From Sphingorhabdus sp. EL138 (GTDB lineage: Bacteria > Pseudomonadota > Alphaproteobacteria > Sphingomonadales > Sphingomonadaceae), in contig NZ_CAMAYF010000008.1 of NCBI RefSeq assembly GCF_945862485.1, positions 16,952 to 80,951 of the forward strand: a stretch of 64,000 nt of DNA. The letters are read 5' to 3'. A program made the position numbers and the translations under genes. The notes beneath the pieces were generated by a model. The model was not told the origin of the DNA. It worked only from the letters and a program-made list of their open reading frames with translations, and searched no databases. Positions 1 to 64,000 of the stretch are shown piece by piece (position 1 is the stretch's first letter; each line of letters opens with the position of its first letter).

Positions 1-2
1 TG

Positions 3-206
3 GAATATGTGCCCGCAGAACCCCGCAAAGCGGACCCGCTTATGGGCTGGGCGGGATCAGGCGATACGCAAGCACAGGTGCAGTTGACTTTCCCAAGCTT
101 AGACGCAGCGCGCGCTTATGCTGAGAAAAAGGGCATTGCCGCGACCTTCATCCCAACACCGCCTAAAACGCTGAAGCTTCAGGCTTATGCGGATAATTTC
201 CGTTAA
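3..206 (+). CDS. ETC complex I subunit (NDUFS4-like), C-terminal part; gene begins before window
   Basis: Open frame running in from the window edge; conserved tail PRKADPLMGWAGSGDTQAQVQLTFPSLDAARAYAEKKGI. Confidence 0.8.
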   Translation, partial: EYVPAEPRKADPLMGWAGSGDTQAQVQLTFPSLDAARAYAEKKGIAATFIPTPPKTLKLQAYADNFR

Positions 207-721
207 GCGATCATACCGGGCAGCATCAGCAGCTTGACGTCCATGACGCAGCCCCCCGCGCGTTTTTCCTGAACAAAACCCGGCAAGTCGGCCAAGGCAA
301 CGCGGTGGACTATGATATTTTCGCCATCAACGCCGCCACCATCGCTCACCTTCGTTAGACCGCGCGCACGGACGAGTGAGAAGCTTTCGCTGACCATGCC
401 AGGTGAGGAAAAATATTCGCCGACGATTTCCAAATGGTTTGCACGATAGCCGGTTTCTTCTTCGAGTTCGCGGGCGGCGGACATCAGCGTGTCCTCACCT
501 TCTTCATGGTCACCAATTAGACCTGCGGGCAGTTCAATACAATTTGCGCCAAGCGGAACGCGATATTGTTCGACAAGCAGAACATGGTCATCCTCCATCG
601 CTAAGATCACCGCAGCCTTGATACCGCGGGCGCGGCTGACATATTCCCATTTTCCGCGCGTCTTTGCCGTGATGAAGCGCCCTTGCCACATCACGGTTTC
701 TGCTTCGTCTTGTGGCATCAT
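203..721 (-). CDS. NUDIX hydrolase (ADP-ribose pyrophosphatase-like)
   Basis: Nudix box-like AARELEEETGYRA, VEQYRVPLGANCIELPAGLIGD. Confidence 0.85.
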   Translation of the reverse strand: MMPQDEAETVMWQGRFITAKTRGKWEYVSRARGIKAAVILAMEDDHVLLVEQYRVPLGANCIELPAGLIGDHEEGEDTLMSAARELEEETGYRANHLEIVGEYFSSPGMVSESFSLVRARGLTKVSDGGGVDGENIIVHRVALADLPGFVQEKRAGGCVMDVKLLMLPGMIA

Positions 722-1407
722 AATTCGATAAGCCTGTCGGGAAGTTCGTTGGGGTTTTCGGTGCCCTTGGGGAAATGTTCCGCTAGCACGACACCCATTT
801 GTGCGACCGCCGCCGCAACGCCAGCGCCCGGATTTCCGGCCTTCACTTGATCCAGCAAGGCAACCATCGCGTCACCCCAAACCTCTGGCGCAACTTTGGA
901 AGCGATGGCTTCATCTGCCAATATTTCCGCGCGATGCTCTTTCATAGATAGATACAAAAGTACGCCCGTTCGGCCCATCGTTTTGGATTCCGCTCCGACC
1001 TTGAACAGGCTCATGGCCCGGCGACGGACGCGTGCCAGCTTTATCGCTTTGGGCGTGAGCGCCAGACGTAAAGGCATCCATTTCAGGATGAACCATGTGC
1101 CTATCCATTTCAGGGCAACGGCGGTCAAAAGCAGGGCAAGATATTCACCCGTCGAATATTCATGACCCCATGCACCAGACAGACGGGTAATCAGACCGAT
1201 GTAAAAGTCAGGAAAGGTCGCGTATGTCGCCAACGCTAGGAACGCGACGGCGCTGGCCCATGCCAAGGGAATATCGTCATAATGGTCGGAAAAATCCGTC
1301 ACAATGGTTACGATTTCGCCGCTTGTGTGTCGTTCCGCCTCTGCAACCGCAGCTGTCACCAGGGCATGGTCGGCTGGGCTCATCTGGCTGATTTTACGTA
1401 ATGCCAT
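718..1407 (-). CDS. TPM domain-containing membrane protein
   Basis: TPM-like N-terminus (AVAEAERHTSGEIVTIV) plus TM segments; adjacent to second TPM protein. Confidence 0.7.
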   Translation of the reverse strand: MALRKISQMSPADHALVTAAVAEAERHTSGEIVTIVTDFSDHYDDIPLAWASAVAFLALATYATFPDFYIGLITRLSGAWGHEYSTGEYLALLLTAVALKWIGTWFILKWMPLRLALTPKAIKLARVRRRAMSLFKVGAESKTMGRTGVLLYLSMKEHRAEILADEAIASKVAPEVWGDAMVALLDQVKAGNPGAGVAAAVAQMGVVLAEHFPKGTENPNELPDRLIEL

Positions 1408-1418
1408 ATTAAAATATC

Positions 1419-2213
1419 CTACCAGCCACCCGACGCCCCGCCGCCGCCGAAGCTGCCGCCTCCGCCGCCAAAGCCACCAAATCCGCCGCCTCCAAAGCTA
1501 CTGCCGCCACCGCCAAAGCCGCTGCCACCACCCCAGATGATGACTGGCCCCATGCCGCCGCGCCGATGCTTCCGCCCACCCCCATTCATGGAACGGAACA
1601 TCGGCAGGAATACGAAGAAGATGAGGAACAGCACAAAGATGATCGCGCCAAAAGGACCGCCCTCATCGCGCCCGCGCGGTTCCTGCGCCGCGCCGGCGAT
1701 CTTTGCTGCCTCTTCAGCGGGAAGTTCAAGTTGCGTGACAATGCGGTCAACGCCTGCATTGATGCCGCCGACAAAATCTCCGTCCTTAAAGCGTGGCGTG
1801 ATATCATTGCGAATGATCGTCGAGGATAGACCATCCGTCAGCACGGGTTCCAGGCCATAGCCCACCTCGATCCGCATTCTGCGTTCATTGGGAGCAATGA
1901 TCAGGATCGCGCCATTGTCCTTCTCCGCCTCGCCCTTTCCATCCTGACCCAATGCCCATTCCCGACCAAGCCGGTAGCCATAATCGGATATCTCATAGCC
2001 TTCGAGGCTGCTTAGCGTTGCCACCACCAATTGGCGCTTAGTGCGGGTTTCCAGTCCTGCCAGCTTGGCCGTAAGCGCGGCCTCTTGCTGTGGATCAAGC
2101 AGATCTGCTTGGTCCACCACACGGCCTGTCAGTTTCGGAAAATTTTGCGCAACTGCTGCTTGGCCGGTGAGGGCCAGCAGCAGCGCAATCATGAGGCCAA
2201 GGGCCTTATTCAT
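1419..2213 (-). CDS. TPM domain (YgcG-like) protein with Gly-rich C-terminus
   Basis: Signal peptide, FPKLTGRVVDQADLL start, terminal GGGGSGFGGGGSSFGGGG tract. Confidence 0.85.
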   Translation of the reverse strand: MNKALGLMIALLLALTGQAAVAQNFPKLTGRVVDQADLLDPQQEAALTAKLAGLETRTKRQLVVATLSSLEGYEISDYGYRLGREWALGQDGKGEAEKDNGAILIIAPNERRMRIEVGYGLEPVLTDGLSSTIIRNDITPRFKDGDFVGGINAGVDRIVTQLELPAEEAAKIAGAAQEPRGRDEGGPFGAIIFVLFLIFFVFLPMFRSMNGGGRKHRRGGMGPVIIWGGGSGFGGGGSSFGGGGFGGFGGGGGSFGGGGASGGW

Positions 2214-2234
2214 ATGCAATTCCAAAAATTGGCC

Positions 2235-2843
2235 TTAGGCCGCGGGCGCCATATCCAGCGTCGGTGCGGTCTCGGCACCTTGTGTTGTGGCTTGATAGGG
2301 AACCATCGGCTTTGCGCCGTGGATGATTTTTGCGCCAATGATGTCGGGGAATGTGCGGATAGTGGTGTTATATCCTCGCACCGCTTCATTATAGTCGCGC
2401 AGCGTAATACGCACGCGGTTTTCCTGACCTTCCAATTGGTCCTGGAGTTTCAAATAGCCTTCCTGGCTTTTCAACTGTGGATATTGTTCAACCGAAACGA
2501 GCAAGCGCGACAGGCTACCCGACAATTGATTCTGTGCCGCCTGAAACGCGGCCATTTTTGCAGGATCGCTTAGGTCGTTAGGGTTGACCTGAATGTTGGG
2601 CGAGGTCGCGCGCGCACGCGCCTGGATCACTTCCGTCAGCGTCTTATTTTCCTGCGCGGCAGCGCCTTTGACGATATTGGCTAGGTTGGGAATGAGGTTC
2701 GCACGCTCTTGAAACGCGGCTTGAACATCAGCCCACTTTGCCTTGGCATTTTCTTCAGCCGTCGGAACGCTATTAATACCGCATCCTGCTAACGAAGCCG
2801 CAGCAACGGGCACCAGAAGAAATTTCAAATAAGTTTTACGCAT
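2235..2843 (-). CDS. LemA family protein
   Basis: Lipoprotein signal, WADVQAAFQERANLIPNLANIVKG, QYPQLKSQEGYLKLQDQLEGQENRVRITLRDYNEAVRGYN. Confidence 0.93.
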   Translation of the reverse strand: MRKTYLKFLLVPVAAASLAGCGINSVPTAEENAKAKWADVQAAFQERANLIPNLANIVKGAAAQENKTLTEVIQARARATSPNIQVNPNDLSDPAKMAAFQAAQNQLSGSLSRLLVSVEQYPQLKSQEGYLKLQDQLEGQENRVRITLRDYNEAVRGYNTTIRTFPDIIGAKIIHGAKPMVPYQATTQGAETAPTLDMAPAA

Positions 2844-3096
2844 CTAACGAGTTCCTCCATTTGACAAATTGCCGAGAAATCCAGCCCCTAGCGGGCGTGT
2901 GTTATATACATAAGGCGCGTTATGGTCTTTCGCAATGATTGCTGTCGTTTGTGCAATGAATTTTACCAACCGGTTTTGATGATGAATTTGCTTCGCTTTG
3001 GCACTATTTTCTGATGTACTGCGACCATGAGTTTAGCGGCGGCGGCATCATTGTCGTACAGGCCATTTAAGGCACAGAGTAAATTAGGGGAGCAGG

Positions 3097-4299
3097 ATGA
3101 AAAAATGGATATTCGGGGTTTTGCTGGTCATGGCATCGGCAGCGGGCGGTTTCTGGGTGAGCGCGGACAAGGATATGAAAGCGCTCATCTCCCATCTACC
3201 CACGGACGCTAATGTGCTTTTCTGGAGCGTAGAGCAACGCGACGCCGCGTTTCGCACGATGGACCGAATTCCCATCCTTGCCAAAGCTAATGTGATTGCG
3301 AAAGGTGACAAGGTATATCCTTTACCCAATGGCGCGCCGCTGACGATCGAGACGGACGTCGATGCGTATATGAAGGCGCAGCGTACCGCGGGACTTGTCA
3401 TTATTCAGGATGGCAAAGTGCGGATGGAAAAATATGGTCTGGATTTTGATGCAGAGGGCAAATGGACCAGCTTCTCTGTCGCGAAATCCTTCACCTCAAC
3501 CTTGGTCGGCGCGGCGATAAAAGACGGCTATATCAAAAGCATCGATGATAAGGTTTCGGCTTACATCCCTGATCTGAAGGGTTCGGCTTATGATGACGTA
3601 ACTATCGAACAATTGCTGACGATGACCTCCGGCGTCAAATGGAATGAGGATTATGAGGACCCCAAGTCCGATGTCGCTTTGTTTAACATGCATAAGGCCG
3701 AAAAAGGCATGGACGTGACGGTTAGCTACATGCGGAATTTGCCGCGTGAGGCGCCGGCGGGCACCAAATGGGTCTACAAAACCGGCGAAACCAACTTAAT
3801 CGGCGTGTTGGTCAGCTCGGCGACGAAGAAGACCTTATCCGCTTATCTGTCCGAGAAGCTATGGGCGCCATTTGGCATGGAGCAGGACGCAAGCTGGCTC
3901 TTGGGTGCGACTGGGCACGAGATCAGCGGTTGCTGTATTCAGGCATCAACGCGTGATTATGCACGTTTTGGCGTGTTCATGCTGGGCGCCGCGAAGGTCA
4001 ACGGCGCAAGCATCTTGCCCGACAACTGGATCGCGCCAGCGACTAGCAAGCAGGCCGACATCGGTATGCCGGGTAAGGGCTATGGCTATCAATGGTGGAC
4101 TTATGACGATGGCAGTTACGCCGCCCAAGGCATTTTCGGGCAAGGTATCTTCATCGACCCCAAGCGTAACCTTGTCATCGCATCGAACAGTAACTGGCCC
4201 AAGGCAACGGACCCCAACACGGTCGGTGTACAGCGGGAAGCCTTTTATAAAGCAGTTCAAGCGGCGGTTGATGCAGAAGCAACCCCGCGCGCCAAATAG
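3097..4299 (+). CDS. Serine hydrolase, class C beta-lactamase / NylB-like fold
   Basis: SxxK motif SVAKSFTST, YKTGETN motif, GYGYQWWTYDDGSYAAQGIFGQ. Confidence 0.85.
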   Translation: MKKWIFGVLLVMASAAGGFWVSADKDMKALISHLPTDANVLFWSVEQRDAAFRTMDRIPILAKANVIAKGDKVYPLPNGAPLTIETDVDAYMKAQRTAGLVIIQDGKVRMEKYGLDFDAEGKWTSFSVAKSFTSTLVGAAIKDGYIKSIDDKVSAYIPDLKGSAYDDVTIEQLLTMTSGVKWNEDYEDPKSDVALFNMHKAEKGMDVTVSYMRNLPREAPAGTKWVYKTGETNLIGVLVSSATKKTLSAYLSEKLWAPFGMEQDASWLLGATGHEISGCCIQASTRDYARFGVFMLGAAKVNGASILPDNWIAPATSKQADIGMPGKGYGYQWWTYDDGSYAAQGIFGQGIFIDPKRNLVIASNSNWPKATDPNTVGVQREAFYKAVQAAVDAEATPRAK

Positions 4300-4304
4300 T
4301 TATG

Positions 4305-4352
4305 TTGCGGTGCAAAATAATTGCGATGTATCGTAACTAAATTGCGCCGCAA
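4305..4352. promoter_or_regulatory. Cluster of TTGC/GCAA palindromes upstream of the polyamine transporter operon
   Basis: TTGCGGTGCAA (4305..4315), TTGCGATGTATCGTAA (4321..4336), TTGCGCCGCAA (4342..4352). Confidence 0.55.
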
Positions 4353-4436
4353 AACATGGAAAAAAGGGCTTTTCTAAGTCTGGATATTAGTTCAGCATCA
4401 TCGCTTCACAGACAGGGCCTTAGTGGGAGATTAGCT

Positions 4437-5546
4437 ATGGATTTCAAGACATTTTTGAACGCGGGTAGCAATCGCCGCGCCATGTTGAAGGGCATGGGCG
4501 TTGCGGCTGTCGGATTTTCATTAACCGGTGCGCTCACTGGATGCGGCGAGAAAGAAGCTGCAAAGCTTGCCAATGGCGAAGAGGCCAAGCTGAACTTTTA
4601 TAACTGGGACACCTATATTGGTGAGACCACGTTGGAAGATTACAAAGACAGCGCCGGCGTTGACGTGAACATGACCTTGTTCGCCAGCAATGACGAATTA
4701 TTTGCCAAGCTGCGCGCAGGCAACCCGGGCTATGACGTTATCGTGCCATCAAACGACTTTGTTGAGCGCATGGCCGCAGCGGATATGTTGGTTGAAATCG
4801 ACAAGGCGCAGATCCCCAACTTCAAGAACATCGCGCCTGAGTATCAGGATGTGCCTTATGATCCGGCGCGCAAATATTCCATGCCGTACACATGGCTGGC
4901 GCTTGGCATTGGATATCGCAAGTCCAAGGTGAAGTCGGTGCCCGATAGCTGGAAAGTCCTATTCGACAGCGATGAATATAAGGGCCGCATTGCGGTGCTG
5001 TCCGAGGCCGGCGACATGTTCCGGCTATATGGCAAATATATGGGTAAATCGGTCAATGGCCTGACCGACGCCGATATCAAAATGATTGAAGCGATGATGA
5101 TCAAGCAAAAGCCCAACATCAAATCCTTCCATGAAGACAATGGACAGGATCTATTGCTGAAGGGCGAGGTGGATCTTGTGCTTGAGTATAATGGCGACAT
5201 TGCGCAGATTATGACAGAAGACCCTGACATTGGCTTTGCCATTCCCAAGGAAGGTAGCCAGTTGAACTCGGACAATCTGTGCATTCCAAAGGGTGCGCCG
5301 CACCCAAAAAATGCCCATGCCTTCATTAACTATTTGTTGGATGCTGAGGCCGGTAAAAAGATTACCGAAACGATCCTGTATCCAACGCCAAATGCGGCGG
5401 CAAAGGCGCTGATGCCCGATGATTATAAAAATAATCCAGTCATTTTCCCGCCCGCGGCTGTTCTGGCGAAATGCGAATATGCCAAATTCAATCCAGAGCT
5501 ACAGCCGAAATATGAGGAGGCGTTCACCCGCGTGCGGGCGGCTTAA
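4437..5546 (+). CDS. Polyamine ABC transporter substrate-binding protein
   Basis: Tat/lipoprotein-like signal (RRAMLKGMGVAAVGFSLTGALTGC); PotD/PotF-like LNFYNWDTYIGETTLEDY; followed by two permeases and an ATPase. Confidence 0.9.
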   Translation: MDFKTFLNAGSNRRAMLKGMGVAAVGFSLTGALTGCGEKEAAKLANGEEAKLNFYNWDTYIGETTLEDYKDSAGVDVNMTLFASNDELFAKLRAGNPGYDVIVPSNDFVERMAAADMLVEIDKAQIPNFKNIAPEYQDVPYDPARKYSMPYTWLALGIGYRKSKVKSVPDSWKVLFDSDEYKGRIAVLSEAGDMFRLYGKYMGKSVNGLTDADIKMIEAMMIKQKPNIKSFHEDNGQDLLLKGEVDLVLEYNGDIAQIMTEDPDIGFAIPKEGSQLNSDNLCIPKGAPHPKNAHAFINYLLDAEAGKKITETILYPTPNAAAKALMPDDYKNNPVIFPPAAVLAKCEYAKFNPELQPKYEEAFTRVRAA

Positions 5547-5549
5547 TTA

Positions 5550-6464
5550 ATGTCAGGGCCGATGCAGGACTGGAAAAGCCAGAAGAAGCCTTTTGCCGCC
5601 GTTGCCACGGCACCGGTGTTCTGGCTTGCCCTGTTTTTCATCGCGCCCATGACGATCGTCTGGCTCTACAGCTTTGGGCAGAATGCTGGTCCAGCCGACA
5701 TTGATATTTCCGGCACGCTCGACAATTACAAGCGCGCGACCGAGTGGCTGTATCTTTCAATCTTTCTGAAAAGCCTTGCGGTGGCCGCGCTCACAACATT
5801 GATTTGCCTGATCATTGGCTTTCCGGTGGCTATGGCAATTACCTTTGCCGCACCGAAATGGCGGCCTTGGCTGCTGCTGGGTATCATGCTGCCCTTTTGG
5901 ACTAATCTGTTGATCCGCACTTACGCGCTGATGGCGTTGATGGGTACGAATGGTTATATGAACAAGGGACTGGGCGGGCTGTGGGAGGGGGCAAGCTGGT
6001 TGCGTACTTTGGTCGGTATGCAACCGCTTGAGGCATGGACACCCGTACAGTTGCTCTACAATAATTTCGCGGTCGTATTGGGGCTGGTCTATGTGCATCT
6101 GCCTTTCATGGTATTGCCCTTATATTCGGCGCTCGACCGGCTGGACAAAAGCCTGATTGAGGCCAGCCTTGATTTAGGAGCAGGCCATTTCAAAACCTTT
6201 ATGCAGGTCGTGGTGCCTCTCGCCGCGCCGGGTATTGTTGCAGGCGTCATGATTACGCTGATCCCGGCTCTCGGGGCCTATCTGACGCCCGACCTGATGG
6301 GCGGCACCGATAGCCAGATGATTGCAAATGTTATTGAACGGCAGTTCAAGCGCGCCAATGATTGGCCGTTTGGCGCGGCTTTGTCCTTCTTGCTCATTTA
6401 CGCAATGTTCATTTTGATTGCGCTACAATCTATGCGGTCGAACAAAGTGAAGGAGGCGCGTTGA
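5550..6464 (+). CDS. Polyamine ABC transporter permease (PotH/PotB-like)
   Basis: ABC permease EAA loop IEASLDLGAGHFKTFMQVVVPLAAPGI; operon context. Confidence 0.9.
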   Translation: MSGPMQDWKSQKKPFAAVATAPVFWLALFFIAPMTIVWLYSFGQNAGPADIDISGTLDNYKRATEWLYLSIFLKSLAVAALTTLICLIIGFPVAMAITFAAPKWRPWLLLGIMLPFWTNLLIRTYALMALMGTNGYMNKGLGGLWEGASWLRTLVGMQPLEAWTPVQLLYNNFAVVLGLVYVHLPFMVLPLYSALDRLDKSLIEASLDLGAGHFKTFMQVVVPLAAPGIVAGVMITLIPALGAYLTPDLMGGTDSQMIANVIERQFKRANDWPFGAALSFLLIYAMFILIALQSMRSNKVKEAR

Positions 6465-7300
6465 TGTTTAACCGTACCGCCATTGCTCCACTTGAATACA
6501 CCCGCAAGCTTTGGATGCGCAGCTGGGTGGGGCTGACCATGCTGTTCCTCTATGCGCCGCTTATCGTCCTCATGATTTTCAGCTTCAACGACAGCAAGCG
6601 CAACGTCGTGTGGAAAGGTTTCACGCTCAAATATTATGAAAAGGCGCTGAACAATGACAGTCTGGTGGAGGCAATGGTCAATTCGCTCACCATCGCGTTT
6701 TTGGCGACCATCATCAGCCTGGTCATAGGCGCCCTAGCTGCCGTGATGCTCTGGCGCTTCCGCTTTCCGTTCAAGGGGCTGGTTGAAGGCACGATGTCTT
6801 TGCCTATCATCGTTCCTGAAATCTGTTTGGGCGTCGCGTTTTTGATCTTCTTTGCCAAAATCGACTGGCCAACTGACCTGCCATGGCCGTTGAACCTGTC
6901 GGCCATTACTATTGCGCACATCACCTTCTGCTTTCCTTTTGTTGCCATGGTCGTCCGCGCGCGGTTGGCGAGTTTCAACAAGGAAGAGGAAGAGGCCGCA
7001 AAGGACCTTGGCGCGACGGAGTGGCAGGCGTTTCGCGACGTCCTGCTGCCGCATATAAAGCCGTCTTTAGTGGCAGGCGCCTTGCTCGCCTTCACGCTCA
7101 GCCTCGACGATTTCGTCATAACCTTTTTCACCAGCGGTCCCGACACCATTACTTTTCCGGTAAAGGTCTATTCCATGGTACGCTTCTCGGTGACACCAGA
7201 GGTGAATGCCGCGTCGACTATCCTCATCGTCCTCACTGTAGCCCTGACCTTCATCGCTCTGAAATATCAGGGTTTGAAGGGTATATCGGACGCCCATTGA
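6464..7300 (+). CDS. Polyamine ABC transporter permease (PotI/PotC-like)
   Basis: EAAKDLGATEWQAFRDVLLPHIKPSLVAGALLAFTLSLDDFVITFF. Confidence 0.9.
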   Translation: MFNRTAIAPLEYTRKLWMRSWVGLTMLFLYAPLIVLMIFSFNDSKRNVVWKGFTLKYYEKALNNDSLVEAMVNSLTIAFLATIISLVIGALAAVMLWRFRFPFKGLVEGTMSLPIIVPEICLGVAFLIFFAKIDWPTDLPWPLNLSAITIAHITFCFPFVAMVVRARLASFNKEEEEAAKDLGATEWQAFRDVLLPHIKPSLVAGALLAFTLSLDDFVITFFTSGPDTITFPVKVYSMVRFSVTPEVNAASTILIVLTVALTFIALKYQGLKGISDAH

Positions 7301-7330
7301 GATGCGCACCGCCGCCTGCGGAACACTCAT

Positions 7331-8461
7331 ATGACCGAAGCCAAACAACCTATCATTCAAATCCGCAATGTGTCCAAACGCTTTGGCAAGGTAACGGCGG
7401 TCGACAATGTCAGTCTAGACATTCGCGCAGGCGAATTTTTCGTTCTGCTTGGTCCTTCGGGCTGCGGCAAGACAACTTTGTTGCGGATGATCGCGGGGTT
7501 TGAATTGCCGACTGAGGGGCAGATCCTGATCGATGGACAGGATATGAGCCATGTTCCGCCCAACAAGCGGCCCGTGAACATGGTGTTCCAAAGCTACGCC
7601 GTGTTTCCGCATATGAACGTGACCGATAATGTGGGCTATGGCCTGCGCATATCGGGCGTATCGAAAGGCCAGATTCGCGACCGCGTGGCCGAGGCGCTTG
7701 AACTGGTAAAACTTGGCGGATTTGAGGACCGGATGCCCGACCAAATGTCAGGCGGGCAGCGGCAGCGGGTTGCGCTCGCACGCAGCTTGGTCATGCGGCC
7801 CAAGGTATTGTTGCTTGATGAGCCGCTCTCCGCGCTCGACGCCAAATTGCGTGCGCAAATGCAATTCGAACTGGCGGATTTGCAGGACAAAGTCGGCATT
7901 ACCTTCGTGACGGTCACCCATGATCAAGACGAGGCGCTGTCAATGGCAAGCCGTGTTGCCGTGATCAACAAAGGCGAAGTCGCACAACTCGCGCCACCAT
8001 CGGATCTTTATGAATATCCCGCCAACCGCTTTGTTGCGGATTTCGTGGGTTCGGTGAACATATTTGAAGGCACGCTGACGCTGGATGAGCCCGATAAGGC
8101 TGCCGTCGATTGCCCGGGCCTTGGTAAGGTTTACCTGAACCACGGTGTCACCGGCCCCCATGGAGCAAATGTCTGGATCGCGTTGCGGCCTGAAAAAATT
8201 TATCTACATGTCCCCGGTGCGGGCAAAGCCGTCCGTGCCGCCGCGCAAGATGCGCCAGACGGCCACAATCTCGCGCGCGGTACGATTAAGGGCATGAGCT
8301 ATCTTGGCGATGTCACTTTATATGATATTCAACTTGAGGGCGGCCAAATCATCCGCGTCAGCCGCCCCAACCTGTCCCGCCATGACCAAGAAGATTTCAC
8401 TTGGGATGACAAGGTCAGCATGCACTGGCGCGCGGACAGCCCGGTTGTTTTGTTGAGCTAA
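7331..8461 (+). CDS. Polyamine ABC transporter ATP-binding protein (PotG/PotA-like)
   Basis: Walker A GPSGCGKTT, signature MSGGQRQRVALAR, Walker B VLLLDEPLSALD, TOBE-type C-terminus. Confidence 0.93.
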   Translation: MTEAKQPIIQIRNVSKRFGKVTAVDNVSLDIRAGEFFVLLGPSGCGKTTLLRMIAGFELPTEGQILIDGQDMSHVPPNKRPVNMVFQSYAVFPHMNVTDNVGYGLRISGVSKGQIRDRVAEALELVKLGGFEDRMPDQMSGGQRQRVALARSLVMRPKVLLLDEPLSALDAKLRAQMQFELADLQDKVGITFVTVTHDQDEALSMASRVAVINKGEVAQLAPPSDLYEYPANRFVADFVGSVNIFEGTLTLDEPDKAAVDCPGLGKVYLNHGVTGPHGANVWIALRPEKIYLHVPGAGKAVRAAAQDAPDGHNLARGTIKGMSYLGDVTLYDIQLEGGQIIRVSRPNLSRHDQEDFTWDDKVSMHWRADSPVVLLS

Positions 8462-8472
8462 GGGGCTGGCCC

Positions 8473-9273
8473 TCAATTGTCATCGCTTGATGCTGGCCTC
8501 AAATCGATCAACGTGACGATGATATTGCTTTCTGGCGATCCGTTGGGGGCTTTAGGCATGCAAAAGCGGTAAGTTGACCCGATGGACATCATGTTCAGGC
8601 TTTCTCGGAAGATCGGCGATACTTGGCTCAACGGGATTTTTTCCCATTCGCTTTTTTGCTGCACAACGCCCTTTGACGCGTCAAAAACGGTGAGGTCGAC
8701 CAAAGCCATGTCGCCATCGGCTGGACTTCTACCCGCGGCGGATTTCACGATTTCGAAACCGAGGCCGGATGCGGTGGCTTTGCTACATGTGCGTTCGGCG
8801 GCGGGAATGATGGGTTTTGGTGGCGGGTTAGTGAAGGAGAGAAGGTCAACTTCAAATACCAGATCGGCGTTTGCAGGGATGGGACCAGTGCCCGCTGCGC
8901 CATAGCCCAATGCCGCAGGGATACAGAGGCGATAGCTGCCGCCAGCTTGCATCAATTGTAGGCCTTGTGCAAACCCGGGAATGACGCCGCCAACGGGGAA
9001 TTGAGCTGCTTGACCGGAATCAAATTCGGTGCCGTCTGCGGTCAGCATGCCTTTATAATTCACTATGACCTTGGATTCGGCATTTGGCCGTTCACCTTTG
9101 CCCGGCTTGATGACAGTGTAGGACAGGCCTTCGGCTGTTGTTGTCGCGCACGAAAGTACGGGCGGCTTGGGCTTAACCGCAACTGGCGCAGCGGCCTGTG
9201 CAGGTGCAAATTGCAGGAGCAGGGCGGGGGTGATAGCAGCAAATGCGGCGCACTTAAGCATATGTGATTTCAT
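8473..9273 (-). CDS. FKBP-type peptidyl-prolyl isomerase with a second degenerate FKBP-like domain
   Basis: Signal peptide; FKBP motifs VIVNYKGMLTADGTEFDSG, VIPGFAQGLQLM, GYGAAGTGPIPANADLVFEVDLL. Confidence 0.88.
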   Translation of the reverse strand: MKSHMLKCAAFAAITPALLLQFAPAQAAAPVAVKPKPPVLSCATTTAEGLSYTVIKPGKGERPNAESKVIVNYKGMLTADGTEFDSGQAAQFPVGGVIPGFAQGLQLMQAGGSYRLCIPAALGYGAAGTGPIPANADLVFEVDLLSFTNPPPKPIIPAAERTCSKATASGLGFEIVKSAAGRSPADGDMALVDLTVFDASKGVVQQKSEWEKIPLSQVSPIFRESLNMMSIGSTYRFCMPKAPNGSPESNIIVTLIDLRPASSDDN

Positions 9274-9323
9274 AAAATGTCCTTGGTAAAGGTCGGAAGT
9301 TGTTTTCTAGGTAACCGGAATAG

Positions 9324-10715
9324 TTACCCAATTGCGCGTAATTTTGGCTCCGCCTCATCCAGCGATTTGTGAATGATGCCGACAAGCTCGTCAATTTGGG
9401 CGGGGCTAATAATCAGCGGCGGGCACATCACGATGCTATCGCGGATGCCACGCACCATCAGACCGTTGCGGATGCAAATATCGCGGACGAGCGGCCCTGC
9501 TGTGCCCTCCGCACCGCCAAAGCGCGCGCCTGTTGCCTTGTCCGCAACAACCTCGATCGCGCCGAGCAAACCAACGGAGCGCGCTTCACCGACCAAAGGA
9601 TGATCGCGTAATGGTGCCAGTGCCTTGGCAAGATATGGCCCAGTTTCATTGCGAACCTTGTCGACCAGACCTTCGCGTTCCATGATCTCGATATTGCGCA
9701 GGGCAACGGCGGACGCGACCGGGTGACCCGAATAGGTATATCCATGGACGAAATCACCGCCGGTCTTGATTACCTTTACGATTTCCGCGCTGACCGCAAC
9801 GGCGGAGATAGGCAGATATCCTGACGATAGGCCCTTGGCCATGGCGATGATGTCGGGCTGGATGCCCATGGTCTCATGGCCCCAGATATTGCCGGTACGA
9901 CCAAAGCCACAGATGACCTCATCACAGACCAAAAGTATCCCATATTTTCGGCAAATCGCTTCGACCTGCGGCCAGTAATTGGCAGGTGGAATGATAACAC
10001 CGCCAGCGCCTTGTACGGGTTCGCCAATGAAGGCGGCTACATTTTCGGGACCGACTTCCAATATCTTGTCTTCAATCGCTTGCGCGCATGCAGTGCCAAA
10101 ATCTTCCGGCGTCATGTCGCGGCCTTCATTATAATGATAAGGCTGGCGCACATGCTCTATGCCAGCCATTGGCAGTATGCCTGGTGCTGGAAAGCCTTGG
10201 CCATGCATCACCTTCATGCCGCCCATGCTGACGCCTGCGACCGTAGAGCCATGATAGGCATTATGGCGGCTGATCATGATCGTGCGGCTATGCTCGCCCT
10301 TAACTTGCCAATAATGGCGGACCATGCGCAAAATCGTGTCATTGGCTTCGGAGCCGGAGCTGTTAAAAAATACATGTGGCAGGCGGCCACCTGTTAGGCT
10401 GGCAATCTTGTCCGCCAGCATGATGGCAGGGGCGTTCGCGGTTTTGAAGAAGCTGTTATAATATGGCAGCTCAAGCATTTGCTCGCGCGCGACCTCGGCT
10501 AATTCGTCACGGCCATAACCTACATTAACGCACCACAGGCCAGCCATGCCGTCCAATATGCGGTTTCCATCGCCATCGTGAATATAGCAGCCTTCGGCAT
10601 GAGTGATGATCCGGCTGCCCCCCAAATCCTCAATTTCCTGCCAATCAGCTTGCGCAGGCAAATGATGTGCGATGTCCAAACGGCGTAGTTCAGCGATGTC
10701 GTAATTGCGTGGCAT
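9324..10715 (-). CDS. Aminotransferase class III, probably polyamine:pyruvate aminotransferase (SpuC-like)
   Basis: PLP motif DIIAMAKGLSSGYLPISAV; FFNSSGSEANDTILRMVRHYW; polyamine cluster context. Confidence 0.85.
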   Translation of the reverse strand: MPRNYDIAELRRLDIAHHLPAQADWQEIEDLGGSRIITHAEGCYIHDGDGNRILDGMAGLWCVNVGYGRDELAEVAREQMLELPYYNSFFKTANAPAIMLADKIASLTGGRLPHVFFNSSGSEANDTILRMVRHYWQVKGEHSRTIMISRHNAYHGSTVAGVSMGGMKVMHGQGFPAPGILPMAGIEHVRQPYHYNEGRDMTPEDFGTACAQAIEDKILEVGPENVAAFIGEPVQGAGGVIIPPANYWPQVEAICRKYGILLVCDEVICGFGRTGNIWGHETMGIQPDIIAMAKGLSSGYLPISAVAVSAEIVKVIKTGGDFVHGYTYSGHPVASAVALRNIEIMEREGLVDKVRNETGPYLAKALAPLRDHPLVGEARSVGLLGAIEVVADKATGARFGGAEGTAGPLVRDICIRNGLMVRGIRDSIVMCPPLIISPAQIDELVGIIHKSLDEAEPKLRAIG

Positions 10716-10884
10716 GTCTATGTCCCTCAGTCTTTTCGTCGCACCATCTTTGGCTGGTGCTTATTCCGTCTCGCGGTTTGTTTCGAGACGCGCGATAGCC
10801 CCCCAGCCTTTGCTAGGGTGAGGATGCATTAAGGCGAAAAGCCTATCCGCGCTTGATAGCGATTAAATCGGGTCACTTTTGTGT

Positions 10885-11640
10885 TCACAGATTACCTCTT
10901 AACGCTTTTCCCAAAAGGTGGAAATAGGTTTGCGAATCCGGATCATTTTCTGTGCCCCATTCGGGGTGCCATTGCACCGCGAGCAACGGCGCGCCGTTGG
11001 GTCGTGCGCTATAGGCCTCCACCAAGCCGTCAGGCGCGCGGGCTTCGACATTTAGGCCGTCGGCGAGCCTACCAATCCCCTGATAATGGACCGAGTTTAC
11101 GTTCAATGCGCCTTTGGCATAAGCGCTCGCCAATATGCCGCCATCGTTAAGTTCGACCGCATGGCGATGGTCAAACATTGCGTCAAACGGGACATCATCC
11201 GGCGCATGGTGGCGAAGGAGGGTGTCATTAACGCTGGTGTCGCGGCGTAAGCTTCCGCCCAAAGCGACGTTGATTTCCTGAAAGCCTCGGCAAATGCCAA
11301 ATACGGGCTTTTGCGCATCAATCATGCGGTCGACCATCGACATCGCAATTGCGTCCCGACCGTCATCATAAGGTCCGTCGCCGCCTTCTTCGCCATAGAG
11401 CCGGGTTGCGACGTTCGATGGGCTACCCGTCAGCAATATGCCGTCTATGCGCGGCGCGACGTCGGCGGCGGTCATCAGGTCGGGCAGGGAAGGGATAATC
11501 AGCGCCGCTACATCGGCATAGGTCATAGCCGCGCGAATATAGCGGTTCATGACGGCTTGGGCGACTTCGCTGCCGACCATGCGGTTGCAGGCGATAATAC
11601 CCAGGACAGGACGAACCGTCACAAAAGGGGACCGATCCAC
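10885..11640 (-). CDS. Gamma-glutamyl-gamma-aminobutyrate hydrolase (PuuD-like class I GATase)
   Basis: FGICRGFQEINVALGGSL, VNSVHYQGI, LLAVQWHPEW. Confidence 0.88.
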   Translation of the reverse strand: MDRSPFVTVRPVLGIIACNRMVGSEVAQAVMNRYIRAAMTYADVAALIIPSLPDLMTAADVAPRIDGILLTGSPSNVATRLYGEEGGDGPYDDGRDAIAMSMVDRMIDAQKPVFGICRGFQEINVALGGSLRRDTSVNDTLLRHHAPDDVPFDAMFDHRHAVELNDGGILASAYAKGALNVNSVHYQGIGRLADGLNVEARAPDGLVEAYSARPNGAPLLAVQWHPEWGTENDPDSQTYFHLLGKALRGNL

Positions 11641-11644
11641 GCGC

Positions 11645-12811
11645 TCATTCTGCCGCTCCGATCAGCTCCCGGCCAATCAGCATCCGCCGAATTTCATTTG
11701 TGCCCGCACCAATGTCGAGCAATTTGGCATCGCGCCAATAGCGCTCGACGGGCCAATCCTTGGTATAGCCAGCGCCGCCAAGCGCCTGAATCCCTTCGCC
11801 AGCGACCTTAACCGCGCTTTCGCTGGCGAGCAGAATCGCGCCCGCCGCATCAAAGCGCGTCGTTTGCCCCGCGTCACAAGCCCGCGCCACATTGTAGACA
11901 TAGCTGCGGGCGGAATTGAGCGCGACATACATGTCCGCGACCTTCGCCTGCATAAGCTGGAAACTGCCAATGGGTTTGCCGAATTGCTTGCGTTCGCGCA
12001 CATACGGCAAGACCACATCCAAACAGGCCTGCATCACGCCAAGTTGAAGCCCGGCGAGCACCACACGCTCATAATCCAGACCCGACATCAATACGCCAAC
12101 GCCGCCATGCAACGGACCCATCATTTGTTCTTCGGATACGAAGCAGTCGTTAAACACCAGTTCCGCCGTGGGCGAACCACGCATCCCAACTTTATCAATT
12201 TTCTGGCCAATGGAGAAACCCTCCATGCCTTTTTCAATCAGAAACGCGGTAATGCCGCGCGACGCAGCCTCCGGTGCGGTTTTGGCATAGACAACCAAAG
12301 TGTCAGCATAAGGCGCGTTAGTGATCCAATATTTGGTGCCGTTCAGGATATAGCCGCCTTGAACCGCTTCGGCCTTCAGCTTCATTGACACAACGTCCGA
12401 CCCGGCACCCACTTCGGACATGGCAAGGCTGCCGACATGTTCGCCCGAAATCAGCTTGGGTAGATATTTCGCCTTTTGCTCTGGGTTCGCCCAACGGGCG
12501 ATTTGATTAACGCAGAGGTTGGAATGCGCGCCATAGGACAGGCCAATCGAGGCAGAAGCACGGCTGACTTCTTCAACCGCGACAACATGCTCCAAATAGC
12601 CAAGGCCAAGGCCGCCATCGGCCGCATCAACGGTTATGCCATGCAAGCCAAGCGCACCCATGGCGCGCCACAGCTCATCTCGAGGAAACCAGTCATCCGC
12701 GTCGATTTTGGCTGCGAGCGGCGCGATTTTCTCGGTGGCAAAACGCTTGGTCGTTTCGCGGATCATGTCGGCGTTATCGCCAAGGGCAAAGTCTAATGTC
12801 ATGCTTGTCAT
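11645..12811 (-). CDS. Acyl-CoA dehydrogenase, isovaleryl-CoA dehydrogenase type
   Basis: LAMSEVGAGSDVVSMKLKAE, QALGGAGYTKDWPVERYWRDAKLLDIGAGTNEIRRMLIGREL. Confidence 0.88.
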   Translation of the reverse strand: MTSMTLDFALGDNADMIRETTKRFATEKIAPLAAKIDADDWFPRDELWRAMGALGLHGITVDAADGGLGLGYLEHVVAVEEVSRASASIGLSYGAHSNLCVNQIARWANPEQKAKYLPKLISGEHVGSLAMSEVGAGSDVVSMKLKAEAVQGGYILNGTKYWITNAPYADTLVVYAKTAPEAASRGITAFLIEKGMEGFSIGQKIDKVGMRGSPTAELVFNDCFVSEEQMMGPLHGGVGVLMSGLDYERVVLAGLQLGVMQACLDVVLPYVRERKQFGKPIGSFQLMQAKVADMYVALNSARSYVYNVARACDAGQTTRFDAAGAILLASESAVKVAGEGIQALGGAGYTKDWPVERYWRDAKLLDIGAGTNEIRRMLIGRELIGAAE

Positions 12812-12920
12812 GGCCTTGCTCTGCCAGTTAATTGCATGTGCTGCAAGCATAGGACTAGCCAGTGGGCGACCTTTTGCTTACCGCTCATCGGATGTTTTTT
12901 AAGCGAGCGAATCTTCACTA

Positions 12921-14156
12921 ATGCATTATGATATTCTTATTGTTGGTGGCGGCCATGGCGGTGCCCAGGCCGCGATTGCGTTACGGCAGGCCAAATATGA
13001 AGGCAGCATTGGCGTGGTGAACGCTGAGCCTGAATATCCTTATGAGCGTCCGCCTTTGTCGAAAGACTATTTCGCGGGAGATAAAGCCTTTGAACGTATC
13101 ATGATACGGCCAGCGGCTTTTTGGGACGAACGCGGGGTAGACATGATTCTGGGATCGCGCGTCGAGGCGGTCGATCCAGCTGCCCATAATGTGAGCCTGT
13201 CTGACGGAGCGGTTATTTCCTATGGCAAGATGATTTGGGCGACGGGCGGTAGTCCGCGGCCATTGCCTGTTGAGGGCGGCAATTTGCCTGGAATGCATGT
13301 GGTACGGACGCGTTCTGACGTTGATGGAATGCTGGACGGCCTCGACGATATCGCTGAGATTGCGATTGTAGGCGGCGGGTATATCGGACTTGAGGCCGCG
13401 GCTGTGCTCCGTAAAATGGGCAAGAAAGTCACAGTGCTTGAGGCAATGGACCGCGTTTTGGCGCGGGTTGCTGGCGAGCCTTTATCGCGCTTTTACGAGG
13501 CGGAGCATCGCGCGCATGGCGTCGATGTACGCTTGGGCGTTGCGATTAGTGGCGTACAAGGTGAAGATTTCGTCACCGGTGTGTGTTTGGCGGATGGGGA
13601 AGTGATCCCCGCCCAAATGGTGATTGTCGGCATAGGTATCATTCCCGCAGTTGCGCCATTGCTAACCGCCGGTGCCGCTGGCGGGGCAGGGGTTGATGTT
13701 GATGCCTATTGTCGGACGTCCTTACCGGACATTTATGCCATTGGCGACTGCGCGGCCCATGCTAATGATTTTGCAGGCGGCAACGTTATGCGTGTTGAAT
13801 CGGTCCAGAACGCGAATGATATGGCGAATGCGGTAGCCAAAAGCCTTATGGGTGAGCTGACGCAATATCATGCCGTGCCATGGTTCTGGTCCAACCAATA
13901 TGATTTGCGCCTTCAAACGGTCGGCATCAGCGCGGGTTATGATTCCATGGTGTTGCGCGGCGACCCTGACACCCGCAGCTTCTCGGTGGTGTATCTGAAA
14001 GCCGGAAAAGTCATTGCGCTCGATTGCGTCAACGCGACTAAAGATTATGTCCAAGGCCGCTTGTTCGTGACCGAAGGGCTGTCGCCGACGGCTGAACAAT
14101 TAGCCGACACCAACGTGCCATTGAAGGAACTCGCTGCAGCTTTGATGGCCAACTGA
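12921..14156 (+). CDS. FAD-dependent ferredoxin reductase family oxidoreductase
   Basis: Two dinucleotide folds ([28 protein letters not shown]) and YAIGDCAAH. Confidence 0.88.
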
Positions 14157-14164
14157 TGTAAATT

Positions 14165-16945
14165 TTGCCCCCAGTCCGTTCCGCCCTCACGGCCATTTTA
14201 GGCCCAACCAACACTGGCAAGACGCATCTTGCTGTCGAACGGATGTGCGCGCACTCCAGCGGGATGATTGGGTTTCCGCTACGTTTGCTTGCGCGGGAAA
14301 TTTACGACCGTGTTGTCGCCCTAAAGGGTGTGCAGAATGTTGCTTTAATTACAGGTGAGGAGCGGATCGAACCGCCGCAAGCCCGCTGGTATTGCTGCAC
14401 CGTTGAAAGCATGCCCATTCAGAAGGACTTTGCTTTCGTCGCCATAGACGAAGCGCAATTGGGGGCAGATCCCGAACGCGGGCATATTTTTACTGACCGA
14501 ATATTGCGCGCGCGTGGGCGTGAGGAAACGATGATCTTGGGCTCGGAAAGCCTCCGCCCGATTATCCGCGCGTTGCTGCCCGATGCTGAAATCATCTCCC
14601 GTCCGCGATTTTCGACATTGAGCTATGCCGGTGCGAAAAAATTGTCGCGCTTACCCAAGCGGTCAGCGATCGTCGCCTTTTCAATCGAGCAAGTATATGC
14701 CGTGGCGGAGACTTTGCGCCGTATGCGCGGTGGCGCTGCGGTTGTGATGGGGGCATTGTCCCCACGGACGCGTAATGCGCAAGTCGCGATGTTCCAGTCG
14801 GGCGAGGTGGATTATCTTGTCGCGACTGACGCCATTGGCATGGGGTTGAACCTTGATGTCGCGCACGTCGCATTTGTCAGCCTGTCCAAATTCGACGGCT
14901 CCCGCCGCCGGCGCTTGACTGTTGCTGAAATGGCCCAAATTGCGGGCCGGGCTGGTCGGCATCAGCGCGATGGTAGTTTCGGGACGTTGGCAGGCGAGGG
15001 CAGCGAATTCACGCCGGAAGAAGTGTTGGCAATTGAAGCGCACAACTTCCCGCGCCTGGACTGGTTATATTGGCGTGAAGCCAAGCCACGATTTAATGAC
15101 ATCGCGACTTTGATTTCGGATTTGGAGAAGAAGCCGCATCGCCCGGGGCTGTTGCCAGCGCCAAAGGTCATCGACCTGCTCGTGCTGAAGCGTTTGGCCG
15201 AAATGCCCGATGTGAACGCGCTGATCCGCCATCAGGTGGACGTAGCGCGGCTGTGGGAGGTCGCGTGCTTGCCCGACTTCCGCCAAATGGGGGAGGAACA
15301 TCACAGCCGCTTCGTTGCCTCGCTGTGGCAATATCTCGGCCAAAATGACCGCGTCATTCCGCAAGGCGTCTATGCCAGTGAACTTGCACGGCTGGATAAC
15401 ATCCAAGGCGATGTTGATACGCTCTCGGCGCGAATCGCGGCAGTGCGGACATGGACCTATATTGCCCATCGGAGCGACTGGCTGACAAACCCCCCTGCGA
15501 TGGCGGAACGTGCACGCGCGCTGGAGGAAAAATTATCGGACGCCTTGCACGATGCATTGCGTCAGCGATTTGTCGATAAACGCACCTCGATGCTATTGCG
15601 GAAAAACGCGACGGACGTGGGGTTGTTACCGGTGGAGATTCAAGCCGACACACATGTTCTGGTCGATGGAGAAGACATTGGCACTTTACAGGGCTTCGCG
15701 TTTCGGGTTGACCCAGCGGCCAAAGCAAGTGACCGTAAGCTTTTATTGGCTGCCGCCGAACGGCATTTGGCAGCATATTTGAGACAAAAGGCAAAGGACG
15801 TAAGCATGGCAGAGGACAGCGAATTCTCGCTCGCAGCCGATGGAGAGGGCAAGCCCGCCATTTTCTGGCAGGGCGAAATACTGGGTGCGCTGACCAAGGG
15901 GAAAACACTTCTGCAACCTGCATTTTCGCCCGTAAAGGCGGTTGCTGGGCTTGAAGGCGACGCGTTGCGCGAAATTACGACCCGCGCCGAAAGCTGGATT
16001 GCAGCGCAATTGGTCAAAGCCATGGGCGGCATAATCGGGCTATTGGAACTTGCGCAGCAAGCCGACGTCGATGGCAATGTCCGCGCGCTTGCGGTGCGTT
16101 TGGCAGACGAAGGCGGCATTGCCGGCCGGCATTATCTGGCCGACGCGATTGCGGCATTGCCCAAGGAAGCACGCGGCGCGGCGCGCAAGGGCGGTATCGT
16201 TTTTGGCGCACTTGATATCTATCACCATGCTGCGCTGAAGCCAGCGGCGGCCAAATGGCGTGCGGCATTATTTGCGGCCCGCGACAACCGCGCGATGCCG
16301 GAACTTCCGCCCGAAAGCGCGGTGCATTTGAAGGTATGGAATTTTGCCAATGCCTCCGAAGCACGCAACGCAGGCTATCGCCGGATTGGCGACGAATATG
16401 TCCGCATTGACTTGGCCGAACGCGTCATCAAAAAAGCACATGAAGCGCGTGGGCAGGGGAATCTGTTTGGTATGGACATGGCGTTCGCCACGTCTCTGGG
16501 TATCAGCGAAAACGGGTTGAGGGCGCTGATGCGCGACGCAGGCTTCCGTTCTGCGGAACAGCCACCCGAGCCGCAGGCGGAGGTTGTTGCTGAAAACGTT
16601 GCTGAGACAGTTGATGTTGTCGCGGCAGGATCCGATCCAGCACCCGAAGCCGAGGTCGCAGAAGTGATGGCAACTGCCGAACCCGAAGTGAGCGTCCAAG
16701 AGGCCGCCGCGCCACCCGTATCTGAGCCACAAGCCATCACCCTCACACATTGGCGCTGGATTGGCTTGCCAAAGCCCCGCCCTCCCGAGCAGCGTCAGCC
16801 GCGCGCCAAACTGCAACACCAAGCATCCCGCGCAACGGGTAAGCCACAAGCCAAACCCGAGCGCGCACCGATTGCCGCAAAGCAAAGCACACAACCATCA
16901 TCCTTGGCGTTGCAATTGGCGGCGCTTAAGGGGCTTAAGCTCTAA
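14165..16945 (+). CDS. Suv3-like DEAD/H helicase-related protein (TTG start)
   Basis: Walker A GPTNTGKTHLAVERM, IDEAQLGADPERGHIFTDRIL, ATDAIGMGLNL, QIAGRAGRH. Confidence 0.88.
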   Translation: MPPVRSALTAILGPTNTGKTHLAVERMCAHSSGMIGFPLRLLAREIYDRVVALKGVQNVALITGEERIEPPQARWYCCTVESMPIQKDFAFVAIDEAQLGADPERGHIFTDRILRARGREETMILGSESLRPIIRALLPDAEIISRPRFSTLSYAGAKKLSRLPKRSAIVAFSIEQVYAVAETLRRMRGGAAVVMGALSPRTRNAQVAMFQSGEVDYLVATDAIGMGLNLDVAHVAFVSLSKFDGSRRRRLTVAEMAQIAGRAGRHQRDGSFGTLAGEGSEFTPEEVLAIEAHNFPRLDWLYWREAKPRFNDIATLISDLEKKPHRPGLLPAPKVIDLLVLKRLAEMPDVNALIRHQVDVARLWEVACLPDFRQMGEEHHSRFVASLWQYLGQNDRVIPQGVYASELARLDNIQGDVDTLSARIAAVRTWTYIAHRSDWLTNPPAMAERARALEEKLSDALHDALRQRFVDKRTSMLLRKNATDVGLLPVEIQADTHVLVDGEDIGTLQGFAFRVDPAAKASDRKLLLAAAERHLAAYLRQKAKDVSMAEDSEFSLAADGEGKPAIFWQGEILGALTKGKTLLQPAFSPVKAVAGLEGDALREITTRAESWIAAQLVKAMGGIIGLLELAQQADVDGNVRALAVRLADEGGIAGRHYLADAIAALPKEARGAARKGGIVFGALDIYHHAALKPAAAKWRAALFAARDNRAMPELPPESAVHLKVWNFANASEARNAGYRRIGDEYVRIDLAERVIKKAHEARGQGNLFGMDMAFATSLGISENGLRALMRDAGFRSAEQPPEPQAEVVAENVAETVDVVAAGSDPAPEAEVAEVMATAEPEVSVQEAAAPPVSEPQAITLTHWRWIGLPKPRPPEQRQPRAKLQHQASRATGKPQAKPERAPIAAKQSTQPSSLALQLAALKGLKL

Positions 16946-16960
16946 ACGCTCGAGGCGCAG

Positions 16961-17209
16961 TTGCGGATCGACAAGCTTCTGTTCTTTCTAAGATTTGCCA
17001 AGAGCCGCACTCTTGCCCAAAACTGGGCGGAGACCGGGCATATCCGAGTCAATGGCCGCCGCGTGGAAAAAGGCAGCCTGCCCATCGCCATCGGCGATGT
17101 CATCACATTGCCGATTGGCCAAGCGGTGATAACGTTCAAACTAATGTCGACGCCATTACGGCGCGGTCCCGCCAGTGAGGCATTGCTTTGCTATCAGCGT
17201 ATAGATTAA
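16961..17209 (+). CDS. S4 domain RNA-binding protein (HslR-like; TTG start)
   Basis: MRIDKLLFFLRFAKSRTLAQNWAETGHIRVNGRRVEKGS. Confidence 0.85.
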   Translation: MRIDKLLFFLRFAKSRTLAQNWAETGHIRVNGRRVEKGSLPIAIGDVITLPIGQAVITFKLMSTPLRRGPASEALLCYQRID

Positions 17210-17314
17210 AAATTGGCAGGCAGTTGCATTCCGCCGTTGACTTCTCCCCGCGCCTCGCAATAGGCAGCAAAGGGAAGCGGCTACTCCGCCGCTACGTTTG
17301 GGAGATTTCTGCAA

Positions 17315-17653
17315 GTGACTTATGTCGTTACCGATGCCTGCATCCGCTGCAAATATATGGACTGTGTTGAAGTGTGTCCGGTGGATTGCTTTTACGAAGG
17401 CGACAACATGCTCGTTATCAGCCCCAATGAATGTATCGATTGCGGCGTTTGCGAGCCTGAATGCCCTGCAGAAGCGATTTTGCCTGACACCGAAAGCGGT
17501 CTCGAGCAATGGCTTGAACTGAATGCAACCTATAGCGCGGAATGGCCAAACATTACATCAAGCCGTGAACCACCAGCAGATGCAGATGAGTTTAAGGGCG
17601 TCGAAGATAAGTTTGACAAATATTTCAGCCCTGACCCGGGCGAGGGCGACTAG
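17315..17653 (+). CDS. fdxA: 7Fe/8Fe ferredoxin FdxA (GTG start)
   Basis: [28 protein letters not shown]...[16 protein letters not shown]. Confidence 0.93.
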
Positions 17654-17667
17654 GTCCTGACCCTAAG
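17650..17667. repeat. 18-bp element ctaggtcctgaccctaag, copy 1, at a convergent gene junction
   Basis: Identical to 20742..20759; imperfect dyad supplying stop codons on both strands. Confidence 0.8.
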
Positions 17668-18955
17668 ACCTCGCGGTGCGGGACGCCTTTAACCAGTCTT
17701 TCTGATACGCTTCCACTTCACGCAATGCGGCAAAAACCGTCATGTCGGGTGCTATGCGGCCGGTGCGGCCGAGGGCGTAGATCTGGCTATAAAACCAATA
17801 TTGCGTGGCAAATCCCTCCATGCTGCGCACCATCTTGATCTTGCGTAAGCTTGAAAGCCATTCAGGCAGCAGCTTCAATTGGTTTTCGACCTTGGGTAAC
17901 ATCGCCATACCACCGAGCAGCCTCTTTGGCGCTTCAGGCATTACGCATAATGGCCGGGCAAGGCCGATGACGTCGGCGCCGCCGTTGCGCAACGCTTGTT
18001 CCATTGCCGATGCGCTCCGGAAGCCGCCTGTCACCATCAAGGGTATTTTTAACTCGGCCTTCATCGCTTGAGCGAAATCTACGAAATAAGCTTCGCGGGA
18101 GAGCGTGGTGTCGGCCACATTCTGGGCCTCTTCCTCCTCCAAGCCTTGAATGCCAAGCAGCTTGGGTTGCTCATAGGTGCCACCAGAAATCTCGATCAGA
18201 TCCACACCCGCGTCCTGCAACCATCGGGCTACTTGAAGGCTGTCCTCAAAGGCAAAGCCGCCGCGCTGGAAATCTGCGCTGTTCAATTTGACAGAAATGG
18301 GGAATTCTGGGCCCACCAAAGTGCGCACAGTGTTTATCGTGAACATCAGGAAACGAGCACGATTCACAAGGCTGCCGCCCCAGCGGTCGGTGCGTTGGTT
18401 CGACCGTGGGCTTAAGAATTGCGATATCAGATAGCCATGTGCCGCATGAATTTGAACGCCTGTAAATCCGCCATTTTTGCAATGTAATGCGGCCTGTCCA
18501 AAGCGGCCAATGAGGTTCAGAATTTCGTCCTCCGTTAAGGCGACAGGCGTACCAAATTGTCCACCGGGCAACCCTAGCTTGACCGCAGACGGTGCCTTGG
18601 GACGCGGGTTAACCGCGCGCATCGTCTGCCGTCCGGCATGGCTGATTTGTGCCCAGAAATGATTGCCGTTGCGGGTCGCTGCCTTTGTCCAGAATTGGAG
18701 GGCTGTCATCATCTCGGTGTCTGGATGTCCTTCAAAAAAGACGTTGCCTGGGCGCTCGAGATGGTCCGCATCAATGTGGATATTGCCCGAAATATGCAGG
18801 CCAGCACCGCCATCCGACCAAATGCCATATAGGCGCTGCAATTCAGGTGTCGGACGACCCAATGGGTCCGCAAGTCCCTCGGTCATCGCGGCCTTTGCGA
18901 TGCGGTTGTTTAGCACTGCCCCGCAAGGCAGCTTCAGTGTGTTGCTTAATCTCAC
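17663..18955 (-). CDS. NADH:flavin oxidoreductase (OYE family)
   Basis: KAAMTEGLADPLGRPT, QISHAGRQTM, GVQIHAAHGYLISQFLSPRSNQRTDRWGGSL. Confidence 0.9.
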   Translation of the reverse strand: MRLSNTLKLPCGAVLNNRIAKAAMTEGLADPLGRPTPELQRLYGIWSDGGAGLHISGNIHIDADHLERPGNVFFEGHPDTEMMTALQFWTKAATRNGNHFWAQISHAGRQTMRAVNPRPKAPSAVKLGLPGGQFGTPVALTEDEILNLIGRFGQAALHCKNGGFTGVQIHAAHGYLISQFLSPRSNQRTDRWGGSLVNRARFLMFTINTVRTLVGPEFPISVKLNSADFQRGGFAFEDSLQVARWLQDAGVDLIEISGGTYEQPKLLGIQGLEEEEAQNVADTTLSREAYFVDFAQAMKAELKIPLMVTGGFRSASAMEQALRNGGADVIGLARPLCVMPEAPKRLLGGMAMLPKVENQLKLLPEWLSSLRKIKMVRSMEGFATQYWFYSQIYALGRTGRIAPDMTVFAALREVEAYQKDWLKASRTARS

Positions 18956-19236
18956 TGGGACTCGCCGGATGCTTCGATTTTTGCCTTATCTGGGGCATCG
19001 GGTTTGGCTGGGGCAGCTTCTCGGCTGGCGGTGGGTGCCGAAATATTAGCGCCAGACTGACCTGTTGCGTCGTCAACGACTTCGTCCGTGTTGATCATGT
19101 CGTCGCTGATCGTGCCCTCTAGACTGTCGAGATTATCCATGCGCGTTTCGGTGGCCTGACTATCTTCCTGCGAACTGCCGCATGCGGACAGCAGCAGCAT
19201 CATGGCAAAGGCAGGCGTGAAGTTGCAAAAGCGCAT
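18952..19236 (-). CDS. Small hypothetical lipoprotein
   Basis: Lipobox LLLSACGSS; 4-bp overlap with following OYE gene. Confidence 0.6.
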   Translation of the reverse strand: MRFCNFTPAFAMMLLLSACGSSQEDSQATETRMDNLDSLEGTISDDMINTDEVVDDATGQSGANISAPTASREAAPAKPDAPDKAKIEASGESQ

Positions 19237-19251
19237 AACATCCTCGTTGGT

Positions 19252-19929
19252 CTAACTCGGCGCATCCGTACAATTTTCACCCGTTTTCGCAAGACTATTG
19301 AGAAAATCGGGGAAAGTGGACAGCAATGCGGCGTCAAAATCAGATAAGGTGGCATCAATGCCTAACGCGGCGAGGCTGGTCACCGGAAACTCCGCTATTC
19401 CGCAGGGCACGATGCCGGCAAAATGGCTTAGATCAGGGGAAATATTGACGGCAAAGCCATGCATCGTGACCCATTTGCGAATGCGCACGCCAATCGCGCC
19501 AATTTTCGCCTCTTGGCCATCGGGCGTGTCACACCAAATGCCGATGCGCCCTTCGGCGCGGCGAGCTTTGATACCAAAATGGCCAAGCGCTTTTATCACC
19601 CAGCCTTCAAGTGCATGGACGTAGCAGCGGACATCCTTCCCGTGGCGGGCAAGGTCCAATAGGACATAGCCAACGCGCTGGCCCGGACCATGGTAGGTGT
19701 ATCGCCCGCCGCGCCCCGTGTCATAGATTGGAAATTGCTGGCTCAACAGCTCTGCGGGGTCCGCACTGGTACCGCTGGTGTATAAGGGCGGGTGTTCCAG
19801 CAGCCAGATCAGCTCTCTGGCGTTGTTATCACGTATAGCCGCCTGTAACGCTTCCATACGCTTTAGTGCATCGGGATAGGGTGTCAGGCCCGTTGTTATG
19901 TCCCAGTCTATATTGTGATCCTCAATCAT
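19252..19929 (-). CDS. lipB: Octanoyltransferase LipB
   Basis: [48 protein letters not shown]. Confidence 0.93.
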
Positions 19930-20008
19930 GATGCGTCCTTTAGCATGGAGCAAGCGGCTTGCCACCGCATATGTCTGCCTCTACGCCGCGCATAGCTGAG
20001 GAGATTTT

Positions 20009-20752
20009 ATGCCAAAGAAGCTTGATTATCGCGCTGTGTGGACTGACGCGCGAGCTTTGCTTGCAGCGCATAAAGAGGCCATTGCCGCAATTGCAGGCTT
20101 CTTCATTTTCATGTCGGCATGGATTTCGGCGTTTCTCGTGCCGCCGCTCATTGTTGAAAATCTGGACGATAGAAATCAGACCATATTGGAAATCAGCCGC
20201 TATTTCGAAGCCAACTGGCGCGTTCTTGTGCCGACGATGTTGGTAACCACATATGGCAGCCTGTCTCTGTATGTGCTGATGTCGGGCCGTCGCTTGGAAA
20301 AAGTGGGACATGCTCTTCGAATCGCAGCGGCATTATTCTTCCCGTATTTGCTGGCAAGCTTGCTGGTTGGCTGGGCCACTTTGGCAGGATTTTTTATGTT
20401 GATCATACCCGGCCTGTATCTTTCTGGCCGCTTTGCAATATTGCCCGCCGTCATCGCGCAGGATGTTAAGGGCGGGGTCAACAGTTCCGTCATCCGGACG
20501 TGGCGCGTAACCAGTAACTGCGGTTGGGCGATCCTATTTTTGATGCTCTTCGTCGCCGTTATATTGCGCATTTTCTCAGGTGTGGCCGATGCCGCGATCG
20601 TCGCTATTTGCCAGTCCATCGCTGGCGAAGGCGGTGTCCCGATTGTCGAGTCCGCCGTAAAGGCGCTGTTTGTCACTTTGGAGGCCGTGGCTTTCATAGT
20701 GATGCTGGTTGCCGTCAACCGACAGCTTTCAGCGCAGACAGCTAGGTCCTGA
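20009..20752 (+). CDS. Hypothetical multi-pass membrane protein
   Basis: Several hydrophobic segments; no family confidently recognised. Confidence 0.65.
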   Translation: MPKKLDYRAVWTDARALLAAHKEAIAAIAGFFIFMSAWISAFLVPPLIVENLDDRNQTILEISRYFEANWRVLVPTMLVTTYGSLSLYVLMSGRRLEKVGHALRIAAALFFPYLLASLLVGWATLAGFFMLIIPGLYLSGRFAILPAVIAQDVKGGVNSSVIRTWRVTSNCGWAILFLMLFVAVILRIFSGVADAAIVAICQSIAGEGGVPIVESAVKALFVTLEAVAFIVMLVAVNRQLSAQTARS

Positions 20753-20759
20753 CCCTAAG
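20742..20759. repeat. 18-bp element ctaggtcctgaccctaag, copy 2, at a convergent gene junction
   Basis: Identical to 17650..17667. Confidence 0.8.
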
Positions 20760-21342
20760 CAATAATCGGGATATGTGGCGCAGCATCGCGCGGGATGAGA
20801 CCATTAAGGCGCGGATCGGGGAAGGTTTCCAACTGCCGTTGATAGGCGGTGAAACCGGACCTCTGGTAAAAGGACAGCGCATGGGGACCGTCAAGCGTAC
20901 ATGTGTGCACCCACATCCGCTGAACGCTGGCCACCGCCCAGCCCATCTGTAGCGCCATCGCCATTAGCCATTTGCCATGACCCTTGCCTGTCAGCTCTGG
21001 CACAAGGCCGAAAAAGGCAATCTCGCATTGTCCGGCCTGCCGGAAATCAAGCTCCAATATTCCGACCTCAATTCCGCGCCGGTCCAGAACGGCCCAGATA
21101 CGCACGGCCGAGTCGTGGATGATGAGCAACAGGTCGGTGTCATTAAGCGCCAGTCGGGAGAACCAAAGCCATGGTTCGCCAATGCGGCGATATAGCGTGC
21201 GGTATGTATCTGCCGTTGGCGCTTGCCAACTTTCCAACCGCAGTTCTGACGCTGGTAGCGGCCGCAAGGGCGGGCGGCGCGTCATTTCCAACGATGTGAC
21301 AATTGCAGCAAGTTCGCCATGGGTAATGGGGCTAAACACCAT
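20755..21342 (-). CDS. GNAT family N-acetyltransferase
   Basis: IAFFGLVPELTGKGHGKWLMAMAL, MWVHTCTLDGPHALSFYQRSGF. Confidence 0.85.
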   Translation of the reverse strand: MVFSPITHGELAAIVTSLEMTRRPPLRPLPASELRLESWQAPTADTYRTLYRRIGEPWLWFSRLALNDTDLLLIIHDSAVRIWAVLDRRGIEVGILELDFRQAGQCEIAFFGLVPELTGKGHGKWLMAMALQMGWAVASVQRMWVHTCTLDGPHALSFYQRSGFTAYQRQLETFPDPRLNGLIPRDAAPHIPIIA

Positions 21343-21348
21343 CTGGGG

Positions 21349-22206
21349 TTAGGCCCATACCACTTCGGGCGGCAGGCTCATCAATATCGCATCGACATTT
21401 CCGCCGGTCTTCAATCCAAAGGTCGTGCCGCGATCATATACCAAGTTAAACTCGGCATAGAGACCACGCCAGCGCAATTGCGCCTGCTTTTCTTCGGCAC
21501 TGAAGGGTTGGTTCATGCGGCGGCGGACGAGTTTTGGAAAGATGTCGAGGAAAGAGTTGCCGACATCGCGGGTGAACGCGAAATTCTGTTCAAACAAAGC
21601 GTCGCTGGTGTTTTCGAGATGATCGTAGAATATTCCGCCAACGCCGCGATGGACGTTGCGATGCGGAATCCAGAAATAATCCTCCGCCCATTTGCGATAA
21701 CGTTCATACACATCGGGGCCATAAGGCGTGCAGGTAGCACGAAAACGTGCGTGGAATTCCTCGGTGTCTTCTACATAGGGGATTGGTGGATTGAGATCCG
21801 CACCGCCGCCAAACCAGCTTTTTGTGGTGACGAGGTAACGCGTGTTCATATGTACTGCAGGCACATGTGGATTCGCCATATGCGCGACGAGACTGATGCC
21901 CGTGGCGAAGAAATTGGGGTCTTCGGCTGCACCATGAATGGTTTTGGCAAATTCGGGGTTGAAGCTGCCACCGACGGTCGACACATTTACGCCGACTTTC
22001 TCGAAAACCTTGCCCTTCATCACGCCGCGGACACCGCCACCACCGGGGGAGCCATCATGGTCGTTGCGATCCCATGGGGTATATTCGAACGACGCATCGG
22101 ACCCAGCTTCGCGCTCGATCGCTTCGAAGGAAGCGCAAATGCTGTCGCGGAGCAATTCGAACCATGTCCGTGCGGCCTGTTGGCGTTGATCTAATATCAG
22201 GGTCAT
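21349..22206 (-). CDS. hemF: Oxygen-dependent coproporphyrinogen III oxidase
   Basis: WFGGGADLNPPIPY, YEFNLVYDRGTTFGLKTGGNVDAILMSLPP-type C-terminus. Confidence 0.95.
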   Translation of the reverse strand: MTLILDQRQQAARTWFELLRDSICASFEAIEREAGSDASFEYTPWDRNDHDGSPGGGGVRGVMKGKVFEKVGVNVSTVGGSFNPEFAKTIHGAAEDPNFFATGISLVAHMANPHVPAVHMNTRYLVTTKSWFGGGADLNPPIPYVEDTEEFHARFRATCTPYGPDVYERYRKWAEDYFWIPHRNVHRGVGGIFYDHLENTSDALFEQNFAFTRDVGNSFLDIFPKLVRRRMNQPFSAEEKQAQLRWRGLYAEFNLVYDRGTTFGLKTGGNVDAILMSLPPEVVWA

Positions 22207-22664
22207 TTCTCGCCTCTTGGGAATGAATGGGTCTGTCTAAGACCTTCTGCCAAAGCGATGCCAGCCGATACCGAAATGTTCAAGGATCGAAATCCTGTTG
22301 CCATAGGAATACAGACGCGCGCGTCGGCGCGTGCATGCACTTCAGGTGGCGCCCCTTTGCTTTCGGATCCCATGAGAATGATGTCATCAGGTCGAAATGC
22401 GAACTGTGGAAGCGGGGTAGACGCCTTGCTAGACATTAAGACAATCCGCGCGCCGTCTAAGGTTTCGAGAAAGGCCGACCAGTCGACATGACGTTGGATC
22501 TGGACATGGTCCATATAATCCATGCCTGAACGCTTTAGCGCGCGTTCCGAGAAAGCAAAGCCGCAAGGCTCGATGATATCGCAGATGACGCCAAAGCAAG
22601 CCGACGTGCGTAAAACCGCGCCGACATTCCCCGCCATGTCCGGCTGATACAGCGCAATGCGCAT
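22203..22664 (-). CDS. trmL: tRNA (cytidine(34)-2'-O)-methyltransferase (SPOUT)
   Basis: LYQPDMAGNVGAVLRTSACFG, IILMGSESKGAPPEVHARAD, IPMATGFRSLNISVSAGIALAEGLRQ. Confidence 0.9.
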   Translation of the reverse strand: MRIALYQPDMAGNVGAVLRTSACFGVICDIIEPCGFAFSERALKRSGMDYMDHVQIQRHVDWSAFLETLDGARIVLMSSKASTPLPQFAFRPDDIILMGSESKGAPPEVHARADARVCIPMATGFRSLNISVSAGIALAEGLRQTHSFPRGEK

Positions 22665-22763
22665 AACGAACTCCCTGCTAAAATTTACACGGTCTGGTTA
22701 GCGCGCAACATATAGCGCAGGCAACCATATGAGGTGCATGATGGGCTTATGAGGAAAGAATGT

Positions 22764-22837
22764 TGGAGCGGGTAAGGGGAATCGAACCCCTCTAGCTAGC
22801 TTGGAAGGCTAGTGCATTACCACTATGCTATACCCGC
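22764..22837 (-). tRNA. tRNA-Gly (anticodon TCC), CCA encoded
   Basis: Reverse complement GCGGGTATAGCATAGTGGTAATGCACTAGCCTTCCAAGCTAG...GGTTCGATTCCCCTTACCCGCTCCA; 7-bp acceptor GCGGGTA/TACCCGC. Confidence 0.95.
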
Positions 22838-22907
22838 GACGGACCCAATGGCCGCTTTGAGCGCCGCTATTGCCATTATCCGGCCAAAGCGTCAACGCCC
22901 TGATTGC

Positions 22908-22936
22908 AAAAGAAAGGGCCGCAAAAGCGGCCCCTT
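22908..22936 (-). terminator. Intrinsic terminator of cytochrome bc1 operon
   Basis: GGGCCGC-TTTT-GCGGCCC stem followed by TTTCTTTT on the minus strand. Confidence 0.85.
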
Positions 22937-22956
22937 CTAAAATCGGTGTCACACTA

Positions 22957-23820
22957 TCAGTGTTTCTTGTCTGCCCAAATGGTCCTGTAGGACATCCACG
23001 CAAGCACGGTGAAGATGATTAGGAAGCCCAAAGCTGCCCAACCTGCACTTTTACGGTTTTCCATCTTTGGCTCTGCGGTCCATGCCAAGAATGCAGACAC
23101 GTCTTTCGCCATCTGCTCTTTGGTGGCCTTTGTACCATCATCATAGGTTACCTGATCATCACCCGCAATCGGGTTGGCCATCGCGATGTTCAGGTTTGCA
23201 AACCATGGGTTGAAGTGCAAACCGGGGGACGTCGCAGCTTCAGGGAATTCCTTCAGCAACTCTTTGCCTTCCGCGTTCTTGTAACCCGCTTGATTGCGGT
23301 AGCCCATCAACAAGGAATATACATAGGCCGTGCCATCGGCGCGCGCCTTAGTGATCAGCGAAAGGTCAGGTGGAAGCGCATTATTGTTGGCCGCACGTGC
23401 CGCAACTTCATTCGCAAATGGCGAAGGAATCTTGTCGGCAGGAATGGCAGGCCGTGTGGCCGCTTCTCCCGTTTCAGGGTTAATGCTCGGAACTTCGGTC
23501 TTCCAAGCCTTGGCCAGGGCCTTCACTTGTTCTTCATTGTATCCCAATGCCCCGAAATCACGAAAGGCAACAAGATTGAGGCTGTGGCACGCCGCGCATA
23601 CTTCGGAATATACCTTCAATCCGCGCTGTAACTGGCCACGGTCAAACTTGCCGAACGGACCATCATGCGCAAAGCTGACGGCAAGTGGCGTTTCGTGAAA
23701 CTCATGCTCAGCCGTGGGCTGCTCAGGTTCCTGAATAGCCTTGATAACGGTGTCCCCAAGGCCGAGCAAAAGCATGCCGCTGAAAAACAGGCCTACTAAA
23801 AAAGCAACTAAACGAACCAT
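22957..23820 (-). CDS. petC: Cytochrome c1
   Basis: Heme motif CAACH (YSEVCAACHSLNLVAFRDF), C-terminal TM anchor. Confidence 0.93.
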   Translation of the reverse strand: MVRLVAFLVGLFFSGMLLLGLGDTVIKAIQEPEQPTAEHEFHETPLAVSFAHDGPFGKFDRGQLQRGLKVYSEVCAACHSLNLVAFRDFGALGYNEEQVKALAKAWKTEVPSINPETGEAATRPAIPADKIPSPFANEVAARAANNNALPPDLSLITKARADGTAYVYSLLMGYRNQAGYKNAEGKELLKEFPEAATSPGLHFNPWFANLNIAMANPIAGDDQVTYDDGTKATKEQMAKDVSAFLAWTAEPKMENRKSAGWAALGFLIIFTVLAWMSYRTIWADKKH

Positions 23821-23838
23821 GATACTGCTTTCCCTGTT

Positions 23839-25134
23839 TTACGCAGCCGCTGTTTCAAGCGGTTTGCCGGTGACAGATTCGGTGATTGAATTTGGCAGCG
23901 GAAGCGGCCTTTCAATGCGCGAAACGATTGGCAAGATGATCAAGAAATGGGCGAAATAATATGCCGCCGCAATCTGGCTGAGAATAACCCACTGGGCATA
24001 AGGCGGTTTCCCGCCGCAATAGGTCAATAAAACGATGCACGGGATTAGGCCAAACCAGAAAAACTTGCGGAACAGCGGGCGGTAATGCCCTGAACGCACG
24101 GGTGATGTGTCCAGCCAAGGCAAGAAGAACAACAGCAGGATCGAACCGAACATCGCAAGCACGCCCATTAACTTGGCTTCGATGATGATAATCCCCGTGA
24201 ATGGAATGCCAAAGTCGACGGTAAACGCCTTCAAAATTGCATAGAATGGCAAGAAATACCATTCAGGCACAATGTGCGCTGGCGTCGATAGCGGGTTAGC
24301 CGGAATATAATTGTCAGGATGACCCAACATATTCGGCGCAAAGAAGGTTACGGCGACGAAGAAGATCAAGAAGATCCCAAGACCGAAGCCGTCCTTTGCA
24401 GTGTAATAAGGATGGAACGGAACGGTGTCTTGTTCACCCTTTACGCTTACGCCTGTTGGGTTCGATGAGCCTGGAATATGCAATGCCCAAACGTGCAGGA
24501 TGATGACGCCTGCAATCACGAAAGGCATCAAATAGTGCAGCGAAAAGAAGCGGTTCAGCGCAGCTTGGTCTGGCGCAAAGCCGCCTAGGAGCCACTGACG
24601 CAATGGCTCCCCTACCAACGGAATGGCGGAGAAGAAGCCAGTGATAACCTGCGCCCCCCAGAAGCTCATTTGGCCCCATGGCAGAACATAACCCATGAAG
24701 GCGGTCGCCATCATCAACAGGAAGATGGTAACACCCAACAGCCAAATCATTTCCCGTGGCGCTTTATACGAACCGTAGAAAAGTCCGCGGAAAATGTGGA
24801 TATAGACAACGATGAAGAAGAAGCTCGCGCCGTTCATGTGTGCATAGCGGATAAACCAGCCGGAGTTCACGTCGCGCATGATATGCTCAACGCTGTTGAA
24901 CGCACCGTCCACGCTTGCATAATAATGCATGGCAAGAATAATGCCGGTTACAATCTGGATTACCAAAGCGACGCCCGCAAGGACGCCGAAGTTCCAGAAA
25001 TAATTGAGGTTGCGCGGAACCGGATATCCGGCGCCAACGGCGTTATAGACCAAGCGCGGCAAGGGCAGGCGTTCATCGACCCACTTACTTACTGTGCCTT
25101 GCGGCTTATACTCTTGTGCCCAAGGGAAGCTCAT
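23839..25134 (-). CDS. petB: Cytochrome b of bc1 complex
   Basis: [52 protein letters not shown]. Confidence 0.96.
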
Positions 25135-25148
25135 TACGTTCTAGCTCC

Positions 25149-25817
25149 TCAACCGATTTTTACGACTGTGTCAGAAATGAATGCGAATTCCGGAACAACG
25201 AGGTTCGTCGGGGCTGGGCCCTTCCGGATACGTGCGGCGGTGTCATAATGCGATCCATGGCAAGGGCAGAAATAGCCGCCATACTCACCCTTAACTTCGC
25301 CAGCTGCGGCACCCAAAGGCACGCAGCCCAAATGGGTGCAGACGCCAAGGGTTATGAGCCAATTTTCTTTGCCGGGTTTCGTCCGTTCGGCAAGCGTTTC
25401 CGGATCGCGCAATGCGCCGACATCGACCTTATTGGCCTCTTCGATTTCGGCAGGTGTTAAATTGCGGATGAAGACGGGCTGCTTGCGCCAGCTGGTCTTG
25501 ATCGACTGTCCGGGCTGAATGGCGGCTACGTCGACTTCGATAGAAGCCAAGGCCAGAACGTCGGCGCTAGCGCTCATCTGTGATACCAAAGGCATTGCAA
25601 CGGCGGCCGCGCCTACGCCAGCGAAGCTGACGGTTGCGATGTGGATAAAGTCGCGGCGACGGACGCCTGGTATTTGACCGTTGTTATCAACGTGCAGATT
25701 TTCCGCAGGATTAGCGTCCGATGTTGCTTTATCCGCTTTTAAAGTGGCTGCAACGGCAGCCTTTGGCGCTTTTACCGGTTTTTTTCCGGTGCCTTTTGTT
25801 TTTTTGACTGTCGACAT
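25149..25817 (-). CDS. petA: Rieske iron-sulfur subunit of bc1 complex, with long N-terminal extension
   Basis: CTHLGCVPLGAAAGEVKGEYGGYFCPCHGSHYD; Tat-like RRRDFIHIATVSFAGVGAAA. Confidence 0.95.
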   Translation of the reverse strand: MSTVKKTKGTGKKPVKAPKAAVAATLKADKATSDANPAENLHVDNNGQIPGVRRRDFIHIATVSFAGVGAAAVAMPLVSQMSASADVLALASIEVDVAAIQPGQSIKTSWRKQPVFIRNLTPAEIEEANKVDVGALRDPETLAERTKPGKENWLITLGVCTHLGCVPLGAAAGEVKGEYGGYFCPCHGSHYDTAARIRKGPAPTNLVVPEFAFISDTVVKIG

Positions 25818-26101
25818 AACCTGCCCTTTTTGCGTCGCGGAACTGAACCGCGCAATACCGTCGAAATCTTATCGCTCCAACCGCGTCCAGAAATCTGACG
25901 CGCGACAGGGGCGATTCAGCGGCCACATAGACGTCTTTCCAGTGATTTGCCAACAGGCAATTTGGGTGCCAATGTGGCAAATGACGCTGGCTGTGTTGCA
26001 TTTTACGAAACCAACGGAAATTCAGCGGTAACGCTTGCTACCGATAACATGTTACGCCTAAAGAGCGCAAAATTTATCCGATTATTGTTGGAGTATGACC
26101 C

Positions 26102-27475
26102 ATGGCGACGAGTTGGACGCCGGAAAGCTGGAGAGACGCAACGGGCATTCACATGCCTGCGTATAAGGATGCTGCCGCATTGTCGGCGACCGAGAACACG
26201 CTGCGTAATTATCCACCGCTGGTTTTTGCAGGCGAAGCGCGCAACCTTACCGCCGATCTTGCAAAAGTAGCGGAAGGTAAGGCGTTTCTGCTTCAAGGCG
26301 GCGACTGCGCCGAAAGTTTTGCCGAATTTCACCCGAACAATATACGTGATACTTTCCGCGTGATCTTGCAAATGGCGGTCGTGCTGACCTTCGCGGGCAA
26401 GTTGCCTGTAGTTAAACTTGGTCGCATGGCAGGTCAATTTGCAAAGCCACGCTCCACACCAACCGAAACCATAAACGGCGTTGAGCTACCGAGCTATTTC
26501 GGTGACATCATCAACGACATTGAATTTGTCGCCGAGGGACGCGAGCCGGACCCAGCGCGTATGATCCGCGCCTATAGTCAGGCGGCATCGACATTGAACC
26601 TGTTGCGCGCCTTTTCCAGCGGCGGTTATGCCAATCTGCAGCAGGTCAATGCGTGGACGCATGATTATATGGGCCGTTCGCCATGGGCACAGAAATACAA
26701 AGAAACCGCAGATCGCATCAGCGAAGCGTTGGCCTTTATGGAAGCGTGCGGCATTACGCCAGACACAGTACCGCAAATTAAGGGAACAAGCTTCTACACC
26801 AGCCACGAAGCATTATTACTGCCTTATGAGCAAGCGATGACTCGTCAGGACAGCCTGACCGGTGGCTGGTACGATACGTCTGCACATTTCCTGTGGATTG
26901 GGGATCGGACCCGCTTCGAGGGGTCGGCACATGTCGAATTTTTGCGCGGTATCGGCAACCCCATTGGCGTGAAATGTGGCCCCAGCCTTGAACCCGACGC
27001 ATTGTTGCGGATGCTTGATACGCTGAACCCCGCGCGGGAGGCCGGGCGGATCACTTTGATCTCGCGTTACGGCTATGACAAAGTAGAAGCGGGGCTCCCG
27101 AATTTGGTTCGCGCTGTGCAACGTGAAGGGCACCCCGTCATCTGGTCTTGTGACCCGATGCATGGTAACGTCGTCAAATCAGCGAGCGGATATAAAACGC
27201 GCCCGTTTGAGCGCATCTTGGCCGAAGTGCGCGGCTTCTTCGCAGTGCACCGTGCTGAGGGCAGCTTTGGCGGCGGCATCCATATCGAAATGACGGGGCA
27301 GAATGTCACCGAATGTACCGGCGGTGCAGTTGCCGTGACTGACGAAGGCCTAGCAGATCGATATCACACACATTGCGACCCACGCTTGAACGCGGCACAG
27401 TCGCTTGAGCTTGCGTTTCTGTTGGCCGAAATGCTGAACCAAGAAATGGCGGAGCGCGCGAAAAAGCCCGCTTAA
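26102..27475 (+). CDS. Class II 3-deoxy-7-phosphoheptulonate synthase
   Basis: [65 protein letters not shown]. Confidence 0.95.
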
Positions 27476-27504
27476 TGCAGCCTTTTTGCAACCGTTACAT
27501 TTTA

Positions 27505-28188
27505 CTAAGCAGATTCAAGACGGTAACCGTAACCGAAAACCGTGAAAATCCGGAAGCCGTTTTCGGGTCGCAATGCCAGTTTTGCTCGTACCCTCGAAAT
27601 ATGCATATCTAATGTGCGTGTCGCGAGTGTTGCCGTTGTACGCCAAATGGTTTGCATGATATAGTTACGCGACAATGTCCGGTCTGTGTTCTTGAAGAAC
27701 ATTTCTGCCAACTCAAATTCCTTGGCGGTCAATATTACGGTCTCTCCATGGATACTAACGCTCTGCTCAAGGCGGTTCATTTTGTAGGCGCCGTATGTGA
27801 CCTCTGTATCAAATGCGCCCGCTATCGCATTGCCGCGCAGCAAAGCGTTTATCCGCGCCGCAATAACATTACGGCTTTCTGGCTTCGTGATATAATCATC
27901 AGCGCCCGCATTTAAGGCGTCGGTAATATCCCGTTTAGCAGACCGGTTCGCCATCATGATAAACGGTGGCCGCGTGCGCAAAGTCTTATTCATCCATTCA
28001 AGCAGCGACGTGTCGTCGGCGGCGCGAATATTCCAATCTAAGATAACGAGGTCAAAAACCTCCCGCGACAATATTTCAGTAAAGGCATTGCTGTCGGTGC
28101 AACCCACGGCAATATACCCCAGGTCTTCAACTATCTGTTTCAAATAATCGACAACATCCAGGCCATGATCGGCAATAAATACTCTCAT
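27505..28188 (-). CDS. Orphan OmpR-family response regulator, degenerate receiver plus winged-helix DNA-binding domain
   Basis: LVILDWNI, DDYITKPE, winged-helix LTAKEFELAEMFFKNTDRTLSRNYI...RTLDMHISRVRAKL; no kinase adjacent. Confidence 0.85.
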   Translation of the reverse strand: MRVFIADHGLDVVDYLKQIVEDLGYIAVGCTDSNAFTEILSREVFDLVILDWNIRAADDTSLLEWMNKTLRTRPPFIMMANRSAKRDITDALNAGADDYITKPESRNVIAARINALLRGNAIAGAFDTEVTYGAYKMNRLEQSVSIHGETVILTAKEFELAEMFFKNTDRTLSRNYIMQTIWRTTATLATRTLDMHISRVRAKLALRPENGFRIFTVFGYGYRLESA

Positions 28189-28239
28189 AACAGGTCCACC
28201 CTTTAGCAAACCGCCGATAATTCGGCAATGAGATGTATC

Positions 28240-28303
28240 TTACGATATATTACTTAGTTACTAGATGATAGTAAAAGTTTTACTTATTTTTACATGCAGT
28301 TAC
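28240..28303. promoter_or_regulatory. AT-rich, 10-bp-phased TTAC direct-repeat array upstream of the orphan response regulator
   Basis: TTAC begins at 28240, 28250, 28280, 28290, 28300; additional perfect dyad AGTAAAA-G-TTTTACT at 28270..28284. Confidence 0.65.
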
Positions 28304-28333
28304 AAAACGGTATGGAGTAAAGTATATGTAAAA

Positions 28334-28408
28334 TGGCTGGGGCGGCAGGGATCGAACCTGCGAATGGCGGCATCAAAAGCCGCTGCCTTACCGCTTGGCG
28401 ACGCCCCA
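28334..28408 (-). tRNA. tRNA-Gln (anticodon TTG), CCA encoded
   Basis: Reverse complement TGGGGCGTCGCCAAGCGGTAAGGCAGCGGCTTTTGATGCCGC...GGTTCGATCCCTGCCGCCCCAGCCA. Confidence 0.95.
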
Positions 28409-28470
28409 GCAAGCCAGTAATCTGGCCGATGCGGGCGGCTTATATCGCGGGAATCATATTCCGCAACTGC

Positions 28471-29559
28471 TTAATCAATGCGCTGCACCCAGCCATGGGC
28501 ATCGGTGACAATTCCGCGCTGGATATCCACAAGTTTTGACCGAATTTGCTGAGTCATCTGACCCGCACCGCCCGCACCGATGGTAAAATCACCCTTTGCA
28601 GACCGCACTTTCCCAACTGGCGTGATCACCGCAGCCGTTCCGCAGGCGAAGGTTTCGACCAAGCGTCCCGATTCCGCATCGGCCCGCCATTGGTCGATGG
28701 CGTAGCGTTCCTCACGCACGTTCAACCCTTGCGCGCGCGCCAGAGTCAGCACGGAATCGCGGGTGATACCTTCCAATATTGTACCGTCGGCTGGCGGCGT
28801 GATGATTGACCCATCGTCGAACAAGAAAAACAGGTTCATGCCGCCCAGTTCCTCGACCCAGCGATGTTCGGCTGCGTCGAGAAAAACGACTTGGTCGCAA
28901 CCCTGCTTAATGGCTTCGGATTGTGCAATGAGGCTGGCGGCATAATTGCCGCCGCATTTCGCTGCGCCCGTGCCGCCCGGTGCCGCGCGTGTATATTGTT
29001 CGGACACCCAGATCGAAATAGCTGGCGCGCCGCTTTTGAAATAATTGCCCGCCGCAGAGGCAATGACCATGAACAGATACTCAGCAGATGGCTTTACGCC
29101 CAGAAACACCTCGCTCGCGATCATGAACGGGCGCAGATAAATGGAGCCGCCGTCTACAGGTGGAAACCAGTCTTTATCAACTTCGACCAATTGCTTGCAC
29201 GCTTGCAGGAACATCTCTTCGGGCAATTCGGGCATTGCCAAGCGCTTTGCCGAGCGTTGAAAGCGGCGGGCATTTTGTTCTGGACGAAACAACGCCATCC
29301 CGCCGTCGGCAAGACGATAGGCCTTTAACCCCTCAAAAATTTCTTGCGCATAATGCAAAACGGCCGTCGCAGGGTCTAGCGTAAGGGGACCGCGTGGTCC
29401 GACCTTTGCGTCATGCCAGCCCTTCTCATCCGAATAACGGATTGTCACCATATGGTCCGTGAAAACCCGTCCAAAACCGGGGTCGACCAGCCGCGTCGCG
29501 CGTTCGCTGGGATCGACGGGATTTGGGTTCGCCTCAAAAGGAAATGGGCCAGCGTTCAT
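28471..29559 (-). CDS. ilvE: Branched-chain amino acid aminotransferase
   Basis: LHYAQEIFEGLKAY, GGNYAASLIAQSEAIKQGCDQVVFLDA, GTILEGITRDSVL. Confidence 0.93.
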   Translation of the reverse strand: MNAGPFPFEANPNPVDPSERATRLVDPGFGRVFTDHMVTIRYSDEKGWHDAKVGPRGPLTLDPATAVLHYAQEIFEGLKAYRLADGGMALFRPEQNARRFQRSAKRLAMPELPEEMFLQACKQLVEVDKDWFPPVDGGSIYLRPFMIASEVFLGVKPSAEYLFMVIASAAGNYFKSGAPAISIWVSEQYTRAAPGGTGAAKCGGNYAASLIAQSEAIKQGCDQVVFLDAAEHRWVEELGGMNLFFLFDDGSIITPPADGTILEGITRDSVLTLARAQGLNVREERYAIDQWRADAESGRLVETFACGTAAVITPVGKVRSAKGDFTIGAGGAGQMTQQIRSKLVDIQRGIVTDAHGWVQRID

Positions 29560-29619
29560 CGATGCTCTCGTTCATTAGGGTCTTGCACTGTCCTATGGCC
29601 TAGGCCAAGATACGTCAAT

Positions 29620-30129
29620 ATGGCTGTCCCATCTTCTGTTTCTGTCCCCCCGACTGCGTCGCCTTTGTTCCTTCGTGAAAATGAAGTGCGCCGCGGGGTT
29701 GAGCTTTTGTTCTTCGGATACACGCGGCTCACCCGCGCAATTGACGAAGGGCTGGCGGAACATGGCCTCGGCCGCGCGCACCACCGCGCGCTATATTTTA
29801 TTGCGCGCCAGCCCGATCTGCCGATTAGCGCGTTACTGAAAATTCTCGCTATCACCAAACAATCGCTTGGCCGCGTGCTTACCGATTTGGCGGACCGGGG
29901 GCTTATCGAAACGCAAACGGGTAATATTGACCGGCGTCAGAAACTCTTGCGCCTCACGCCCGAGGGGGTTCAGTTCGAAGCGCAATTGTTTGATGCGTTG
30001 CGTAACAGCTTGGCGTCTGCTTATGCCGCCGCGGGTCAGGAATCGGTGACAGGCTTTTGGCGCGTGCTGGAAGGCTTGATCCCTGCTGAGGACAAGGCCA
30101 TGGTCGTCGCCTTACAGAAAGACATTTGA
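29620..30129 (+). CDS. MarR family transcriptional regulator
   Basis: wHTH ALLKILAITKQSLGRVLTDLADRGLIETQTGNIDRRQKLLRLTPEG. Confidence 0.85.
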   Translation: MAVPSSVSVPPTASPLFLRENEVRRGVELLFFGYTRLTRAIDEGLAEHGLGRAHHRALYFIARQPDLPISALLKILAITKQSLGRVLTDLADRGLIETQTGNIDRRQKLLRLTPEGVQFEAQLFDALRNSLASAYAAAGQESVTGFWRVLEGLIPAEDKAMVVALQKDI

Positions 30130-30455
30130 TGCGCGATACTCTCATACGGCTCGAAGACACCATTGCCCAGCGCGCGGACGCTGCCCCTGACAGCAGCTAT
30201 GTGGCTTCTTTATTCGCCAAAGGCCGTGGCAAAATCGCGCAAAAGGTTGGCGAAGAGGCTACCGAGACTATTATCGCGGCGCTCTCAGGGGATGCGCAAG
30301 AGGTTACGGCCGAGGCTGCTGACCTGATTTTCCACTTGCTGATATTGCTACGTGATGTGGGCGTGAAGCTGGACGATGTGCTCGTTGAACTGGACCGCAG
30401 GGAAGGTGTGTCTGGCTTGGTCGAAAAAGCGGCGCGGACACAAGCCAAGGAGTGA
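30129..30455 (+). CDS. hisE: Phosphoribosyl-ATP diphosphatase
   Basis: SYVASLFAKGRGKIAQKVGEEATETIIAAL...LIFHLLILL. Confidence 0.93.
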   Translation: MRDTLIRLEDTIAQRADAAPDSSYVASLFAKGRGKIAQKVGEEATETIIAALSGDAQEVTAEAADLIFHLLILLRDVGVKLDDVLVELDRREGVSGLVEKAARTQAKE

Positions 30456-30458
30456 CAC

Positions 30459-30836
30459 ATGCCGATTGATCCGACACTGGAATATGACGACCAGAATATT
30501 TTCGCCAAAATCCTGCGCGGCGAGATATCGTGCCGCAAGGTGTTTGAGGACGAATGGGCCTTGGCCTTTGACGACATCAACCCACAAGCACCCGTCCATG
30601 TGCTGGTGATTCCCAAAGGTGCCTATGTCAGCTGGGACGATTTTAGCACCAAAGCCAGCGATGCGGAAATCGCCGGCTTTGTCCGCGCCGTGGGCCAAGT
30701 TGCACGCGAATTGGGGCTGGTTGAGCCGGGATATCGCCTGCTCGCCAACATTGGACTGGACGCGCATCAAGAGGTTCCGCACCTACACGTCCATATTTTT
30801 GGTGGAAAACCCCTCGGCCCCATGCTTATGCGGTGA
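30459..30836 (+). CDS. HIT family (HinT-like) protein
   Basis: IFAKILRGEISCRKVFED, EVPHLHVHIFGGKPLGPM. Confidence 0.93.
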   Translation: MPIDPTLEYDDQNIFAKILRGEISCRKVFEDEWALAFDDINPQAPVHVLVIPKGAYVSWDDFSTKASDAEIAGFVRAVGQVARELGLVEPGYRLLANIGLDAHQEVPHLHVHIFGGKPLGPMLMR

Positions 30837-30898
30837 AATTAAGTTGCGCTAATGCACGGAGTGTTTAGTTCGACTTGGGAGCTATTATTTTTTGGGAG

Positions 30899-32353
30899 AT
30901 GAGTATGATTTTCGGGCGCGTTAAGCCGCTTGATGCGATCTTGGCTACGGCTGAGAAAAAATCGCTCACGCGAACGCTGGGGGCTTTTCAGCTTACCATG
31001 CTAGGTATTGGTGCCATCATTGGTACGGGCATTTTTGTTTTGACAGCTGAGGCTGCAAATAAAGCTGGTCCGGCCATGATGATCAGCTTTGTCATCGCTG
31101 CGGTGGTTTGCGGGCTCGCGGCATTATGTTATTCCGAATTGGCATCAATGGTGCCCGTATCAGGTTCTGCTTACACCTATAGCTACGCCACTTTCGGCGA
31201 AATCATTGCATGGATTGTCGGCTGGGCGCTTGTTCTCGAATATGCCATTGCTGCTTCTGCTGTTTCGGTTGGCTGGTCCGGCTATATGGTTGGGCTTGTC
31301 GAAAATATCTTTGCGATAGAGGTCGGCAATGACTTTGTTGCTGGGCCATTTGACGCGAATCCTGGCATTATCAATGTCCCGGCTATGCTCATCGCTTTAT
31401 TGTGTATGTCGTTATTGTTGATTGGGACGAAAGAAAGTGCGCGCTTTAACGCAATCTTGGTCGCCATCAAGGTGTCGGCTCTCATGCTCTTTCTTGCTTT
31501 GGCATTGCCAGCAATGAACGCAGAAAATTTCCAGCCATTTAGCCCGAACGGTTTTTTTGCGAAGGAAGTGGTCGATCCGATTACCAATAATATGGTCACA
31601 GTCGGCGTTGCGGCAGCAGCCGCCTCTATTTTCTTCGCCTATGTTGGTTTCGATGCCGTTTCCACCGCAGCAGAAGAAACAATCAATCCGCAGCGAAATA
31701 TCCCGATCGGTTTGATTGGATCGCTGGCGATTTGCACGGTCATCTACATGTTGGTTGCGGCTGGTGCTACGGGTGCCGTTGGGGCGCAACCGGGTGGTGA
31801 ACTGTCCCAATCGAAAGAAGCTTTGGCTTTCGTACTCAACGAAATTGGTCATGGCTGGGCAGGAAAGCTTGTGGCTATTTCGGCTGCCATTGCATTGCCC
31901 TCGGTTATCTTGATGATGATGTTCGGCCAAACCCGCATCTTTTTTGTGATGGCGCGCGATGGCTTACTGCCTGACGTGTTTTCCAAACTTCATCCGAAAT
32001 ATGGAACGCCGCATGTCGTAACCTTGTGCACGGGTGTATTTGTCGCATTGTTTGCAGCGCTTTTCCCAGTGGGCAAGTTGGCCGACATTTCAAACTCGGG
32101 CACCTTGTTCGCATTCTTTACCGTTGCGGTCGGTGTCATGATTTTGCGCCGGACCAATCCCGACCGCCCTCGGCCATTCCGTACACCTTTGTACTTCTTG
32201 GTTTGCCCCTTGGCTGCGGCAGGTTGCGTGTTCCTGTTCTTCCAACTTTCCGGTTACACGGAACTTATGTTCCTAGGATGGACAACAATTGGGTTGGTCG
32301 TGTACTTCTTATACAGCCGTGGGCGCAGCCATGTTGGCCGTGGGATTGTCTAA
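30899..32353 (+). CDS. APC family amino acid permease
   Basis: LTRTLGAFQLTMLGIGAIIGTGIFVLTAEAA, FFAYVGFDAVSTAAEETINPQRNIPIG. Confidence 0.92.
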   Translation: MSMIFGRVKPLDAILATAEKKSLTRTLGAFQLTMLGIGAIIGTGIFVLTAEAANKAGPAMMISFVIAAVVCGLAALCYSELASMVPVSGSAYTYSYATFGEIIAWIVGWALVLEYAIAASAVSVGWSGYMVGLVENIFAIEVGNDFVAGPFDANPGIINVPAMLIALLCMSLLLIGTKESARFNAILVAIKVSALMLFLALALPAMNAENFQPFSPNGFFAKEVVDPITNNMVTVGVAAAAASIFFAYVGFDAVSTAAEETINPQRNIPIGLIGSLAICTVIYMLVAAGATGAVGAQPGGELSQSKEALAFVLNEIGHGWAGKLVAISAAIALPSVILMMMFGQTRIFFVMARDGLLPDVFSKLHPKYGTPHVVTLCTGVFVALFAALFPVGKLADISNSGTLFAFFTVAVGVMILRRTNPDRPRPFRTPLYFLVCPLAAAGCVFLFFQLSGYTELMFLGWTTIGLVVYFLYSRGRSHVGRGIV

Positions 32354-32418
32354 AGTTAGCGCGCTGAAAAGCGGTTTATCCCCGATTTGGTAAATTGGTT
32401 GCCAAATAACAAAAGGAC

Positions 32419-32445
32419 AGGGGCGCTTCGGCGTCCCTTTTCTTT
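32419..32445 (+). terminator. Intrinsic terminator downstream of the APC permease
   Basis: GGGGCGC-TTCG-GCGTCCC stem-loop followed by TTTTCTTT. Confidence 0.85.
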
Positions 32446-32448
32446 GCG

Positions 32449-33702
32449 CTAATTGCGCGGGTTGGTGGGCAGGGGCAATGTGGTGCCGGGGCGAGTGAAC
32501 AGCTTCCCCTTTTCGCACCACAAGACAAGGCTAAGCGCAACGAGGCCGCAGCACAGGAAACCTAGCGCCACCGGATATACCGTGCCGTCAAACTGCTGCC
32601 CGATAAATGCGCCCAGCGAAGCCGCAAGCAATGTTCGGACGAAGGTTTGGAAGGATGATGCCGCCCCTGCGACATGACCAAAGGGGGACATGGCAATCGA
32701 CGAGAAGTTGGAACCGATAAAGCCAATCATCGCCATATTGCCAGTTAGTAAGATGAGAAAGATCGGCAAGGACGTTGGCGCAAATTTGGCCGCAAGCAGT
32801 TGCAACGCGCCAAGGGCAATGAAGGTCAGCAACGCGGTTTGCGACACGCGGCGGGCGCCAAAGCGTTCGACGACGCGCGAATCGGTGAAGTTGGATACCG
32901 CTATGCCGATGGCGATGATTGCAAAACCAATGGTGAAGAAGTCTGCCGCTTTGAACACCTTGTCAAACATTTGCTGCGAACTGTTGAGATAGCCGAACAA
33001 AGCGCCCTGCGTGACGCCGGCACCAATCATATAGCCCGCAGCGTTGCGGTTCAGGACAACAATCTTCCATGCCTTGGCAAGCGCCTTTGGTTGAATAGGA
33101 ATGACATTTTCGGGCGCCAATGTTTCGGGCAAGCGCAGATAGACCCAAATAGCGGCGGCGACGGCCATGAAGGCCATCAGGTCAAAAATCACGCGCCAGC
33201 CCGCAAACAGCAACACCAACTGGCCAATTGTCGGCGCGATAATCGGGACGATCATGAAGATAAGGAAGATGGTCGACATGCGCCGCGCCATGGCGTCGCC
33301 TTCAAACTGGTCGCGGATGACCGAAACCACGAGAACGCCCATCGCCGCCGCCAACAGCCCGTGGATAAAGCGCATGATCAGCATCATTTCAAAATCAGGC
33401 GCGAAGGAACATGCCAGCGACGCTATCGCCGCACCAATGGTTGCAAACAACAATATCGGCTTTCGTCCATAGCGGTCGGACAATGAACCGTAGATGAGCG
33501 CGCCTATTCCTGTGCCAGCCAGAAAAATCGAGATGATATATTGGATCTGGTTCGGCTCGGCGAGGCTGAGGCCGCGCACCATAGCGGGGAAGGCGGGCAA
33601 CATCGCGTCAATGGCCAGCGCATTGAGCGCCATGAGCGCCGACATCATGACGGTCAGCTCGCGCGGACCAATGGATTTTTGAACGGGAGTCGAGGATGGC
33701 AT
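32449..33702 (-). CDS. MFS transporter, Bcr/CflA drug-resistance family
   Basis: SIFLAGTGIGALIYGSLSDRYGRKPILL; 12-TM pattern. Confidence 0.9.
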   Translation of the reverse strand: MPSSTPVQKSIGPRELTVMMSALMALNALAIDAMLPAFPAMVRGLSLAEPNQIQYIISIFLAGTGIGALIYGSLSDRYGRKPILLFATIGAAIASLACSFAPDFEMMLIMRFIHGLLAAAMGVLVVSVIRDQFEGDAMARRMSTIFLIFMIVPIIAPTIGQLVLLFAGWRVIFDLMAFMAVAAAIWVYLRLPETLAPENVIPIQPKALAKAWKIVVLNRNAAGYMIGAGVTQGALFGYLNSSQQMFDKVFKAADFFTIGFAIIAIGIAVSNFTDSRVVERFGARRVSQTALLTFIALGALQLLAAKFAPTSLPIFLILLTGNMAMIGFIGSNFSSIAMSPFGHVAGAASSFQTFVRTLLAASLGAFIGQQFDGTVYPVALGFLCCGLVALSLVLWCEKGKLFTRPGTTLPLPTNPRN

Positions 33703-33741
33703 TTTGTGGCTATGCGGGAGCGGTCACCATTTTGCCACCCG

Positions 33742-34437
33742 CTAAATTAGCCCAGAGCTACGCATGCTGCTGAATCCGTTTTTGCCGATGATGATATGGT
33801 CATGCACGGCTATGCCGAACTTTTTCCCCGCATCCGCAATGTCGCGCGTCATAGCGATATCTTGGCGGCTGGGCGCGCTGTCCCCGCTTGGGTGGTTGTG
33901 GACAAGAATAATCGCTGCCGCGCCAAGGTCCATCGCCCGTCGGATGACTTCGCGGGTGTAAATGGCGGCTTGGTCTATGGAGCCCTCGCTTGCCACCTCA
34001 TCGCGGATCAACATGTTTTTGCTGTTAAGATACAGCGTGCGTACGCGCTCGATTGTCAGATGTGCCATGTCGGCGCGCAAATAATCGAGTAAAGATTGCC
34101 ATGACGAGAGGACTGGCAGCTCGCGCACGGGTTCGCTGAGGAGGCGCAGTGCCGCCACTTGGACTATCTTCAACGCCGCAACGCTGGTTTCGCCCATCCA
34201 TTTTTCTTGCAAGATACTGTCGGCGTCCGCGGTCAGCAAAGCAGACAGGCTGCCGTAACGGTGAATCAAATCCTTCGCGATCTGCTTGGTATCTCGGCGC
34301 GGAATGGCGAGCGCGAGGAGATATTCGACCAATTCATGATCATGCAGGCTCTCGCCATTTTTCTCCAACAAACGTTTACGCAAACGCGCGAGGTGGCCCG
34401 TGCCATGATGTTCGCTCTTGTCCGCAATATCTGTCAT
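33742..34437 (-). CDS. radC: RadC/JAB-domain protein
   Basis: LYLNSKNMLIRDEV, ILVHNHPSGDSAPSRQDIAMTRDIADAGKKFGIAVHDHIIIG. Confidence 0.93.
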   Translation of the reverse strand: MTDIADKSEHHGTGHLARLRKRLLEKNGESLHDHELVEYLLALAIPRRDTKQIAKDLIHRYGSLSALLTADADSILQEKWMGETSVAALKIVQVAALRLLSEPVRELPVLSSWQSLLDYLRADMAHLTIERVRTLYLNSKNMLIRDEVASEGSIDQAAIYTREVIRRAMDLGAAAIILVHNHPSGDSAPSRQDIAMTRDIADAGKKFGIAVHDHIIIGKNGFSSMRSSGLI

Positions 34438-34523
34438 CAGGTCTATCCTGTTGTGATATAGTTCTTTTCTGTGATTTTTACTTCAGGCGCAAGCAGCATA
34501 AAGCGTATAGCGTTGCGTACAGT

Positions 34524-34690
34524 ATGGTGCCTGATTATCGTACGCGGGGTTGCACGTAATAAACACCACTCACCATCGGGCGCTTGGAAAACCAATAACG
34601 GCAGCGCGCCCGAATTGGACCCACGTTGCCCGCGTTGAGACTGCCAAGATAGTTTGGATAGGCCGCGGCAGAGATGCTGCGGCCTTTTCT
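34524..34690 (+). ncRNA. Putative structured ncRNA or attenuator leader upstream of the atp operon
   Basis: Stems ATGGTG/CACCAT, CGGGCGC/GCGCCCG enclosing TTGGAAAACCAA, ending in a strong terminator; no credible CDS; 5' end not determined. Confidence 0.5.
34660..34690 (+). terminator. Strong intrinsic terminator about 127 nt upstream of atpI
   Basis: AGGCCGCGGCA-GAGA-TGCTGCGGCCT: 11-bp stem (one G-T pair), GNRA-type loop, T-rich tail TTTTCT. Confidence 0.85.
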
Positions 34691-34727
34691 ATTGCGTCGC
34701 AACAATCTTGCAGGCGCGCTGTTGACT

Positions 34728-34756
34728 TGGCGCAGACGCTCTCCTAAAGCACCGGT
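34728..34756 (+). promoter_or_regulatory. Candidate sigma70-type promoter for atp operon
   Basis: ttgact-17 nt-taaagc. Confidence 0.4.
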
Positions 34757-34816
34757 GCCTAGGCGGGGTTGCCCCGATTTCGTGGTGGTTCCCTTTGATA
34801 AAGAGGATGCAATCAC

Positions 34817-35134
34817 ATGACGTCGGACAATTCCGGGCAGGATGGCAAAGGCAAAAGTGACGCTCGGCTCGATTCGTTAGACATGCAGCTGAAAGCGGCG
34901 CGGAAGGCCGAAGCAGAACGCGCAGGTAAAGATCAGGTTCCAGCCAAAGGAATGCGGCAAGGGAACAGGGTTTTGACCGAGCTGATCGCTGGTCCTGCTG
35001 GTGGTGCACTGGTTGGGTGGTTGTTTGACCGCTTGCTGGGTACTTCGCCTGCGCTTCTGTTGGTCTGCATGTTTTTGGGCATCGCAGTCGCCTTCAGGAA
35101 TATTATAAAGATATCAGGGGAGCGTCCGGAATAA
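34817..35134 (+). CDS. atpI: ATP synthase protein I (AtpI)
   Basis: ELIAGPAGGALVGWLFDRLLGTSPALLLVCMFLGIAVAFRNI; upstream of atpB. Confidence 0.88.
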   Translation: MTSDNSGQDGKGKSDARLDSLDMQLKAARKAEAERAGKDQVPAKGMRQGNRVLTELIAGPAGGALVGWLFDRLLGTSPALLLVCMFLGIAVAFRNIIKISGERPE

Positions 35135-35198
35135 TCTGGGCGCTTGCGTCGTATAATATGCCCACGCGATTGCGCTTGGGTGTGGAAAAAACAGGGTA

Positions 35199-35990
35199 GT
35201 GAACGTGGCAGGCGAAAGCGGCAAAATCGATCCGATGTACCAGTTCAAGATTGAGCCGCTCGCGCAGCTCCAGCTTGCTGGATACGACGTCTCCTTCACA
35301 AACTCTTCGTTGTTCATGATCCTCGTATTGGGAGCCTTGTGGCTGTTCATGTGGGGCGGAATGAAGCGTGATCTGGTTCCCGGTCGCTGGCAGATGGCGG
35401 TTGAAGGCGTAGCCGGCTTCGTCAACAATATGCTGACCTCAAGCGTTGGTCCCGAAGGCAAGAAATATGTGCCTTTGGTGTTCTCGCTGTTCATGTTCAT
35501 TCTGATGGCAAATTTCATGGGCATGATGCCATTTGGTATCGTCCCTGGCGTACACCCGTTCACTGTGACCAGCCACCTGACCATCACCGCCGTGCTTGCG
35601 GTCATCAGCTTTGGCACCGTTCTGATTGTTGGTTTTTGGAAGCATGGCCTTCACTTTTTCAGCCTGTTTGTGCCACATGGAACACCTTGGTGGTTGCTGT
35701 GGCTTATCCCGCTGATCGAACTGTTTTCGTTCCTTATCCGCCCCTTCAGCCTCGCACTTCGTCTTTTTGTCGCCATGACAGCTGGGCACGTGTTGATGAA
35801 GGTGTTGGCGGGCTTCGTCATTAACGGCCTGAACGCAGAAGCTGCGTGGGTGCCATTGGTGGTCAGCATTCCTTCTTTCATCCTGATGATCGGTATCACG
35901 CTCCTTGAGCTGCTGGTATGCGCCATTCAGGCTTATGTATTTGCCCTTTTGACCTCGTTATACATCAACGACGCGGTCAATTTGCACTGA
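35199..35990 (+). CDS. atpB: F0F1 ATP synthase subunit a
   Basis: LFSFLIRPFSLALRLFVAMTAGHVLMKVLAGF, LLVCAIQAYVFALLTSLYINDA. Confidence 0.96.
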   Translation: MNVAGESGKIDPMYQFKIEPLAQLQLAGYDVSFTNSSLFMILVLGALWLFMWGGMKRDLVPGRWQMAVEGVAGFVNNMLTSSVGPEGKKYVPLVFSLFMFILMANFMGMMPFGIVPGVHPFTVTSHLTITAVLAVISFGTVLIVGFWKHGLHFFSLFVPHGTPWWLLWLIPLIELFSFLIRPFSLALRLFVAMTAGHVLMKVLAGFVINGLNAEAAWVPLVVSIPSFILMIGITLLELLVCAIQAYVFALLTSLYINDAVNLH

Positions 35991-36034
35991 GTTTTTTCGA
36001 CTACCCATATGTATTTTTGACAGGAGTTATTATC

Positions 36035-36262
36035 ATGGACGCAGAAGCAGCAAAATTGATCGGTGCAGGTCTTGCAGCAATTGGTGCCGGCCTCGCCGCT
36101 GGTGGTGTTGGCAACGTTTTCGGTTCGTTTCTTCAGGGCGCTTTGCGTAATCCTGCAGCAGCAGACGGTCAGCAGGGTCGTTTGTTCATCGGCTTCGCAG
36201 CCGCCGAACTTCTCGGTCTGCTTGCGTTCGTTGTTGCGATGATCCTGATCTTCGTTGCCTAA
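36035..36262 (+). CDS. atpE: F0F1 ATP synthase subunit c
   Basis: MDAEAAKLIGAGLAAIGAGLAAGGVGNVFGSFLQGALRNPAA...FIGFAAAELLGLLAFVVAMILIF. Confidence 0.96.
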   Translation: MDAEAAKLIGAGLAAIGAGLAAGGVGNVFGSFLQGALRNPAAADGQQGRLFIGFAAAELLGLLAFVVAMILIFVA

Positions 36263-36320
36263 TTGACGGTTTCGCCCCGGCAACCGCCGGGGCATTCTTT
36301 CATAAGGACAAGCGCGTAAC

Positions 36321-36815
36321 ATGCCCCAGATTAGTCAGATCCTTGAAACCTATGCATCGCAGTTTTTTTGGCTGCTCATTGTCTTTGGCCTGATCTATTT
36401 TACGATCGGTCATGGCATGTTGCCAAAAATTGAAGCGAGCATGGACGCGCGCGATCGAAAGATTGCGGACGACCTTGCGGCAGCCGAGCGTGCGCGGGCA
36501 GAGGCCGACAATCTGGGCGACAGCGGTGCTGCCGACCTGAAGGCGGCACGAAATGAGGCGCAAGCCAAATCCTCCGCTGCCAAGGCGAAGGCTGCAAAGG
36601 ACGCAGATGCGCGTCTGGCGAAGGCCGATGCCGAAATCAGCACAAAGGTCGCTGCGTCTGAAGCGGCATTGTCCAAGGCAACCGCCAAAGCATTATCCGG
36701 CATCGAAACCGTGGCCGCAGAAGCCGCAGCCGATATCGTCGCCAAGGTTTCGGGTGCCAAGGTCACATCTGCGCAAGCCGCAAAAGCAGTGAAGGCGGTA
36801 ATGTCCCATGGCTAA
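36321..36815 (+). CDS. F0F1 ATP synthase subunit B'
   Basis: ETYASQFFWLLIVFGLIYFTIGHGMLPKIEASMDARDRKIADDLAAAERARAEAD. Confidence 0.92.
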   Translation: MPQISQILETYASQFFWLLIVFGLIYFTIGHGMLPKIEASMDARDRKIADDLAAAERARAEADNLGDSGAADLKAARNEAQAKSSAAKAKAAKDADARLAKADAEISTKVAASEAALSKATAKALSGIETVAAEAAADIVAKVSGAKVTSAQAAKAVKAVMSHG

Positions 36816-37434
36816 TCCAGCAGAAGCAACCGAAGCAGCCGCAACCGCAACCGCAACCGCGTCTGCACCAGACGCAGCCGCCATTGCTACGCCAGCCGCA
36901 GAAGCACATGCCTCAACAGAAGCGCACGCTGGCGCTGAAGAACATGTCGCACCGTCGGCGTTGGGCTTTGATGCCTCTATGCTCGTCGCATTGGCGATGC
37001 TCGCGGTGATTGCCTTGGCACTTTGGAAAAAAGTTCCTGCGATGATCGCCGGCGCGCTGGATAACCAAATTGCGGGCATCCGTGCGCAATTGGATCAGGC
37101 GACCGCTTTGCGGGCCGAAGCTGAAGCTATCAAAGCCGAATATGAAGCCAAGGCGAAGCAAGCCGCGATTGATGCCGAAGCGATGAAGTCTGCTGCGGAA
37201 GAAGAAGCTAAGCTGATCATATCGCGCGCCAAGTCCGACGCCACCGCGTTGATTGGCCGCCGTGCGCAAGCGGCAGAAGAAAAAATCGCTGCCGCCGAGC
37301 GCGCCGCGATTGCCGATGTGCGTAAGACTGCTGCCACGGCTGCTGCGGCCGCTGCGACACAGCTTATCGCTGCGCATCATGACGCAAAGGCCGATGCCGC
37401 GTTGATCGATCAGTCGATTGCGTCGCTAAACTAA
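36808..37434 (+). CDS. atpF: F0F1 ATP synthase subunit b with Ala/Thr-rich N-terminal extension
   Basis: SMLVALAMLAVIALALWKKVPAMIAGALDNQIAGIRAQLDQATALRAEAEAIKAEYEAKAKQA. Confidence 0.92.
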   Translation: MANPAEATEAAATATATASAPDAAAIATPAAEAHASTEAHAGAEEHVAPSALGFDASMLVALAMLAVIALALWKKVPAMIAGALDNQIAGIRAQLDQATALRAEAEAIKAEYEAKAKQAAIDAEAMKSAAEEEAKLIISRAKSDATALIGRRAQAAEEKIAAAERAAIADVRKTAATAAAAAATQLIAAHHDAKADAALIDQSIASLN

Positions 37435-37452
37435 GCTAACAAGCCATCATTT

Positions 37453-37482
37453 CGTCATTTCCCTGCTCACGCGGGAATGACG
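37453..37482. repeat. Intergenic palindromic element cgtcatttccctgctcacgcgggaatgacg
   Basis: Inverted arms CGTCATTTCC / GGGAATGACG between atpF and uvrC. Confidence 0.65.
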
Positions 37483-37508
37483 TTGTGTAGTGTAAAGACG
37501 TTGCCTAC

Positions 37509-39464
37509 ATGGCAGGCAACATGTCCAAAGCCGACCGCCCCGACCAACCCAACGCAGCCTCCCGCTTTAGCGAGGAAAAGGCGACCTATGCGGTGCGCGG
37601 TGCGGACACGCCAGATTTCGACACCGGCATCGCCGTGATCCGCAATGTCCTTAATACCCTCCCGCTCAAACCTGGCGTCTACCGCATGCACGATGCGCGC
37701 GGCGACGTGCTTTATGTCGGTAAAGCGCGCGCCTTAAAGAATCGCGTCGGCAATTATGTGCAGATTGACCGGCTACCCAACCGCTTGCGCCGGATGGTGG
37801 CGTTGACGCGATCCATGACCATTGTCACCACCAATAGCGAGGCTGAAGCGCTGTTGCTGGAGGCGCAACTCATCAAGCGTTACCGCCCCGCTTACAACGT
37901 GCTGCTGCGTGACGATAAAAGCTTTCCCTTCATCCTGTTGCGTGCAGACCATCAATTTCCGCGCATTCAGAAACATCGTGGTGCGCGGCGGCATAAAGGG
38001 CAATATTACGGCCCGTTCGCCAGTGCTGGTTCCGTGAACCAAACGCTGAATGCGCTGCAAAAATTGTTTTTGCTACGAAGTTGCACCGACAGTTTCTTCA
38101 ATAATCGTGACCGGCCTTGTTTGCTGTACCAAATCAAGCGCTGCTCCGCGCCTTGTGTCGGACGGATTGATGACGCGTCCTATAACAATCTTGTCGCGGA
38201 TGCTAAGTCCTTCCTCGACGGCAAATCCTCTGCGGTGCAGACGAAACTGGCCAAGGAAATGGAATCTGCCGCCGAGGCTCTCGATTTCGAACGCGCTGCC
38301 ATGGTGCGCGACCGGCTTCGGGCGCTGACCTTCATTCAAGGGGCGCAGGCTATCAACGCAGAAGGCGTGGGCGACGCTGATATTTTTGCGCTGGCACATC
38401 GCAATGGGGTGATGGGCATTCAGGCGTTTTTCATTCGCGGCGGGCAAAATTGGGGGCATCGGTCCTTCTTTCCTGCGCATGTTGCGGAAATGAGCGAGGA
38501 CGAGGTTTTCACCAGCTTTCTCGCGCAATTTTATGAGGATGTACCCCCTGCGAAGTCCATTTTCCTTGATCGGCAACTGACCGAAGCAGACTTGTTGGCA
38601 GAGGCACTTTCCGAGCGTGCTGAACGCAAGATCGAAATCAGCATGCCGCAACGCGGTGACCGTGTGCGCTTAGTGAAACAAGCAACGCGTAACGCCGAAG
38701 AAGCGCTTGACCGCAGACTGGCGGAGAGCACCACACAGGGTAAATTGCTGCAAGAGGTGGCTGACCTGTTCGAATTGCCCGAACCGCCGCGCCGGATCGA
38801 AGTCTATGACAACAGCCATATTCAGGGGACTAACGCGCTGGGCGCGATGATTGTGGCGGGGCCCGAAGGCTTCATCAAAGGTCAATATCGTAAGTTCAAC
38901 ATCAAAAACCCGGACACTGCGCCGGGTGATGACTTTGCGATGATGCGCGAAGTTATGGCGCGGCGCTTTGGGCGGTTGATGGCTGAGGAAGGCGAGCAGG
39001 AACGTGATGAAAATTGGCCCGACCTTGTCCTGATCGATGGTGGCAAAGGGCAAATGAGCGCGGTCATGCATATCGTGCGCGAATTGGGTGTGGAGGATGT
39101 GGCCTTTATCGGCGTGTCCAAAGGTCCAGACCGGCACGCGGGCCGTGAGACGTTCCACTTCCCGGATGGCCGCGAATTTACCTTGCCCGTCAATGCGCCT
39201 GTCATGTTTTATTTGCAAAGGCTGCGCGATGAGGCGCACCGCTTTGCGATTGGCGCGCACCGCGCAAAGCGCAGCAAGGCGATTACCGTCAGTCCGCTTG
39301 ACGAAGTTCCCGGTATTGGCCCGTCACGAAAAAAGGCGCTATTGATGCATTTCGGCACCGCCCGCGCCGTGCGTAATGCCAGCCTTGAAGACTTGCAAAA
39401 GGCGCCCGGTGTGTCCGCCGCCGTCGCACAAACGGTCTATGATTATTTTCATAGCAATGGCTGA
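37509..39464 (+). CDS. uvrC: Excinuclease ABC subunit C
   Basis: GVYRMHDARGDVLYVGKARALKNRVGNYV, RRIEVYDNSHIQGTNALGAMIV, HhH LDEVPGIGPSRKKALLMHFG. Confidence 0.96.
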   Translation: MAGNMSKADRPDQPNAASRFSEEKATYAVRGADTPDFDTGIAVIRNVLNTLPLKPGVYRMHDARGDVLYVGKARALKNRVGNYVQIDRLPNRLRRMVALTRSMTIVTTNSEAEALLLEAQLIKRYRPAYNVLLRDDKSFPFILLRADHQFPRIQKHRGARRHKGQYYGPFASAGSVNQTLNALQKLFLLRSCTDSFFNNRDRPCLLYQIKRCSAPCVGRIDDASYNNLVADAKSFLDGKSSAVQTKLAKEMESAAEALDFERAAMVRDRLRALTFIQGAQAINAEGVGDADIFALAHRNGVMGIQAFFIRGGQNWGHRSFFPAHVAEMSEDEVFTSFLAQFYEDVPPAKSIFLDRQLTEADLLAEALSERAERKIEISMPQRGDRVRLVKQATRNAEEALDRRLAESTTQGKLLQEVADLFELPEPPRRIEVYDNSHIQGTNALGAMIVAGPEGFIKGQYRKFNIKNPDTAPGDDFAMMREVMARRFGRLMAEEGEQERDENWPDLVLIDGGKGQMSAVMHIVRELGVEDVAFIGVSKGPDRHAGRETFHFPDGREFTLPVNAPVMFYLQRLRDEAHRFAIGAHRAKRSKAITVSPLDEVPGIGPSRKKALLMHFGTARAVRNASLEDLQKAPGVSAAVAQTVYDYFHSNG

Positions 39465-39537
39465 TGCCCGCCGTGGCGGAATGCGGCACCGCTATTTTGA
39501 TTGCATGGTGAAGCGGGTGCGATAGAGACATGTGATG

Positions 39538-39846
39538 CCGAACAATCAACTGCTTCTGGAAGCTATCGCGCTCAAAAAATGTGTCACCTTGGTGTATAAT
39601 AATGTGCCGATGAAGTTGGCCCCGCATGTTTTGTATTCCAAGCACAGTGCCGTGTTCACCGATGCCGTAATATTGGAAAAACATGGCGTGGTACGCCGCG
39701 ATAAGAAGCTGGGTGCCTTTCATTTGTCGGGGCTCAACGACCTGCAATTGACGGACCAGCCATTCGACATTGACGCCGCGTTCGAACCTACCTCTGAAAA
39801 ATATGCCGATGTGACCTTATTCATGGTCAGCGCAGACGCAGGATAG
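39538..39846 (+). CDS. Conserved hypothetical protein (possibly WYL-like)
   Basis: Good coding potential; LKKCVTLVYNNVPMKLAPHVLYSKHSAVFTDAV. Confidence 0.65.
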   Translation, partial: PNNQLLLEAIALKKCVTLVYNNVPMKLAPHVLYSKHSAVFTDAVILEKHGVVRRDKKLGAFHLSGLNDLQLTDQPFDIDAAFEPTSEKYADVTLFMVSADAG

Positions 39847-39883
39847 AGCTTCCCCTCTCGCCCCAGTCTTGGCATGAGGGCAC

Positions 39884-40474
39884 ATGGATATTTCGGCATC
39901 TGCCATCATCTGCGCGGTCCGCAACCATGGCGAAACAGGCGCCATTGTGCGGGGCTTTACCGCGGAGTACGGCATGCTTGCGGGCTATGTCGCGGGCGCG
40001 CGGGGGCGGCAATTGCGCCCAGTCCTTATCCCCGGTAATGTAATCAAGGGCGAATGGCGCACGCGTAACACCGGACAATTGGCACGTCTGACTCCCGAAC
40101 CTTTACACAGCCGTGCACATTTACTTAGCGAACCATTGGCGACTGCCGCGATTGATTGGGTCACGGCGCTGACTGCTGCGACATTGGCGGAAGGCATTGC
40201 CTATCCGCGTATCCACAGCGCGGCGGACGGCTTATTGTCCGCGATTGAGCTTGCTCCGGCGGCGCGGGTATGGGCAGGCGCCGTGGCGCAATATGAAACA
40301 TTGCTGTTGGCCGAACTTGGCTATGCCGAAGAACATGACAGCGACAGCGCGCCCGTGGCGATAATGGCGCAGACCCGCAAGCGGCTCGTCGCACATGTGC
40401 TAGGCGACCGGCGCGCCGACGTCATGGCCGCACGCGAACGCCTCGTGGAGCGATTGAAAAGGGCAGTTGCATAA
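39884..40474 (+). CDS. recO: DNA repair protein RecO
   Basis: AIICAVRNHGETGAIVRGFTAEYGMLAGYVAGARGRQLRPVLIPGNVIKGEWR. Confidence 0.9.
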   Translation: MDISASAIICAVRNHGETGAIVRGFTAEYGMLAGYVAGARGRQLRPVLIPGNVIKGEWRTRNTGQLARLTPEPLHSRAHLLSEPLATAAIDWVTALTAATLAEGIAYPRIHSAADGLLSAIELAPAARVWAGAVAQYETLLLAELGYAEEHDSDSAPVAIMAQTRKRLVAHVLGDRRADVMAARERLVERLKRAVA

Positions 40475-40516
40475 GCGTGCGGCTGTTGGCAGTGGAAAGC
40501 CTGCCATTTCAGTATC

Positions 40517-40606
40517 GTCATGCTGAACTTGTTTCAGCATCCATCGTGCCCCATAGCCTGCGACTTGTGACGAGAAATGAACCCTGAAACAAGTTCAGGG
40601 TGACGG
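40517..40606. repeat. Composite paired-hairpin intergenic repeat, copy 1
   Basis: CGTCATGCTGAACTTGTTTCAGCATC...ACCCTGAAACAAGTTCAGGGTGACG; two hairpins in inverted orientation. Confidence 0.85.
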
Positions 40607-40630
40607 TAGAAAGTTAGAGGATAAGGTCGA

Positions 40631-41677
40631 ATGTTAGTTGCCTTGTTACCTGGGGACGGAATTGGCCCCGAAGTCATCACGCAATCACGCCGCGTTTTGG
40701 ATGCGCTCGCCATCGACGGGCTGGTCTTTGAAGAAGCGTTGGTTGGCGGCGCGGCCTATAAGGCGACCGGACATCCTTTGCCGGCGGACACGCTGGCGCT
40801 TGCCAAGCGCGCGGATGCGATTTTGTTTGGCGCGGTCGGCGATCCAGATTGCGATGCGCTAGAACGACATTTGCGCCCGGAACAGGCGATATTGGGCCTG
40901 CGCAAGGAACTATCCTTGTTTGCAAATCTGCGCCCCGCGACCCTTTTTCCCGAATTGGCTGACGCCAGTGCGCTGCGTCCTGAAGTCGCGTCACAAATAG
41001 ACATGGTCATCGTCCGCGAACTCAATGGCGATGTCTATTTTGGCGAAAAGGGTATGCGCAAAACCGCTGATGGCAGGCGCGAGGGCTATGACATCATGTC
41101 CTATGATGAGGATGAGGTCCGCCGCATTGCGCGCGTCGGTTTTGAAACCGCGATGGCGCGGGGCAAGAAATTATGCTCGGTGGACAAGGCCAATGTGCTT
41201 GAAACGTCGCAATTGTGGCGCGATGTTGTGATTGAAACCCATGCCGAATATCCCGATGTCGTCCTGAGCCATATGTATGTCGACAATTGCGCGATGCAAT
41301 TGGTGCGCAACCCCGGCCAGTTTGACGTGATCGTGACAGGCAATTTGTTCGGCGACATATTGTCGGATCAGGCCAGCATGTGCGCTGGCTCGATTGGCAT
41401 GTTACCCAGCGCGTCGCTGGATGCCGCGCAAAAGGGCTTATATGAGCCCATCCACGGCAGCGCGCCCGACATTGCGGGGCAAGGTAAAGCCAACCCGCTT
41501 GCCACGATATTGTCGGCGGCGATGATGCTGCGTTACTCGCTGGGTTTGCCAGAGCAGGCCGACCGGATTGAAGCGGCCGTTGCGAAAGCACTATCTCGCG
41601 GTGCACGTTCGGCGGACCTTGGCGGCACACATTCGACCCGCGAAATGGGTGATGCGGTGCTTGCCGCCTTGACCTGA
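40631..41677 (+). CDS. leuB: 3-isopropylmalate dehydrogenase
   Basis: [18 protein letters not shown]-like [54 protein letters not shown]. Confidence 0.96.
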
Positions 41678-41704
41678 ACCCTGCTCTCCCCGAAAAGCGA
41701 ACTT

Positions 41705-42910
41705 ATGAAGAAAACAACAGGCCAGAATCGCGAAATCACCAAGCATTGGCGTCCCGCCACCCAAGCGGTGCGTGGTGGCACTTGGCGCAGCGAGCATGGT
41801 GAAACGTCGGAGGCATTGTTCCTGTCGTCGGGCTTTACCTATGACGATGCGGAAACCGTTGCTGCGCGCTTTGCTGGTGAACAGGATGGGATGACTTATT
41901 CGCGGTTGCAAAACCCGACGGTGCAAATGCTCGAAGAACGCATTGCGCTGATGGAAGGGGCGGAAGCGTGCCGCGCCCAAGCCACGGGCATGGCGGCGAT
42001 GACCACGGCGTTATTGTGTCAGTTGCAAATGGGCGACCATGTCGTTGCCGCGCGTGCGGCGTTCGGGTCATGCCGTTGGCTGACCGACAATTTGTTGCCC
42101 AAATGGGGCATAAGCACAACCACCATCGACAGCCGCGACAATGACGCGTGGAAGGCCGCGATTCAGCCGAATACCAAAGTGTTCTTCTTTGAAACGCCAG
42201 CAAACCCGACGATGGACATTGTCGACATGGCCTATGTCTGCGGCCTTGCCAAAGAACATGGAATCACCACTGTGGTCGACAACGCCTTTGCCACCAGCGT
42301 TCTGCAGCGGCCCATGGATTATGGGGCGGATGTCGTAGCCTATAGCGCGACGAAGCTGATGGACGGGCAGGGCCGCGTATTGGCTGGCGCTGTCTGTGGT
42401 TCGCAGCAATGGATTGATGACGTGCTGTTGCCGTTTCAGCGTAACACCGGACCTAATTTGTCGCCATTCAACGCTTGGGTTGTTCACAAGGGGTTGGAAA
42501 CGCTGGAACTGCGCGCGATGCGGCAGTCGGAAAACGCGCTTGCCGTTGGCAAATTCTTGGAAGGCCGCGTGCCGCATATCATGCATCCGGGCCTTGCCAG
42601 CCACCCGCAACACGCGCTCGCCATGCAGCAGATGAAGGCCTGCGGGCCAATCTTCGCGTTTGAAGTAGATGGCGGTCGCAAGCAGGCGCACGCCTTGCTC
42701 AACGCGCTGCAACTGATCGATATTTCGAACAATATCGGTGATGCGCGCAGCTTGATGTGCCACCCGGCATCCTCCACGCATCACGGCATGGGCCCCGAAG
42801 CCCGCGAAGCGATGGGCGTCGGCGAAGGCATGATCCGCATCAATGTCGGTTTGGAAGACCCCGCTGACCTCATCGAAGATCTGGATCAAGCGCTAAAGGC
42901 GGCTGGCTAA
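41705..42910 (+). CDS. metZ: O-succinylhomoserine sulfhydrylase
   Basis: ALFLSSGFTYDDAETVAARFAGEQDGMTYSRLQNPTVQMLEERIALMEGAEACRAQATGMAAM, YSATKLMDGQGRVLAG. Confidence 0.92.
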   Translation: MKKTTGQNREITKHWRPATQAVRGGTWRSEHGETSEALFLSSGFTYDDAETVAARFAGEQDGMTYSRLQNPTVQMLEERIALMEGAEACRAQATGMAAMTTALLCQLQMGDHVVAARAAFGSCRWLTDNLLPKWGISTTTIDSRDNDAWKAAIQPNTKVFFFETPANPTMDIVDMAYVCGLAKEHGITTVVDNAFATSVLQRPMDYGADVVAYSATKLMDGQGRVLAGAVCGSQQWIDDVLLPFQRNTGPNLSPFNAWVVHKGLETLELRAMRQSENALAVGKFLEGRVPHIMHPGLASHPQHALAMQQMKACGPIFAFEVDGGRKQAHALLNALQLIDISNNIGDARSLMCHPASSTHHGMGPEAREAMGVGEGMIRINVGLEDPADLIEDLDQALKAAG

Positions 42911-43320
42911 TGAACAGCATATTGGATTCCTTCTTCGCGGTCAGTGCCACCACGGAGGACATCACTGTGCGCGTCGCACCAAATTTTTTGGTGGAACAAT
43001 CCGTGCCCGCGCAAGGACGCTGGTTCTGGTCTTACCATATCCGCATCGAAAATGGCGGTGACGAGCCCGTGCAATTGATGACCCGACATTGGCGGATCAC
43101 CGATGGTCGCGGCATGATCAACCATGTCGATGGCGATGGCGTGGTTGGCGAACAACCCGTGCTCCGCCCTGGTGAAAGCCATGATTATGTCTCCGGCTGC
43201 CCCCTACCAACACCCAGTGGTACGATGGAAGGGCAATATCGCTTTGTGCGGGAGGATGGTACGACGTTTCTGGCTGAAATTCCGCGCTTCACGCTGGTAG
43301 CACCGGCCACGGCGCGATGA
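42910..43320 (+). CDS. apaG: Co2+/Mg2+ efflux protein ApaG
   Basis: WFWSYHIRIENGGDEPVQLMTRHWRITDGRG, VVGEQPVLRPGESHDYVSGCPLPTPSGTMEG. Confidence 0.95.
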   Translation: MNSILDSFFAVSATTEDITVRVAPNFLVEQSVPAQGRWFWSYHIRIENGGDEPVQLMTRHWRITDGRGMINHVDGDGVVGEQPVLRPGESHDYVSGCPLPTPSGTMEGQYRFVREDGTTFLAEIPRFTLVAPATAR

Positions 43321-43330
43321 GCTTACACGC

Positions 43331-44131
43331 ATGAAACGTACGCATTTGCCTTTAAACGGTCTGCGTGTCCTCGACGCCGCGGCACGGCGTTTGAGCTTTA
43401 CGAAGGCCGCCGACGAACTCGCGGTCACACCCGCCGCCGTCGGCCAGCAAATCCGTGCGCTGGAGGAAATGTTGGGCGTTGTGCTGTTCCGCCGCACGCC
43501 CAAGGGGCTTGAACTGACGGACGAAGCGGCAAACGGCCTTGATGCCCTGCGCGCCGGGTTCCTGCAATTCGAAGAATCGGTCCGTGCGATGCAGGCGGGG
43601 CAGTCGTCCAATGCGCTGACCATTGCCGCGCCGCGTGATTTCACCGCCAAATGGCTAGCCGCGCGACTTGCGATTTTTAGCAAGGCAAACCCCGATACGC
43701 GCTTTAATTTGGTTGCAGCGGACGAGAATATCGACTTTACCGAGGCCAATCTGGATCTCGCCATTCGCTTGACCACTGGGCCGGGCGAACATGAGGGTAT
43801 CCGGCTTGCAGCGGGCGCTTATGTGACTGTTGCTGCGCCAGAAGGCGGGGCAGACACACCGATTAGCTGGCCCAATTGCCCGCTTGCCAATGGCGTTGCC
43901 GCCTTACGCTTGGCCGACGCTGGCCTCGCCATTGACGCTGCGGCGATTGGGCTGGGCAAGGCGACCGTTCCATTGATCCTTGCCGAGGCTGACATCGCCA
44001 GCGGCAAAGTCCGTGCCGTCGATAATGCGAAGGAAAGCGATGACGCTTATTGGCTAGTCGCCCCCCTGCCGCAATGGCGGCAAAAGAAGGTCAAGGCGCT
44101 GGTTGACGCGTTGACTGAGAGTCATCGTTAA
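43331..44131 (+). CDS. LysR family transcriptional regulator (GcvA-like)
   Basis: LNGLRVLDAAARRLSFTKAADELAVTPAAVGQQIRALEEMLGVVLFRRTPKGLELTD. Confidence 0.9.
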   Translation: MKRTHLPLNGLRVLDAAARRLSFTKAADELAVTPAAVGQQIRALEEMLGVVLFRRTPKGLELTDEAANGLDALRAGFLQFEESVRAMQAGQSSNALTIAAPRDFTAKWLAARLAIFSKANPDTRFNLVAADENIDFTEANLDLAIRLTTGPGEHEGIRLAAGAYVTVAAPEGGADTPISWPNCPLANGVAALRLADAGLAIDAAAIGLGKATVPLILAEADIASGKVRAVDNAKESDDAYWLVAPLPQWRQKKVKALVDALTESHR

Positions 44132-44143
44132 TTTGCAGATCAC

Positions 44144-44229
44144 CGTCACCCTGAACTTGTTTCAGGGTCTATCGTGCAGCAAGGACGGACCTCGAAAGGC
44201 GGAATAGACCCTGAACCAAGTTCAGGGTG
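44144..44229. repeat. Composite paired-hairpin intergenic repeat, copy 2
   Basis: CACCCTGAACTTGTTTCAGGGTCTAT ... ATAGACCCTGAACCAAGTTCAGGGTG; 26-bp arms with one mismatch. Confidence 0.88.
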
Positions 44230-44259
44230 TTTCCAGTGGAAGGAGACTACCCAACCCGA

Positions 44260-46272
<2,013 letters not shown>

Positions 46273-46335
46273 TCACCCGCGCAAGCAAGAGCGCAAAGCT
46301 TTGAAAATCGCCTGTGGATATTTCGTTTCCGGTCC

Positions 46336-47007
46336 TTAACGGACGCGTGGTCCACCGAATGGCATGGGGGGTGGAGGACGACGCACACCGCGTGGAAGCT
46401 GCGCCTGATAGGCGCGGCCGCAATGTTCGACGCAATATGGAAAACCGGAGTTTACCGGCACACCGCAGAAATGGAAATCCGCTTCGCCGGGGTGGCCGAG
46501 CGGCCAGCGGCAAATACGCTCGTTCAAATCCAGCAAGGACGTTTTGTCCGCCATTTCGGGGCTTGGTTTTGCGGGCACAAGGCGGCGTGGCGGGGCAGGC
46601 GGGATGGGCGCTTGTTGATCTCCGGGACCCTGACGCATGAAACCGCCCGGTCCAATCGATACGATACGCGGCATCGCCGACGCGCGCGACACAGGAGCCT
46701 CTAAAGCATTATCATCTGCGCGCATGGGGGCAATGGGTTCAGCGGCTGGGGCGGATGGCCGCAAGCGCGCTGGCGCAGCGGCGGCAGGCGCCTTTGCCGG
46801 AGCAGGTGCAGCCTTTTTCGGCGCAGCTTTTTTATCGGGGTCATTGGACTTAACAGGGGAAGGGCGTGATTTTAGGCCCAAACGGTGGGCCTTGCCAATC
46901 ACGGCATTGCGGCTGACCCCGCCAAGTTCATCTGCAATCTGGCTTGCTGTTAGGCCTTTGTCCCAAAGCGCCTTTAAATGATCAATCCGCTGGTCGGTCC
47001 AGGACAT
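46336..47007 (-). CDS. gcrA: GcrA cell cycle regulator
   Basis: MSWTDQRIDHLKALWDKGLTASQIADELGGVSRNAVIGKAHRLGLKSRPSPVK. Confidence 0.95.
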   Translation of the reverse strand: MSWTDQRIDHLKALWDKGLTASQIADELGGVSRNAVIGKAHRLGLKSRPSPVKSNDPDKKAAPKKAAPAPAKAPAAAAPARLRPSAPAAEPIAPMRADDNALEAPVSRASAMPRIVSIGPGGFMRQGPGDQQAPIPPAPPRRLVPAKPSPEMADKTSLLDLNERICRWPLGHPGEADFHFCGVPVNSGFPYCVEHCGRAYQAQLPRGVRRPPPPMPFGGPRVR

Positions 47008-47098
47008 AAATGCAATTCCAATAACGAGTTTTATTTGCCGCGTGCATGACGCGATTGCGCCTTGCGGTTATCGTTGCAAGCCGATAGTCGATTGCGCG

Positions 47099-47956
47099 AT
47101 GACTATCCACCATAAAAGCAATATAGGCCAAGATAGGGATGCTAATCCCATTGTGCAACTGCCCGACGGCGAACGGCATATCCGCAATGTAAACTGGGTC
47201 GGGCTGCAAACCTTGTACATGAAAGAGGTTCGCCGCTTTTTCAAGGTGCAGATGCAAACCGTGTGGGCCCCGTCCATTACAACCTTGCTCTATCTGATTA
47301 TCTTCACCGTCGCTTTGGGCTCAGTTAAGCCAATTGTGCTTGGCGTGTCATTTGCAGATTTTATCGCGCCTGGCCTGATCATCATGGGGATGATGCAGAA
47401 CGCGTTTGCGAACTCGAGCTTCTCACTGCTGGTCGGTAAAATTCAGGGTACGATTGTGGATTATCTGATGCCGCCTTTGTCCAATGCGGAGGTTTTAGCC
47501 GCGCTCACGGCGGCGGCGGTGACACGGGCGTTTCTGGTTGGCGGAACGATATGGCTCGCCATGCTATTCTGGCCCGGTGTCCACGTCACGCCGGTGCATT
47601 ATTGGGCGGTTTTGTGGTTCGGGTTGATGGGGGCCATGATGCTTTCGCTTATTGGCGTTATGACCTCGATCTGGGCGGAAAAGTTTGATCATACCGCAGC
47701 GGTCAGCAACTTCATCGTCGCGCCTGCGGCTTTGCTGTCGGGTACTTTCTATTCGGTCGATAAACTGTCGCCCGTTTTTCAGGCTATCAGCCACGCCAAC
47801 CCGTTTTTCTACGCGATTTCGGGCTTCCGCTATGGCTTTATCGGCAGCGCGGATAGCCCGGTGATGTTTGGCGCATTACTGCTATTGGGCATCAATGGGG
47901 TGTTGGGGCTTATCTGCTATCTCTTGCTGCGCTCTGGATGGAAATTACGCGCATAA
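47099..47956 (+). CDS. ABC-2 type transporter permease (no ATPase alongside)
   Basis: LYMKEVRRFFKVQMQTVWAPSITTLLYLIIF; multiple TM; AISHANPFFYAISGFRYGFIG. Confidence 0.88.
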   Translation: MTIHHKSNIGQDRDANPIVQLPDGERHIRNVNWVGLQTLYMKEVRRFFKVQMQTVWAPSITTLLYLIIFTVALGSVKPIVLGVSFADFIAPGLIIMGMMQNAFANSSFSLLVGKIQGTIVDYLMPPLSNAEVLAALTAAAVTRAFLVGGTIWLAMLFWPGVHVTPVHYWAVLWFGLMGAMMLSLIGVMTSIWAEKFDHTAAVSNFIVAPAALLSGTFYSVDKLSPVFQAISHANPFFYAISGFRYGFIGSADSPVMFGALLLLGINGVLGLICYLLLRSGWKLRA

Positions 47957-47992
47957 TCAGCGCTGCAAGGTGGATTTAAGCTGTTCTACCCC

Positions 47993-48412
47993 TTAGCTTG
48001 TGGGGGTCCATGTCTGCGCCTGACAAAAGGGTCCAATACATCCTTTGACGACCAGATTACCTGAGTTGCCCTTATAGACGATTGAGCGATAGGTTTTGCC
48101 TGACTTCGGATCGTAAATCTGGCCCTTCCATTCTTTGCCGTCCGACTTAAATCCCGTCAGGACATTCATGCCCAATATCGTTCGGTTGCGTAGCGCTTTA
48201 TCGGGATTGTTCACATCCTTCGCGCCTGCACCTGCTGGTGGGTTGACAAGAAACTTCACGAGCTTCCCGCATAATGCCGCGCCACATTGGTACACTTCGA
48301 CCACACCGTCCTTGCTTTGTGTGATCCAGCGCCCAGAAATTGGCGCGGCGGCTTGCGCCGGAATTGCCGCGCAGATTACGGCGGCGATTATCCATTTCGT
48401 TGCGTGGTGCAT
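47993..48412 (-). CDS. DUF2147-like secreted protein
   Basis: Signal peptide; GRWITQSKDGVVEVYQCGAALCGKLV...GQIYDPKSGKTYRSIVYKGNSGNLVVKGCIG. Confidence 0.85.
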   Translation of the reverse strand: MHHATKWIIAAVICAAIPAQAAAPISGRWITQSKDGVVEVYQCGAALCGKLVKFLVNPPAGAGAKDVNNPDKALRNRTILGMNVLTGFKSDGKEWKGQIYDPKSGKTYRSIVYKGNSGNLVVKGCIGPFCQAQTWTPTS

Positions 48413-48506
48413 ATTTGGTCCTTCGCTTTTGAGACTAGCATAAACGGCAGATTAGCAAGCTGCAATGCTTTTGCCTTTTGCTAGTGCCGTGCTAATTGCC
48501 TAACGC

Positions 48507-49139
48507 ATGAATGAGATTGTCCTGTTCGATTATTGGCGTTCTTCCGCCAGCTATCGCGTGCGCATTGTGCTGAACCTTAAAAATGTTCCGTACACGCGCG
48601 TGCCAACCAGCCTGCTGGACAATGCCCAAAGGGCGCCTGATTATGTGGCGCGTAATCCCCAAGGCTTTGTGCCCACATTGTCTATAGACGGGCATGATCT
48701 GACGCAGAGCTTGGCGATTATTGATTATCTCGATGCGGTATATCCCGACCCCGCGATGGTGTCGTCCAATCCGACAGAGCGCGCGAAGACATTGGCGCAA
48801 GCGTTGATCATTGCTGCCGACATACATCCCATCGATAATTTGCGCGTGTTGCGATATCTGAAGGATCAGATGGGCCAATCGCAAGAGGCTGTCGACCAAT
48901 GGTACCGGCACTGGATAACCGAAGGCTTCACGGCGTTGGAGGCTATGGCCCCCGAACATGGCTTATTTGGCGGTGACTTGCCGAATTTGGCTGATGTCTG
49001 CCTGGTGCCGCAAATGGCGAATGCCCGCCGCGTGGATACGCCGCTGCATGCCTTTCCCAAGCTATTGCGGATGGATGCCGCGCTGACTGCGCTGCCGGCT
49101 TTTGCTGCGGCGCATCCTGACCAAGTGAAGCCCGACTGA
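48507..49139 (+). CDS. maiA: Maleylacetoacetate isomerase
   Basis: LFDYWRSSASYRVRIVLNLKNVPYTRVPTSLL, NPQGFVPTLSIDGHDLTQSLAIIDYLD, CLVPQMANARR. Confidence 0.93.
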   Translation: MNEIVLFDYWRSSASYRVRIVLNLKNVPYTRVPTSLLDNAQRAPDYVARNPQGFVPTLSIDGHDLTQSLAIIDYLDAVYPDPAMVSSNPTERAKTLAQALIIAADIHPIDNLRVLRYLKDQMGQSQEAVDQWYRHWITEGFTALEAMAPEHGLFGGDLPNLADVCLVPQMANARRVDTPLHAFPKLLRMDAALTALPAFAAAHPDQVKPD

Positions 49140-49585
49140 TGCCAAACCAAAAACTGACGCTCCGTGCGTTTTTGCCCTATCAATTATCCATCACATCGAA
49201 CGCGGTCAGTGACCTGATCGCGCGCGCCTATCGTGGCAAATTTGCGCTCAAGGTGCCGGAATGGCGTGTCATGGCGCTGTTGGGTGAAAGCGATGTGGCA
49301 ACCCAGCGGCAGTTGGTTTCCGCAACCGCGATGGACAAGGTAACCGTGAACCGCGCGTGCAAGACGTTGGAAGACCGCAGCCTTATTAGCCGTGTGCCGA
49401 ACATGTCGGATGGCCGCTCACATCATCTGGCGCTCACGCCTGCAGGCCGCGATTTGTACGACCAAATTGTACCGGAGGCGCTGGCGTTAGAGGCCGAGCT
49501 TGAGAAGATATTAGGCAGCGGTGAGGCCAAGTTGCTGGAGGCGATGTTGGCGCAATTACGTCTGCGGGTCGCCGAGCTGGGTTGA
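49139..49585 (+). CDS. MarR family transcriptional regulator
   Basis: VPEWRVMALLGESDVATQRQLVSATAMDKVTVNRACKTLEDRSLISRVPNMSDGRSHHLALTPAG. Confidence 0.88.
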   Translation: MPNQKLTLRAFLPYQLSITSNAVSDLIARAYRGKFALKVPEWRVMALLGESDVATQRQLVSATAMDKVTVNRACKTLEDRSLISRVPNMSDGRSHHLALTPAGRDLYDQIVPEALALEAELEKILGSGEAKLLEAMLAQLRLRVAELG

Positions 49586-49598
49586 GTTTGCGATAATC

Positions 49599-50546
49599 TC
49601 AATTGTTCGATATCGCAGGACGTCCGACCTTCGCACTGGCCGTTGTGGGCATCTTATTCTCCAGCACATCCAGCCAAATCCGCGCATTTTCTCCGATGAA
49701 AACCTGTGGCCGTGATGGCTTTAGCGCCAAAGTGTTTTCCCATTGCATAATGAGCCCGGTGGCTTCGGCAATGGCCGCGTCAAATTTCTGCGGTTTGCGT
49801 AAGGCGTGGTTCATCAAGGCATCGCCAAAAAAGGTCCAGTCATTGCCCGGCGCGCAGCCGAATGAAGTGCGCTGCGATGATGCGGCCGTTACGATAACGG
49901 TCTGATCATTGGTCAGCAACGGAATGAAAATCCCAGAATAGCAGGCCGATAGCAGCACCATGCGGCGCTTGACACCGATACCGTCGAGCAAATCGGCAAG
50001 CCCTTGCGGCGCTATCATGCCCGCAGCATTGTCCTTGTCACGATAGGCAAGGCCCGACAAAGGGTCGCCATGGCTGGTGGCGAATAGGATGAGGACATCT
50101 TCCTTTGTGTCCATCTTGTCGGCAATCGCGGCCAATGCTGTGGCGAGGTTTGAGGGCGACCCTTGCGGCGCGCCTGTGGCTTTATCGTCGCCGCCTGCGG
50201 CCAAATATACAGTGCGACCCGTCGCCCCATAACGCCGCGCCAATATCTTTGCGGCTTCAGCAGACTCGCGCGCAAAGACCGCGTCGGAATCGAGGCCAAT
50301 GGAGACCACATAAGCGTCAACGACTCCCGGCCTTTGCGGTTGCAACGCATTGATCGCAGTGGACAGTTTTTTGTGCTGCGCCAGATACCAAGTCGCTGAC
50401 CGCTTCTGTTCTGCAAACCAACCGTTTTTGGCTGCTTCGACCGTGTTAAAGCCCTGTTGCTGGCTAAAGGCAGAGCCAGTGACGAGCAACGAAAGCGCCA
50501 TCGCTCCTGCCTGAACCAACCGCAATTTGGCGTTCTTATTTGCCAT
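49599..50546 (-). CDS. Secreted/periplasmic peptidase C13 (legumain/caspase-like) family protein
   Basis: Signal peptide; ILFATSHGDPLSG (catalytic His context), MVLLSACYSGIF (catalytic Cys context), SFGCAPGNDWTFFGDAL. Confidence 0.8.
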   Translation of the reverse strand: MANKNAKLRLVQAGAMALSLLVTGSAFSQQQGFNTVEAAKNGWFAEQKRSATWYLAQHKKLSTAINALQPQRPGVVDAYVVSIGLDSDAVFARESAEAAKILARRYGATGRTVYLAAGGDDKATGAPQGSPSNLATALAAIADKMDTKEDVLILFATSHGDPLSGLAYRDKDNAAGMIAPQGLADLLDGIGVKRRMVLLSACYSGIFIPLLTNDQTVIVTAASSQRTSFGCAPGNDWTFFGDALMNHALRKPQKFDAAIAEATGLIMQWENTLALKPSRPQVFIGENARIWLDVLENKMPTTASAKVGRPAISNN

Positions 50547-50568
50547 GTCGCTATGTCTAAACGCAGAG

Positions 50569-50589
50569 TTGCAGTTGCCGCAACTGCAA
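50569..50589. promoter_or_regulatory. Perfect 21-bp palindromic operator candidate TTGCAGTTGC-C-GCAACTGCAA
   Basis: 10-bp perfect arms in the 79-bp intergenic region between divergent C13 peptidase and fumarylacetoacetate hydrolase genes. Confidence 0.75.
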
Positions 50590-50625
50590 TATCGTTGCAT
50601 GATGGACAAAAGCCGGAGAAAACCC

Positions 50626-51633
50626 ATGAAACTTGCATCATTGAAGTCGGGCCGTGACGGACATCTGGTTGTCGTGTCGGACAATCTTGCTTGGTACGCC
50701 GATGCCGCGCATATCGTCCCGACGTTGCAGGCCGCCCTTGACGATTGGGAAGAGTTTGCGCCCCGGTTGCAAGCGCTGGCGACAGATCTTGAACATGCTG
50801 TCATTCCGCGTCAACGTTTCCACGAACATGACGCCGCCGCACCTTTGCCGCGCGCCTATCAATGGGCGGACGGTTCGGCTTATGTCAATCATGTCGAATT
50901 GGTCCGCAAAGCGCGGGGCGCCGTTTTGCCGGAAAGTTTCTGGCATGACCCATTAATGTATCAGGGCGGATCAGACGCATTCATGGGCGCGCGCGACGAC
51001 ATCTCCTTGGCCGACGAAGCCTGGGGATGTGACTTGGAGGCGGAGATTGTTGTGGTGACGGGCGATGTGCCGCAAGGAACATCGCCGGCGGACGCCTTGT
51101 CTCATGTCCGGCTGGTTGGCCTTGTGAATGATGTGTCCTTACGTAATCTGATCCCTGCCGAGTTGGAAAAGGGCTTTGGCTTTGTTCAATCGAAACCCGC
51201 CAGCGCTTTATCGCCGGTGTTCGTCACGCCGGACAGCCTTGGCGACTATTGGAAGGATGGAAAGCTGCACCGTCCATTGAATGTTGACCTTAATGGTGAG
51301 GCATTTGGACGCGCGGTGGCTTCGGACGATTGCACCTTTGATTTTGGAACTTTGATCGCGCATCTCGCCAAGACGCGCAATATCGGGGCAGGGTCGATTA
51401 TCGGTTCGGGCACAGTATCCAACCGTGATGCCGATGGCGGTCCTGGCAAGCCCGTCGCCGCTGGCGGCTTGGGCTATAGCTGTTTGGCCGAAGTCCGCAT
51501 GGTCGAGAAAATCCAGACGGGCGACATGGCGACACCATTCCTGAAGGACGGCGATGTTGTGCGGATTGAAGTGCTCGACAAGGCCGGACACAGCATCTTT
51601 GGCGCTATTGAGCAGACCGTCCGTAAAAGTTGA
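50626..51633 (+). CDS. Fumarylacetoacetate hydrolase family protein
   Basis: YQGGSDAFMGARDDI, GCDLEAEIVVVTGDVPQGTS, GAGSIIGSGTVSNRD. Confidence 0.9.
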   Translation: MKLASLKSGRDGHLVVVSDNLAWYADAAHIVPTLQAALDDWEEFAPRLQALATDLEHAVIPRQRFHEHDAAAPLPRAYQWADGSAYVNHVELVRKARGAVLPESFWHDPLMYQGGSDAFMGARDDISLADEAWGCDLEAEIVVVTGDVPQGTSPADALSHVRLVGLVNDVSLRNLIPAELEKGFGFVQSKPASALSPVFVTPDSLGDYWKDGKLHRPLNVDLNGEAFGRAVASDDCTFDFGTLIAHLAKTRNIGAGSIIGSGTVSNRDADGGPGKPVAAGGLGYSCLAEVRMVEKIQTGDMATPFLKDGDVVRIEVLDKAGHSIFGAIEQTVRKS

Positions 51634-51689
51634 AGGGGAATGCACTCCCCACTTAAATATCCATACCGCATATATTACGAAAGACGGCC

Positions 51690-52646
51690 ATGCCCATAAC
51701 CAACACACCAATGAACCGACGCATCATTCCGGCTGAAGCGGTGGAAAGCATCTGGCATGCCGCCGACCAATGGGCCATTCGCCGTATTGATTGGCAGGGG
51801 GCAAACCCGCCGCGCGGGTCATTATTGTTCCTACCGGGGCGCGGCGACCATTATGAGAAATATTTGGAGACGCTGGCCTATTATGCCGATGCCGGCTGGC
51901 GCGTAACGGCGATCGACTGGCGCGGGCAGGGCGAATCCGGACGGCTATTGGCGGACCCGCATGTTGGCCATATCGATGATTTCGCAACTTGGATTGCCGA
52001 CCTGCGGTATTTCTGGAGTGCTTGGAAAAGGGAAACGCCCGGCCCGCATGTTGTTATGGCACACAGCATGGGCGGACAACTGGCCATGCGTGCTTTGGTG
52101 GAACAGGCGATGGACCCTGACGCGGTCGTGTTGAGCGCGCCGATGTTGGGCATTCAAACCGGCGGCCTGCCGCTGGCCCTGAACCACGCTTTTGCCAAGC
52201 TAATGGTCAAAATCGGCAAGGGCGAGGATGCCGCGTGGAAAGTCAGCGAGAAGCCGATGTCGCCCATGGAGATGCGTGGCAAAATGTTGACACATGATGA
52301 CGACCGTTACGAAGACGAAATCGCTTGGTGGAAATCGCGCCCGAATGTCAAATTAGGCCCGCCAAGCTGGCATTGGATCGAACGCGCGATTGCATCGATC
52401 CGCATGTTGGAAGCGCCAGGTCTGTTGGAGGCGGTAAAGACGCCTATCTTGCTGCTCGCGACCACCGCCGATCAATTGGTTAGCACCCCGCGCGTGATCG
52501 CCGACAGCAAGCGCTTGCCACATGCAGAGACGCTGATCTTCGGCAAGGAAGCCGCGCATGAATTGTTGCGAGAGGCAGATCCCGTGCGTGACCAGTGCCT
52601 TGCACGGATCGACAGCTTTCTGGAAGCCAACGCACCGCGACCATGA
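51690..52646 (+). CDS. Alpha/beta hydrolase (lysophospholipase-like)
   Basis: LLFLPGRGDHYEKYLETLAYYADAGWRVTAIDWRGQGES, VMAHSMGGQLAMRAL. Confidence 0.9.
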   Translation: MPITNTPMNRRIIPAEAVESIWHAADQWAIRRIDWQGANPPRGSLLFLPGRGDHYEKYLETLAYYADAGWRVTAIDWRGQGESGRLLADPHVGHIDDFATWIADLRYFWSAWKRETPGPHVVMAHSMGGQLAMRALVEQAMDPDAVVLSAPMLGIQTGGLPLALNHAFAKLMVKIGKGEDAAWKVSEKPMSPMEMRGKMLTHDDDRYEDEIAWWKSRPNVKLGPPSWHWIERAIASIRMLEAPGLLEAVKTPILLLATTADQLVSTPRVIADSKRLPHAETLIFGKEAAHELLREADPVRDQCLARIDSFLEANAPRP

Positions 52647-53752
52647 GCGACTTTGACTTTGCGATTATTGGGGCCGGTATTGCTGGCGCAAGCCTTGCGG
52701 CCCAATTGTCCGCGCGGGCATCGGTGGTATTGATCGAGGCCGAGGCCCATCCCGGTTATCATTCGACGGGTCGATCCGCGGCTTTTTGGGTCGAGTGCTA
52801 TGGCGGGCCGGGGGTTCAGCCGCTTACCACCGCTTCGGGCCCGTTTCTGGCCAAGCCACCTGCGGATTTCCATGACGGCCCATTGATGCACAAGCGCGGC
52901 GCGCTGCACATCGGCACATTGGAACAGACGCCGATGGCAGAGAATATGCTCACCGAATTCGCGGCCAGCGGCGTGCAGATCGACGTCAATGATCGCGCTG
53001 CAGTTGAAACGCGTGTCCCCGGACTACGCAGCGATTGGACACATGGTCTTTGGGAGCCAGATTGTTGCGACATTGACGTTGCCGCGCTCCACGCCGCGTA
53101 TTTGCGCCAAGCCAAACGACAAGGCACAGCGCTATTCTGCAACAGTCGCCTGCATGCCGCGAATTGGCGAAATGGCGCATGGCAGATCGCAGCAGGCAGC
53201 CTGAACTGCGCGGCAAAAATCATCATTAACGCGGCGGGCGCATGGGCCGATGACGTGGCGCGGTTGGCGCAGGTCCGGCCCTTGGGCATCCAACCCTATC
53301 GCCGCACTATCGCACAATTGGTCGTGTCGCCAGATGTTCCGGCAGACTTGCCTTTGGTTATTGGGTTGGACGGTAGCTTTTACTTCAAGCCCGATGCGGG
53401 CGGCCGCTTATGGCTTAGCCCGCATGACGAAACTGCAACCCCGGCTTGCGACGCTGCGCCTGAGGAATTGGACATCGCCACCGCCATTGATCGCCTGCAG
53501 ACCGTGGTCGATTGGGACATTCAGCGCGTCGAACATAAATGGGCCGGGCTGCGCAGTTTCGCACCGGATCGATTGCCCGTCATTGGCCGCGATAAGGCGA
53601 ATGACGCGTTTTTCTGGTTCGCAGGGCAGGGCGGATTTGGAATCCAGACCGCACCCGCCGCAGCACAGCTTGCTGGGTCATTGCTCGATGACGCTATCGT
53701 CGCGCCGTCCAAGGTCGACGCGGCAGTCTACACACCATCGCGGTTTCTTTAA
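52643..53752 (+). CDS. FAD-dependent oxidoreductase (DAO/DadA-like)
   Basis: [51 protein letters not shown]. Confidence 0.88.
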
Positions 53753-54189
53753 CGCTGCGCCGCAACCTCCGCCGCGTCACTTGCCAGCCGGTCGGCGCGT
53801 TCATTTTCAGGGTGGCCATTATGGCCTTTCACCCAAATCCACTCGACCTGATGCCGGGCAACGGCATCGATCAAATCACGCCATAAATCGGCATTGCGGA
53901 CGGGCTGCTTGGATGCGTTTTTCCATCCATTGCGTTGCCAGCCATGGATCCATTTGGTGATTCCATCGAGGACATATTTGCTGTCGGTGTGCAGTTTGAC
54001 ATGGCACGGCTCGATCAGGATTTTGAGCGCCTGTATCGCAGCAGAAAGCTCCATCCGGTTATTGGTGGTGTCGGGATCGCCGCCCGAAATTTCTTTTTCA
54101 TGCTTGCCATAGCGGATTACAGCGCCCCAACCGCCCGGCCCGGGGTTGCCCTTGCACGCGCCATCGGTAAATACCTCAAGCTGTTTCAA
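53749..54189 (-). CDS. rnhA: Ribonuclease HI
   Basis: [80 protein letters not shown]. Confidence 0.96.
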
Positions 54190-55178
54190 GAATGTTGCCC
54201 CAACATGTTTTCAACTTGCTTGCCGTCGCTGTAAAAATCCAGTCGGCGCAGGAAAGCCATCGGGTCTTTGCGCGTTACAAGCGCATTTGCAGGCGTGTTA
54301 ATCCAGTCATAGCAACGTGTGAGCAGAAACCGCAAACATGCACCACGTAGCAATATAGGCAAAGCCTTCCGCGTTGCCGCGTCCAAGGGCATGCAATCGG
54401 CATAGCCCGACAACATGCCGGCGCTCACCTCTGCATCAAAAGCGGCGCCATCATTGGAAAAGCACCATGCGCTATGGGTCACTGCCAAATCATAAGCGCG
54501 GATTTCCGTGCAGGCGAAATAAAAGTCTATTAGCCCACTGACATGGTCGCCCAGCATCAGGACATTGTCCGGAAACAGATCGGCATGGATCCCCGCGACG
54601 GGTAGATTATTTGGCCAATGCGCCTCGAGATAATCACACTCGGCAAGCACCCGCGCCGACAGGCCTGCCGCAATGGATTCAAGGCCGTCAACGGTGCAAC
54701 GCATCGCCAATGGCCGCCATGCCGCAACGCCAAGGCTATTGGGGCGCGTCAAAGTGAAATTGGCGAGCGCCTTATGCATATGGCCCAATGCCGCGCCGGT
54801 CGAATGTGCTTGTGCCGGCGTCGGCTCGGTGACGGATACGCCATCGAGAAACTCAATTAAGCAAGCCGGGCGGCCTGCCACCGTCTGAAGCCATTGGCCG
54901 TCACGATCCGTGATAAACTGTGGCACTTTGCACCCTGCATCATGCAAATGTTTCAGCAGGGCGTAGAAAAACGGCAGATCATCAGGGTTTACGCGGGTTT
55001 CATATAAAGTCAGGATGAAACGGCATTGCGTTGTTTGCACGAAGAAATTGCTGTTTTCGACGCCCTCGGCAATGCCCTTCAACGCGACAAGTTTGCCGAC
55101 ATCATAATGCGCCAGCAATGCATCAACCTGCTGCGGCCCTAACTGCGTATAAACCGCCAAATCAGCTCGCCGCGCCAA
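54186..55178 (-). CDS. thrB: Homoserine kinase (ThrB type II)
   Basis: [56 protein letters not shown]. Confidence 0.93.
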
Positions 55179-56127
55179 CCAGTTCGCGGGGCAGTTTGAA
55201 CGTGACAGTCTCTTCTGCAGTCGTCACCTGCTGCTCATCCAAATCGAAATGCAATGCGAGTGCGTCAATAATCTCACGCACCAAAACTTCAGGGGCCGAC
55301 GCACCTGCGGTCAAGCCGAGCGTTTTGACTTCATCAAACCAGTTGAGGCTAATCTCTTCGGCGCGCTGCACCAGATAGGCCTTCGCGCCGGAACGCGCGG
55401 CAACCTCAACCAGACGCTGGGAGTTTGAGCTGTTTGGCGCGCCGATAACAAGGACAAGGTCACATTTAGGCGCAATCGCTTTGACCGATTCTTGACGGTT
55501 GGAGGTGGCGTAACAAATGTCCTCGCCCTTTGGCCCGACGATATTGGGGAAACGTTGTTGAAGGATCCCCACGATTTCCGATGTATCATCCACCGACAAT
55601 GTCGTTTGCGTCAAAAATGCGAGATTATTCTGGTCTGCGGGCGCAATTGAACGCGCATCGTCGGCGGTTTCGACTAAAGTCATCGCGCCAATGGGCACTT
55701 GGCCAAAGGTACCGATGACTTCGGGATGTCCTTCATGGCCCACAAAAATGATATGGCGGCCGGCCTCAACCTGTCGTTCGGCTTGCTTGTGGACTTTTGA
55801 AACCAAGGGGCAGGTCGCATCGAAATAGGCGAGACCGCGTTGTTGCGCATTGGCGGGCACCGATTTGGGCACTCCATGTGCGGAAAATACGACATGGCAA
55901 CCATCGGGCACTTCGTCGAGCTCTTCGACAAAGACCGCGCCTTTGGCTTTTAGGCTGTCGACCACATAACGGTTGTGAACGATTTCGTGGCGGACATAGA
56001 CTGGCGCGCCATGTTGTTCGAGCGCAAGCTCGACGATCTGGATGGCTCGGTCAACGCCAGCGCAAAAACCACGGGGCGCGGCCAAAAGCAGCCGGATCGA
56101 TTTTTTTGGAGTTGATTGTTCAGTCAT
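55162..56127 (-). CDS. ispH: 4-hydroxy-3-methylbut-2-enyl diphosphate reductase
   Basis: [65 protein letters not shown]. Confidence 0.96.
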
Positions 56128-56263
56128 GCGACATCTTCTTTAGATAAAGTCGCTGCATCCGCCAAGACCTTTCCCCTGTTGCGCAGGCCGCGATGGGGGG
56201 ATAAGGACCAAATCACGTTTCGCACCCGCGACCCAAGCCTAAGAACCCCGAGGATTGTCCTTT

Positions 56264-56914
56264 ATGAACTTTGCCGCCAAAGCCCTGACCATCGGTATTG
56301 CCGCAGCTACTTTGGCCGGTTGCTCACGCGAGGGCGATCTGGATGTCGCTGCTGGTGTTGGGGTAAATGTCACGCGCTCGGGCTGCCCAACGGTTGCGGT
56401 GCCCGACGGCACGGGTGACATTACCATTTTCAACCCAACGAACAGCACGGACGCCGACGCTATCGACGTGGTTGCGACGATCACCAATATTCGCCCCACG
56501 TGCAACGAAAGCGGCGAGAAAATCTTTTCGCAGGCGACATTCGATGTGCAAGCGCGGCGGAGCGATGTGCGCGGCAGCCGCACCTTAACCGTGCCTTATT
56601 TCAATACGGTGGTTCAAGGCGGGAGCGCCGTTATTGCAAAGCGTGTCGGTCAAGTGACATTGCAATTCGCCGATGGCCAGCAACGCGCATCGGCTCAGGC
56701 GCAAGCCGCTGGCTATATCGACAAGAACGCGGCCAGCTTGCACGCCGAAATCGTCCAGAAAATCACCAAGAAGCGCAAGCCAGGGGACCCCGACGCAGCG
56801 CTTGACCCCATGGCCGATCCCGAAGTGCGCGCGGCGGTTGTCCGATCAAGCTTTGAAATACTCATCGGATTTCAGCTGACCGAAGATCAGCTGCGTTACA
56901 ATGTCACGCGTTGA
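56264..56914 (+). CDS. Hypothetical lipoprotein
   Basis: Lipobox TLAGCSREG; good coding potential. Confidence 0.7.
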   Translation: MNFAAKALTIGIAAATLAGCSREGDLDVAAGVGVNVTRSGCPTVAVPDGTGDITIFNPTNSTDADAIDVVATITNIRPTCNESGEKIFSQATFDVQARRSDVRGSRTLTVPYFNTVVQGGSAVIAKRVGQVTLQFADGQQRASAQAQAAGYIDKNAASLHAEIVQKITKKRKPGDPDAALDPMADPEVRAAVVRSSFEILIGFQLTEDQLRYNVTR

Positions 56915-56939
56915 TCCGCGTTAATTTCAAGGCACAGTC

Positions 56940-58661
56940 ATGACTCTTTTTGAACAATATGCAGCGCATGTCGACCATGCGCTGAACGCACTTGTGGCGC
57001 TCGGAGCCTTGCCGGCGGATTTGGACCGTAGCAATGTAACGGTCGAGCCGCCGCGTGATGCGACCCATGGCGATATCTCTACCAATGCGGCAATGGTGCT
57101 GGCGAAACCCGCCGGAACCAACCCGCGCGCCTTGGCGGAGGCTTTGTCAGTTGAACTGGCGAAGGTTCTGGGCGTTCTATCGGTTGAAATTGCCGGGCCT
57201 GGGTTCCTTAACTTGCGGCTCGATGCGTCGGCATGGCTTGATGAGTTGCGCGCTATGGCGGCCTCGGGCGATGATTATGGGCGGTCGCATTTGGGCGATG
57301 GCAAGTCGGTGAATATTGAATATGTATCCGCTAACCCGACTGGCCCCATGCATATGGGCCATTGCCGCGGTGCTGTGGTCGGTGATGCTTTGGCTAAATT
57401 GCTGGAATTTGCCGGTTACCGCGTGATCCGCGAATATTATATCAACGATGCGGGCGGCCAAGTCGATGTCCTCGCGCGGTCAGCGCATTTGCGCTATCGT
57501 GAGGCACTGGGCGAGACCATAGAAATTGCGGAAGGGCTATATCCGGGTGATTATCTGGTCCCCGTAGGTCAGCAGCTGGCAAAGCATTTTGGTGACCAAT
57601 ATGTCGCCGCGCCAGAACACGAATGGCTTGCGTTATTCCGCAAGGCCGCCGTTGCCGAAATGATGGAGATGATCAAGGCGGACTTGGCCTTGCTGGGCAT
57701 TCATCATGACTTGTTTTCGTCTGAAGCTGAGCTGCATGAGGCAGGCAAGGCCGATGTCGCTGAAAAGGAACTGCGCGCGCGCGGACTTGTTTACGATGGC
57801 GAATTGGAAAAGCCAAAGGGTAAGGAAATCGAAGATTGGGAGCCCGTGACTTTGCCCTTGTTCCGGTCAACGCAATTTGGCGATGACCAAGACCGTCCCA
57901 TTAAGAAATCCAACGGCAGCTGGACCTATTTTGGCGCGGATCTCGCTTATCATTTCCAGAAAAGCCAAGGCGTCGATGCAATGATCGACATTTGGGGCGC
58001 GGACCATGCGGGTACCGTCAAGCGGATCAAGGCGGCGGTCAATGCGCTGACCGGTGGTAAGGTCGATTTCGATGTGAAGCTGGTGCAGATGGTGCGCCTG
58101 CTGCGCGGCGGTGAACCTGTGAAAATGTCCAAACGCTCCGGCAGCTTCGTGACCTTGGCCGAGGTCATTGAAGAAGTGGGTAAGGACGTTGTCCGCTTTA
58201 CGATGCTGACCCGCAAGGCCGACGCCCAGATGGATTTTGATTTCGCCAAGGTGGTTGAAGCTTCAAAGGACAATCCGGTATTTTACGTGCAATATGCCCA
58301 TGCGCGCATATCGTCGACCATGCGCAAGGCAGAACTCGAAGGCCTTGGTCCCGATGGCGCGCATATCGCGTTGCTGGGCAATGCGGAAATCAGCCTCATC
58401 CGCGAAGCGGCAAATTTCCCACGGATCGTTGAGGCTGCCGCAAAATCAGGCGAGCCGCACAGAATTGCATTTTATCTTAATGATTTGGCAGCAGCGTTTC
58501 ATGCCTATTGGAACCTCGGTAATGACCAACCCGATAAGCGCTTTATATTGGCACAAAATCCCGAAATGACAGGCGCAAGGCTTTTCATGGCGCACAATAT
58601 CGGGCAAGTTCTGCGCAATGGATTGCGGCTGATGGGGGTTGAAGCCGCTTACAACATGTAG
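56940..58661 (+). CDS. argS: Arginyl-tRNA synthetase
   Basis: VSANPTGPMHMGHCRGAVVGDALAKLLEFAGYRVIREYYINDAGGQ, MSKRSGSFVTLAEV. Confidence 0.96.
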   Translation: MTLFEQYAAHVDHALNALVALGALPADLDRSNVTVEPPRDATHGDISTNAAMVLAKPAGTNPRALAEALSVELAKVLGVLSVEIAGPGFLNLRLDASAWLDELRAMAASGDDYGRSHLGDGKSVNIEYVSANPTGPMHMGHCRGAVVGDALAKLLEFAGYRVIREYYINDAGGQVDVLARSAHLRYREALGETIEIAEGLYPGDYLVPVGQQLAKHFGDQYVAAPEHEWLALFRKAAVAEMMEMIKADLALLGIHHDLFSSEAELHEAGKADVAEKELRARGLVYDGELEKPKGKEIEDWEPVTLPLFRSTQFGDDQDRPIKKSNGSWTYFGADLAYHFQKSQGVDAMIDIWGADHAGTVKRIKAAVNALTGGKVDFDVKLVQMVRLLRGGEPVKMSKRSGSFVTLAEVIEEVGKDVVRFTMLTRKADAQMDFDFAKVVEASKDNPVFYVQYAHARISSTMRKAELEGLGPDGAHIALLGNAEISLIREAANFPRIVEAAAKSGEPHRIAFYLNDLAAAFHAYWNLGNDQPDKRFILAQNPEMTGARLFMAHNIGQVLRNGLRLMGVEAAYNM

Positions 58662-58680
58662 GGATTGGGGACGTGACGTG

Positions 58681-59340
58681 ATGGACCGCAACGATGATGG
58701 GCTGAATCTCGACGACAATGATCGCTTGCCGTGGCTCGAAACCGCTGACGGTAATTCGGCTACCGCTAACGGATCGCCCATGAGTGTCACCTTGTGGGTG
58801 GTTGCGGGTTTGGTCTTGCTCATGGCGATTGCCGGGGGGCTCTATTGGCTTCAACCGCGCCAAGCGAGCGGAGCAAACGGCGCGGGTGAACTGATCGCTG
58901 CACCCAAAGGCAGTTACAAGGAAAAGCCTGCGGATGCTGGGGGCAAAATCTTCGAAGGTGAAGGCGATTCCGCCTTTGCCGCAAGCGAAGGGCAGAAAAC
59001 AGGCGCTGTGCTTGCGGTTCCGCCCGCTAACTCGGTTGCGGCACCTGAGCCTGTGGCGGCGAAGCCAACTATCCCTGCTGCCACCAATAGCGCGCCTGCA
59101 AATGTCGTGTTGGTGCAGCTTGGCGCGTTCGGCGATTCCGCCAAGGCCGAAGCGGCATGGACCGGTCTGAACAAACGCTTTGGCTTTCTGGCGGGCATGA
59201 ACCGCAAAATTGCCCAAATCAATGTCGAAGGCGGGCGCACGGTTTTCCGCCTGCAAGCCGTCACTGCTAATTCTACCGAAGCACAGCAACTCTGCGCCAA
59301 GCTGAAGGTCGCGGGTGAGAATTGCTTGATCGTTCGGTAA
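58681..59340 (+). CDS. SPOR domain-containing membrane protein
   Basis: Single TM near N-terminus; C-terminal VVLVQLGAFGDSAKAEAAWTGLNKRFG...AQQLCAKLKVAGENCLIV. Confidence 0.85.
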   Translation: MDRNDDGLNLDDNDRLPWLETADGNSATANGSPMSVTLWVVAGLVLLMAIAGGLYWLQPRQASGANGAGELIAAPKGSYKEKPADAGGKIFEGEGDSAFAASEGQKTGAVLAVPPANSVAAPEPVAAKPTIPAATNSAPANVVLVQLGAFGDSAKAEAAWTGLNKRFGFLAGMNRKIAQINVEGGRTVFRLQAVTANSTEAQQLCAKLKVAGENCLIVR

Positions 59341-59380
59341 TTGCACCTAATGCCGCCGAGTAACCTTAAGGGAAAAGAAT

Positions 59381-59887
59381 ATGCCTGCTTTATACGATGT
59401 CTCCATTCCTGCCTTCATTCGCGGCTTGAAAAACCTCTCGAACATGCTCGAAAAGGGTAAGGTCTTTGCCGCTGAAAAGGGCATGGATTTGACTGAGTTG
59501 CTGAATGCGCGGCTGATTGACGACATGGCCCCGCTGACAAAGCAAGTGCAGATGACAACCGATACGGCGAAGTCTGTCGCGGTCCGCGTCGGCCAAGTGG
59601 AAAACCAACCTTGGGCCGATGATGAGGTGGCCTTTGATGATGTCCAAGCTCGCGTGGCCAAGGCCATATCCTTTCTACAAGCCGCATCACCCGATGGTTT
59701 TGAAGCCCGCGAAGATGCAAAGGTCGTGCTGACAACGCCTAGCGGCGACATTCCCTTCACTGGCAGCAGTTATGTCCACGGCTTTGCTATCCCCAATTTC
59801 TTCTTTCATCTCAGCATGGCCTATGCCCTGTTGCGGATGAAGGGTGTGCCCGTGGGCAAGCTCGATTTTCTGGGCGCTATCCGGTAA
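59381..59887 (+). CDS. DUF1993 family protein
   Basis: YDVSIPAFIRGLKNLSNMLEKG...FFHLSMAYALLRMKGVPVGKLDFLG. Confidence 0.85.
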   Translation: MPALYDVSIPAFIRGLKNLSNMLEKGKVFAAEKGMDLTELLNARLIDDMAPLTKQVQMTTDTAKSVAVRVGQVENQPWADDEVAFDDVQARVAKAISFLQAASPDGFEAREDAKVVLTTPSGDIPFTGSSYVHGFAIPNFFFHLSMAYALLRMKGVPVGKLDFLGAIR

Positions 59888-59962
59888 TTATACACAGCTA
59901 AAGCGCCACATCCGGCCGCTCGATACTTGCCTTGCGGTGGCGGCGGGCTTAGCGTTCCTCCC

Positions 59963-61012
59963 ATGAAGCCGGTAATATTTGGCCTATCGGGCCTGACCCT
60001 GACGGATGATGAAAAACGCCTGTTTCGCGATGTCGAGCCAGCCGGCTATATTCTATTCAAGCGCAATATCGAAGATCGCGCGCAGGTCCGCGCGCTGACC
60101 GATAGCTTGCGGACGTTGCATGGGCGCGACACTGTGCCGATCCTGATTGATCAAGAGGGCGGCCGTGTCGCGCGGATGCGTCCGCCGGTCTGGCCGGACT
60201 TCCCCGCTGGCGGCGCGTTTGATGCGTTGTACGATATCGCGCCCATTACCGCGATTGAGGCGGCACGGTGCAATGCAGAGGCGATTGCGCTCTCGCTCAA
60301 CGAAGTCGGCATCAATGTTGATTGCTTGCCCGTTCTTGATGTGCGCGTGCCTGACACGCATTCCGCCATTGGTGACCGCGCTTTGGGAAGTGACCCCATG
60401 CGCGTGGCGGCATTGGGCCGCGCGATCCTTGATGGTCTTGCCTTGGGCGGCGTCATCGGCGTCGTCAAGCATATGCCGGGGCAGGGCCGCGCCACGGTCG
60501 ACACCCATCATGATTTGCCGCATGTCACCGCAAGCGCACCGGAACTTGAGCAAGACCTTGCCCCCTTCCGCGCTCTCAACACGGCCGCGATGGGCATGAC
60601 GGGCCATGTTGTCTATGATGTTTGGGACAAGACGCACACGGCAACCATGTCGCGCTTTGTCATTGACGACATCATCCGCCAGCGTGTCGGTTTCGACGGC
60701 CTGTTGATGAGTGACGACCTCGATATGAACGCGTTGCAAGGCGATGTCGCAAGCCGTGCTTTGGCCTGCGTACAGGCGGGTTGCGATCTTGCACTCAATT
60801 GCTGGGGTCGCTTTGATGAGATGGTCGCAATTGCGAACAACCTGCCCGAAATTACGGCTGCTGCCCGTGCGCGCCTTGACCGCGCGATGGCAATTGCGCC
60901 CGTGTCGTTCAACGCCGACCGACTGGCACAACTGCTCGACAAGCGCGACCAACTGCTGGCCTTGGCCGACACGCAGGCAAAGCTCACGGGCGGGGCCACT
61001 GGCGCGGCATGA
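59963..61012 (+). CDS. nagZ: Beta-N-acetylhexosaminidase (GH3)
   Basis: PILIDQEGGRVARMRPP, GVVKHMPGQGRATVDTHHDLPHV, GFDGLLMSDDLDMNAL. Confidence 0.93.
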   Translation: MKPVIFGLSGLTLTDDEKRLFRDVEPAGYILFKRNIEDRAQVRALTDSLRTLHGRDTVPILIDQEGGRVARMRPPVWPDFPAGGAFDALYDIAPITAIEAARCNAEAIALSLNEVGINVDCLPVLDVRVPDTHSAIGDRALGSDPMRVAALGRAILDGLALGGVIGVVKHMPGQGRATVDTHHDLPHVTASAPELEQDLAPFRALNTAAMGMTGHVVYDVWDKTHTATMSRFVIDDIIRQRVGFDGLLMSDDLDMNALQGDVASRALACVQAGCDLALNCWGRFDEMVAIANNLPEITAAARARLDRAMAIAPVSFNADRLAQLLDKRDQLLALADTQAKLTGGATGAA

Positions 61013-61800
61013 CCGAGCTGATGCTATTTGACGCAGAGGACGCCCTCCGCGACGAGAGCGCTGCCAAAGCGGAATTTGGCCCCGATGTTCTGACGATCGA
61101 TATTGACGGCTGGGAAGGGCCGCTGGACCTATTGCTCGCGCTCGCCCGCAATCAAAAGGTCGATTTGCGGCAATTGTCTATTCTCGCCTTGGTCGAACAA
61201 TATCTGGTGTTCATTGATGAGGCACGCGCGCTGAAACTCGAGCTCGCTGCCGATTATTTGGTGATGGCGGCGTGGTTGGCCTATCTGAAATCGGCATTGT
61301 TGCTACCGAAGGACCCGACGGTTGATCCGTCGCCGGAGGAGCTTGCTTTGCGCCTGCAATTACGGCTGGAGCGGCTGAACGCCATGCGTGAAAGCGGCGC
61401 GCGGCTGATGGCGCGCGACCGAATTGGCCGCGACGTGTTTTTGCGCGGCACACCCGAGGGGTTGCGCGTGGTCAAAGCGCGGGCGTGGGAATGTGATTAT
61501 TTTGAACTGATTACCGCTTATGGCCAAATCAACGCCCGCACCGCGCCCGCGATGCACATCGTTAAAAAGCGCCAAGTCATGACGTTGGAGCAAGCGTTGG
61601 AGCGCGTATCGGCCATGATTGGCCTTGCAATTGACTGGACTGCGATACATGCATTTCTGCCGCCGATGGCAGACTCGGCCTTGCGTAAATCGGCTTTGGC
61701 CTCCAGCTTTGTCGCGGCCTTGGAACTTGCCAAACGTGGGGTTGCCGATTTGCAGCAAGAGGCGACCTTCGCGCCGTTGATGGTGCGGAAAAAAGCATGA
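61009..61800 (+). CDS. scpA: Segregation and condensation protein A
   Basis: DGWEGPLDLLLALARNQKVDLRQLSILALVEQYL, LAADYLVMAAWLAYLKSALLLP. Confidence 0.93.
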   Translation: MTELMLFDAEDALRDESAAKAEFGPDVLTIDIDGWEGPLDLLLALARNQKVDLRQLSILALVEQYLVFIDEARALKLELAADYLVMAAWLAYLKSALLLPKDPTVDPSPEELALRLQLRLERLNAMRESGARLMARDRIGRDVFLRGTPEGLRVVKARAWECDYFELITAYGQINARTAPAMHIVKKRQVMTLEQALERVSAMIGLAIDWTAIHAFLPPMADSALRKSALASSFVAALELAKRGVADLQQEATFAPLMVRKKA

Positions 61801-62405
61801 TGACTGAAACCGACCCTGATCTGCGCGCGGTAGAAGCAACCTTGTTCGCCAGCGACCAGCCGATGACCGTCGAACAAATTCGCGGCTATGTCGGCGATAG
61901 CGTCGATGTTGTGGCAGCGCTCACGCAATTGGCAGCGCATTATGACGGCCGCGGCATTGAACTCGTCCAGCGCGGCAAGACTTGGCATTTCCAAACTGCC
62001 GCTGATCTTGCACATTTGTTGCGCCGCGAACGCGAAGAAAGCCGCAAGCTCAGCCGCGCTGCGGTCGAGACATTGGCAATCATCGCCTATCATGAACCCG
62101 TCAGTCGCGCAGAGATTGAGGCCATTCGCGGCGTGCAGATTTCAAAAGGTACGCTGGATGTCTTGATGGAAGCAGGATGGGTACGCCCTGCTGGCCGTCG
62201 CGAAGTGCCGGGGCGGCCTTTACTTTTCGCCACGACGGCAGGTTTCCTGACGCATTTCGGCCTGACCAGCCGCAAGGATTTGCCGGGAATTGCAGACCTG
62301 AAAGCTGCCGGCTTGCTGGACCCGATTGATAGCGCAATGGGTGAAATGTTATTTGCAGGCGAAGAAAGTGACGGCGAACTGGCAATTGATGAAAACAACG
62401 CCTAA
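61797..62405 (+). CDS. scpB: Segregation and condensation protein B
   Basis: [46 protein letters not shown]-type, [23 protein letters not shown]. Confidence 0.93.
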   Translation: [202 protein letters not shown]

Positions 62406-62469
62406 ATAGGTGAAGGAAATGCGACATAGGGGTCGCAATATCCGGGGCGCGCCCCGTTAGGAGTTTGAA

Positions 62470-62691
62470 ATGGGTGGTTTTAGCATCTGGCACTGGCTTA
62501 TTGTTGGCATTTTGGTGTTGCTCTTGTTCGGCAAGGGCCGTTTTTCCGACATGATGGGCGACGTCGCCAAAGGCATTAAAAGCTTTAAAAGGGGCATGAG
62601 CGAAGACGACGAAGCGCCTAAAGCGCCGCCGCAAATTGGTGCAAATACGACGGTTGACGCTGAAAAGCAGACTGACAAGACTCAAGGTTAA
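62470..62691 (+). CDS. tatA: Sec-independent protein translocase TatA
   Basis: [43 protein letters not shown]. Confidence 0.96.
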
Positions 62692-62738
62692 GTCATTGAC
62701 TATGAAGCATCATTTACCCTCGACGCCGGGGGTCGGAC

Positions 62739-63071
62739 GTGTTTGACATCGCCTCATCCGAACTGTTGCTTGTCGTCCTTGTGGCGCTTTTGGTCATTGG
62801 GCCAAAGGATTTGCCAAAGGCATTGCGCTTTGTCGGTAAATGGGTGGGTAAGGCGCGCGGTGTCGCGGCGCATTTTCGGTCGGGCTTTGACGAAATGGTG
62901 CGCCAGTCCGAACTCGAAGACCTTGAGAAAAAGTGGAAGGCCGAAAATGAGCGCATCATGCGCGCGCACCCCGCCGATCCACGCGCAGATGTTATCGGCG
63001 ATGACCCTGCAACACATATAGCAGAAACGTCCGTCGTATCGCCGCCCACCGAGACGGCAGCTAAGACATGA
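62739..63071 (+). CDS. tatB: Sec-independent protein translocase TatB (GTG start)
   Basis: MFDIASSELLLVVLVALLVIGPKDLPKALRFVGKWVGKARGVAAHFRSGFDEMV. Confidence 0.95.
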   Translation: MFDIASSELLLVVLVALLVIGPKDLPKALRFVGKWVGKARGVAAHFRSGFDEMVRQSELEDLEKKWKAENERIMRAHPADPRADVIGDDPATHIAETSVVSPPTETAAKT

Positions 63072-63835
63072 GCGATATCGACAACAGCAAAATGCCCTTG
63101 CTTGATCATTTGATTGAGCTGCGCAGTCGTCTGCTCTGGAGCTTTTTGGCGCTCGCCATTGCCTTTGGCGTAAGTCTCTATTTCGCACGGCCGATCTTCG
63201 GCTTTCTGGTGCAACCCTTGCTCGCGTCGGGCCAGACGAAACTGATTTATACCGCGATATTCGAGGCATTTTTTGTCGAGATTAAGGTCGCGTTTTTTGC
63301 AGCCACCTTCTTCTCTTTCCCGGTGTTCGCCACGCAATTATGGCGCTTCGTCGCACCCGGCCTCTACAGCAAAGAAAAGCGGGCTTTTCTGCCATTCTTG
63401 CTCGCAACGCCGGTTTTGTTCATCACTGGCGCGTCTATGGCCTATTTCATGGCTATCCCCGTCGCGCTGGAATATTTGCTGGGTTTTGGCGGTACTGTCG
63501 GCGGTGTTGAGCAACAGGCGCTTCCGGGTGTCGATAATTATCTCAATTTCGTGATGAAGTTCATTTTTGGTTTTGGCATTTCATTCTTGCTGCCGGTGTT
63601 GCTGATGCTGTTGGAGCGGGCAGGCATTGTGACGCTGGAGCAGCTTAAGAGCGCACGGCGTTATGCCATTGTCGGCGCCTTTGCCATCGCCGCCGTCCTC
63701 ACGCCCCCCGATGTTGTCTCGCAGTTGCTGCTCGCGATCCCCTTGTGCATATTGTACGAACTTGCGCTTATCGCCATCTGGTTCACCCGCCGCCGCCGCA
63801 AAAAGGCCGAGGCCACTGAAGAGGCTGCGTTGTAG
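63068..63835 (+). CDS. tatC: Sec-independent protein translocase TatC
   Basis: MPLLDHLIELRSRLLWSFLALAI, FEAFFVEIKVAFFAATFFSFPVFATQLWRFVAPGLYSKEKRAFLPF, LTPPDVVSQLLLAIPLCILYE. Confidence 0.96.
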   Translation: MSDIDNSKMPLLDHLIELRSRLLWSFLALAIAFGVSLYFARPIFGFLVQPLLASGQTKLIYTAIFEAFFVEIKVAFFAATFFSFPVFATQLWRFVAPGLYSKEKRAFLPFLLATPVLFITGASMAYFMAIPVALEYLLGFGGTVGGVEQQALPGVDNYLNFVMKFIFGFGISFLLPVLLMLLERAGIVTLEQLKSARRYAIVGAFAIAAVLTPPDVVSQLLLAIPLCILYELALIAIWFTRRRRKKAEATEEAAL

Positions 63836-64000
63836 ATTTTACACGTTTTTACTTTCCTACAAATAACCAGATAGGTTATCTGATTCGCGTCATGCAGGCT
63901 GCGGTCTAGAACGTGGGTCGGGATGATGGGAACGCTGGCGTGGAAACATGCTGGCACGGCCGGCGCGATAGGGTGTTTGCTTCTGCCTTTTAAAAGGGCC

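Follow-up and report, generated by a model that had tools for sequence, protein, structure and literature searches.

The window, by which we mean the whole 64-kb stretch of Sphingorhabdus sp. EL138 DNA analysed here, carries on its minus strand a gene for an OmpR/PhoB-type response regulator of 227 aa with a degenerate (pseudo-)receiver (27505..28188, ATG at 28188). The tRNA-Gln(TTG) gene (28334..28408, minus strand) lies directly upstream on the same strand and is a conserved neighbour in the genus; it was absent from the initial annotation of this DNA. Between the two genes is a gap of 145 bp that holds an array of TTAC repeats. This intergenic stretch has a GC content of 33% versus ~55% in its surroundings, in agreement with the AT-rich strip in a GC-richer chromosome that had been described.

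The regulator (P0001) matches the Response_reg and Trans_reg_C profiles, both above the gathering cut-off, which places it in the OmpR/PhoB type, and no kinase domain was found among its ten profiled neighbours. Thus the earlier description of an orphan winged-helix regulator holds. The profiled neighbours are cytochrome bc1 subunits, a class-II DAHP synthase, a class-IV aminotransferase, MarR, phosphoribosyl-ATP pyrophosphohydrolase, HIT, permease and MFS proteins, and the only HATPase match inside the window lies ~17.6 kb from the regulator. P0001 misses the cut-off of every named equivalog model shown by a wide margin, the best being PhoB with 126.6 of 296.2 bits. Against the CpxR equivalog model it reached 74.5 bits (cut-off 341), and we rejected it as a CpxR orthologue. 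CenR was likewise rejected, since the motif conserved at this locus (see below) is GTAA-N6-GTAA and not TGA-N8-TGA, and a published study found no CenK/CenR homologue in Sphingomonadales (PMC9275681). The papers searched contained no description of this regulator.

A 10-bp register of TTAC units

TTAC starts at 28240, 28250, 28258, 28280, 28290 and 28300, each exactly where the initial annotation had placed it. Five of these starts (28240, 28250, 28280, 28290 and 28300) fall in one 10-bp register, with 28258 out of register. Five copies are the top count in a register for any 4-mer in the 64 kb, the next best being three. We shuffled the 148-bp intergenic stretch 3000 times with dinucleotide composition preserved, counting TTAC and all 4-mers at periods 8-12. 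The five-copy TTAC register was reached in 0/3000 shuffles and no 4-mer reached a five-copy register either, indicating that the phasing is real. Because the regulator gene is on the minus strand, the functional reading of the TTAC unit is GTAA.

A GTAA pair is conserved upstream of the regulator gene

Orthologues were gathered from the genus, from named genomes and by region, and their upstream sequences were then extracted, resulting in 69 distinct orthologues from Sphingorhabdus, Parasphingorhabdus and Blastomonas. A contig end hides the locus in one genome (G033), which is therefore no evidence of an absence. GTAA-N6-GTAA is found within 260 bp upstream of the ATG in 65 of the 69 orthologues, and GTAA pairs at other spacings from 0 to 15 are found in 0-6 of them. 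The box ranks first among all 4-mers at spacings 0-11 in the 69 upstream sequences, and mononucleotide shuffles of these sequences give a mean of 0.2 boxes per 69, with a maximum of 2. The eight GTAA positions of the 65 aligned cores are invariant by construction, and the spacer and flanks vary; a T precedes the first and the second GTAA in 61 and 53 of the 65 cores, respectively, and an A follows the first GTAA in 59/65.

There are four exceptions. L035 and L037 have one mismatch in the second half-site, and L102 (44% identity) has no box. L013 retains the box ~350 bp upstream (G006:C1:1460702), where it was apparently pushed away from the gene by inserted sequence. Elsewhere in the order, 11 homologues with 38-57% identity were examined in other genera; 6 of them have the exact box and 2 more have it with one mismatch. 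Thus alignment of orthologous upstream regions, proposed as a check in the initial annotation, clearly finds conservation of the phased GTAA pair upstream of the regulator's own gene, as expected of an autoregulatory operator. In the same 69 orthologues the recognition-helix region RTLDMHxSRxR is almost invariant, and in all of them Glu replaces Phe after the KP motif.

Two irregular loci were seen among these sequences. The L013 locus (G006:C1, 1460702-1461053) has ~250 bp of extra sequence between box and regulator gene, with an inverted pair (TGAACTTGTTTCAGGGTCC and its partner) that looks like an interspersed repeat. In L042 / L103 (G039:C1:105078-105700) the regulator orthologue matches in two overlapping pieces with a stop, reflecting either a broken gene or an assembly error.

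We considered whether the AT-rich stretch serves to end or process the tRNA-Gln transcript, the repeats being a by-product of composition. Its position directly 3' of tRNA-Gln on the same strand would suit such a signal, as would the dyad AGTAAAA-G-TTTTACT, which is present at 28270-28284 as annotated. However, this dyad is not conserved in the alignment of the window's clade (seven species, support 100/99), no terminator-like site was found in the stretch, and its single-strand fold is unremarkable (z -1.27). Furthermore, the box persists where the 260 bp upstream contain no tRNA-Gln end (e.g. L066, L071, L094), as well as in L013 at its distance from the gene. A tRNA signal is therefore largely excluded, and we assign it a negligible probability. 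An Rfam search gave no match besides the tRNA, and a sigma-70 scan gave one site, on the wrong strand and at a chance-level count.

Parts of the putative operator region

The conserved pair is made of core half-site 1 (GTAA, 28290..28293, minus strand) and core half-site 2 (GTAA, 28280..28283, minus strand), 10 bp apart, and is present in 7/7 clade species. A third in-phase GTAA (28300..28303, minus strand) is a clade-specific addition carried by 5/7 clade species, and is also seen in L032 outside the clade. The GTAA at 28250..28253 (minus strand) is part of a clade-conserved block and occurs in 7/7 species, and that at 28240..28243 (minus strand) is private to the window species (1/7), the others reading CGTTAG. 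The initial annotation regarded the 28258 copy as an extra TTAC filling a gap. This GTAA (28258..28261, minus strand; 5/7 clade species) instead corresponds to a CTGGTAA element that occurs genus-wide, 22-24 bp downstream of core half-site 2, and outside the clade the same position holds the common CTGGTAA or CTGGCAA element, at 22-24 bp from the core. Hence the pair at 28290 and 28280 is conserved, but the five-member array is not conserved as a unit.

These differences bear on the register itself, whose exactness over five copies may be partly coincidence, arising from a conserved pair plus independent drift. The private copy at 28240, the absence of 28300 from 2/7 clade species and the out-of-register 28258 point in this direction, whereas the pair and the added third copy (5/7 clade species, L032) keep the 10-bp step; we put the odds of such a coincidence at about even. 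It qualifies the reading of the array as the regulator's own operator and does not replace it.

The clade alignment also displays a near-invariant promoter block, ATCTAGTAACTAAGTAATATATCGT(T/A)AGATAC (28235..28266, minus strand), which may be the promoter core or, alternatively, may be a further operator. This block (ATCTAGTAACTAAGTAATATATCGTTAGATAC) holds an imperfect inverted repeat (ATCTA..AAC / GTTAGAT), broken in the window species by GTAAGAT. The presumed 5' leader contains a small GCCG...CGGC hairpin (28213..28226, minus strand) shortly before the ribosome-binding site, and similar GCCG/CGGC-type hairpins were seen, by eye only, in most of 18 relatives.

Other candidate targets in the genomes

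A genome scan for a regulon had also been suggested. Run as TGTAA-N5-TGTAA in 45 genomes, it gave no clear excess over the reversed control, and consequently the binder's regulon cannot identify the binder. A regulon defined by pattern was rejected; the matches that recur most often (TGTAAGTGRTTGTAA and others) are within coding sequence. Using a sequence-only core model, the site at the regulator's own gene is the best match in 24/45 genomes and ranks third in its own genome, a ranking that is partly circular because the model was trained on these sites. The nearest well-scoring sites elsewhere are mostly in coding sequence.

The best candidate for a second target is ihfB. Its upstream region carries a box, TGTAAAGCATTGTAA, at G000:C16:36591-36605 (L132:1501-1515), ~59 bp before the ihfB ATG, with GTAA fixed and the interior variable. 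This box is present in 10/10 clade genomes read, including G040, and in 0/20 other genomes of the genus. In the clade member G039, which keeps the ihfB box, the regulator gene matches as two pieces and contains a stop; this is weak evidence against ihfB as a target, or else reflects a recent loss or an error in sequencing. Independently of the clade-specific box, a GTTGTAA...TCTG(G/C)CA element occurs in most ihfB upstream regions of the genus (L149-L178).

The remaining promoter candidate besides ihfB belongs to an accessory redox cluster with a FAD/cyclic-nucleotide-binding oxidoreductase, found in 6/45 genomes. GTAA-N6-GTAA lies near the start in 6/6 of these, with a third phased copy in most. 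In G000, three phased GTAA (C19:21346-21369) are upstream of a FAD/cyclic-nucleotide-binding/ferredoxin-like oxidoreductase, and a second GTAA pair (C19:22579-22593) is 1.2 kb away in the same cluster (L146, L186). The cluster also has multihaem-cytochrome-like, CHAT-like and adenylate-cyclase-like ORFs, named by reading and not by profile.

Identical conservation of the box would be expected if another conserved regulator bound it. The pair could thus be the site of a different factor, another OmpR-type regulator, that controls the gene while the adjacent regulator itself does not bind. Several other OmpR-type regulators are encoded in these genomes, boxes similar to GTAA are used by unrelated regulators such as CpxR (PMC5063474), and none of the ORFs read in the G000:C19 redox cluster, where three phased GTAA stand, is a regulator of this family. 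However, the box accompanies the regulator gene from genus to genus, including cases of differing synteny, and shows no enrichment in the rest of the genome, whereas the shared box of a broad regulator should recur. We consider binding by a different factor quite improbable and favour binding by the adjacent regulator.

The window's clade carries a probable pseudo-receiver

Receiver residues were compared against PhoB and 68 orthologues. The window protein has lost DD2 (D8 to H) and T (T80 to A) and keeps DD1 (D7), D51 and K102. Throughout the clade comparison D7, D51 and K102 are retained, the second acidic residue D8 is H, Y or N, and the threonine T80 is A; in addition, the Pro at D+4 is changed (P55 to R or S), and most members have also lost G59, the Gly at D+8. 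In a recent review, loss of one or more active-site residues defines a pseudo-receiver, and the same D+4 and D+8 changes are named (PMC12632262). On the tree T80A requires three changes, and in L075 (Parasphingorhabdus) D8 and T80 were lost separately. Full-length dN/dS is ~0.05-0.21, with L008 excluded as unreliable due to an uncorrected indel, and is mostly lower in the effector domain than in the receiver. These values are well below 1, indicating that the gene is under purifying selection.

On the basis of these sequence comparisons we put forward, as new, that the clade regulator is likely to be a pseudo-receiver protein maintained by purifying selection, with an added third box. Since its receiver has lost pocket residues, its activity probably depends on how much protein is present or on another signal and not on ordinary phosphorylation, although the retained D51 and K102 make residual phosphorylation chemistry possible. 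According to the same review (PMC12632262), it is still an open question how pseudo-receivers are switched on and off.

A model for the operator and its relation to known systems

We assign a probability of roughly 0.8 to the reading that the array is an operator of the regulator's own promoter, bound by the adjacent OmpR/PhoB-type protein. The pair, its 10-bp spacing, its conservation and the protein family are observed directly, and from them we infer that the binder is the adjacent protein and that binding would regulate its gene. The multi-site autoregulatory operator initially proposed thus stands as a conserved box at an OmpR/PhoB-type gene, with binding by the regulator predicted, and falls as a five-site array. 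Most likely, the adjacent regulator binds as a dimer to the head-to-tail GTAA-N6-GTAA (28293-28280, minus strand) on one face of the helix and would thereby control transcription of its own gene, by activation or repression. In the clade, the third phased copy (28300) would offer a place for a further subunit, and the 28258 and 28250 copies may extend the site towards the transcription start. The pair lies ~105 bp before the ATG, with CTGGTAA 22-24 bp later, an arrangement that would fit overlap with the -35 region.

Operators built from direct repeats are well known for OmpR/PhoB regulators, and the box is therefore ordinary in kind. ChxR of Chlamydia trachomatis, an atypical OmpR/PhoB receiver, recognises head-to-tail direct repeats with several sites in its own promoter (PMC3960148). 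The window regulator shares the atypical receiver and the head-to-tail repeats at its own promoter, but ChxR is without the phospho-accepting Asp, whereas the window protein keeps D51, and its repeat is TCGATCA-N5-TAGATAA instead of GTAA-N6-GTAA. The CpxR box of E. coli and Pseudomonas, GTAAA-(N4-8)-GTAAA (PMC5063474), resembles TGTAAA-N5-TGTAAA here in letters, but CpxR belongs to a kinase pair. Likewise, CenR, an OmpR-type regulator of Rhodobacter sphaeroides and other alphaproteobacteria, uses direct repeats at a 10-bp half-site distance and has a conserved site upstream of cenR (PMC9275681); this spacing equals that of the GTAA pair, but the CenR motif is TGA-N8-TGA. HP1043/HsrA of Helicobacter pylori is an atypical orphan whose binding sites include its own promoter and which recognises direct repeats separated by one turn (PMC5253667); it differs in that its repeats are TTTAAG, spaced by 11 bp, and in having many further direct targets.

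Within one genus, a phosphorylation-controlled regulator may have become a pseudo-receiver working by amount, while the same clade gained the third operator half-site and the box at the ihfB promoter. That loss of phospho-control and rewiring of targets went together is a tentative idea, which we consider doubtful. The co-occurrence amounts to one event per clade and may be coincidence, and L032 has the third phased copy together with a canonical receiver. Intact canonical sisters are available against which this idea can be compared.

The same operator can be traced both in a clade whose receiver has lost key residues and in dozens of species where the receiver is canonical. This operator set is useful because it allows direct comparison of sister proteins that have or lack the pocket residues, together with their promoters, making the window-clade regulator a useful test case for how such switches change. 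The change from receiver to pseudo-receiver within one genus, with the operator fixed for comparison, is the part that a specialist may use.
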